This document shows positions 1 through 25,379 of a stretch of DNA of 25,379 nucleotides, one piece after another. The DNA comes from a virus: IMG/VR virus record IMGVR_UViG_3300047560_000794, positions 1 to 25,379 of that record. One strand, written 5' to 3'. The position numbers and the translations under genes were made by a program. The first letter of the stretch is position 1, and each line of letters starts with the position of its first letter. The notes under the pieces were generated by a model, which did not search any database, was not told where the DNA came from, and worked only from the letters and a program-made list of their open reading frames with translations.

Positions 1-68
1 GTCTGATGTTTTCCAATATAGAATTTACCATTTATCCTATTTGTTGTTTTGTAGATAGTATAAAACAT
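1..68 (-). CDS. GIY-YIG homing endonuclease, N-terminal part only
   Basis: The visible 22 codons begin MFYTIYKTTNRINGKFYIGK and continue HQ before the window ends. The Y-x-I-Y and Y-I-G-K-H-Q segments are the two halves of the GIY-YIG nuclease core, as in I-TevI and the T4 Seg endonucleases. Such proteins cut DNA at or near their own insertion site to spread the gene. The ATG at 66-68 is preceded by AAGGAG at 76-81, a good ribosome binding site lying in the loop of a 6-bp hairpin. A late promoter box TATAAATA sits at 89-96. The gene follows the tRNA cluster and a tRNA-like remnant, a classic site for such invaders. The C-terminal DNA-binding part is outside the window, so integrity cannot be judged. 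Confidence 0.82.
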   Translation of the reverse strand, partial: MFYTIYKTTNRINGKFYIGKHQ

Positions 69-69
69 T

Positions 70-87
70 CCTAGTCTCCTTACTAGG
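70..87 (-). promoter_or_regulatory. Hairpin presenting the endonuclease RBS in its loop
   Basis: On the minus strand CCTAGT (87-82) pairs with ACTAGG (75-70), enclosing exactly AAGGAG (81-76), the ribosome binding site of the GIY-YIG gene. A long read-through transcript can form this hairpin. A transcript started at the late promoter 89-96 should lack most of the left arm. This resembles the known control of T4 I-TevI, in which early translation is blocked by RNA structure. Confidence 0.65.
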
Positions 88-88
88 A

Positions 89-96
89 TATTTATA
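89..96 (-). promoter_or_regulatory. T4-type late promoter box TATAAATA
   Basis: This is an exact match to the T4 late promoter consensus recognised by gp55-containing polymerase, and gp55 is encoded in this window. Initiation about six bases downstream would fall near 82-84, inside the left arm of the hairpin that encloses the endonuclease ribosome binding site. Confidence 0.75.
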
Positions 97-110
97 CGTC
101 TAAATATTTC

Positions 111-144
111 AGAGCCAAGCGAGCTACTACTGCTCCACCCCGAC
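111..144 (-). pseudogene. Remnant resembling the 5' half of an initiator tRNA
   Basis: Read on the minus strand, the segment follows the 5' half of bacterial initiator tRNA-Met: CGGGGTGGAGCAG, then GTAGCTCG in the D arm, then a GGCTC resembling the start of the anticodon loop. Similarity stops there. No T arm or 3' acceptor strand follows; instead the late promoter and the GIY-YIG gene begin. It may be a tRNA broken by insertion of the endonuclease gene, or chance similarity in a tRNA-derived spacer. Confidence 0.35.
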
Positions 145-151
145 ATCAAAC

Positions 152-227
<76 letters not shown>

Positions 228-367
228 ATAATTGGCGATCCGTTAGCGCGGTGAGATTGGACCTCTCACTTACTCCACCCCGAAGACTTATGAATCGCGA
301 CGGATCAAGCGCGATGAGAAGCTAACCATGACTCCTCGCGGGTCTATTTAACGCGACCAACCGTTCT
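228..367. other. Spacer with tRNA-like hairpins but no intact gene
   Basis: This 140-bp spacer between tRNA-Ala and tRNA-Thr lacks a T-loop signature, so I cannot call a tRNA. It holds a second CGGGGTGGAG motif (minus strand, 273-282; the first is at 133-142). It also holds hairpins such as GTGAGA-7nt-TCTCAC and ATCGCG-10nt-CGCGAT, plus two imperfect direct copies of GATC...AGCGCG.TGAGA (about 239-258 and 303-320). It is probably made of decayed tRNA genes. Confidence 0.35.
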
Positions 368-443
368 TGGTGGAGCCATACGGGTTCGAACCGTAGACCT
401 ACTGCGTGCAAGGCAGTCGCTCTCCCAACTGAGCTATGGCCCC
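368..443 (-). tRNA. tRNA-Ala (TGC)
   Basis: 76 nt with encoded CCA. Acceptor GGGGCCA pairs with TGGCTCC (one wobble), discriminator A. Anticodon stem ACTGC/GCAGT with loop CTTGCAC gives TGC. The T loop GTTCGAACC is canonical. Confidence 0.95.
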
Positions 444-448
444 TTAAG

Positions 449-524
449 TGGTGCGAGATGACGGGATCGAACCGCCGACATTCTGCGTGTAAAACAGACG
501 CTCTCCCAGCTGAGCTAATCTCGC
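449..524 (-). tRNA. tRNA-Val (TAC)
   Basis: 76 nt with encoded CCA. Acceptor GCGAGAT pairs with ATCTCGC, discriminator A. Anticodon stem TCTGT/GCAGA with loop TTTACAC gives TAC. Only 5 nt separate it from tRNA-Ala, and its 5' end is one base from the stop codon of the small secreted-protein gene at 526. Confidence 0.95.
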
Positions 525-525
525 G

Positions 526-756
526 TTATTGTGGAATAGTTTTGGCAATCTCTTCGTACGACACTGACTTACAGATCCAGAACACCTTAGAGTTCTTGGT
601 GCCGAGTTCTAGTTGTGTTTGATCGGCTATCTTCTGACCGTTCTGTTCGCAACTCTTTTGAGTATTGAACTCCGGCGCTAGAGGGTACTGAGTCATGAGA
701 TTGACCGTACCGTTCACGTTTACAGAAGCTACCACTAAGATCCAAAACATCATCAC
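526..756 (-). CDS. Small exported protein encoded inside the tRNA array
   Basis: A 76-residue protein of unknown function. It starts MMMFWILVVASVNVNG, a short hydrophobic stretch that looks like a signal peptide or membrane anchor. The rest is polar with two cysteines (about residues 36 and 62) that could form a disulfide after export. The ATG at 754-756 has AAGGAAG just upstream. That ribosome binding site fills the nine-base gap to the CCA end of tRNA-Asn, and the TAA stop is one base from tRNA-Val, so the message must be cut out of a tRNA transcript. A lysis, superinfection or periplasmic role is possible but not shown. The strong RBS and signal-like N-terminus argue that it is real. Confidence 0.7.
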   Translation of the reverse strand: MMMFWILVVASVNVNGTVNLMTQYPLAPEFNTQKSCEQNGQKIADQTQLELGTKNSKVFWICKSVSYEEIAKTIPQ

Positions 757-765
757 TTCCTTGTT

Positions 766-842
766 TGGCTCTGGTGGTAGGATTCGAACCTACAGTGGCC
801 TGATTAACAGTCAGGTCCCGATACCAATTCGGGTTCACCAGA
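766..842 (-). tRNA. tRNA-Asn (GTT)
   Basis: 77 nt with encoded CCA. Acceptor TCTGGTG pairs with CACCAGA, discriminator G. Anticodon stem CCTGA/TCAGG with loop CTGTTAA gives GTT. The D stem CCCG/CGGG and the T loop GTTCGAATC are intact. Confidence 0.93.
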
Positions 843-861
843 ATAATCTCTTACAGTCTAT

Positions 862-891
862 ATATTATAACAGTGCAGCACGTTTGTACAT
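862..891 (-). promoter_or_regulatory. Putative promoter inside the tRNA cluster
   Basis: The 56-bp gap between tRNA-Glu(CTC) and tRNA-Asn contains TATAAT (864-869) with TGTACA (885-890) upstream on the minus strand. Spacing is 15 nt to TATAAT, or 17 nt if the overlapping TAATAT (862-867) is the -10. The GCATGTACA upstream element recurs in the promoter after gene 23. It would serve tRNA-Asn, the small exported protein and the tRNAs beyond. Confidence 0.5.
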
Positions 892-898
892 GCTAAAG

Positions 899-973
899 TG
901 GTACCGCATAGCGGAATCGAACCGCTCTTTTTAGGTTGAGAACCTAGCGTCCTGACCGATAGACGAATGCGGC
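899..973 (-). tRNA. tRNA-Glu (CTC)
   Basis: 75 nt with encoded CCA. Acceptor GCCGCAT pairs with ATGCGGT (terminal G-T). The D arm contains CGTCTATCGG, typical of tRNA-Glu. Anticodon stem CTAGG/CCTAA (outer C-A mismatch) with loop TTCTCAA gives CTC. A dedicated CTC reader beside a TTC reader is uncommon. Confidence 0.9.
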
Positions 974-978
974 ACATC

Positions 979-1056
979 TGGTCCCGTGTATGGGATTCAA
1001 ACCCATGATCTCCACGCTTGAAAGGCGGGTATGTTAGCTCGCTACACCAACACGGG
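979..1056 (-). tRNA. tRNA-Glu (TTC)
   Basis: 78 nt with encoded CCA. Acceptor CCCGTGT pairs with ACACGGG, discriminator A. The 5' part TTGGTGTAGC is common in phage tRNA-Glu. Anticodon loop CTTTCAA gives TTC, with one mismatch in the stem CCCGC/GCGTG. T loop GTTTGAATC. Confidence 0.9.
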
Positions 1057-1060
1057 TAAA

Positions 1061-1135
1061 TGGTAGACGAGGAGAATTTCGAAATCTCGACCCACGGTTT
1101 AAGAGACCGTTGCTCTGCCTCTGAGCTACTCGTCT
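1061..1135 (-). tRNA. tRNA-Lys (CTT)
   Basis: 75 nt with encoded CCA. Acceptor AGACGAG pairs with CTCGTCT, discriminator A. Anticodon stem ACGGT/ACCGT with loop CTCTTAA gives CTT. T stem GAGAT/TTCTC has one mismatch next to the loop. Confidence 0.92.
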
Positions 1136-1219
1136 ATGAATTCTGTGAGAAGTTCTCAGCCCGTATTGGTTAGACTGAAGGTCTCTCTGACCTCTGATGG
1201 GCTTCTTACGGCGCCAAAC

Positions 1220-1294
1220 TGGTTGGGACAGGTGGATTTGAACCAACGACCTAACGCTTATCAAGCGTTTGCTCTACCACTGAGCTATGCCCCA
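1220..1294 (-). tRNA. tRNA-Ile (GAT)
   Basis: 75 nt with encoded CCA. Acceptor TGGGGCA pairs with TGTCCCA (one wobble), discriminator A. Anticodon stem AACGC/GCGTT with loop TTGATAA gives GAT. It is the first tRNA in transcription order and lies six bases after the terminal helix of the structured RNA candidate. The spacer 1136-1219 towards tRNA-Lys holds only short hairpins. Confidence 0.94.
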
Positions 1295-1300
1295 ATGAAA

Positions 1301-1628
1301 CTGATTAGAGAGGATGTGTGTTATGGATACGAATAGACTCCCGTATCGTTCGCTTTACTCTGTAGCCTTATTGCAGGATCATGACTCCCTTTTCAACTAC
1401 AACTCAGTATTGGCCGTGCCGGCCGACAGTGGACCCATTGACTGTGCGCTTACCCAGGAACACTGAGATTTTCCACACACCCTTTCTAATCAGTTGTCTC
1501 TACAAAGATACATGGAGTAGTTGTTTGTCCTACTACAGGAATCCCAGCCCTCAGCTCTTCGCGAAGAGCTTACATGCCACCTGCTCGCGATCCATGTATC
1601 TATGAAGAGACAACCGTTAAGTTGTCTC
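1301..1628 (-). ncRNA. Candidate structured RNA with two helix-closed domains
   Basis: No gene fits the 380 bases between the wHTH terminator and tRNA-Ile, but the sequence folds strongly. Domain A is closed by 1301-1320 with 1474-1493 (18 of 20 positions complementary). Inside it CTCAGT 1403-1408 pairs with ACTGAG 1462-1467, enclosing hairpins 1412-1424 (GGCCG-TGC-CGGCC) and 1426-1445; another hairpin is 1326-1347. Domain B is closed by 1493-1516 with 1591-1614 (22 of 24) and encloses hairpins 1517-1536 and 1553-1570. GAGACAAC (1607-1614) can instead pair with 1621-1628, giving a rival fold. T4 also carries stable RNAs of unknown function (species C and D) in its tRNA cluster. Strand is inferred from the neighbouring tRNAs; no promoter was found for it. 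Confidence 0.55.
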
Positions 1629-1672
1629 GACAAGTTCTAACGATTTCAAACAGCGTATGCGTATGCTTACAT

Positions 1673-1701
1673 AAAAAAGGCGGGATCTTTTGGATCCCGC
1701 C
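1673..1701 (-). terminator. Intrinsic terminator after the wHTH gene
   Basis: On the minus strand GGCGGGATC and GATCCCGCC form a perfect 9-bp stem (1701-1693 with 1687-1679) with a 5-nt loop, followed by six T. It closes the early gene block before the structured RNA and tRNAs. Confidence 0.92.
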
Positions 1702-1724
1702 CATTTAGTAGATTTCTCTACTTA

Positions 1725-1985
1725 TCAGACGAGACCAGCGGCCTCAACGCCCAGTGCAGCAATACCGGCTGCGATGACCTGGCGAGTCGGAGTACCGAGA
1801 CGATACTTGTTGTACGTTTCGCCCATCGAGTTGGTACGCTTATTCAGATAGATTGCATATCCAGCTTCACGAAGAGTACGAACTGCGCTATGCGGATCGC
1901 TCAGCTTGAAGCGTGACGAGATCTGCTTAGCAGTAAGTTCTTCACCGTTCTTGAAAGCCTGCAGAACCTGATTAACCTTAGACAT
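1725..1985 (-). CDS. Small winged-helix/HTH DNA-binding protein
   Basis: An 86-residue basic protein beginning MSKVNQVLQAFKNGEELTAK. Residues 1-60 read as a winged helix: a helix with LTAKQISSRF (first HTH helix), then HSAVRTLREAGYAIY (recognition helix and wing), ending in YRLGTPTRQVIAAGIAALG. This pattern is common in small proteins of cyanophage-type T4-like phages and fits the Pfam HTH_39 type. The likely role is DNA binding, perhaps transcription control, but no target is known. It has its own strong sigma70-like promoter (2041-2069), a 5' leader of about 50 nt with GGAG before the ATG, and a strong terminator, so it is expressed as a single-gene unit. Confidence 0.82.
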   Translation of the reverse strand: MSKVNQVLQAFKNGEELTAKQISSRFKLSDPHSAVRTLREAGYAIYLNKRTNSMGETYNKYRLGTPTRQVIAAGIAALGVEAAGLV

Positions 1986-2009
1986 TAAGACTTCTCCATT
2001 TCAAAGTGT

Positions 2010-2016
2010 ATTTATC
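2010..2016 (-). promoter_or_regulatory. Possible late promoter variant (GATAAATA context)
   Basis: The minus strand reads GATAAATA about 25 nt upstream of the wHTH ATG, one base off the late consensus TATAAATA. Similar one-off matches occur by chance inside coding regions here, so this is weak. Confidence 0.25.
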
Positions 2017-2040
2017 ACGGCCTCACCGACCGTAGGGCTT

Positions 2041-2069
2041 ATTCTACTTACTTTTTGCTAAAGTGTCAA
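2041..2069 (-). promoter_or_regulatory. Sigma70-like promoter for the wHTH gene
   Basis: TTGACA (2064-2069) and TAGAAT (2041-2046) are separated by exactly 17 nt on the minus strand. It lies in the gap after the 57-residue gene, with the start point about 45 nt before the wHTH ATG. Confidence 0.72.
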
Positions 2070-2078
2070 CATATTTTT

Positions 2079-2252
2079 TCAAAGAATGTCGACTACTTTA
2101 CCGTTGTTATCCACAGCGCGCACACGCTGGCCGGGATAACGCTCCGCAAGAGAACGCATCTCCTGCAGAATCATCTGAGAGCTGTTGAGTGTGATGGAAA
2201 ACGTACGCCAGTTGCCGCTTAGATCTTGCAGCTGGATCTCGATGTTGTCCAT
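2079..2252 (-). CDS. Conserved small phage protein (57 aa)
   Basis: A 57-residue protein starting MDNIEIQLQDLSGNWRTFSI and ending VDNNGKVVDIL. Short proteins with the pattern W-R-T...Q-x-I...M-R-S...P-G-x-R-V-R-A-V-D are frequent in cyanophage-type T4-like phages; their function is unknown. The ATG follows GGAGAGG and begins two bases before the TGA of the upstream gene, so the two are probably co-translated. It ends in TGA at 2079-2081. Confidence 0.75.
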   Translation of the reverse strand: MDNIEIQLQDLSGNWRTFSITLNSSQMILQEMRSLAERYPGQRVRAVDNNGKVVDIL

Positions 2253-2253
2253 G

Positions 2254-2622
2254 TCAACCTCTCCTCATTCGTGCGATGTCCGCAGCGTCTTCAGCTTTGA
2301 AGACGGGGACCATGTTAGACTTGTGCATGGTGGCAATACCAAGCAAGTTGCCACCAGTGTAGACCTTCTCGTCTGGCTTAGCACAGGCGCCAGCAGTGAT
2401 GCCGCGCTTCTGGAATGCCGAACGATCAACCATCATAGAAGCATTATACTCTGCCCGCCACATTTTGTCAAGCGCTTTTTTGTCTGCGCTCTTACCACCA
2501 GTCATCTTGGCAACCCACTGCTCGTGAGCAAGCTGAGACAACTTGGCTTTACCAGATGTCTTGGACTTAGACTTACCAGAACGCGTAGTCGTGACATAGA
2601 CTGGACACAAGTGCATAGTCAT
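2254..2622 (-). CDS. Conserved phage protein with C-terminal THKS/MRRG motif
   Basis: A 122-residue protein of unknown function. Notable parts are the start HLCPVYVTTTRSGKSKSK, and a C-terminal segment with YTGGNLLGIATMHKSNMVPV followed by F-K-x-E-D-A and the end ARMRRG. From memory, this C-terminal signature is widespread in phages and cyanophages and is usually annotated hypothetical. The protein is lysine-rich, suggesting nucleic-acid contact, but that is inference. Start at ATG 2622 with GAGAGG upstream; the ATG two codons on is an alternative. It lies between two small genes in the early block. Confidence 0.82.
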   Translation of the reverse strand: MTMHLCPVYVTTTRSGKSKSKTSGKAKLSQLAHEQWVAKMTGGKSADKKALDKMWRAEYNASMMVDRSAFQKRGITAGACAKPDEKVYTGGNLLGIATMHKSNMVPVFKAEDAADIARMRRG

Positions 2623-2623
2623 A

Positions 2624-2824
2624 TTACGACCTCTCGATCTTGTCGATCAGATCAGTGAGCCACATCTCTTCGTTAGCAGCTCGGCAATTGATGCCGAGAT
2701 CGAAATTGTCGCCTGGCTCGACACGAACTTGGAGCGTACGACGGACTTCGTGCAGACGAAGATACAGAGCCTCGACTATCTCATGACGAGACGTCTCGAC
2801 TTCTTTCGACAGGAATTCAGACAT
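2624..2824 (-). CDS. Hypothetical protein (66 aa)
   Basis: A 66-residue, mostly helical, acidic protein beginning MSEFLSKEVETSRHEIVEAL. I recognise no family. Its ATG overlaps the stop of the membrane peptide gene (TGATG), and GAGGA stands upstream. Its TAA is followed one base later by the start of the next gene, so it belongs to a continuous small-gene operon. Confidence 0.68.
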   Translation of the reverse strand: MSEFLSKEVETSRHEIVEALYLRLHEVRRTLQVRVEPGDNFDLGINCRAANEEMWLTDLIDKIERS

Positions 2825-2928
2825 CAGTTCCTCACGTCGTTGTAGTGAGCCACACCGAAGGCCACGATCATACCAAGAACCAGAACCAAGAGCGGACCAA
2901 AGACGATCAGAGTATCAGAGGTAGACAT
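2824..2928 (-). CDS. Small membrane peptide (34 aa)
   Basis: A 34-residue peptide, MSTSDTLIVFGPLLVLVLGM and onward to VAHYNDVRN, with one hydrophobic segment (about residues 8-25) and charged residues at the C-terminus. It should sit in the inner membrane as a single-span peptide. GGAG lies eight bases before the ATG, and a sigma70-like promoter stands at 2952-2980. TGATG overlap couples it to the next gene. Function unknown. Confidence 0.65.
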   Translation of the reverse strand: MSTSDTLIVFGPLLVLVLGMIVAFGVAHYNDVRN

Positions 2929-2951
2929 GCTTGAACTCCATTGTTGATACT

Positions 2952-2980
2952 ATCTTACCATGAACCGAGGGAAATGTCAA
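2952..2980 (-). promoter_or_regulatory. Sigma70-like promoter overlapping a stop codon
   Basis: TTGACA (2975-2980) and TAAGAT (2952-2957) with a 17-nt spacer. The TGA of the -35 box is the stop codon of the upstream gene (2977-2979). It would drive the genes from the 34-residue membrane peptide down to the 57-residue protein. Confidence 0.65.
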
Positions 2981-3312
2981 CCCTTAACTTCTTGAAGATA
3001 GTCTTGGACGTACAGATCGAATCGAGAAGCGTGTTCCTTACGAATATCCATAGAAGTAGGACGCCAGTGCTGGCCGCCGCGATGATACATGTGAGCGTTC
3101 GGGTTGTCCTTACCAAGACGACCACGTACCAGAACCTTGAATCGACGAGCGTACTTACGACCACAATATTCCTTCAGCTTGACGTTGCCAGTAAGCTCAT
3201 TAGTCTTTTCCTTGAGGTTCAAGATCTTAGCAAGCTTTTTGACAGTGTCAATCAAAGGATCGTTGAGATCCGCGACAGTGGCCTTGTAGGCACTCGAACG
3301 ACGATTAGGCAT
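2977..3312 (-). CDS. Conserved phage protein, basic (111 aa)
   Basis: I place the start at the ATG 3310-3312 (MPNRRSSAYKATVADLNDPL), because AAGGAG lies eight bases upstream and the reading frame before it runs inside the previous gene. The centre is very basic and conserved-looking: CGRKYARRFKVLVRGRLGKD followed by N-P-N-A-H-M-Y. Arg/Lys-rich segments suggest RNA or DNA binding, but this is inference. Residues near the end (HASRFDLYVQDYL) resemble a tail seen in small phage proteins. Its TGA overlaps the -35 box of the next promoter. Function unknown. Confidence 0.72.
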   Translation of the reverse strand: MPNRRSSAYKATVADLNDPLIDTVKKLAKILNLKEKTNELTGNVKLKEYCGRKYARRFKVLVRGRLGKDNPNAHMYHRGGQHWRPTSMDIRKEHASRFDLYVQDYLQEVKG

Positions 3313-3484
3313 GCTCGTGCTCCTTAGCGTTGCTGTACGCCAGACAATCAGCTTCATCTTGAAGATCGTTGGCGAGTTCCTGAATATACTTCAGGATGAC
3401 TTCGCGACTGGTATTTTTTATGATGGCTTCACGCGCTATCATATCGATACGTTCAGCCAAGATTTCAAGTTCAGTTACCGACAT
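3305..3484 (-). CDS. Hypothetical protein (59 aa)
   Basis: A small acidic, helical protein (MSVTELEILAERIDMIAREA...) ending in a histidine-containing tail EHEHA. Start is the ATG at 3482-3484, with GGAG seven bases upstream; the frame extends to a TTG two codons earlier, which would lose that spacing. It overlaps the next gene by eight bases. It is the first gene after the early-like promoter at 3508-3537. No family recognised. Confidence 0.65.
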   Translation of the reverse strand: MSVTELEILAERIDMIAREAIIKNTSREVILKYIQELANDLQDEADCLAYSNAKEHEHA

Positions 3485-3507
3485 AGCCAATCTCCATTTG
3501 ATGAGTC

Positions 3508-3545
3508 ATTGTATCAAGCTCATCCAGATAAGTACACCGCTATTT
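3508..3545 (-). promoter_or_regulatory. Phage early-type promoter (copy 1)
   Basis: On the minus strand: GAAAATAGC, then GTGTAC (3532-3537), an 18-nt spacer, and TACAAT (3508-3513). The same arrangement recurs at 3885-3921, sharing long stretches such as ATAGC.GTGTAC and GCTTGATA. GTGTAC with an A-rich upstream block resembles the T4 early promoter -35 (GTTTAC). Confidence 0.68.
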
Positions 3546-3567
3546 TCACATTCGATCAGCTTTTGTT

Positions 3568-3600
3568 GGTGGTGTGACATTTTTATCACACCACCGTTTT
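3568..3600 (+). terminator. 10-bp hairpin with plus-strand T tract
   Basis: GGTGGTGTGA (3568-3577) pairs perfectly with TCACACCACC (3586-3595) around an 8-nt loop. A T run follows on the plus strand only (3597-3601). As an intrinsic terminator it works for plus-strand transcripts, although all genes here are on the minus strand. It may stop antisense transcription or protect a 3' end. It lies between a gene end and promoter copy 1. Confidence 0.55.
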
Positions 3601-3612
3601 TGTTACAATCGT

Positions 3613-3858
3613 TTAGATAACTGAAATCTGAGATAAGATGAACTCTTCATCGAAGTCTTCATCTTCTTCATCATGCCAGTGTTTCAAAAAGTTTACAATA
3701 GTTTCGTGTTTTGAAAAAAGTAGGCTTATGCAGGGATTTCCCCCACCCGGACCTTCCGGAATATATTTCAAAATTATCGGATTTTCCCACTTTGTTAATA
3801 TTTCCAAAAACTCTGAAACAGTGGAATTATAATCACAATCGATTTGACATGTGTACAT
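3613..3858 (-). CDS. Hypothetical acidic protein (81 aa)
   Basis: Start at the ATG 3856-3858 (MYTCQIDCDYNSTVSEFLEI), because GGGAG stands eight bases upstream; the frame upstream runs into the promoter. There is a Gly-Pro-rich loop (YIPEGPGGGNP), then FLKHWHDEEDEDFDEEFILS, a strongly acidic C-terminus. Such acidic small proteins are typical phage early gene products that may bind host proteins or mimic DNA, but I see no family. It is a single gene behind promoter copy 2. Confidence 0.62.
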   Translation of the reverse strand: MYTCQIDCDYNSTVSEFLEILTKWENPIILKYIPEGPGGGNPCISLLFSKHETIVNFLKHWHDEEDEDFDEEFILSQISVI

Positions 3859-3884
3859 GGTAGGACTCCCTGTTGATATGACAG

Positions 3885-3921
3885 ATCTTATCAAGCCCAC
3901 CAAGAATGTACACTGCTATTT
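3885..3921 (-). promoter_or_regulatory. Phage early-type promoter (copy 2)
   Basis: On the minus strand: CGAAAATAGC, GTGTAC (3908-3913), a 17-nt spacer and TAAGAT (3885-3890), followed by GGGAG and the ATG of the 81-residue gene. It matches copy 1 (3508-3545) well beyond the two boxes. Confidence 0.68.
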
Positions 3922-3937
3922 TCGCATAGCTGCTATA

Positions 3938-3977
3938 CCCAGAGCGCTATTCTGGGCTCTGTGACAAAAATGTCACA
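3938..3977. repeat. Tandem hairpins, one an inverted copy of the 3568 hairpin loop
   Basis: CCCAGA-7nt-TCTGGG (3938-3956) is followed by TGTGACA-AAAA-TGTCACA (3960-3977). The second, read on the plus strand, is GTGACAAAAATGTCAC; the hairpin at 3574-3589, read on the minus strand, is GTGATAAAAATGTCAC. The two are therefore inverted near-copies flanking the same gene unit. Confidence 0.5.
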
Positions 3978-4007
3978 CCGGTAATGTTACGGAGATTATT
4001 ACAATTG

Positions 4008-4028
4008 AAAAGTAACGGAAAACGTTAC
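4008..4028 (-). terminator. Weak intrinsic terminator at the end of the 73-aa gene
   Basis: On the minus strand GTAACG and CGTTAC (4028-4023, 4017-4012) form a 6-bp stem with a 5-nt loop followed by TTTT. It overlaps the stop codon of the gene at 4025 and precedes early promoter copy 2. Confidence 0.55.
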
Positions 4029-4246
4029 TCTTCTGCCTCTTCATCCATGACCTCTACAACGAAGTCATAGAGCGCTTCTCTGAGCGCTGTCTTGGCAGGA
4101 TTGTATCTCTCTTCTTTGATCTTCCACATGTAACGATAGTTGCAGTTCTGTTCTTCCTGCCACATATCATCACGAGCGTCGATCATCTCTTCGAGAGCTG
4201 CAATAAACTTGTCAACGTTCTCTATCCGCTGCCTGTACTTTTTCAT
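4025..4246 (-). CDS. Hypothetical protein (73 aa), helical and charged
   Basis: A 73-residue, all-helical looking protein beginning MKKYRQRIENVDKFIAALEE and ending in an acidic tail VMDEEAEE. It overlaps the 3' end of the previous gene by 35 bases in another frame. GAGGAGG stands before the ATG. No family recognised. It ends at a weak terminator, making it the last gene of the clamp/regA transcription unit. Confidence 0.65.
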   Translation of the reverse strand: MKKYRQRIENVDKFIAALEEMIDARDDMWQEEQNCNYRYMWKIKEERYNPAKTALREALYDFVVEVMDEEAEE

Positions 4247-4580
4247 CGAGGTCCTCCTCTTTTCGACTGAGGTCGTCTACTATAACATACTTGGCTTCCG
4301 GATCCAATTCACCGTATGCCTCGAGGATCTTACGCACTTCAATCAATCTCTGAATACAGAGATCGACTGTTTTCTGCGATACTGGGTCATTGTAGCCCTC
4401 GCGCAAGTCAGTAAGGACTGCGTCTAGGTTAGTGTCAATAGAGTAGTCTATTTGAACAAGGTCGCCGTTGTCGAGACGCTCTTTGCCACATGGAGGGAAC
4501 AGGAGGTTTGCCACCTGTTCCAATTTTTCTTCTGCTGTTGTTTTGGGTTTCTTACGGATCACTTTAAACATATCGAACAT
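4212..4580 (-). CDS. Hypothetical phage protein (122 aa)
   Basis: A 122-residue acidic protein (MFDMFKVIRKKPKTTAEEKL at the start). The middle includes NGDLVQIDYSIDTNLDAVLT and a helical segment RLIEVRKILEAYG; the end is highly charged (DDLSRKEEDLDEKVQAADRER). AGGGTG precedes the ATG. It follows regA directly, where T4 carries gene 43 (DNA polymerase). I recognise no domain. It overlaps the next gene by 35 bases. Confidence 0.7.
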   Translation of the reverse strand: MFDMFKVIRKKPKTTAEEKLEQVANLLFPPCGKERLDNGDLVQIDYSIDTNLDAVLTDLREGYNDPVSQKTVDLCIQRLIEVRKILEAYGELDPEAKYVIVDDLSRKEEDLDEKVQAADRER

Positions 4581-4588
4581 GCTTCACC

Positions 4589-4990
4589 CTAGCTTTTCTT
4601 ACGACCTATATTGTACTTAGCTTCGAGAGTCCAGCTTCCCTTGTCTTTGTAAGGGATGATCTTGATCTGACTCATTGGAGCTTTAGGTTCTTTAGACACT
4701 TCAGTGTTGACGATCTTGATGAGACCCCACTCTTCGAGTAAGTTAGCGATCGTATTTCTACGACCCTTGTCTTCAGCAGTAAAGTCAGACGGTTTGCCAT
4801 CGAGGGCAAACAGTTCTTTGAAGTGAACGATGTAGTACTTACCCTGCTTATGCAGGATATGGCACGACTGGTACAGTTTCTGGTCTTTTCTAGAGGCGAC
4901 ACCGATACGAGTCAGAGTCTCCTTGATCTTCAGGAAGTCCTCTTCTTCAGCTATCTTCACCTCAACTAACGTATCTAATAAATTAGTCAT
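4589..4990 (-). CDS. regA: RegA translational repressor
   Basis: T4 RegA is an RNA-binding protein that represses translation of many early mRNAs by covering their start region. This 133-residue protein keeps the T4 core in order: EDFLKIKETLTRIGVASRKD, then KLYQSCHILHKQGKYYIVHF (T4 has LYQSCHILQKKGLYYIVHF), KELFALDG, and the helix RRNTIANLLEEWGLIKIV. It is slightly longer than T4 RegA (122 aa), with extra residues at the N-terminus and in the C-terminal third. The ATG directly follows the TAG stop of gene 62, with AGGTGGA as ribosome binding site. Order 45-44-62-regA is as in T4. A TATAAATA box lies 90 bases upstream. Confidence 0.96.
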   Translation of the reverse strand: MTNLLDTLVEVKIAEEEDFLKIKETLTRIGVASRKDQKLYQSCHILHKQGKYYIVHFKELFALDGKPSDFTAEDKGRRNTIANLLEEWGLIKIVNTEVSKEPKAPMSQIKIIPYKDKGSWTLEAKYNIGRKKS

Positions 4991-5458
4991 CTATCCACCT
5001 TTTTCTTCTATTTTTTTTATGGTGTCGAGCTGCTCCTCGGTAAGGATCTTCAGAGCTTGTCTAGCTTTAGTAACGTTGTATTTATAGTGTTCCTGAATTA
5101 GACTTATAAGCTCCTGTTCCTTCTTCAGAGCCCTCTCCATCTTCTTATCTTCCTCTGTCTTCTTCTTGCCAAAGCGTTTTGCTTTACGGACAGAATAAAA
5201 AAGGTAGTGGTAGTGGAGCTTATCCGATAGATGATGATAGATGTTCATCTCATTGACATAGAACAGAGTATCGATGTGCGCGGACAAAGACGTGTTGGTA
5301 CGCCACTGGTTGTACTTATGTTCTAGATTACCATCCAGGCTGAGTGGTTCCTTCTCAACGTTGATCGAGTTCTCATATCGCCAATCATAGGAAGGCTTAA
5401 CGTACTTCTCTTCTGGCTTTTCCTCTTCTCTCTTCTTTCCAGTTACGTCGATAAGCAT
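4991..5458 (-). CDS. 62: Clamp loader small subunit (gp62)
   Basis: gp62 joins four copies of gp44 to form the clamp loader that opens and loads the gp45 ring. Similarity to T4 gp62 is low overall, as usual for this protein, but the central segment YHYLFYSVRKAKRFGKKKTE matches T4 FNYLMAAVPRGKRYGKWAK in pattern. Position between genes 44 and regA is as in T4. At 155 residues it is somewhat shorter than T4 (187). I start at ATG 5456-5458, which overlaps the gene 44 stop (TGATG), implying translational coupling that would help set the 44:62 ratio. Confidence 0.88.
   Translation of the reverse strand: MLIDVTGKKREEEKPEEKYVKPSYDWRYENSINVEKEPLSLDGNLEHKYNQWRTNTSLSAHIDTLFYVNEMNIYHHLSDKLHYHYLFYSVRKAKRFGKKKTEEDKKMERALKKEQELISLIQEHYKYNVTKARQALKILTEEQLDTIKKIEEKGG
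5079..5086 (-). promoter_or_regulatory. TATAAATA box within gene 62
   Basis: An exact late-promoter octamer on the minus strand, inside gene 62 codons for YKYN and about 90 bases upstream of the regA ATG. It could give late regA transcription, but the codons could equally produce it by chance. Confidence 0.3.
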
Positions 5459-6396
5459 CAAGCGAACTCGACGTTGAGCATGACTTCTGCACAGAAGGCA
5501 GCGAAGTTGATCTCAGGATTTGCTGAGAACGCGTTCTGATACTGGTACTTTGCGATGAGAGTGATGAGAGCTGGAACGTATCTAACGTCAAAGTAGTCTG
5601 CAGCGTTCTCATAGAACTCGTTGTAGAGCTGGTTCACATCAGTATCGATGTTGTTCTTTACCCACTTACGAGCTTCGGTGAAGTTCTTGTCCTTCATGAA
5701 AGCTACCAGTTCTTTGATGGTAGTGCTAGTCATGTTTGACAAGATACCAGAGTCGATAGCACCAGTAGCTGAGTAGCGTTGTAGCTCGTTCAGTACACGA
5801 CGCCAGTCGGGGAAGTGCTTCTTGATGACTTCAGCTACGACTGCACGATCAAACGTAATGTTCTCTGTAGTCAAGATCTTCTCTACACGCTTGAAGAACT
5901 GAGCAGCAAGTTTACCAGCAGCAGCCTTAGTAAGCTTGAAGTCAATTACGGAACAACGTGAATGAAGAGGTTCAATGATTCGATTTTTGAAGTTACATGT
6001 GAGGATGAAGCCACAGTTCTTGGAGAATTCTTCCATGAAGTTTCGCAAAGCAGGTTGTGTGCTGTTTGCGTTGAGGTAGTCAGCCTCGTCCAAGATGACA
6101 TACTTTCTACCGCCAGTAAATGACACTGTGGATGCAAAGTTGAGGATTTCATTGCGAAGGGTATCAATATTTCCATTCATAGACCCGTTGATGATGATGT
6201 AGTCACAATCCAGCTGTTCAAGCATGGCACGAGCCACGGTAGTCTTACCGACACCCGCGGTTCCAGATAGGATTAGATTAGGAATGTTCTTCTGATCTAT
6301 AAACTGTTGGAATACTTTCTTCAGTTCATCAGGAAGGATTGTGTCTTCGATAGTCTGCGGACGATACTTCTCTGTCCAGAGGAATTCATTAAGCAT
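5458..6396 (-). CDS. 44: Clamp loader ATPase subunit (gp44)
   Basis: An AAA+ ATPase that uses ATP to load the sliding clamp at primer-template junctions. At 312 residues it is close to T4 gp44 (319). Order of motifs: N-terminal LWTEKYRPQTIED typical of RFC-type loaders, Walker A GTAGVGKTT (residues 45-53), Walker B VILDEADYLN (about 100-109), and the SRC arginine-finger box HSRCSVIDF. The start ATG has GGAG seven bases upstream. A sigma70-like promoter overlapping a terminator lies just upstream, and gene 62 follows with overlap. Confidence 0.97.
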   Translation of the reverse strand: MLNEFLWTEKYRPQTIEDTILPDELKKVFQQFIDQKNIPNLILSGTAGVGKTTVARAMLEQLDCDYIIINGSMNGNIDTLRNEILNFASTVSFTGGRKYVILDEADYLNANSTQPALRNFMEEFSKNCGFILTCNFKNRIIEPLHSRCSVIDFKLTKAAAGKLAAQFFKRVEKILTTENITFDRAVVAEVIKKHFPDWRRVLNELQRYSATGAIDSGILSNMTSTTIKELVAFMKDKNFTEARKWVKNNIDTDVNQLYNEFYENAADYFDVRYVPALITLIAKYQYQNAFSANPEINFAAFCAEVMLNVEFA

Positions 6397-6417
6397 ATCA
6401 CGTCTCCATCATAATGT

Positions 6418-6450
6418 AAAAAGAGGGAAGAGTATATTACCCCTTCCCTC
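6418..6450 (-). terminator. Intrinsic terminator between genes 45 and 44
   Basis: On the minus strand GAGGGAAG (6450-6443) pairs with CTTCCCTC (6430-6423), 12-nt loop, then TTTTT (6422-6418). The loop contains the -10 of the overlapping promoter. It would attenuate read-through from gene 45 into 44. Confidence 0.75.
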
Positions 6451-6462
6451 GAAGTTTGTCAA
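6434..6462 (-). promoter_or_regulatory. Sigma70-like promoter for genes 44-62-regA
   Basis: TTGACA (6457-6462) and TAATAT (6434-6439) with a 17-nt spacer. The TGA of the -35 box is the stop codon of gene 45. The promoter start would lie inside or just after the terminator stem, so transcripts begun here escape termination. Confidence 0.6.
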
Positions 6463-7121
6463 GCGCCGTAAGTAGAGGTGCTTGACACGAGTACCCAGTA
6501 CTCAATCTCTGGATTCTTGAAGTGGGCGATGCCCTTAGAAGAGATGTCCACTTCATAGTCGACGTTCATAAGCTTGATGATGTTCTCGACCTTGAAGATG
6601 ATTCGAAAAGTCTTATCAGTCTCACCGAGGTCGATGTTGAAGACGTTACCGCTTGGATTATCTCCGTCGAGTGCTTGGATCTTGATCTTGCTGCCATCGC
6701 CGACGATTGCGATCTCGGGAAGTTCAAGCACACCAGCAGCACGAATGACTTCCTTGAGGTTCTTATCAGTCAAGCTAAACTTGACATCAACGGAAGGAAG
6801 GACGAGGTCCTTCTCAGGAGCTGCCTTGATAGCAGACTCGTCTGCATAAGTAAAGTTCACGCTCTTGTTTTCGTCGAAGATCTTCACATAGGAGTCGCTG
6901 AACTCAAGGTTAGGCTCGCTCATCAGAGAGACGGTTCCGAGGAACCGAGACAGGTTGTAGACAGCGAATCGCTTCGTGAAGTTATTCGGGACTACTGCCT
7001 TCGCCAAGATGCTCTTGGTAGGAGACATGGTAGTGATGATGTTACCCTCACGGAACAGAATGCATGGACTGATACGCGAGAAGTTGTTCAGTACCGAAGT
7101 AGTCTTTGTATCGAGTTTCAT
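6459..7121 (-). CDS. 45: Sliding clamp (gp45)
   Basis: A ring-shaped processivity factor for the DNA polymerase and, with gp55, the coactivator of late transcription. At 220 residues it matches T4 gp45 (228). N-terminus MKLDTKTTSVLNNFSRISPC parallels T4 MKLSKDTTALLKNFATINSG. The pattern YNLSRFLGTVSLMSEPNLEF parallels T4 YDLNGFLGILSLVNDDAEI. I start at the ATG 7119-7121, with AAAGGA upstream, rather than at an in-frame GTG six codons earlier. It follows the glycosyltransferase gene by 14 bases and ends at a terminator. Confidence 0.96.
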   Translation of the reverse strand: MKLDTKTTSVLNNFSRISPCILFREGNIITTMSPTKSILAKAVVPNNFTKRFAVYNLSRFLGTVSLMSEPNLEFSDSYVKIFDENKSVNFTYADESAIKAAPEKDLVLPSVDVKFSLTDKNLKEVIRAAGVLELPEIAIVGDGSKIKIQALDGDNPSGNVFNIDLGETDKTFRIIFKVENIIKLMNVDYEVDISSKGIAHFKNPEIEYWVLVSSTSTYGA

Positions 7122-7135
7122 TATGTAGTTTCCTT

Positions 7136-7987
7136 TCACTTACGCTTTTTAATTGCATCTGGATCTGCTGTAGCAGAAGCACCGATTGCGGCCAAGTCTG
7201 ACAGAGATCCACCGAAGATATAGCTGCCGACATGTTGCAACTTCATCCATGGGCAGAACCATGTCTTGATTCCTGCCTCTTGTGCTTTTTGGCAGAACCA
7301 ATAGTCTTCAGACAGATAACGCTCGGACTTCGGATCGATCTCAGCCTGGAAAAACTGCATGATCTTACGTGAGCCGTCGAAGTGTTCTGTACGAACGTGA
7401 TCTGGCTTGTACATGTATTGATCTTTATAAGTGTCGAAGAACTTCTGCATGGCTTGCTTAGTCACCATCATGAAGCCCGTGCCGATCTCAAGAACTTCAC
7501 AGGGTTCACCGATCGGGATAGAAGTAGTGCCGTTCTTTGGGTTGAAGACGAAATCACCAACGAACTTTTCAAGGACGTTAGGATCTTTATCAGCAAAACC
7601 CTTGTCGACTGCGGTCTTGATCTTTTCCCATGAGATACACTTCTTAGGATAAGGGCCACCGATGATCTCGTACTTCTCAGCGTCTTGAATCTGCAGAGCC
7701 ATCATAGCGATGACGTCTTGTGGATTGAAGCCGATGTCAGAGTCGATGAACATCATGTGATGTGCTTCAGAGCGCATGAACTCGTCGCAGCAATAGTTAC
7801 GTGCACGAGTGATCAGAGACTCATTGAAGAGATAGTAGAATTGGAGAGCGATGCCATACTGAGTACAGATGGCAGACAAGTCTGCACAAGACTTAGCAAA
7901 CATACCAGCACACTGACCACCATACATCGGTGTAGCTACGAAGAGCTTGTGCTGTCTTAACTTTTCAACGTCAATCTTAATTTCCAT
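7136..7987 (-). CDS. GT-A type glycosyltransferase-like protein
   Basis: A 283-residue protein of a family common in cyanophage-type T4-like phages. Features in order: LFVATPMYGGQCAGMFAKSC (11-34 region), NESLITRARNYCCDEFMRS, the nucleotide-sugar binding DxD motif in MFIDSDIGF (D82, D84), GGPYPKK, VGDFVFN, EVLEIGTGFMM, then LSEDYWFCQ and WMKLQHVGSY. The ED and H residues near the end are typical acceptor-side and metal residues of GT-A enzymes. The sugar donor and acceptor are unknown. Modified DNA is one candidate acceptor given the dCMP hydroxymethylase in this window; a cell-surface or virion acceptor is another. AAGGATG precedes the ATG. Confidence 0.85.
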   Translation of the reverse strand: MEIKIDVEKLRQHKLFVATPMYGGQCAGMFAKSCADLSAICTQYGIALQFYYLFNESLITRARNYCCDEFMRSEAHHMMFIDSDIGFNPQDVIAMMALQIQDAEKYEIIGGPYPKKCISWEKIKTAVDKGFADKDPNVLEKFVGDFVFNPKNGTTSIPIGEPCEVLEIGTGFMMVTKQAMQKFFDTYKDQYMYKPDHVRTEHFDGSRKIMQFFQAEIDPKSERYLSEDYWFCQKAQEAGIKTWFCPWMKLQHVGSYIFGGSLSDLAAIGASATADPDAIKKRK

Positions 7988-7993
7988 GAAATA

Positions 7994-8290
7994 TCATCCT
8001 TTATCGTTATTGTACTGGGTGTCATGAACGTGTAGTTGAATGATAGCGTAATGAATGACTTTCATCAAGTCCTTACGCCAATCCTCGGGCGTTCCTTTTT
8101 TACCATAGCGTTGAGAGTACTTCATCACGTTACCAATACAGAAACCTGTACCATGACCGGAATCGATGATGAACTCTGTAGCTTGAAACTTATTACGCGA
8201 ATAATGCTCGCCATAAGTTGCCGCTATGTATGCGAAGATCTCGTTGATATATTCGTCTTCTTTATACTTATACGAACTTTCGTCCTGCAT
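7994..8290 (-). CDS. DUF3310-type phage protein
   Basis: A 98-residue protein matching the DUF3310 pattern: an N-terminal YKYKEDEYINEIFAYI helix, GEHYS, then GTGFCIGNVMKYSQRYGKKG (about residues 47-66), and the helix DLMKVIHYAIIQLH. DUF3310 proteins are frequent in phages and often labelled nucleotide kinase, but I see no P-loop here, so I do not accept that label. A link to nucleotide metabolism is plausible from its location after the modification genes. The ATG has GGAG five bases upstream and it lies between the methyltransferase and glycosyltransferase genes. Confidence 0.82.
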   Translation of the reverse strand: MQDESSYKYKEDEYINEIFAYIAATYGEHYSRNKFQATEFIIDSGHGTGFCIGNVMKYSQRYGKKGTPEDWRKDLMKVIHYAIIQLHVHDTQYNNDKG

Positions 8291-8306
8291 TTAACTCCAT
8301 GACCAA

Positions 8307-9506
8307 TTATGCAAAAAATTCTTCCAAGTTTGCGGACTCATTAGCATACTCAACGCTCTGAGTATGATTGTACTGATAAACAAGATCTTTACCGATCCAG
8401 TCTCTCTTGCCTTCCAAGACTGCTTTAACTTCTGAAGCCATGTCCATAGCAGTCTGAACTGGAACGTTCTGACAAATATGATTGACGCTCTTTCTAGGAT
8501 TCAACAAGATATAGTCTTCTGGCATACCCATGATTGTCAGAGCTTCACGATAAGTGATGTATCTATCTTCATGAGGATGAGTAGTCATCATAGGATAGTG
8601 GCCTACGAATGCGCCGATATAGTCTTTCGGCACGATCGTTCCGCGCCTCATTATATTACCACCACTTTCGAGCTTTGTAAACATCCTATCGCACTTTTCT
8701 ACTTCTTTTTCGAAGCCTTCTTTCTTCATCCACTCACCTACCTGTTTGTAAGTATGGCCGTGGAACTCGATCAGGCTCTTGGCATCTAAGTATCGAACTG
8801 CAATGTCAGAAGTATCCAGTTTGTCAAAGTGTTCACGATGAGTGATTCCACCGTGTACGACTTCGAGCAAATAACGATAGTACGGATCGTCTGTTGGCTT
8901 CTTCTTGTTGATGGGTTCCATCATGGTATTGGACTTAGAAGCACCAAAGATCACGTCTTCGATCTTTGTGTAGTCTCGATTGAAGTACTTGAGAAGAGGA
9001 ACTCTGTCACCCTTCCAGAAGAAGTAGAACGTACGCTCTCTTACTTGTGGAACGCCGTGCAGCAAACTCTTGGTACGATACAGTGTCATCGTGTATCCGT
9101 TCTCTTTGCCGATGGCAATCAGTTGTTCTCTGATCGGCTTACCGACTTTGCCTGCCAATGCTGGCGCGTTCTCACCCCAGAATACTTCTGGTCGCATCTC
9201 ACCGAGAACGTACTTGGCTGTCTCGATCATCCAACGATTGTTTTGATTGTGCTCACCGTACTCCATAGAGAACATAGACAAACCAGCACACGGACAGACC
9301 GAAGATACGACGTCTACATGATGCGGGTGTTTCTGATCTTTATCTAGGAGATAGTACGGGACTTCGTTGTCCCAATAGTTGAGAAGGTGTGATTCGTTAG
9401 CAGAGAAGGGTGAATAAGAGACGATGTATTCTGGTCTTGTACCGAATACTTTAGTCGAAGCGATGGCTTCGCCGCCGATCAGCGGAATGATAGTCGCGTG
9501 TTTCAT
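8307..9506 (-). CDS. C5-cytosine DNA methyltransferase
   Basis: Transfers methyl groups from AdoMet to C5 of cytosine, unless repurposed. Motifs in the 399 residues: a variant motif I region PLIGGEAIASTKVFG (8-22); motif IV with catalytic Cys in SVCPCAGLSMFS (P72-C73); motif VI WGENAP (110-115); motif VIII GVPQVRERTFYFFW (151-164); motif IX region RYITYREALTIMGMPEDYIL; motif X-like NHICQNVPVQTA. Motif II lacks the usual acidic residue (IVSYSPFSANESHL). Its ATGA overlaps the SGNH gene stop, and a TATAAATA late box lies at 9541-9548. Methylation and the phage's own 5-hydroxymethylcytosine compete for the same carbon, so its real substrate is an open question. Confidence 0.87.
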   Translation of the reverse strand: MKHATIIPLIGGEAIASTKVFGTRPEYIVSYSPFSANESHLLNYWDNEVPYYLLDKDQKHPHHVDVVSSVCPCAGLSMFSMEYGEHNQNNRWMIETAKYVLGEMRPEVFWGENAPALAGKVGKPIREQLIAIGKENGYTMTLYRTKSLLHGVPQVRERTFYFFWKGDRVPLLKYFNRDYTKIEDVIFGASKSNTMMEPINKKKPTDDPYYRYLLEVVHGGITHREHFDKLDTSDIAVRYLDAKSLIEFHGHTYKQVGEWMKKEGFEKEVEKCDRMFTKLESGGNIMRRGTIVPKDYIGAFVGHYPMMTTHPHEDRYITYREALTIMGMPEDYILLNPRKSVNHICQNVPVQTAMDMASEVKAVLEGKRDWIGKDLVYQYNHTQSVEYANESANLEEFFA

Positions 9507-10594
9507 AAAAAAGCCTCAAGAGTAGCATGTTGTACTCCTTTATTTATAGGAGCAGTCAGGCCATTCCATTCCCATCCTTGCCAATGTGGATAGAACTCAC
9601 GAGAAAGATGTACAGACTGCGGCTTCTCCATGTATTTGAAGTCAAGCTCGCCGATAGCGTTAGTCAATTCATCCACCCACTCGAACACGTGCACATTATC
9701 GTGTTCAGCAGTCTGAGCCAGTAGTTCTTGTTTGAAGAAGCGACGGATCTTATCTCTCTCGATACGAGTACCAAAGAACGGCGTCTTTTCATACCAGCCG
9801 GTCTTAGGAATATGTCGCTTCTCGTTCTCAATTGGAAGAAGTTCATATAGAGTTACTTGTGCACCATAATGATCTGCAACTTCTTTGGCTTGTTTGACAT
9901 ACTCTGTCACGATGTCGATCACTGCTTGTTGAGGATCTGACTGTCGAAGTAGATGATGACGTACGTCGATGTTACCAAAGTAGAACTCAATGTTATTGAA
10001 CTTAGCATCAGTTGGTTTGATGAACGACATAAGTCCCATCTTAAGAGCACCATGAAGTGTCTTAAACGGTACAGAGTAGTTGACCCATCCTGGACGATAC
10101 ATGCAAATTGCATGAGAGTCACCGATGGCTATGTTAGGATACAATCTAATGAGATTAGGATCGACCACTTCTGCAGTCTGTTCCATTCTCTTGATGTTGT
10201 CCCAATCTACCTGATTCCAGCGTGGATCGATTTCTTTATTCTTAGAAGAAGCTAGATCTGCTTTATGCTTCAGTTGATCGTAGTAGTCTGGAAACGGAAT
10301 AACCAACGAGTAAACTTTACCTTTGAACTTAGAGAAGTTCAGAAAATTGTCAACATGTGGAAACTCTTTGAGACCACCAAAGAGATTAAGATGTCCTGAC
10401 CAATCATTACCATGATATACGTACATCTCATCAAAAGTATTATGATCTTCCACATAACGCTCCAACGACATGTTGATGTAGATGTCTTTGCCTGCTTGCT
10501 TTAGCTGATCGGCATAGATCACGCCCTGAGCAGCGCGATGACTACTCAGGTTCTTAGCAATGGGAATGAAAGGTGCTGTAAGTACTGCTGTCAT
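9503..10594 (-). CDS. SGNH/GDSL-hydrolase-like protein
   Basis: A 363-residue protein. Residues about 150-360 show the SGNH pattern: block I NIAIGDSHAICMY with the nucleophile Ser160, a block III-like FYFGNIDVRHHLL with Asn, and a block V-like SVHLSREFY supplying His. SGNH enzymes hydrolyse or transfer acyl groups. The N-terminal 150 residues (with DEMYVYHGNDWSGHLNLFGG) have no family I know. It lies between the PLP-enzyme and methyltransferase genes with ATGA overlaps at both ends, so it is probably part of the same pathway; acylating or deacylating a modified base or a cell-wall or capsule role are options. Fold call moderate, function unknown. Confidence 0.62.
   Translation of the reverse strand: MTAVLTAPFIPIAKNLSSHRAAQGVIYADQLKQAGKDIYINMSLERYVEDHNTFDEMYVYHGNDWSGHLNLFGGLKEFPHVDNFLNFSKFKGKVYSLVIPFPDYYDQLKHKADLASSKNKEIDPRWNQVDWDNIKRMEQTAEVVDPNLIRLYPNIAIGDSHAICMYRPGWVNYSVPFKTLHGALKMGLMSFIKPTDAKFNNIEFYFGNIDVRHHLLRQSDPQQAVIDIVTEYVKQAKEVADHYGAQVTLYELLPIENEKRHIPKTGWYEKTPFFGTRIERDKIRRFFKQELLAQTAEHDNVHVFEWVDELTNAIGELDFKYMEKPQSVHLSREFYPHWQGWEWNGLTAPINKGVQHATLEAFL
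9541..9548 (-). promoter_or_regulatory. Late promoter box upstream of the methyltransferase gene
   Basis: An exact TATAAATA on the minus strand, within the last codons of the SGNH gene and 35 bases before the methyltransferase ATG. It would let the methyltransferase be made late and independently of the rest of the operon. Confidence 0.5.
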
Positions 10595-11466
10595 AGAAAC
10601 TTGTCCCAGTCTCGATAAGAGTCTATTCTATCATAAATCGTTTCATCTTGTAACTGCGGTTCTGTACCAACGTTCCACATCAAGATGTTCTTGCCTGTAT
10701 TCTTGGGGATATACTTCCATACTTTCCCATCATAAGTTGGAACAGACGGGAACGGAGGTAAGTTCTCTGGCTTTTCTGGAGTAGTGAACGGCAACGGTTC
10801 TGAGATAACATTACCTCTACCGAGTTCACCCTCTTTGAGATTGCGTGCTACAGCTATACAGTGAAACTTAGCCTTTGGCCATGCGATCTGAAGTGCGCGA
10901 GATAGTACACCAGTTGAGATAGCCACATACACTTCATCTGGTGGATCGATCTTAGATGCTGCATGTACGATGCCTGCGGTGGCGAGTTCATGTTTAAGAC
11001 CAAGTGGAACAAAGAAGGCGTCGTTCTTCTCTGCCCATGCCATAGCTTTCATGTTCAAGATGGGCATAGCTGCAATGCGCTCGAAGATCACTTCTGCGCC
11101 GCGCTCGATGCAACATGCTTGATGAAGAGACACACGCTTCGAAGAAGGCATGAACAGAGTGACCTTTTTATTATGTCGCTTAGCTACATCGAGGATCGAA
11201 ACACCTGCCAGACCGGTGCGAGGTTGTGAATACACGATCCGATCGTAGTTGGTCTTGGATGCAAGAAGATCGCCAGCACGTGTCTTCGTACCTACGATCA
11301 AGTCGTCACGTACTACTCTGACTCCCTCGTGCTCGATAACCACAGGATCTGGATTGTATGGAGTCCAACCCTCTGTCATAGCGAGATAGTACTCGCGTGC
11401 GGCTTCGTATCCGTATACACCAACGTCTTTGTTGATGCCGTCTATTACATGATTATTGTGCGCCAT
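10591..11466 (-). CDS. Fold-type-II PLP-dependent enzyme
   Basis: A 291-residue protein resembling ACC deaminase, D-cysteine desulfhydrase and related beta-family PLP enzymes. VVRDDLIVGTKTRAGDLLAS (51-70) corresponds to the family pattern K-x-D-x...G-N-K-x-R-K, making K61 the probable Schiff-base lysine. DRIVYSQPRTGLAGVSILDV and KVTLFMPSS follow like the substrate-loop and Rossmann-like strand. VAISTGVLSRAL could hold the cofactor phosphate. PLP enzymes of phages have been tied to processing of amino-acid-derived adducts on modified thymines, so a role in tailoring a modified cytosine is a reasonable but untested idea. It overlaps its upstream gene by 14 bases and the SGNH gene by ATGA. Confidence 0.68.
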   Translation of the reverse strand: MAHNNHVIDGINKDVGVYGYEAAREYYLAMTEGWTPYNPDPVVIEHEGVRVVRDDLIVGTKTRAGDLLASKTNYDRIVYSQPRTGLAGVSILDVAKRHNKKVTLFMPSSKRVSLHQACCIERGAEVIFERIAAMPILNMKAMAWAEKNDAFFVPLGLKHELATAGIVHAASKIDPPDEVYVAISTGVLSRALQIAWPKAKFHCIAVARNLKEGELGRGNVISEPLPFTTPEKPENLPPFPSVPTYDGKVWKYIPKNTGKNILMWNVGTEPQLQDETIYDRIDSYRDWDKFL

Positions 11467-12445
11467 ATTGATTCGTCTTCAGTGACCAATTACGAGGATA
11501 GACCCAATCATACGGGATCTGTTTGGTAGTCTGCTTAACACCGTTTCTGATAGCAGTATGCTTATAGAAGAAACAAAGCTTATCTTCGATGTTTAAGAAC
11601 TTATGAGTATGAATTGGATTGCTAGGATGTTCTTTCAAATAGATCATCTTATCAAGAAAAGAATGACAAGCTGCATTCATAGCGATGTAGTTACCACGAT
11701 CGTCGATCTCATACTTAGCTTTTGACATGTAGTGCGGACAGTCGAACACCTGAACGATGCCATCAAAGAAGCCAGTACCACCATGCAGGAACGATTCAGG
11801 ATCGACCCATTCAGGATGAGTCATAGCAATATGACGAGCTGCGTTCTTGCATGGATACATCGCGTTACGAAAGCCGTGCACTCTGACGAAATATTCGTTC
11901 AACTTCTTGGCATACTCCATCATAGCATACGGTCTGTTCTTTTCAGTCAGAGTATGATGCATGTCTTCCGCAGCCTGCATAGGTACACGAGTCAACCACT
12001 CTTTGACGTCAGTATCTTTTGGATAGTAGATCTGAAACAAGTCAGAACGAGCATGTCGCTCTTTCTCGAATCGTCTTTTCATGGCATCTACGCCACCGTT
12101 CTTCCATGCCAAGTAAGTAAGCCAGTGTTCATTGGTGAACGAGAACAGAAGACATGCCTCTAGGACAGTCTTCGGATCAGTTACTTTCTTGACTTCATCT
12201 ACGAACGGACACTCATGCCAGTGCAAGCGATGAGAGAACTGTTGATAGTTCTCAGCCAACAGAGAATCTTCTCTCTTGTCATAAGCTCTACAGAACTCAA
12301 AAAACTTCTCAGTTCGTTCTTCTTGTGACCACTTCCACATCCAGCTTCGAGTAGGTTTGCCCTTCTCATCAAGCTCGACCTCACTGAGATTATCATACAC
12401 TATATCGTTGGAAGTGTCAACTAATTGTTCAGCTAACCAGTTCAT
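11453..12445 (-). CDS. Unknown protein, possible DNA-base-modifying transferase (330 aa)
   Basis: No certain family. It is rich in aromatic residues and histidine and mostly helical. A striking block at 197-230 reads YPCKNAARHIAMTHPEWVDP, then E-S-F-L-H-G-G-T-G-F-F-D-G-I, followed by QVFDCPHYMSKAKYE. The neighbouring 384-residue protein has a similar block, so the two may be paralogues. The helix plus P-x-(W/Y)-V-(D/N) plus S-(F/L) pattern reminds me of the alpha-helical amino acid:DNA transferases (formerly aGPT-PPlases) of phages that hypermodify thymine; this is recollection, not a search result. GAGGAGAG precedes the ATG, and it overlaps both neighbours. Probably part of the modification pathway. 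Confidence 0.5.
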   Translation of the reverse strand: MNWLAEQLVDTSNDIVYDNLSEVELDEKGKPTRSWMWKWSQEERTEKFFEFCRAYDKREDSLLAENYQQFSHRLHWHECPFVDEVKKVTDPKTVLEACLLFSFTNEHWLTYLAWKNGGVDAMKRRFEKERHARSDLFQIYYPKDTDVKEWLTRVPMQAAEDMHHTLTEKNRPYAMMEYAKKLNEYFVRVHGFRNAMYPCKNAARHIAMTHPEWVDPESFLHGGTGFFDGIVQVFDCPHYMSKAKYEIDDRGNYIAMNAACHSFLDKMIYLKEHPSNPIHTHKFLNIEDKLCFFYKHTAIRNGVKQTTKQIPYDWVYPRNWSLKTNQYGAQ

Positions 12446-13583
12446 TGACTCTCCTCTTGTATTCTTCGACAGTCATATCGTTCATCTTCAAGACATAGTC
12501 GTCTGATGGATGAACGTTGAGAGAGTTGAACGAGTGAATAAGACCGAGATCCAACATAGCTTTTTGTCTGCCAAACGGATGATCCTTGATCTTACAAGAA
12601 GACCAGATCTGATCTCTGTCCAAATGATCGTAGTCTGCACCAGGACGAACGTAGTTCTCTACCCAACGAATAAAGTCACAACAAACGTCTTCTGCGTTAT
12701 ACGGATACGCGCCGGTGTCTTCGTAGATCTTAACCATGACTGCATCTAGGAACTTCTCCTTATTCATACGAGTTGTATTGACTGCTAGGTAAGAGATACA
12801 CTCGACTGCATTGCTGCCATAATAGAACAAGCTATCTTTGTTGACATACTGCGGATACCAATCTGCGATGTCTGCAATGAACGCAGCATATTGAAACTTG
12901 TACAGCTTCAGATCGTGCTTTTTATTGAACTCAAACAGCCACTCGCCCATCTCACGAAAGTCTCGCTTCTGGCCAGATTCAAGCCATTCAGCCATCTCAC
13001 GGCATAACTTAGGTGCAAACACGCTAAGGTAGTAGTCGCCTGCACGACGATAGTGAGTGTTCTGTGGGATCTTAGGGAAACTGGGGAACTGATAACCGAT
13101 AGAAGTATAGAACGGCTTCATCATAGTATTGACGAGCTGCACCATCTCTTCGATGTCTTTACAAGTATACAGATCAAATAGAAGAGTGTTGTAGTAACCA
13201 GATGGCTTAGTAGAATAGTTGATGCCAGAACCGGTGATTCGATGCAGAAGAAATACGTACAACCACTCTGGAAGTTTGAAGTCTGAATGCTTACCTGTCC
13301 AGTCCGTGGCTACACGCTTACGCTGAACGGTATGATTCCCCTGTACCATCTTAGGCCAATAGGGGTGTTCTTTAGTCCAACCATAGAAAGCGTCATTGAC
13401 GATCTGTGAGAAACCAGCATACTTGCGTTCGACGACGTCATATAGTTCTACATGTTCCAGTAGATCGTCGTTCATCTGGCTCTCAGTGTACTTAATAGTT
13501 CCTAAGTTACATTTGGCCTGCTGGTCTTTTGCTAGTTCAAAATAGCGTAGATATTCATCATAGTATTGTGTAGTCTCAAGCAT
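12429..13583 (-). CDS. Unknown protein, possible paralogue of the 330-aa protein (384 aa)
   Basis: No certain family. It is helical, with an N-terminal part YYDEYLRYFELAKDQQAKC, a middle LPEWLYVFLLHRITGSGINY (105-124), and the block LYKFQYAAFIADIADWYPQY (227-246) continuing V-N-K-D-S-L-F-Y-Y-G-S-N. That block parallels residues 197-226 of the next protein. The GSGINY region and conserved aromatic residues suggest a ligand pocket. I place the start at ATG 13581-13583, which sits just before the stop of the SMUG1-like gene; a TTG one codon earlier is possible. Tight overlap on both sides puts it in the dCMP hydroxymethylase operon. A role as DNA-modification enzyme is inferred from context. Confidence 0.5.
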   Translation of the reverse strand: MLETTQYYDEYLRYFELAKDQQAKCNLGTIKYTESQMNDDLLEHVELYDVVERKYAGFSQIVNDAFYGWTKEHPYWPKMVQGNHTVQRKRVATDWTGKHSDFKLPEWLYVFLLHRITGSGINYSTKPSGYYNTLLFDLYTCKDIEEMVQLVNTMMKPFYTSIGYQFPSFPKIPQNTHYRRAGDYYLSVFAPKLCREMAEWLESGQKRDFREMGEWLFEFNKKHDLKLYKFQYAAFIADIADWYPQYVNKDSLFYYGSNAVECISYLAVNTTRMNKEKFLDAVMVKIYEDTGAYPYNAEDVCCDFIRWVENYVRPGADYDHLDRDQIWSSCKIKDHPFGRQKAMLDLGLIHSFNSLNVHPSDDYVLKMNDMTVEEYKRRVNELVS

Positions 13584-13980
13584 CAAGATAGTCTTTCAAA
13601 CTTTCAAGCATCTTCGCTTCGTATTCTTTGTTATTAAGGTTACGATTACGCGGCGATGGATGATCAATCTTATAATGTGGGATGTTGTATTTATCCAAGA
13701 CTTTTGATACCACGCCACCGAGAGCTATGATCTTCTTTCGATTCTCGCACTTCTTCTTTAGCTCTTCAACATTGACTAGTTTAGTGTCGACTGAGTTAAC
13801 TTCATTGATGATGTTACAGAAGTCCCACTGTTTTAGACCAACATGCGTGGTCCAAGTAAGCAGACGTGCGAAAGTACCGTTCTTGAACGGCTTAGTGTTC
13901 GAAGACGGTGATAGACCAATGATCAAAAAGTCTGGATGACCGATGTGCCCGGGAATGAAGTCTGGTACAGTTTTAATCAT
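13576..13980 (-). CDS. SMUG1/UDG-superfamily DNA glycosylase-like protein
   Basis: A 134-residue protein with the two hallmark motifs of the uracil-DNA glycosylase superfamily. Motif 1 is LIIGLSPSS (20-27), at the place of GMNPG in SMUG1. Motif 2 is HPSPRNRNLN (107-116), almost the SMUG1 HPSPRNPQAN loop. KIIALGGVVSKVL (about 83-95) is the intervening strand and helix. SMUG1 enzymes excise uracil and 5-hydroxymethyluracil. At 134 aa it is about half the usual length, so it is a minimal version. The start ATG 13978-13980 overlaps the deaminase stop (TAATG). Next to a dCMP hydroxymethylase, removal of 5-hydroxymethyluracil from deaminated 5-hydroxymethylcytosine is an attractive role. Confidence 0.75.
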   Translation of the reverse strand: MIKTVPDFIPGHIGHPDFLIIGLSPSSNTKPFKNGTFARLLTWTTHVGLKQWDFCNIINEVNSVDTKLVNVEELKKKCENRKKIIALGGVVSKVLDKYNIPHYKIDHPSPRNRNLNNKEYEAKMLESLKDYLDA

Positions 13981-14459
13981 TATTTCAACAATCTTGAGAA
14001 TTCGATGCCCGCTTCGAAGAACATTTCTTGCGTAGTCGCAAATGAATCTCTCCACTTATCATCGATCTCTACAGGATAACACATGAACACACGCTTCACT
14101 CCTACTTGAATAACTCCCTTGGCACATTCAGAACAAACTGGAAGACCGTGCACAAATAGGTTTGAATCCTTAAGAGACATACCACTCAAAGAAGCGTTGT
14201 AGATACAGTTCATCTCTGCATGTACTACGTACTTAAGTTTAGTCTCTCTATCTTCAAGTCTGGAACTATTATCTTCTATACCACGAGGAAAACCGTTGTA
14301 ACCTTGAGAAAGGATCTGACCCTCTTTGCCGACTACTACAGCACCGACTTTAGTACGTGGATCTTTAGACCAAGTAGCGATCTCTTTTGCAAGATTTATA
14401 TAACGTCTTGTCCACAGTCCTTCACGACTGTATAAGGTCGAAGTGTCGTTCATAGACAT
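13980..14459 (-). CDS. Deoxycytidylate (dCMP) deaminase
   Basis: Converts dCMP to dUMP for dTMP synthesis. A 159-residue protein of the ComEB/dCMP deaminase family: the zinc and catalytic motif HAEMN (H80, E82), the PCxxC-like motif GLPVCSECAKG (C109, C112), and the substrate region GYNGFPRGIED (53-63). The same arrangement is seen in T4 gene cd product. The ATG at 14457-14459 has AGGAAG upstream and lies within the 3' end of gene 42 in another frame. With the adjacent hydroxymethylase it controls the split of dCMP between dUMP and hydroxymethyl-dCMP. Confidence 0.94.
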   Translation of the reverse strand: MSMNDTSTLYSREGLWTRRYINLAKEIATWSKDPRTKVGAVVVGKEGQILSQGYNGFPRGIEDNSSRLEDRETKLKYVVHAEMNCIYNASLSGMSLKDSNLFVHGLPVCSECAKGVIQVGVKRVFMCYPVEIDDKWRDSFATTQEMFFEAGIEFSRLLK

Positions 14460-15081
14460 GTAAGCTTCCTACGTTCCAATGAATATCACCAGATAAAATA
14501 CCAAGATCGACAGATAGCTTTTCAAGTACATATCTTTGCCAAGCGTAGTCGTTCTTGTAGCCGAAAACTACGTCGTTACTACGCATCTGAACTACGCAAT
14601 CGAGTTGATCCTTACGAATCAAGTACTGAACTGCGTTTGTACACATAAAGTCACTGCGGCCATTGTGATTATAATCCAACCACATATTAGGACGAGTGTA
14701 GATCATAGTAGCACGGCGCGAGTAAGGATGAGCCATGAGTTCATGCCTAACTCGTTCATATTGAAAATAGTTATCTTCAGACCAGATACACCAACCATAG
14801 TTAGAGTTAATGTAACCAGCGTTATCGCATACTTGTTTCCATATAGCAGGTGGACCGCCAGGAATGTCGTTGACACTGAGAGACATCGACTTATACCAAT
14901 CAAGCTCACGCTTGACATAGTCTTCGTTGACTTTGCCAAAGATAGAGGGTTCGTCAGCTATAAAGCTAGCACCAACGATCTCAAGCATCTTGACACCAGT
15001 CTTATCGACTACAAAGTCTTCTACTTCTAGAAGATCTAGAAACTCACGACGAATGTCATCTACATAATTACGAACGTGCAT
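14422..15081 (-). CDS. 42: dCMP hydroxymethylase (gp42)
   Basis: Adds a hydroxymethyl group from methylene-tetrahydrofolate to C5 of dCMP, the first step to hydroxymethylcytosine DNA. The match to T4 gp42 is close: DFVVDKTGVKMLEIVGASF, INSNYGWCIWSEDNYFQYER, DFMCTNAVQYLIR with the catalytic C147, and MRSNDVVFGYKNDYAWQRYV. D178 stands where thymidylate synthases have Asn; this Asp selects cytosine over uracil (T4 D179). At 219 aa it lacks about 25 C-terminal residues of the T4 enzyme (246). Start at ATG 15079-15081 (MHVRNYVDDIRREF) with AGGAAG upstream, although the frame is open further. It overlaps both neighbours. Confidence 0.96.
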   Translation of the reverse strand: MHVRNYVDDIRREFLDLLEVEDFVVDKTGVKMLEIVGASFIADEPSIFGKVNEDYVKRELDWYKSMSLSVNDIPGGPPAIWKQVCDNAGYINSNYGWCIWSEDNYFQYERVRHELMAHPYSRRATMIYTRPNMWLDYNHNGRSDFMCTNAVQYLIRKDQLDCVVQMRSNDVVFGYKNDYAWQRYVLEKLSVDLGILSGDIHWNVGSLHVYERHFDLIQS

Positions 15082-15418
15082 CGGTAATCTTCCTGTTGAA
15101 GATGTCATGATCTGGAAGCTGACCGTCGACTTTGCCACGAACATAAGAGACAAAGAAAGAAGAATAGTTGATCAAATCCATAGCAGAGTCTTCGAGAGAC
15201 TCGAAGTTAGGTGTGTAGTTAGGATCATTCATCATAGCTTCCATGACCGACTGCATACGAAGCATCTTTGCATGCATGATGTCATGAATAGTGAGACAAC
15301 CATTAGGATAGTAGTCAGCTTGACGAATACGAGAAGTAGAATTCTGGTAGTCGTTAGACTTCTTATTCTGCAGGTCGATACACTGTTGTAGCACAGATAC
15401 TGAGTAGCGGTCGGTCAT
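15068..15418 (-). CDS. Nmad1 (DUF1599)-like nucleotide-modification-associated protein
   Basis: A 116-residue helical protein with the pattern of DUF1599, also called nucleotide modification associated domain 1: LQNKKSNDYQNS (K20, D23, Y24), LTIHDIMHAKMLRMQSVMEA (42-61), and LEDSAMDLINYSSFFVSYVR (75-94) with paired acidic residues. Families of this type are linked by genomic context to modified nucleotides in phages and may act as NTP/NMP pyrophosphatase-like or sensor proteins. GGAG lies five bases before the ATG. It is the first gene after the promoter 15446-15475 and overlaps gene 42 by 14 bases, so it leads the modification operon. Confidence 0.72.
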   Translation of the reverse strand: MTDRYSVSVLQQCIDLQNKKSNDYQNSTSRIRQADYYPNGCLTIHDIMHAKMLRMQSVMEAMMNDPNYTPNFESLEDSAMDLINYSSFFVSYVRGKVDGQLPDHDIFNRKITDARS

Positions 15419-15445
15419 GGTATCTCCGATTTAAATTAGATAGCT

Positions 15446-15475
15446 ATTATACCATTATTGTTTGTAAGATGAAAC
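15446..15475 (-). promoter_or_regulatory. Promoter of the modification operon
   Basis: GTTTCA (15470-15475), 18-nt spacer, TATAAT (15446-15451) on the minus strand. It overlaps the 3' end of the PD-(D/E)XK-like gene and precedes the Nmad1-like gene. The -35 box is close to the GTTTAC/GTGTAC early-type boxes elsewhere in the window. Confidence 0.58.
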
Positions 15476-15925
15476 AGAAAGATCGTAGAGTCGACCGATA
15501 ATTTCTGGATCTTCAATGGTCTTGACTACGTTCATCTTACCAAGATCATACATCCTAGTATCGATCTTACGAGGCCCAAACCCAGTAACTACCGAGTAAC
15601 AATCTTTGGTAGCTTCATAGATACGAACTGTCTCGTCCGGTGACGTAGGATTGGAAATGAAATAAAGCTTATCTGCATTATCAGCTTTATACCACTGACT
15701 CTTCTCGAGAGGCATAGCAAAGTACTTGCGAATAACGGTACGAGTCTTAACTTCTACTTTTAGAGGTCGAGATGCACCAGTCATAGAAGCAGAGATGTCT
15801 TTGTGCATGTCATAGACGTTCTCCGACAGGGAGACACGACTATATTCTCCAGTCTCTTGAAGATACTGAAGGACGATCTTTTCGCCAATAGAGCCAGTTT
15901 CGAGGATTTTAGATTGTTGATTCAT
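15455..15925 (-). CDS. PD-(D/E)XK nuclease-like protein
   Basis: A 156-residue protein with a plausible restriction-endonuclease-like core: helix with GSIGEKIVLQYLQE (E15), acidic D43 in YDMHKDISAS, then the strand LKVEVKTRTV with E58-V-K60, the (D/E)xK dyad. The rest (YFAMPLEKSQWYKADNADKL) fits a following helix and strand. No closer family is recognised. Possible roles are a nuclease acting on host or unmodified DNA, or an inactive relative. AGGAG lies before the ATG. Confidence 0.6.
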   Translation of the reverse strand: MNQQSKILETGSIGEKIVLQYLQETGEYSRVSLSENVYDMHKDISASMTGASRPLKVEVKTRTVIRKYFAMPLEKSQWYKADNADKLYFISNPTSPDETVRIYEATKDCYSVVTGFGPRKIDTRMYDLGKMNVVKTIEDPEIIGRLYDLSVSSYKQ

Positions 15926-15953
15926 AGATTTCTCCTGATTTTAGATTTGGACG

Positions 15954-16367
15954 TTATGGATTTTCACGGAACTTTACGTCCACTAAGTCTCCGTGATTAT
16001 TCCAGTGGGAGGGTGCAACCCAACCAGCTGGTTTAATTAGATCTGGTAGTCCGAGAGGATTAGGACGACCCTCTTTCACTCCAACTTCTTTCTTCATGTT
16101 AGCTTCAAGAACTTCGTTCCAAGCCTTATAAGCATCCACGTTATAAGCGTCAAGAGTACCAATAGCAACGACGCATAGATCGATTAGTGCATCGACAACG
16201 TCTTCTGGTCCCTGAGCATTCTTCAATTCGTCGAGTTCTTCCTGAAGAAAGTTAATTCGAAACTCAAGAAACTTAGTAAGCTTCTCGGAATCCATCTTCT
16301 CCATAGCTTCATGAGCTTTATAGTGAAGATGCATAGTATAGATGTCACGTACCCAATCTTTAGACAT
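15954..16367 (-). CDS. MazG-like nucleotide pyrophosphohydrolase
   Basis: A 137-residue protein with the all-alpha NTP pyrophosphatase signature: FLQEELDELKNA (E43, E44, E47) and EDVVDALIDLCVVAIGTL (D56, D59, D63), the two helices that bind magnesium and the triphosphate. The C-terminal tail GVKEGRPNPLGLPDLIKPAG is common in phage phosphoribosyl-ATP pyrophosphohydrolase-like proteins. It may hydrolyse unwanted dNTPs (T4 uses gp56 to remove dCTP when making hmC DNA; no gp56 is seen here) or adjust ppGpp-related pools. The ATG has GGAG upstream and overlaps the upstream gene by eight bases. Confidence 0.85.
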   Translation of the reverse strand: MSKDWVRDIYTMHLHYKAHEAMEKMDSEKLTKFLEFRINFLQEELDELKNAQGPEDVVDALIDLCVVAIGTLDAYNVDAYKAWNEVLEANMKKEVGVKEGRPNPLGLPDLIKPAGWVAPSHWNNHGDLVDVKFRENP

Positions 16368-16920
16368 TAATCCACTCCGGAGGTTGTCGGTTAGTCCATT
16401 TATGCATAGAAGATTTACCGATCTTATAGTAGTTGCGATAATTTGTCAACGGATCATCGCTGATCTTGTATTCGTCAGCCATAGCACTGGGCATAGGAGT
16501 CATGTCATAGTCACGAAGATTGTGAGGTGGAGACTGAAGCATGTATGCCAATTGACCGTTACAAGCATGTACTTTCTTGTAGCGATGCATGTACTCGTTC
16601 ATCAGAGCATAGAAGTGCTCGACAAGCCAGAGATAGTTCTCTACAGAAGCGCGAGTCCAGACTGCAGACGGATGATTCATATGAGTAGCTTTATAGATCA
16701 CGTTCTCGCGAGCATCATCCAAGATCCAACGCTTGATCTTACGATAACGAGGAGGAATAGATCCGGGAACATAGCGTTCTTCGACAGTCTGTCTGCCGTC
16801 TAGGAGGCGATGAGCTGTAGACAGAAGCTGAGCAGACTCCAAGATCATCTTGACTACGTGCTTGTCAACCATCATTTCGGCAGCTTTAGCCGGATCATGA
16901 TCTAAGTAGAAGATATTCAA
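16360..16920 (-). CDS. Conserved T4-like phage protein (DKHVVKM family), TTG start
   Basis: A 186-residue protein widespread in T4-like phages and, as far as I recall, without an agreed function. Conserved parts: MNIFYLDHDPAKAAEMMVDK then HVVKMILESAQLLSTAHRLL, YKATHMNHPSAVWTRASVEN, NEYMHRYKKVH, and the end MHKWTNRQPPEWINV. Many conserved His, Asp and Trp suggest an enzyme or metal site. The start codon is TTG (16918-16920), inside the TGA stop context of the deformylase gene (TTGA), with CGGAG eight bases upstream. The conserved N-terminus supports this start. Confidence 0.8.
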   Translation of the reverse strand: MNIFYLDHDPAKAAEMMVDKHVVKMILESAQLLSTAHRLLDGRQTVEERYVPGSIPPRYRKIKRWILDDARENVIYKATHMNHPSAVWTRASVENYLWLVEHFYALMNEYMHRYKKVHACNGQLAYMLQSPPHNLRDYDMTPMPSAMADEYKISDDPLTNYRNYYKIGKSSMHKWTNRQPPEWINV

Positions 16921-17444
16921 GCAAAGACTCCGTCTGATGGTTTAATGTAGATACCACTTATATCACCTTTGCGCCATTTTGTCAACGCATTTTCTCTATG
17001 ATACCGGTTTGCTTTATTATAGAACAGCTCACCGTCCATGTGGTCCATCTCATGTTGAAAGACTCGAGCAGCCATACCGCGAAAAGTTTCAGATTTGATG
17101 TCTCCGTTGGGAGTATTAAATCTTACTCGGATCTCTTCAGATCGTTTAATCTTGACTACTAAACCAGGAAATGATAGACAAGATTCTTCCATAACTGTTG
17201 TCTTGTCGTTGTAGTAGACTATACGTGGATTGAAACATACGAAATTCTGTGGATGACCTCGCATAGCAAATACACGATAGGGAATACCTACCTGATTTGC
17301 TGAAAGACCAAGACCATTCTGATCGTACATAAACTTGACAAACTCATATGCAAATTCAGCCGGATCAAACGGAGGATTAGTGAAGTCGAACTCTTCACAC
17401 TTCTTTGTCAGTATCTGGTCGTTCGGTGCTACTAGTTTCATCAT
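16917..17444 (-). CDS. def: Peptide deformylase
   Basis: Removes the formyl group from nascent protein N-termini. All three active-site motifs are present in 175 residues: GLGLSANQVG (44-53), EESCLSFPG (86-94, metal ligand C89), and QHEMDHMDG (130-138, ligands H131 and H135, catalytic E132). Ser replaces the usual Ala in motif 1. Phage deformylases are known in cyanophages, where they may help process host photosystem or phage proteins. The gene starts inside the AbrB-like gene (50-base overlap); AAGGAAAAGAG precedes two tandem ATGs (17444 and 17441), either of which could serve. Confidence 0.96.
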   Translation of the reverse strand: MMKLVAPNDQILTKKCEEFDFTNPPFDPAEFAYEFVKFMYDQNGLGLSANQVGIPYRVFAMRGHPQNFVCFNPRIVYYNDKTTVMEESCLSFPGLVVKIKRSEEIRVRFNTPNGDIKSETFRGMAARVFQHEMDHMDGELFYNKANRYHRENALTKWRKGDISGIYIKPSDGVFA

Positions 17445-17595
17445 CTCTTTTCCTTACAGTCCACTTACCTTCTTTGACTTCCCAGAACAACTCTGTTCCA
17501 TCACACCATCCCATCTGAGCTAAAGCATCTACCGGTAATGGCATCCAGAGTCCTCCCTTATCGTCTTTCTCCACTTCTACTATCCACTTGGTCAT
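17395..17595 (-). CDS. Small AbrB/MazE-like phage protein
   Basis: A 66-residue protein (MTKWIVEVEKDDKGGLWMPL) that continues PVDALAQMGWCDGTELFWEV. The strand, P-x-D-x-L-x-Q-x-G-W-x-x-G-x-x-L pattern matches the swapped-hairpin AbrB/MazE DNA-binding fold and resembles small proteins near gene 46 in cyanophages. A DNA-binding or antitoxin-like role is inferred from fold only; no toxin partner is seen. Start ATG overlaps the gene 46 stop (ATGA). Its polar tail (RDDETSSTERPDTDKEV) is encoded by the bases that overlap the deformylase start. Confidence 0.75.
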   Translation of the reverse strand: MTKWIVEVEKDDKGGLWMPLPVDALAQMGWCDGTELFWEVKEGKWTVRKRDDETSSTERPDTDKEV

Positions 17596-19301
17596 GTTGC
17601 TATCCTACTAAAGTTTTGTTTCTTCTCAAACTTGATGACTGACTCGAACTTATCATAAAGCTGATCGCCCTTATGACTAATAATAAACGTATTCGTGTCA
17701 CCTGTCAAGTTCTTAATGATCTTCAAGAACTCTTCAGTTCCAGTAGTATCTAGTGAACTATCAAAAACTTCATCCATGATAAGTAAGTTAGTAGACACAG
17801 AGTTACGAAGACGAGCGACTGCGCGCCAAGTAAACAATATAGCCAGATTGATACGCATCTTCTCACCCTCTGAGAATGAGGCGTAAGAGAACTCGTCTCT
17901 AAATCTTGATTTAATCGTTTCATTGAACTCCTCATCGAGCTCAAACTGTACAAAGAAATCAAGAGCGCTAAGATACTTGTTAATAAGCTTATTGATAACT
18001 GGTACATATTGCTTAATTATCCTCGCTTTGATGCCGCCGTCTTTCAATAGATGAGAAGCGACTGTATAGATCTGCTTCTGATCCATAGCTTCATTATAGC
18101 GCAGAGCGATCTGTTCCATCTCTTCTTCCAGAGCAGTAAACTTCTCTACTTCATCTACGCTATGAGATTCATTGATATTGTCGATCTCTCGCTGCATCTG
18201 ATTGATATATTTGTTGAGCTGGTCGATGTGATTGTTGTTCTTAGATATTTCTACTACCAGATCTCTTACTTTATTATTGATACGATTGATCTCAAATATC
18301 TTGTTCTTATGTTCTTCGTACTTCTCTTTGAGAATAAGAAGTTTATCTTTGGATTCATCGAGATCTTTTGTCTTGTTCTCGATCTGTTTGTTCTTAAGTT
18401 CTAATGAAATGGCCTGAGTACACGTAGGACAATCATCATGATTGGAGAAGAACTCAATATCATTGTTGTAGATTGCGATGCTTGCTTCAAGCTTATGCTT
18501 CATACGACCGATCTTGTCGATCATCTTCTCTACTTCTTCTACGTCTTTGGTCTGTGCAGCCAGATCTTCTGCTTCTTTCTTAAGAAGATCAGTATGAACC
18601 TTTATATCTTCGATCTTTATATTAGTCTCTTCGATTAGATTCTTTTTCTCTTCAATGAGCTTTTCATTGGTACTCTGCTTCTCTTTCAAGTGTTCCTGAA
18701 TGAGCTTCATCTTTTCAGTGACTACCTTTTGATCAGATGCGATGTCAACCAACTCACCGTTGTTTTGCTGCATCTTATCCTTCAAGATGGAGTTCATGGT
18801 AGTAAAGATCTGAAGATCAAGTAGATCTTCTATGACTTCTCTACGCTGAGCTGCTGGGAGCTGCATGAATGGAACGAAAGAAGCAGATCCAAGCATAACT
18901 ACTTGACAGAAGGACTTGTAATTTAATTTCAGTACTTGCTTCTCAAGCACTTCCTGATAGTCTCGCATCTCTGCAGACTGATTGATCAAGTTGCCGTTCT
19001 GATACACTTCGAAGAAGTTTGGCTTCTGACCTCGAATGATCTTGTATTCTATCTTACCTATAGCAAACTCGATCTCTACCATCATGTCTTTGCGAGTGAT
19101 GGTATTGACCAGCTGAGGTTTGTTTACTTTACGAAACGGCTTACCAAAGAGAACGTATGTGATAGCGTCGAGGATGGTAGACTTACCAGCCCCGTTCTCG
19201 CCGACGATGAGTGTGTTGGTAGACTTACACAAGTCTATCTCTGTGAAGATGTTTCCCGTAGAGAGAAAGTTCTTCCAGCGCAGCTTTTTAAAAGTAATCA
19301 T
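17592..19301 (-). CDS. 46: Recombination nuclease subunit gp46 (Rad50-like)
   Basis: An SMC-type ATPase that with gp47 resects DNA ends and drives recombination-dependent replication. In 569 residues: Walker A GENGAGKST (34-42), Q-loop region LGSASFVPFM, two coiled-coil arms (about 175-280 and 300-420), zinc hook CPTC (C291, C294), signature FSEGEKMR, Walker B LLIMDEVFDSS, and the final switch IISHKG. Length matches T4 gp46 (560). It overlaps gene 47 by ATGA and the AbrB-like gene by ATGA. Confidence 0.98.
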   Translation of the reverse strand: MITFKKLRWKNFLSTGNIFTEIDLCKSTNTLIVGENGAGKSTILDAITYVLFGKPFRKVNKPQLVNTITRKDMMVEIEFAIGKIEYKIIRGQKPNFFEVYQNGNLINQSAEMRDYQEVLEKQVLKLNYKSFCQVVMLGSASFVPFMQLPAAQRREVIEDLLDLQIFTTMNSILKDKMQQNNGELVDIASDQKVVTEKMKLIQEHLKEKQSTNEKLIEEKKNLIEETNIKIEDIKVHTDLLKKEAEDLAAQTKDVEEVEKMIDKIGRMKHKLEASIAIYNNDIEFFSNHDDCPTCTQAISLELKNKQIENKTKDLDESKDKLLILKEKYEEHKNKIFEINRINNKVRDLVVEISKNNNHIDQLNKYINQMQREIDNINESHSVDEVEKFTALEEEMEQIALRYNEAMDQKQIYTVASHLLKDGGIKARIIKQYVPVINKLINKYLSALDFFVQFELDEEFNETIKSRFRDEFSYASFSEGEKMRINLAILFTWRAVARLRNSVSTNLLIMDEVFDSSLDTTGTEEFLKIIKNLTGDTNTFIISHKGDQLYDKFESVIKFEKKQNFSRIAT

Positions 19302-20365
19302 TCTATTGTCAGTGCTTCCTGATATAGGTCGACTATAGTCTTCTCAAGCTTATTAGTATCGATCTTCTCGTTATCAAGTTGGCCGATGTACTTCTTAAAG
19401 ATCTGCATCGTAGACTCAGCTTCGTTGACGATGTTATCATCTTCTTCTAGATCCATGTGATGGTGATCTTCTACGATCTGCATTTCGATGATGCCAGTTT
19501 TTTCTAGTTCTTCAATAAACTTATCAAATCTGTAGGGGTTAGTCTTGTTGGAGACTATGACTTTAATGATCTTGTCTTTGAATGCAGACAAGTCTAGACC
19601 TTCGGGTTCGTTACCTATCGTAGCATCGTCATACCAAACTTTACCAAACATCTTATACGGATTCTCAATAAATGTCAACTCCCTGGTTTCCGTATCCAAG
19701 ATGTGAAAGCCTCTAGGATCATCATAATCGCTCCAAGTAAACTCAGCGTGGCTACCCAGATAGTGTATAGTACCATCAGAGGAATGATGATGATAATGCC
19801 CACTAAGCACGAGATCAAAACGATCAAAAAGGGAACGATCATCTCCATGAGAAACCATAGATCCTCGGTACATCTCGAACCCCGCGAGCTCCAAGTGGCC
19901 CATGACGATTTGAGCTTGCGTAGAACGGATCGCGTCGAGGGAAAGCTTTCTGTTTTCATCACAAATCCAAGGTGTTAGAAGGATGGAAGTATTTTCAAAG
20001 TCTACTTCTACTGGATGATGATCATAGATCTTAAACGTATGATACTTTCCAGCTACGAGTTCTCTGAGTGCATTGACTTGATTGGTGTTCTTAAAGTAAG
20101 TATCGTGATTACCGGCAATGAAGTGAACGTTCAAGCAACGATGATACAACGGAAGAAGAAAGTCTTCTCTTAGCCGCCTTGCAGTGTTAATATTGATATA
20201 CTTGCGGCGATCAACGAGATCGCCAAGGTGAACCACAGTATGTATATCGTTACTATCAATGTATGGCAAAAAGACGCTATCCAAGAACTTTTTGGAGTTG
20301 TCCATAAACGAAAGATTGTCATTACGTACTCCCCAATGAGTATCAGTTATCAATGCAATTTTCAA
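19298..20365 (-). CDS. 47: Recombination nuclease subunit gp47 (Mre11-like)
   Basis: A metallophosphoesterase nuclease, partner of gp46. Motifs in order: ALITDTHWGVR (metal D and H), VHLGDLVDRR, FIAGNHDT, VMGHLE, and LSGHYHHHS. At about 355 residues it is close to T4 gp47 (339). No ATG is available at the N-terminus. I place the start at TTG 20363-20365 (MKIALITDTHWG), which overlaps the upstream stop as TTGA and aligns with T4 MKILNLGDWHLG; another TTG two codons earlier is possible. The same TTGA coupling occurs at 16918-16920. Confidence 0.96.
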   Translation of the reverse strand: MKIALITDTHWGVRNDNLSFMDNSKKFLDSVFLPYIDSNDIHTVVHLGDLVDRRKYININTARRLREDFLLPLYHRCLNVHFIAGNHDTYFKNTNQVNALRELVAGKYHTFKIYDHHPVEVDFENTSILLTPWICDENRKLSLDAIRSTQAQIVMGHLELAGFEMYRGSMVSHGDDRSLFDRFDLVLSGHYHHHSSDGTIHYLGSHAEFTWSDYDDPRGFHILDTETRELTFIENPYKMFGKVWYDDATIGNEPEGLDLSAFKDKIIKVIVSNKTNPYRFDKFIEELEKTGIIEMQIVEDHHHMDLEEDDNIVNEAESTMQIFKKYIGQLDNEKIDTNKLEKTIVDLYQEALTIE

Positions 20366-20574
20366 GAGCAATACTCTCTAGTTACTTTCCAAGCTGGAAC
20401 TCGCTTCTTCTGTTCGTTCTTAGCCTTAGTAATAGTTTCATTACAAAAGTCACGAACTGCTTCGAGACGCATGATATAGTTCTGCAACTCGTTGTCGCGA
20501 GTCGTAGGATCGTTGATCTTATCTGCAATATCTTGTATGTTAACTGGCACTAGGTGCATGTTCTTCTTCAGCAT
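20362..20574 (-). CDS. Hypothetical protein between genes 55 and 47 (70 aa)
   Basis: A 70-residue, basic, helical protein with the stretch DPTTRDNELQNYIMRLEAVR and end RVPAWKVTREYCS. Small ORFs at this position also occur in other T4-like phages. GGAAG stands before ATG 20572-20574; the second ATG five codons on (MHLVPVNIQD) is an alternative. It overlaps gene 55 by 35 bases and gene 47 by TTGA. Function unknown. Confidence 0.68.
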   Translation of the reverse strand: MLKKNMHLVPVNIQDIADKINDPTTRDNELQNYIMRLEAVRDFCNETITKAKNEQKKRVPAWKVTREYCS

Positions 20575-21100
20575 CGTCGTCTTCCTCTAAAAACTTTTCA
20601 ATACCTGTTTTGTTCTTCTTAACAGCTTTTACTCTAGATAGTTTCTCTTCAAAATTCTTAATAAGTTCAGAAGAGTACTCGTTGTGAGTCTTTGTGCCGG
20701 TCATTGCACTCTCTTCGATCATCTCATCCAATAGATTAGTGTACTCGAAGTTCTTATGTTTTATATAGGTCTGCTTCTTCTCTTTTTGAATACGTCTAAT
20801 GAACGCATACCAAGCGATCTGAGTAAAGTAAGCAAATGGGTTACTAGACTTAGAAGGATCAAAGTTATGTGCACCGATGACACAGTTCTCAATAGCGTCT
20901 GCGATCATCTCGTCTTTATATGAGTATCCGATGAAATTAGGCTTGGTGGCTAAGTTGTTGCATATCAACAGAAAGCACTTACCTACGTAGTTCGGGATCT
21001 GAGGAAGAGCTCTTTCTTCTTTCTTCGCCAGATCATATGAACTCTTATACTTGACCATCTCTTCGAGAAGAGTCTTGTTATTAACGTAATGCTTAGCCAT
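20540..21100 (-). CDS. 55: Late sigma factor gp55
   Basis: Directs host RNA polymerase to TATAAATA late promoters and contacts the gp45 clamp. In 186 residues it keeps T4 signatures: HYVNNKTLLEEMVKYKSS, FIGYSYKDEMIADAIENCVI (T4 WKQEMIADGIEASIKG), AHNFDPSKSSNPFAYFTQIA and WYAFIRRIQKEKK. T4 gp55 ends with a clamp-binding SLDFLYE motif; here a similar GIEKFLEE occurs about 20 residues before the end and is followed by an acidic tail, so the clamp motif is internal. The ATG overlaps the uvsW stop (TAATG) with AAGGGG upstream. Exact target boxes occur at 89, 9541 and 23837. Confidence 0.96.
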   Translation of the reverse strand: MAKHYVNNKTLLEEMVKYKSSYDLAKKEERALPQIPNYVGKCFLLICNNLATKPNFIGYSYKDEMIADAIENCVIGAHNFDPSKSSNPFAYFTQIAWYAFIRRIQKEKKQTYIKHKNFEYTNLLDEMIEESAMTGTKTHNEYSSELIKNFEEKLSRVKAVKKNKTGIEKFLEEDDDAEEEHAPSAS

Positions 21101-22551
21101 TATGCCCCTTTTAAGTTTACCGGATATAGCTTGTAATCAAACTTTTCCTCATTGTATATCTTCATACGTTCAACGAAGTGTAAGATAGTAAAGTTCTTTC
21201 TAGTCTTCCAAGTCAGATCGTCCGCGATGTCAAATAAGACAGCGCTATCTTTACTGTCTGACTTACGTAGTCCGCGGCCAATTGACTGTAGATTTCGTAT
21301 CTTGGATTTTGAAGGACTAGCAAATATAATGTTATGCAAGTTACGAATGTTAACACCTGTGGAGAAAGTTCCATAGCTAGCGACGATAATCGCATTTGGT
21401 TCTTTCTCAACGATGTGACGAATCTGTTCACGTTCATCGCCGTCTACTCCACCATGTACAAAGAAGACGGGTCTGTCCTCGTCTTTCAGCATATCATACA
21501 GTATCTTACCATGCTTTTCTACGAATTGAAACAGCAAAAGCGTGTTTCCTTTCAGAGAAAGTGCAAGATTTTTAATAAACTTGTTTCTAGCCTCATTTCG
21601 TACCAGAAAGTCCATCTCAGCTTGATAGTCTGCGTTCTTGAGCTGCTGTCTAACAGAATCTGGATACTTAAGTATGATAGCCTTGATCAAGAAACTAGCT
21701 AAGTGTTTCTGTTCGATCAATTCGGAAGTGGATGTAACTCTTCGCACGACACCAAACAGACCCTCAAGGACGAGTTTGTGTGTTTGTGATCCATCCAAAG
21801 TACCAGTGAAACCAAAGCGATGTGAGCAACCGCCAAGCTTAGACATAATGCTCGTAAGAGATTTAGCTTTGAACAGATGCGCTTCATCGCCTATGACCAC
21901 ATCAAACTGTTCGAAATACTCTTTAGGAAGCTTATATATCGACTGCCAGGTTGAGATGGTAATTGGTTTATCTGTTTGTTTATCCTGACCTGAATAGATT
22001 CGATGAACGAAAGCATCAGATACAAAGCCATAGTCGGCAAAGTCAGAAGCAAGTTGACTAACCAGAGAAGTAGTTGGAACAATAATAAGAGTACGTGCAT
22101 TGTAGTACCTCGTTATCAGATATATGATGAATGACTTACCTGAAGCAGTCGGTGACAACATGAGAGCACGCTTGTGTCTGACTGCATGAACGAACGCTTC
22201 GACTTGATAGTCTCTGCGTTCAAATCTATCGGGAATTCCCAATGTATCGATGAAGTCGTTGGCTTCTTTGATAGAGAACTCTTCAAGAGAGTTGTCGTAG
22301 TTATACTCGACCTGATAGTTACGAGACTTAGCAAACTCTTCTACGTACTTATTGAGACCGGCATAGATATGACCAGACATGACGTTGAACAGTCTGATCT
22401 TACCGTCCCAGAACTTATTACGTACAGCAGGCATGAACTTAGCGCCCGGTACTTCGAACGTAAAGTGATCGTTCAGTTCGTAGGCTATTCCAGGATCACA
22501 CTTGAGCTTGTTGTAAGCTTCGTCTACCTTCTCTATCTCTATGATGTCCAT
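21100..22551 (-). CDS. uvsW: UvsW helicase
   Basis: An SF2 helicase that processes branched recombination intermediates and unwinds R-loops, turning off origin replication. In 483 residues: N-terminal domain with AVRNKFWDGKIRLFNV (43-58), Q-motif RRDYQVEAF, Walker A SPTASGKS (133-140), DEAH (222-225), motif III GFTGTLDG, and motif VI QSIGRGLRK. Length close to T4 UvsW (503). Start ATG 22549-22551 overlaps the uvsY stop (TGATG) with GGGAG upstream; a GTG one codon earlier is in frame. Confidence 0.98.
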   Translation of the reverse strand: MDIIEIEKVDEAYNKLKCDPGIAYELNDHFTFEVPGAKFMPAVRNKFWDGKIRLFNVMSGHIYAGLNKYVEEFAKSRNYQVEYNYDNSLEEFSIKEANDFIDTLGIPDRFERRDYQVEAFVHAVRHKRALMLSPTASGKSFIIYLITRYYNARTLIIVPTTSLVSQLASDFADYGFVSDAFVHRIYSGQDKQTDKPITISTWQSIYKLPKEYFEQFDVVIGDEAHLFKAKSLTSIMSKLGGCSHRFGFTGTLDGSQTHKLVLEGLFGVVRRVTSTSELIEQKHLASFLIKAIILKYPDSVRQQLKNADYQAEMDFLVRNEARNKFIKNLALSLKGNTLLLFQFVEKHGKILYDMLKDEDRPVFFVHGGVDGDEREQIRHIVEKEPNAIIVASYGTFSTGVNIRNLHNIIFASPSKSKIRNLQSIGRGLRKSDSKDSAVLFDIADDLTWKTRKNFTILHFVERMKIYNEEKFDYKLYPVNLKGA

Positions 22552-22985
22552 CACGCTCCCATAGTAAACTTATGCCAGTCGATAGCTGCTTTGATCTGAA
22601 AGCCTCTATTAGTTAGGCTCTTGATGATAGACTCTAGCAGTTCGACTTTCTCTTGTTGATAGCCTATCTTGAGAGACAGGTCGATGATGTCTTGATCGCC
22701 GTCTAAGTACATGCTAACTTCTTGTTTCAGGATCATACCACGAGCTGGAATAGTCCAACCCTTCTCTTGTGACTCTTTCGAAGGACCCTGAGTATAAAAC
22801 TCGTACTTAGATAGCTTCAGCTGCTTGAGTTCAGCCTCATACTTACGAAGTAAGAGCTTTTCTGAGCTGTAGACTTGAAAGTATTTATGATGCAGTTTTG
22901 GAATCTTTATGGATTCGTCTCCAAGAGACGTCATATCGATATCGGAATCTTTTTTCCACTCAGAATAGATCTCGTCCAGTTTCAT
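22551..22985 (-). CDS. uvsY: UvsY recombination mediator
   Basis: Loads UvsX recombinase onto gp32-coated single-stranded DNA. The 144-residue protein is close in size to T4 UvsY (137) and shares the start pattern MKLDEIYSEWKKDSDID (T4 MRLEDLQEELKKDVFID), the helical Lys-rich middle LRKYEAELKQLKLSKYEFYT, and the end SLTNRGFQIKAAIDWHKFTM (T4 IKSRGFAIKHIQDMRAFEAG). GGAG is seven bases before the ATG, and a GTTTAC-type promoter stands upstream. It is followed at once by uvsW. Confidence 0.93.
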   Translation of the reverse strand: MKLDEIYSEWKKDSDIDMTSLGDESIKIPKLHHKYFQVYSSEKLLLRKYEAELKQLKLSKYEFYTQGPSKESQEKGWTIPARGMILKQEVSMYLDGDQDIIDLSLKIGYQQEKVELLESIIKSLTNRGFQIKAAIDWHKFTMGA

Positions 22986-23008
22986 TACAAATCTCCACTA
23001 TTGATCTA

Positions 23009-23038
23009 ATCATACCACAATCTGGGAGGTTTGTAAAC
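23009..23038 (-). promoter_or_regulatory. GTTTAC-type early promoter for uvsY-uvsW-55
   Basis: GTTTAC (23033-23038), 18-nt spacer, TATGAT (23009-23014) on the minus strand, in the 55-bp gap after the tail-tube-like gene. GTTTAC is the T4 early promoter -35 element. It would allow early expression of recombination genes that lie behind structural genes. Confidence 0.62.
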
Positions 23039-23040
23039 TG

Positions 23041-23565
23041 TTAAGTTATCTTTCTGATGTCAAAAAGTATATACTTGAAAGTAGCAGTAGCTGTTACGTA
23101 CTGAACGTCTTCAAGAGTAGTATCGAAGTTGATCTCTGAGATGTCAGTAGGAAAAGCATTACGAAAAGTAATCTCGAAGTTAGGTCTCTTACTAGCATTA
23201 AGAGCTAGAACTACTATATCGGAATGAACTCCGTTACCGGTATATTCCGGTTCTCTGGATAATACCTGTCTCTCTTCGAACTTCTCAGGAAAGCCAAGAG
23301 AACGAATCCAGTTATGGACTTCTAGATAGTTAGCGAAGTCTTCGTCTACTTTGAAAGTAACTTGCAAGTCTCCGTACTGGACTTTATTACCAGGATCTGG
23401 AATGTAGTTGAACATAGTAGGGATTTCAGCTACCGGAAGAGTGAGTGAAGGAATGTTCAGCTTCTGAATAAAGAAGTTAAGATGTGGAGCTCTCTTCAGC
23501 TGGAACTGGAAGTTCAGCGGACTCAGAAAGTTCTTATTACTTGGAGTGTTGTCTATGGCTGTCAT
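23041..23565 (-). CDS. Tail-tube-like (gp19-type) structural protein
   Basis: A 174-residue beta-rich protein with the pattern of contractile-tail tube and related baseplate proteins: FQLKRAPHLNFFIQKLNIPS (first strand, ligand-facing), LPVAEIPTMFNYIPDPGNKV, QYGDLQVTFKVDEDFANYLE (the typical strand then helix), HNWIRSLGFPEKF, and the end TATATFKYILFDIRKI. T4 gp19 is 163 aa. Since the window does not contain the tail module 18-19-20, this may be a second tube-like protein such as a gp54-type component. It overlaps the stop of the previous gene (TAATG). Confidence 0.72.
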   Translation of the reverse strand: MTAIDNTPSNKNFLSPLNFQFQLKRAPHLNFFIQKLNIPSLTLPVAEIPTMFNYIPDPGNKVQYGDLQVTFKVDEDFANYLEVHNWIRSLGFPEKFEERQVLSREPEYTGNGVHSDIVVLALNASKRPNFEITFRNAFPTDISEINFDTTLEDVQYVTATATFKYILFDIRKIT

Positions 23566-23813
23566 TAGTCTTTTTCGCTGTGGTGCATCATGTCTTGCAT
23601 GATCTTGAGGTGCTTGCTCTCGTCCGGCTCGTGCTTCTGAAGCTTCTTCTTAAGAGTACTAAACGTGCGAGTAGCCGCGGCCTTATGCATTCCTAGACCA
23701 CTCTCATAGTGCTTCTTACTAGCATCCATGTGGCGAAGATGAGCATGCCAGACTTCCCTATGGACTCCAGCTGGTGGCTGGCTGCTCTCGTTGAACTTAA
23801 TGAAGGACTTCAT
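23565..23813 (-). CDS. Small His-rich protein behind a late promoter (82 aa)
   Basis: Start at ATG 23811-23813 (MKSFIKFNESSQPPAGVHRE), with GGAG nine bases upstream; the frame upstream is open but lies in a terminator-promoter region. The protein is helical and rich in His and Lys (AHLRHMDASKKHYESGLGMH, then LKKKLQKHEPDESKH). No family recognised. The exact late promoter at 23837-23844 and its place between the capsid and tube-like genes suggest a virion or assembly protein. Confidence 0.7.
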   Translation of the reverse strand: MKSFIKFNESSQPPAGVHREVWHAHLRHMDASKKHYESGLGMHKAAATRTFSTLKKKLQKHEPDESKHLKIMQDMMHHSEKD

Positions 23814-23836
23814 TAGACAGTCTCCGTTACTGCTAT

Positions 23837-23844
23837 TATTTATA
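23837..23844 (-). promoter_or_regulatory. Late promoter TATAAATA after gene 23
   Basis: An exact TATAAATA on the minus strand, 24 bases before the ATG of the His-rich gene. It restarts late transcription after the gene 23 terminator. This and the box at 89-96 are the best-placed late promoters here. Confidence 0.78.
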
Positions 23845-23862
23845 TCTGCCAGCCATAGATTC

Positions 23863-23892
23863 ATTATACCAGATTCTTGATCATATGTACAT
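23863..23892 (-). promoter_or_regulatory. Early-type promoter after gene 23
   Basis: ATGTAC (23887-23892) with an 18-nt spacer, or TGTACA with 17, to TATAAT (23863-23868). It lies directly after the gene 23 terminator and before the late box, so the downstream genes have both early-type and late start points. Confidence 0.58.
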
Positions 23893-23895
23893 GCC

Positions 23896-23922
23896 AAAAA
23901 AAGGGGGATCCGAAGATCCCCC
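23896..23922 (-). terminator. Strong intrinsic terminator of gene 23
   Basis: On the minus strand GGGGGATC-TTCG-GATCCCCC forms a perfect 8-bp stem with a UUCG tetraloop (23922-23903), followed by seven T. It isolates the highly expressed capsid gene. Confidence 0.96.
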
Positions 23923-23954
23923 AGATTTGCGGCTTAAACCGACTTCTTCCTGAA

Positions 23955-25349
23955 TCACATCAGGTTGTTGACGATAACGCGACGATAGTAAACGTTAGTC
24001 GACAGAGCAAGCTCGCCAGCACCCTTGACCAGACCCTCTGCGAATGGGTTTGCAACCATTCCGTAACGAGTCTTAAAGCCAATCTTAGGCTGGAAAGTAG
24101 CCTGGTCAACTGCACGAACCATCTGCAGCGGAACGTATGGGCAGTAGAAGAGACCAGCGTCGAATGCTGAAGATCCCTTATAGCCTACTGTCAGGTAGTT
24201 ACCACCGAGAGCGTATGGGTCGATGTAGACGCGGAAGCGACCGTTGAGGATACCAGCGAAAGTGTTACCAGTATCGTCTACAGCGAGGTTGTTGCTGTTA
24301 AGAGCAGGAGTGTAGTCAAGAACACCGGCCATCTGCAGAGCTGACGCAACGTCAGAAGAGCAGATAACGATGTTACCCTTACCGCGACGAGTCTGCTTAG
24401 CAATCTGGTTAGCTTCGCGCTCGAGCTGGAACATAAGACCCTTGAACTTCTCAACTGACCAACGGCCGTTTGAGTCAGTATCGAGGTCGAATACGCCGGC
24501 AGTAGTGACGTTGTCCTGAGCACCAGCAACAGCAGTGATGTTGATAGTACGAACGACTTCACGGTTGATTTCTGCAAGGATTTCAGCCGAAAGGATGTTC
24601 GAAAGCTCAGTCTCAGCGTCAAGGCCGTGAATTGCCTTAAGATCCTGAGCGAGTTCCATAGTGTACTCTGCCTTCAGAGCACGTGACTTAGCAGTAACAG
24701 TGACCTTCTCGATCGAGAATGCCATCTGACCGAAGTCGTTGCCGCTGTCAACGCCGAGAGCTTCAGCAGTTGCAGTCGACATACCAGTACCAGTGTTATA
24801 AGTGTTAACAGCAGTAAGTGGTGTAGTGTTAGTTGCGCCAGGAATAGTACCAACGAACTTCTGACCGAATGAGTTAGCGCCAGAAACTACTGAAGAGAAC
24901 GCAGTGTTAACTTCGTTGTAGAAAGTTTCGTTTGCCTGAGTACCACCGAAGTCGGTAGAAGAAGTACCGTTACCCTGGTTGTTGTACTTCGAACGCATTG
25001 CGAAGATGAGGCCAGTTGGGCCAGTCATTGGCTGAACGCCGCAGATGTCATAAGCAATGAGGTTAGGCATTGCACGACGAACGAGCGAGATCAACACAGG
25101 GTCGAAGGTGTCGATACCGCCAGTACCGGCAGTAGATGACGAACCACCCATGTTGTTAACTGGAAGAGCCGAAGCTGTTTCAGTCAGAGTCTGGAAGTCG
25201 CCGTGAGCAGCTGACTCACGAAGAGCGCGCTGTGTATTCTCGAGAACGACTGCAGTTACAGAGCGACGAGTCTGGTCCTGGATTGCTGGTAGATCAGCAT
25301 GCTCCAGAATCGGCTGCCACTTCTTTTGGATTTCCTCAGCTAGATACAT
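23955..25349 (-). CDS. 23: Major capsid protein gp23
   Basis: Forms the hexamers of the capsid. The 464-residue protein matches T4-superfamily gp23 in its core: IDTFDPVLISLVRRAMPNLI, AYDICGVQPMTGPTGLIFAM, RSKYN, EKVTVTAKSRALKAEYTMEL, AQDLKAIHGLDAE, and the end GVKTRYGMVANPF-like IGFKTRYGMVANPFAEG. It is shorter than T4 gp23 (521). The N-terminal region contains LTE followed by TASALPV (E57), fitting the gp21 prohead protease consensus (L/I)xE, so about 57 residues should be removed on maturation. AGGGAG lies before the ATG. No late promoter is visible in the 30 bases upstream. A strong terminator follows. Confidence 0.98.
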   Translation of the reverse strand: MYLAEEIQKKWQPILEHADLPAIQDQTRRSVTAVVLENTQRALRESAAHGDFQTLTETASALPVNNMGGSSSTAGTGGIDTFDPVLISLVRRAMPNLIAYDICGVQPMTGPTGLIFAMRSKYNNQGNGTSSTDFGGTQANETFYNEVNTAFSSVVSGANSFGQKFVGTIPGATNTTPLTAVNTYNTGTGMSTATAEALGVDSGNDFGQMAFSIEKVTVTAKSRALKAEYTMELAQDLKAIHGLDAETELSNILSAEILAEINREVVRTINITAVAGAQDNVTTAGVFDLDTDSNGRWSVEKFKGLMFQLEREANQIAKQTRRGKGNIVICSSDVASALQMAGVLDYTPALNSNNLAVDDTGNTFAGILNGRFRVYIDPYALGGNYLTVGYKGSSAFDAGLFYCPYVPLQMVRAVDQATFQPKIGFKTRYGMVANPFAEGLVKGAGELALSTNVYYRRVIVNNLM

Positions 25350-25379
25350 TAGTTGTCTCCCTGGCTATACTGGGTGTGT

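Follow-up and report, generated by a model that had tools for sequence, protein, structure and literature searches.

It was found that a T4-like phage carries, directly upstream of its tRNA genes, a conserved RNA of about 200 nt (domain A) which is a new RNA family. Its helices covary, as does the stem of a preceding hairpin (domain B). The palindrome in one loop of domain A covaries as well, the modules are swapped between phages, the spacing to the following tRNA is fixed, and a boxA-like element upstream matches rRNA leaders. With somewhat better than even confidence, I read these observations as a stable, self-associating noncoding RNA within an antiterminated tRNA-operon transcript, which presents an exchangeable hairpin. 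Its expression, antitermination, processing, dimerisation, and function are inferred.

The window, that is, the whole stretch of DNA analysed, is the 25.4-kb IMG/VR virus record IMGVR_UViG_3300047560_000794, positions 1 to 25,379. Pfam recognised T4-like genes for a gp44 clamp loader, a gp45 clamp, an SMC/Rad50-type ATPase, UvsW, and a Gp23 capsid protein, and on these genes the source is a T4-like phage. All eight tRNA genes (152-1294) lie on the minus strand. In the direction of transcription, the candidate RNA therefore comes before tRNA-Ile; it lies between the tRNA cluster and the terminator of the gene for an 86-aa protein:

1220..1294, minus strand: tRNA-Ile(GAT), with which the tRNA cluster begins, immediately downstream of domain A
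1673..1702, minus strand: intrinsic terminator of the upstream 86-aa gene, a hairpin GGCGGGATC..GATCCCGCC followed by T6
1725..1985, minus strand: gene for an 86-aa winged-HTH protein (HTH_39), upstream, a locus marker in relatives

The earlier note on this DNA had proposed a two-domain structured RNA here. Its two long helices were recovered with the coordinates and quality claimed, 18 of 20 positions being complementary in 1301-1320/1474-1493 and 22 of 24 in 1493-1516/1591-1614. When the region was shuffled 200 times, no inverted repeat of 20 positions had more than 16 complementary (the best one averaged 13.4). The minus strand folds at -119.9 kcal/mol versus -91.2 ± 5.0 kcal/mol for shuffled sequences (z -5.7, 0/100), and the plus strand has a z of -4.3. 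No reading frame is open consistently across the homologues examined, in agreement with the suggested lack of coding capacity. The reading of the region as a structured RNA is thus supported, but the domains turned out to be separable modules of one transcript and not one fixed RNA.

Relatives were first collected via the upstream 86-aa protein, and the region was then compared with them. Domain A is found at the same place in seven of the contigs fetched in this way, with 71-89% identity. The family comprises about 45 IMG/VR contigs and one MAG contig (L145, binned as an uncultured beta-proteobacterium). Since scans with different conserved motifs returned the same set, the family in IMG/VR is near-fully sampled by these motifs. 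Each matching record searched has one copy; a weak second match in G460 falls on the opposite strand at the same position. Cultured phages and E. coli yielded no member, there being no match to domain A among 50,697 GenBank phages or in E. coli genomes. Rfam gave no family at the gathering score in the window and none at E up to 10 in positions 1-2000 of the window, L006, and L010; the ROOL, GOLLD, and OLE models, searched in the same way, were among those without a match. The tRNA and tmRNA models did not match domain A of the window, L006, or L010. No account of this RNA was found in the literature, subscription papers being mostly outside the coverage.

RNAalifold applied to 35 sequences gave a long closing stem (P1), the hairpins P2 and P6, and a stem P3 from which P4 and P5 branch at a three-way junction:

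1301..1500, minus strand: domain A, a conserved RNA of about 200 nt closed by P1, with an internal three-way junction P3/P4/P5 (35-sequence alignment, covariance model)
1474..1493, minus strand: 5′ arm of P1, partner of 1320-1301 (two-sided changes in 13 of 21 P1 pairs)
1301..1320, minus strand: 3′ arm of P1, ending 6 nt before tRNA-Ile (alignment covariation, helix check)
1453..1467, minus strand: P2 hairpin with a conserved UGUUC loop, preceded by a conserved GGAAAA (2 of 5 pairs covary)
1419..1426, minus strand: apical palindrome of P4, UCGGCCGG, the proposed kissing-loop dimer site (palindromic in 43/43 copies, five hexamers)
1361..1402, minus strand: P5 hairpin with a variable tip (helix 6, 4 of 8 pairs covary)
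1326..1347, minus strand: P6 hairpin with a conserved GUYUAU in the loop (helix 8, 100% paired)

In the domain A alignment, 98.5% of the cells are paired. Two-sided changes occur in 27 of the 57 pairs, whereas column shuffles gave 12.8 such pairs and slid structures never more than 7. The covariation score is 0.255 as compared with 0.131 (shuffled) and at most 0.051 (slid). In the domain B stem, 12 of 21 pairs have two-sided changes (0/500 shuffles). The lack of such compensatory changes in homologues had been set beforehand as what would refute the structured RNA, which passed in both domains. It should be noted that the structure of domain A was derived from the alignment used to score it, that many copies are closely related, and that the null is not phylogeny-aware. 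At several positions G-U is the commonest pair (27/31 at columns 24/200; 24 at columns 167/186), which marks the minus strand as the one that forms the RNA. Many unpaired nucleotides are invariant. In L113, the inner core is almost unchanged and P1 is unrelated yet still paired.

Two other interpretations of parts of domain A were rejected. An SD-ATG-ACC-TGA mini-ORF in P5 is not conserved and is absent from the second class of P5 tips. A resemblance of short motifs (GGAAAA.. and ACAGAGUAAAGC) to conserved regions of RNase P was not supported by any Rfam RNase P match at E up to 10. Separately, an unrelated 48-kb contig has a tRNA (L103:317-429, minus strand; 38.1 bits, above the Rfam cut-off) whose anticodon loop holds an extra arm of about 45 nt with ATAAGGAGTCATGACCTGAAATAAG, near-identical to the tip of P5 in domain A; this tip is perhaps a portable motif.

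The apical loop of P4 has a palindrome of 6-8 nt at the same site in all 43 copies covering it: CCTGCAGG in 22, CTAGCTAG in 9, TCCTAGGA in 4, CCAGCTGG in 4, CTGCAG in 3, and CGGCCG in the window. There are five hexamers (CTGCAG, TAGCTA, CAGCTG, CGGCCG, and CCTAGG), and the inner four bases alternate among TGCA, AGCT, CTAG, and GGCC. Since neighbouring bases cannot pair within one strand, the covariation of the inner palindrome points to the pairing of two copies. In the L010 group, the flanking stem CUGU/ACGG has been replaced with another perfect stem, CUAACA/UGUUAG, with the palindrome still in the loop. The dimerisation initiation site of HIV-1 is likewise a hairpin whose loop, about 9 nt long, contains a palindromic hexamer; it has no relation to P4, which is one part of a structured noncoding RNA. 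Only about four independent palindrome changes are seen, and pairing within one molecule is also possible for the two outer pairs. In thermodynamic folds of the monomer, the palindrome is open only in the L010 type and is partly paired in the others, including the window. Judging from sequence comparison, dimerisation of domain A through P4 is likely, but it has not been demonstrated and there is no biochemistry. The kissing-loop homo-oligomers of OLE and GOLLD were inferred by the same criterion of palindrome switching (PMC12286853).

A further element lies between the terminator and the structured region:

1635..1655, minus strand: boxA-like element CGCTGTTTGAAATCGTTAGAA, conserved upstream of P1 in most copies; the version of the relatives occurs in rRNA leaders of some Pseudomonadota

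Nearly all copies with full upstream sequence have a boxA-like element CGCTGTTTGACATTGTTGGAA 84-208 nt before P1, and many have a sigma-70 promoter (TTGACW-17-TATACT type) ahead of it. The copy in the window differs from the family version at three positions, and no recognisable sigma-70 promoter was found between the terminator and the boxA there. Among 398 Pseudomonadota genomes, sites of the GCTSTTTGACATTGT..GAA form are rare, being present in 9, with one control match. In G076, G191, G307, and G357, they are located 233-375 nt before 16S genes or 276 nt before 23S genes, and boxA in rRNA operons lies at such distances ahead of the rRNA genes. G076 has an identical core GCTGTTTGACATTGT before both 16S and 23S. 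The remaining matches are not beside a recognised rRNA start. At the motif level, the relatives' version of the boxA matches the rRNA leaders of some Pseudomonadota, with no NusB/NusE binding data. The matching form was found only by the phylum-wide search. Burkholderiaceae-like rRNA leaders lack it and carry another version, which hints at an alphaproteobacterial host, although this is an inference. Searching for GCTGTTTGACA in genomes from the family to which the L145 MAG belongs was unproductive, as the clustered matches examined were repeats and coding sequences and not rRNA leaders; the rRNA leaders of that family have a different boxA form.

In nearly all copies, a gap of 4-7 nt separates the end of domain A from the next tRNA, irrespective of whether this is a tRNA for Lys, Ile, Pro, or Ala; the exceptions are L092, L102, and L108. 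The earlier note had argued that RNase P cleavage of tRNA-Ile, 6 nt away in the window, would release the 3′ end of domain A. The fixed gap extends this argument to the whole family, in which RNase P would define the 3′ end, though the cleavage is inferred. In L113, the 5′ side of domain A directly adjoins the end of a tRNA-like sequence (read by eye), so both ends could come from tRNA processing.

The main rival explanation is a leader of the tRNA operon that acts only in cis, with stems and a boxA for read-through, RNase III/RNase P processing, or 5′-end protection and with no free RNA acting. I regard it as rather unlikely, but it has much to account for it: the promoter and the boxA ahead of the modules, the strict placement 5′ of the tRNAs with a short gap to the first one, and the fact that rRNA leaders likewise combine boxA with processing stems. 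In addition, among the examined relatives that lack domain A, most (not L001 and L031) keep a boxA-like element together with one or more long stems, one or two being seen, before the tRNAs. However, the invariant unpaired nucleotides of domain A exceed the needs of a processing stem, the P4 palindrome is kept through changes, and L113 has domain A alone in the middle of the array, between tRNAs, without boxA or domain B. These three features favour a separate RNA.

The second module precedes domain A in the transcript:

1493..1614, minus strand: domain B, a long-stem hairpin with an exchangeable insert of about 80 nt (about 1513-1591; stem covariation, unrelated insert types)
1607..1628, minus strand: short 5′ hairpin GAGACAAC-UUAAC-GGUUGUCUC, whose 3′ arm is common to the domain B stem as an alternative pairing (read from the sequence; same in relatives)

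The domain B inserts fall into about 14 unrelated types of 47-90 nt, besides near-empty versions of 3-7 nt (L105, L133, and L090). The number of types is approximate, since the inserts were grouped at a permissive threshold of 65% global identity (51% for random sequence); the identity between types is 0.518, versus 0.513 for shuffled inserts. A single insert type can be combined with as many as three or four different P4 palindromes, and a given palindrome with many inserts, indicating that the modules recombine. Modules are swapped, duplicated, or absent between phages. In L231, L233, and L236, two long hairpins of the B type, which differ in their inserts, directly follow one another upstream of tRNA-Lys, and domain A is absent. 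In L008, an unrelated region of about 170 nt (L008:8480-8648), which may be another RNA family, replaces domain A between domain B and tRNA-Ile.

Seven copies have a tRNA-like insert (type a). The two type-a inserts tested scored 25.0 and 26.2 bits (E 0.0018 and 0.0009), just below the Rfam tRNA cut-off, and T-arm-like hairpins were read in the sequences of several further types. Together with the great diversity and swapping of the inserts, this would suit a decoy, whose inserts imitate parts of tRNAs and absorb tRNA-cleaving host defences or tRNA-handling enzymes, the diversity being the outcome of an arms race. There are no defence-system data, and I consider the decoy improbable because ARAGORN found no tRNA in most insert types, including that of the window, and because some domain Bs are near-empty. 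A still weaker candidate is a small ribozyme, either self-cleaving or similar to RNase P, acting in maturation of the tRNAs: the position beside the tRNAs and the compact junction with invariant unpaired residues would fit it, but no RNase P or ribozyme model matched three members at E up to 10. An element acting as DNA (a recombination hot spot, or a packaging or replication site) could use long inverted repeats and cassette exchange, but is scarcely credible when the dominant G-U pairs fit only the minus strand as RNA and the placement 5′ of the tRNAs on the coding strand is constant.

Some minor features of the domain B region were also seen. The strand GGTTGTTTC (GGTTGTCTC in the window) can pair with either side, forming the short 5′ hairpin or the domain B stem, and a folding switch at 1607-1628 of the window and in relatives is possible. 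In about one-third of the copies (including L005, L006, L013, L085, L088, L091, and L096), a further 5′ module CACCGGGGATTCT..GGATTCTTACCCCATCGTGGGTGTAAC upstream of domain B, with an apparently covarying inner hairpin, stands in for the short 5′ hairpin. The inserts of L107, L128, L085, L145, and L138 form a hairpin having an invariant palindromic UCUAGA loop on changing stems, and the insert of the window has a UCGCGA loop. These loops are a possible second self-pairing site.

Under the favoured reading of a self-associating noncoding RNA, the region would be the 5′ part of a tRNA-operon transcript made from the minus strand. The early boxA-like sequence would be expected to load host Nus factors, so that RNA polymerase, as it does in rRNA operons, reads through a long stretch of structured RNA that is not translated. 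The transcript would fold as stem-closed modules, domain B with its exchangeable hairpin followed by the conserved 200-nt domain A core, and the RNase P cut at the 5′ end of the following tRNA would free the 3′ end of domain A. The palindromic P4 loop could pair domain A with a second copy, giving a stable homodimer or a larger assembly that would present the variable domain B. That the displayed insert contacts a host target is a guess. More speculatively, and only as a tentative suggestion, the system may be a plug-in RNA platform: a self-associating core placed in a tRNA operon, stem-closed effector hairpins exchanged by recombination, different and partly tRNA-mimicking heads for different hosts, and a borrowed host rRNA antitermination.

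ROOL and GOLLD are phage-encoded RNAs near tRNA islands, for which cryo-EM revealed nanocages (PMC12286853). The domain A family was tested for being phage-encoded and adjoining tRNA genes and meets both. It also shares with them an unexplained function, a conserved and a variable part (GOLLD linkers sometimes hold tRNAs), and palindromic-loop covariation pointing to homo-oligomers, although biochemistry is lacking for domain A and its monomer folding is ambiguous. It differs in its size (200-320 nt versus >800 nt for many GOLLD RNAs), in having no Rfam match to either, in its variable part being a separate stem-closed module, and in the boxA. This type of modularity is not described for ROOL and GOLLD in the text consulted. 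The dimer of OLE RNA is partly supported by a similar switching of a loop tetranucleotide between palindromes (PMC12286853), but OLE is a different, larger bacterial RNA, to which the new RNA has no Rfam match. The rRNA operon leaders also have a boxA and then structured untranslated RNA with long stems; here, phage tRNAs and a new noncoding RNA take the place of rRNA, and the Nus dependence is inferred.

The earlier comparison with RNAs C and D of T4 holds for the setting, as rnaC and rnaD are small RNAs of a T4-like phage within the tRNA cluster. However, they are 139 and 119 nt long and are located downstream of the tRNAs in T4. Homology was rejected: the covariance model run on the T4 rnaC/rnaD locus (L147, filters off) gave nothing above noise, the best score being 7.1 bits outside rnaC/rnaD. 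The present family adds a well-supported member, unlisted in Rfam, to the few phage tRNA-linked structured RNAs of unknown role. As it is far smaller than ROOL or GOLLD, its dimerisation, structure, and function are quickly testable. The swapping of hairpin modules on a conserved stem and the rRNA-type boxA before phage tRNAs each point to a mechanism open to laboratory experiments.

A few observations concern the tRNA cluster itself. The gap at 1136-1219 was considered as an additional structured RNA and rejected (fold z just -1.0). ARAGORN called tRNA-SeC with a TCA anticodon in L010, L022, L087, L101, and L231, in the slot of the window tRNA-Glu(TTC) (979-1056); these calls may represent an ambiguous anticodon arm or opal suppressors. 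It also called an amber-reading tRNA (CTA) at L092:1412-1485 on the minus strand. Positions 100-147 of the window (minus strand) resemble the 5′ half of an initiator tRNA-Met without the 3′ half, and relatives such as L043 have an intact tRNA-Met at this place.

Follow-up and report, generated by a model that had tools for sequence, protein, structure and literature searches.

A swappable gene cassette between gp42 and gp45, very probably for decorating 5-hydroxymethylcytosine, in an uncultured T4-like phage

Introduction

Phages are known to attach amino acids to the thymine of their DNA, while the decorations of cytosine that to our knowledge are known or have been found are of the glycosyl, carbamoyl and glycyl-carboxymethyl types. 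What, then, would be made by a run of genes that combines a T4-type dCMP hydroxymethylase (gp42) with a pyridoxal-phosphate (PLP) enzyme, an SGNH-domain protein and two proteins of unclear family? This question is raised by a stretch of 25,379 nucleotides of the virus record IMGVR_UViG_3300047560_000794 (henceforth the window), which gave no close phage record in a DNA-level search. An initial annotation had read the run as a hypermodification operon acting on gp42-made 5-hydroxymethylcytosine (hmC); we found no description of such a cassette in the open-access literature. Here we describe the gene set, its conservation, its swapping and its domain homologies, and conclude that the cassette very probably decorates hydroxymethylated cytosines in the DNA of an uncultured T4-like phage. 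It is common in such phages, its slot holds other hmC-tailoring genes in sister phages, and one of its enzymes appears to be made from half a T4-type beta-glucosyltransferase. With only a few genes to test, it could be used to look for new DNA chemistry, to study how phages evade restriction and CRISPR, and to develop new DNA-labelling tools.

Results

Gene layout of the locus

The features are as follows (window coordinates; counts refer to the 42 distinct contigs holding the whole interval):

15068..15418, minus strand: Nmad1-like small helical protein (phrog_18404 hydrolase, 2e-12; weak DUF1599; 42/42)
14422..15081, minus strand: gp42, dCMP hydroxymethylase (T4 gp42 identity and motif; 42/42)
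13980..14459, minus strand: dCMP deaminase, optional (PF00383, 3e-18; phrog_174, 1e-42; 23/42)
13576..13980, minus strand: UDG/SMUG-superfamily-like protein, optional (PF03167, E 0.0025, below cut-off; 25/42)
12429..13583, minus strand: 385-aa protein, putative amino acid:DNA transferase (AADT) fold, core (AF2 model, fold match; 42/42)
11453..12445, minus strand: 330-aa protein, possibly of the same fold, optional (BFVD label; 29/42)
10591..11466, minus strand: fold-type-II PLP enzyme, core (phrog_7093, 1e-35; 42/42)
9503..10594, minus strand: protein with a beta-glucosyltransferase (BGT)-like N domain and an SGNH domain, core (hhalign, fold search; 42/42)
8307..9506, minus strand: C5-cytosine-methyltransferase (C5-MTase)-like protein, optional (PF00145, 2e-17; 14/42)
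7994..8290, minus strand: DUF3310 protein adjoining the cassette (PF11753, 4e-10; 38/42)
7136..7987, minus strand: GT-A-like protein (phrog_1574) adjoining gp45 (same position in DLP_6 and phiM12)

Taken from the ORF list and a reading of the window, the minus-strand run from 15418 to 8307 comprises nine genes, and these overlap at all eight junctions (by 14, 38, 1, 8, 17, 14, 4 and 4 nt), in line with the closely spaced or overlapping genes of the initial annotation; the starts of the gp42, UDG-like and 385-aa genes were picked by reading, and those of the other six are the ORF starts. The single promoter that had been placed before the run was not borne out: a scan found 32 sigma-70-like sites against 30.9 expected in shuffled sequence, i.e., chance level, and same-strand genes continue beyond both ends.

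Pfam cut-offs were passed by gp42 (TS, E 3e-13), the dCMP deaminase and the C5-MTase. They were missed by the UDG-like, Nmad1-like (0.06) and PLP (PALP, 0.12) proteins, so that for the proposed Nmad1-like and SMUG1-like proteins the genes are present but the family matches stay below threshold. The call of gp42 was confirmed by 61% identity to T4 gp42 over 218 aa, including the conserved active-site stretch RSNDVVFGxxNDYAWQ, and this feature of T4-type hmC modification is thus present. The UDG/SMUG-like protein contains the motifs GLSPSSNT and HPSPRN. The Nmad1-like protein is probably of the nucleotide pyrophosphatase type and may act in dCTP removal.

The two genes downstream are probably backbone genes outside the cassette. 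DLP_6, which lacks the cassette, has a 100-aa ORF at the position of the DUF3310 protein. Likewise, the GT-A-like protein has a 64% identical counterpart at the same place in DLP_6 and another in phiM12, both without the cassette; we dropped it as a candidate sugar transferase because it adjoins gp45 in phages that have no cassette.

Conservation and swapping of the cassette

Gene order is kept across the 42 distinct contigs far beyond chance. The Nmad1-like, gp42, 385-aa, PLP and SGNH genes occur in every contig, and the optional members are the deaminase, UDG-like, 330-aa and C5-MTase genes; the last, present in 14 contigs, is not supported as an essential part. Neighbours of the 385-aa gene include the PLP gene at all 191 loci and the SGNH gene at 189 of them. 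The co-occurrence proposed as a check was seen again in a second set, seeded independently with gp42, where the cassette is carried by 28 of 48 members.

In most members of that set without the cassette, different tailoring genes fill the gp42–gp45 interval. The alternatives at this slot include an AGT-family DNA glucosyltransferase (T4-AGT family, E 7e-15) with a cytidylyltransferase, an inositol-1-phosphate synthase with an HMUDK_hel protein (2e-8 to 3e-9), and a 363-aa protein with weak likeness to BGT. In DLP_6, the cultured relative with the closest capsid (71%), both gp42 and the cassette are missing from the slot, and the cassette is also found in other genomic settings (e.g., L396, L400 and L423). 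The gp42–gp45 interval is thus a swap site in phages of the same kind, and we therefore regard what it holds as a swappable hmC-tailoring cassette.

An SGNH protein with a beta-glucosyltransferase-like domain

Residues 1–115 of the SGNH protein align with the N-terminal domain of T4 BGT (hhalign 96.7% over 109 columns, co-linear from the first residue), with a score of 70.6 vs at most 32.4 among 60 control families, and Foldseek also lists BGT (E 8e-4). The residue aligned to BGT D100 is P in the window and D in most relatives. Residues 145–338 form an SGNH domain with S160, N208 and H329, whose predicted model matched 2hsj in a fold search (VIA Z 13.8), in agreement with the original SGNH-like call; S160, G207, N208 and H329 are nearly invariant among 161 sequences. 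Judged by the modelled fold and the Ser, Gly, Asn and His blocks, the protein belongs to the SGNH superfamily. It resembles SGNH hydrolases of the PAF acetylhydrolase/PatB type in fold and in its Ser/Asn/His positions, and differs from them in its fusion to a BGT-type domain within a phage DNA-modification cassette and in that the usual Asp three residues before the His is not conserved.

From these alignments, the protein appears to combine the half of T4's glucosyltransferase that reads DNA with an esterase-type domain. Its N domain supports a direct tie to hmC-DNA and, together with the swap site, the earlier reading of a hypermodification operon; an acyl step is plausible given the SGNH domain. 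The hmC-tailoring reading also draws on Aeromonas phage 44RR, a carrier of gp42 whose SGNH domain is fused to an HMUDK_hel-like domain. The statement that no T4 glucosyltransferase is present holds for the whole enzyme but not for this domain. Pfam scans of the block's proteins gave no AGT match, and a tblastn search for BGT gave none in 12 records, with its positive control silent too.

Compared with the T4 hmC pathway, the cassette shares gp42, the dCMP deaminase, hmC as the base to decorate and the BGT-type N domain, and in sister phages the slot houses an enzyme of the AGT family. It differs in lacking a whole glucosyltransferase, with an SGNH domain in place of the sugar-donor half of BGT, and in adding PLP and AADT-like genes.

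The 385-aa and 330-aa proteins

The fold of the AF2 model of the 385-aa protein (pLDDT 75) most resembles that of the PaMx11 5-PmdU glycinyltransferase 8z2n (VIA Z 10.3, rmsd 3.8, 205 aligned residues), a match that is moderate for a helical model; next come HhH glycosylases with Z of 7.2 and below. In BFVD the best match is labelled as an amino acid:DNA transferase domain, a 330-aa protein with that label is also matched, and a further match is to proteins named 5-hmdU DNA kinase. Foldseek against the PDB gave no match under 0.001.

Profile methods were silent. Neither protein matched known amino acid:DNA transferases; Pfam ADDT gave no match for 21 members of either family or in relatives, scanning 21 homologues per protein against Pfam yielded nothing useful, and neither these two proteins nor the SGNH protein found anything in a profile search against PDB sequences. 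HHalign gave no signal for the 385-aa protein against PaMx11 gp46, or for the 44RR C-terminal domain against the 385-aa protein, the 330-aa protein or gp46, and tblastn of both proteins found none in cultured phages. The searches that had been proposed for the unknowns and the SGNH protein thus returned a moderate AADT-like fold and a BGT-type domain, but no ADDT profile. The idea that the two unknowns are related fared similarly: their profiles show no signal (HHalign probability under 2%), and the link is suggested by fold alone, the 330-aa protein possibly sharing the modelled 385-aa fold.

The PLP enzyme and the nature of the added group

The match to phrog_7093 ('threonine dehydratase') and the lysine motif GTKxR uphold the call of a fold-type-II PLP enzyme. 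Relatives from other phages align at 31–33%, and K61 in the invariant GTKxR, together with an ISTGVL/GSGTL loop, is kept across distant relatives; K61 is the putative Schiff-base lysine. In other phages, the genes that contain or adjoin PLP relatives bear DNA methylase or ParB annotations. This argues, as do the BGT-type domain and the glucosyltransferase-family gene in the same slot elsewhere, against the improbable explanation that the DNA holds plain hmC while the PLP, SGNH, 385-aa and 330-aa proteins act on host metabolism or defence, an explanation that draws on the frequency of PLP and SGNH enzymes in metabolism and on the predicted status of the cassette roles.

An amino-acid group on hmC is plausible because a DNA glycinyltransferase is the closest structure to the 385-aa model and a close BFVD relative is labelled as an amino acid:DNA transferase. 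Alternatively, the unit added to hmC could be acyl, polyol or sugar-like; in that case the AADT-like fold would only flip or hold the base, and the PLP enzyme would make a precursor. We consider this unlikely, though it deserves weight: sister cassettes that share the SGNH gene have an inositol-1-phosphate synthase and no PLP enzyme, O-acetyltransferases such as PatB are among the SGNH folds, and the SGNH fusion of 44RR is adjoined by a sodium:solute symporter. Against it stand the PLP gene beside the 385-aa gene at every locus and the fact that the structure most similar to the 385-aa model is that of an enzyme transferring an amino acid to DNA.

Proposed pathway

Our preferred reading, to which we give a probability of about 0.6, is a swappable hmC-tailoring cassette in which the SGNH protein reads hmC, the 385-aa and 330-aa proteins join an amino-acid-type group to it and the PLP enzyme makes or reshapes that group. 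Specifically, gp42 would make 5-hydroxymethyl-dCMP, the Nmad1-like protein would help to clear dCTP, and hmC would enter the DNA. A four-gene module (the 385-aa, usually the 330-aa, the PLP and the SGNH genes) would then decorate it: the SGNH protein would read hmC-DNA via its BGT-N-like domain and may use its Ser, Asn and His residues for an acyl or ester step; through a glycosylase/AADT-like fold, the 385-aa and 330-aa proteins would bind the DNA and attach the group that the PLP enzyme would make or reshape. We infer the order of the steps, the amino-acid nature of the group, the activation of the hydroxyl and the identity of the final base. Overall, the observations of the initial annotation were partly confirmed and its interpretation partly supported; its idea was largely right, and the amino-acid or acyl group that it suggested is plausible from the 385-aa model and the SGNH domain while remaining inferred.

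In its kinases this route may part from known ones. HMUDK_hel, present in sister cassettes, was detected neither in the window record nor in any of six related contigs (records that may be fragments), and DNMK and T4 gp1 queries found no gp1-type dNMP kinase in six long related contigs, while matching 44RR and phage 25; the window itself is a fragment. This leaves no enzyme assigned to activating hmC or to phosphorylating hmdCMP, which counts against our preferred reading, as do the moderate fold score of the 385-aa model, the silent profiles and the P aligned to BGT D100. Since HMUDK_hel was not found in the records searched, the cassette is unlikely simply to replicate the thymine pathway. 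The cassette resembles the thymidine hypermodification systems of ViI, M6, PaMx11 and SP10 in its AADT-like fold, its PLP enzyme and the HMUDK_hel of sister cassettes; it differs in starting from hmC rather than hmU, in the kinase not found, in the fold type II of its PLP enzyme and in its SGNH protein. That the phage hypermodifies thymidine via 5-hmdU, as in ViI, M6 and SP10, is very improbable: AADT/HMUDK-type folds are indeed known from that pathway, but the synthase here is a T4-type gp42, not an hmdUMP synthase, and no HMUDK_hel kinase was found in the window or in six related contigs.

One kinase-free route, which we offer as a doubtful suggestion, is that the BGT/SGNH chimera acylates the hmC hydroxyl to create a leaving group, for which the AADT-fold proteins would swap in an amino acid supplied or reshaped by the PLP enzyme; the same chimera might serve other tailoring units in sister phages.

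The 5-carbamoyloxymethylcytosine pathway found by MetaGPA likewise pairs a dCMP hydroxymethylase with a tailoring enzyme on hmC, there a carbamoyltransferase (PMC8670742), whereas Pfam scans of the block gave no carbamoyltransferase domain.

The C5-MTase-like protein

In an alignment of the C5-MTase-like protein, the catalytic Cys (C73), E112-N113 of the ENV-type motif and Q154xR156xR158 of the QxRxR motif are invariant, as in C5 DNA methyltransferases, and N347 is conserved. HMMER matches to solved MTases start after the SAM-binding region, which appears altered: motif I reads PLIGG and, by eye, S30 occupies the expected acidic ribose-binding position.

A C5-MTase homologue serves cytosine hypermodification in the CmoA-CmoX-CmoY 5-carboxymethylcytosine pathway (PMC12783734), and here, as in phage S-B43 of that study, such a homologue lies beside tailoring genes. 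A CmoX-type route, in which it would add a carboxymethyl handle that is then amidated, is nonetheless scarcely credible: N347 puts an Asn where motif X of a CmoX would have the diagnostic Arg, no CmoA was found in eight relatives although control genomes matched, 28 of the 42 cassettes lack the gene, and the route would make gp42, on which the cassette is built, pointless. We thus rejected the protein as a CmoX.

Cyanophage S-TIM61 also has a C5-MTase homologue, one that is not tied to hmC there because gp42 gave no match in its record. A C5-MTase-like gene is also present in other hmC cassettes.

The nine-gene block and its gp42

The window comes from a T4-like phage (a 25,379-base virus record) whose closest cultured relatives by major capsid protein were Stenotrophomonas phage DLP_6 (71%) and, second, Methylophilales phage Melnitz (65%). 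The minus strand encodes, in order, gp23, a tail tube gene, uvsY, uvsW, gp55, gp47, gp46, PDF, a pyrimidine-dimer glycosylase and a PRA-PH-type pyrophosphohydrolase, then the nine-gene block (15418 down to 8307, Nmad1-like gene to C5-MTase), followed by DUF3310, a GT-A-like gene, gp45, gp44, gp62 and regA. All nine genes proposed in the initial annotation were present, with overlaps at every junction. The single promoter proposed for them did not hold up: promoter-like sites were no commoner than in shuffled sequence, and same-strand genes run on at both flanks. The gp42 protein shared 61% identity with T4 gp42 and retained the RSNDVVFGxxNDYAWQ stretch; given this close similarity and what is known of T4 gp42, its sequence predicts a dCMP rather than a dUMP enzyme.

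A swap site between gp42 and gp45

In an independent, gp42-seeded set, the cassette occurred in 28 of the 48 contigs with enough flank, and other genes filled the same interval in most of the cassette-less contigs. One type may make an unusual glycosyl-5-hydroxymethylcytosine (glycosyl-hmC), and another, mostly seen in SGNH-seeded contigs, possibly an inositol-type cytosine decoration:

L302 (contig), 9459-12399: gp42 cassette with a HAD/kinase-like protein, a cytidylyltransferase (PF01467, 2e-16) and a protein of the T4 DNA alpha-glucosyltransferase (AGT) family (PF11440, 7e-15)
For example L387, 3241-4377, and L409, 3192-4505 (contigs): phage myo-inositol-1-phosphate synthase (1.5e-23) in a gp42 cassette, followed by a protein with the 5-hmdU DNA kinase domain HMUDK_hel (2e-8 and 3e-9, exceeding the curated threshold), with the SGNH gene and C5-MTase after it

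In L301, L312 and other contigs the interval held a 363-aa protein that weakly resembles T4 beta-glucosyltransferase (BGT; hhalign 46%). Pseudoalteromonas phage XG4 (L003 100-6580; unannotated record) carried in a row gp42, a fusion of a nucleotidyltransferase with a kinase-like part, a pair of glycosyltransferase-like genes and a C5-MTase homologue; in DLP_6, neither gp42 nor the cassette was found from PDF to gp45. This use of the same interval by other genes in sister phages, among them the AGT-family type and the inositol synthase-HMUDK_hel type, is the strongest argument that the window cassette acts on hmC.

Conservation of the cassette

Across 42 distinct IMG/VR contigs with the whole interval, Nmad1, gp42, the 385-aa protein, the PLP enzyme and the SGNH protein were always present in constant order; as the set was retrieved with 330-aa, PLP and 385-aa queries, constancy of the query genes is partly by choice, a bias that does not apply to gp42, Nmad1 and SGNH. 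DUF3310 (38/42), the 330-aa protein (29/42), UDG (25/42), dCMP deaminase (23/42) and C5-MTase (14/42) were variable. Taking every sufficiently long locus together, PLP lay near the 385-aa gene in 191/191 cases and SGNH in 189/191, contigs retrieved by several queries being counted more than once. The 385-aa/PLP/SGNH module was also found in other genomic contexts and with other arrangements of its genes (L394-L401, L420-L425), and thus moves as a unit.

The cassette or parts of it also lay on contigs binned as bacterial genomes: L420, L421, L423 (Rhodobacteraceae bin), L418, L419 and L424. These look like misplaced phage contigs, since phage replication genes are present on L418 and L419.

Predicted functions of the cassette proteins

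The SGNH protein (9503-10594, minus strand; AlphaFold2 pLDDT 84) has a predicted SGNH fold at residues 145-338 (Z 13.8 to 2hsj), with many PAF acetylhydrolases, esterases and PatB among further matches. Across 161 sequences S160, N208 and H329 were nearly invariant, and the usual Asp three residues ahead of the His was not conserved. Its N-terminal 115 residues matched the BGT N-terminal domain (probability 96.7%, score 70.6), with 109 columns aligned co-linearly from residue 1; in a control set of 60 further phage families the top score was 32.4, from a family itself resembling BGT, and Foldseek independently returned BGT (E 8e-4). At the position aligned to D100 of that domain, the catalytic base of BGT, the window has P, and 109 of the 150 main-set sequences have D. 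Aeromonas phage 44RR, in which gp42 is present, has its SGNH protein as a fusion with an HMUDK_hel-like domain (Pfam E 0.0036; genome search 4e-4). A sodium:solute symporter gene, which may import the donor molecule, adjoins this fusion (L001 4408-8388).

Pfam searches found no family for the 385-aa or 330-aa protein. The top VIA match to the 385-aa model (pLDDT 75) was the PaMx11 5-PmdU glycinyltransferase (8z2n; rmsd 3.8, 205 aligned) at Z 10.3, in a range (under about 13) where helical models may share only a common arrangement; HhH DNA glycosylases followed (Z 7.2 and below). BFVD returned a 65%-identical protein and another BFVD protein of 330 aa, both bearing the database label amino acid:DNA transferase (AADT) domain-containing; weaker matches were the SP10 5-hmdU DNA kinase and a PhiW-14 HMUDK_hel protein. 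Profile comparison found no support for an AADT relation of either protein. An AADT-like fold is likely but unproved for the 385-aa protein, and its extension to the 330-aa protein is a guess.

The PLP enzyme has an invariant GTKxR motif, whose K61, kept in 31-33%-identity relatives from Erythrobacter and Microcystis phages, is the probable Schiff-base lysine. These relatives lie in or adjoin genes whose annotation is DNA modification methylase or ParB, and so tie the family to DNA modification in other phages.

The C5-MTase retains its catalytic Cys and intact EN and QxRxR motifs, but has PLIGG at motif I, a region that alignments to solved methyltransferases omit. CmoX has Arg at motif X (PMC12783734). 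We rejected a CmoX assignment, as motif X is Asn here and CmoA was not found in eight relatives. Because its gene accompanies three different hmC cassettes, plus XG4, the C5-MTase probably has a general role in hmC modification.

A proposed pathway

With the gp42, conserved module, swap site and domain homologies observed here, we infer that hmC would enter DNA; the SGNH protein would dock on hmC-bearing DNA via its BGT-type domain and itself carry out an acyl or ester step; an amino-acid-type group would then be attached by the 385-aa (and 330-aa) protein; and the PLP enzyme would supply or reshape that group. No 5-hmdU-type kinase (HMUDK_hel) was found in the window record or six related contigs, and no gp1-type kinase gene, a candidate for the making of hmdCTP, in relatives. 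That the cassette tailors hmC, as initially suggested, is highly probable; whether the added group derives from an amino acid is an even call. As a whole, uncertain steps included, this best explanation has a probability of roughly 60%; the window cassette would represent a new form of cytosine hypermodification in phages.

Other genes in the window

152-1294, minus: cluster of eight tRNA genes (Thr, Ala, Val, Asn, two Glu, Lys, Ile) adjoining replication genes
15455-15925, minus: NO VEIN C-terminal-like (NOV_C) protein (weak match) adjoining Nmad1; optional among relatives
16360-16920, minus: pyrimidine-dimer DNA glycosylase family (PF03013, 2e-5), directly upstream of the block; retained in many relatives
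16917-17444, minus: phage-encoded peptide deformylase (PF01327, 4e-38)
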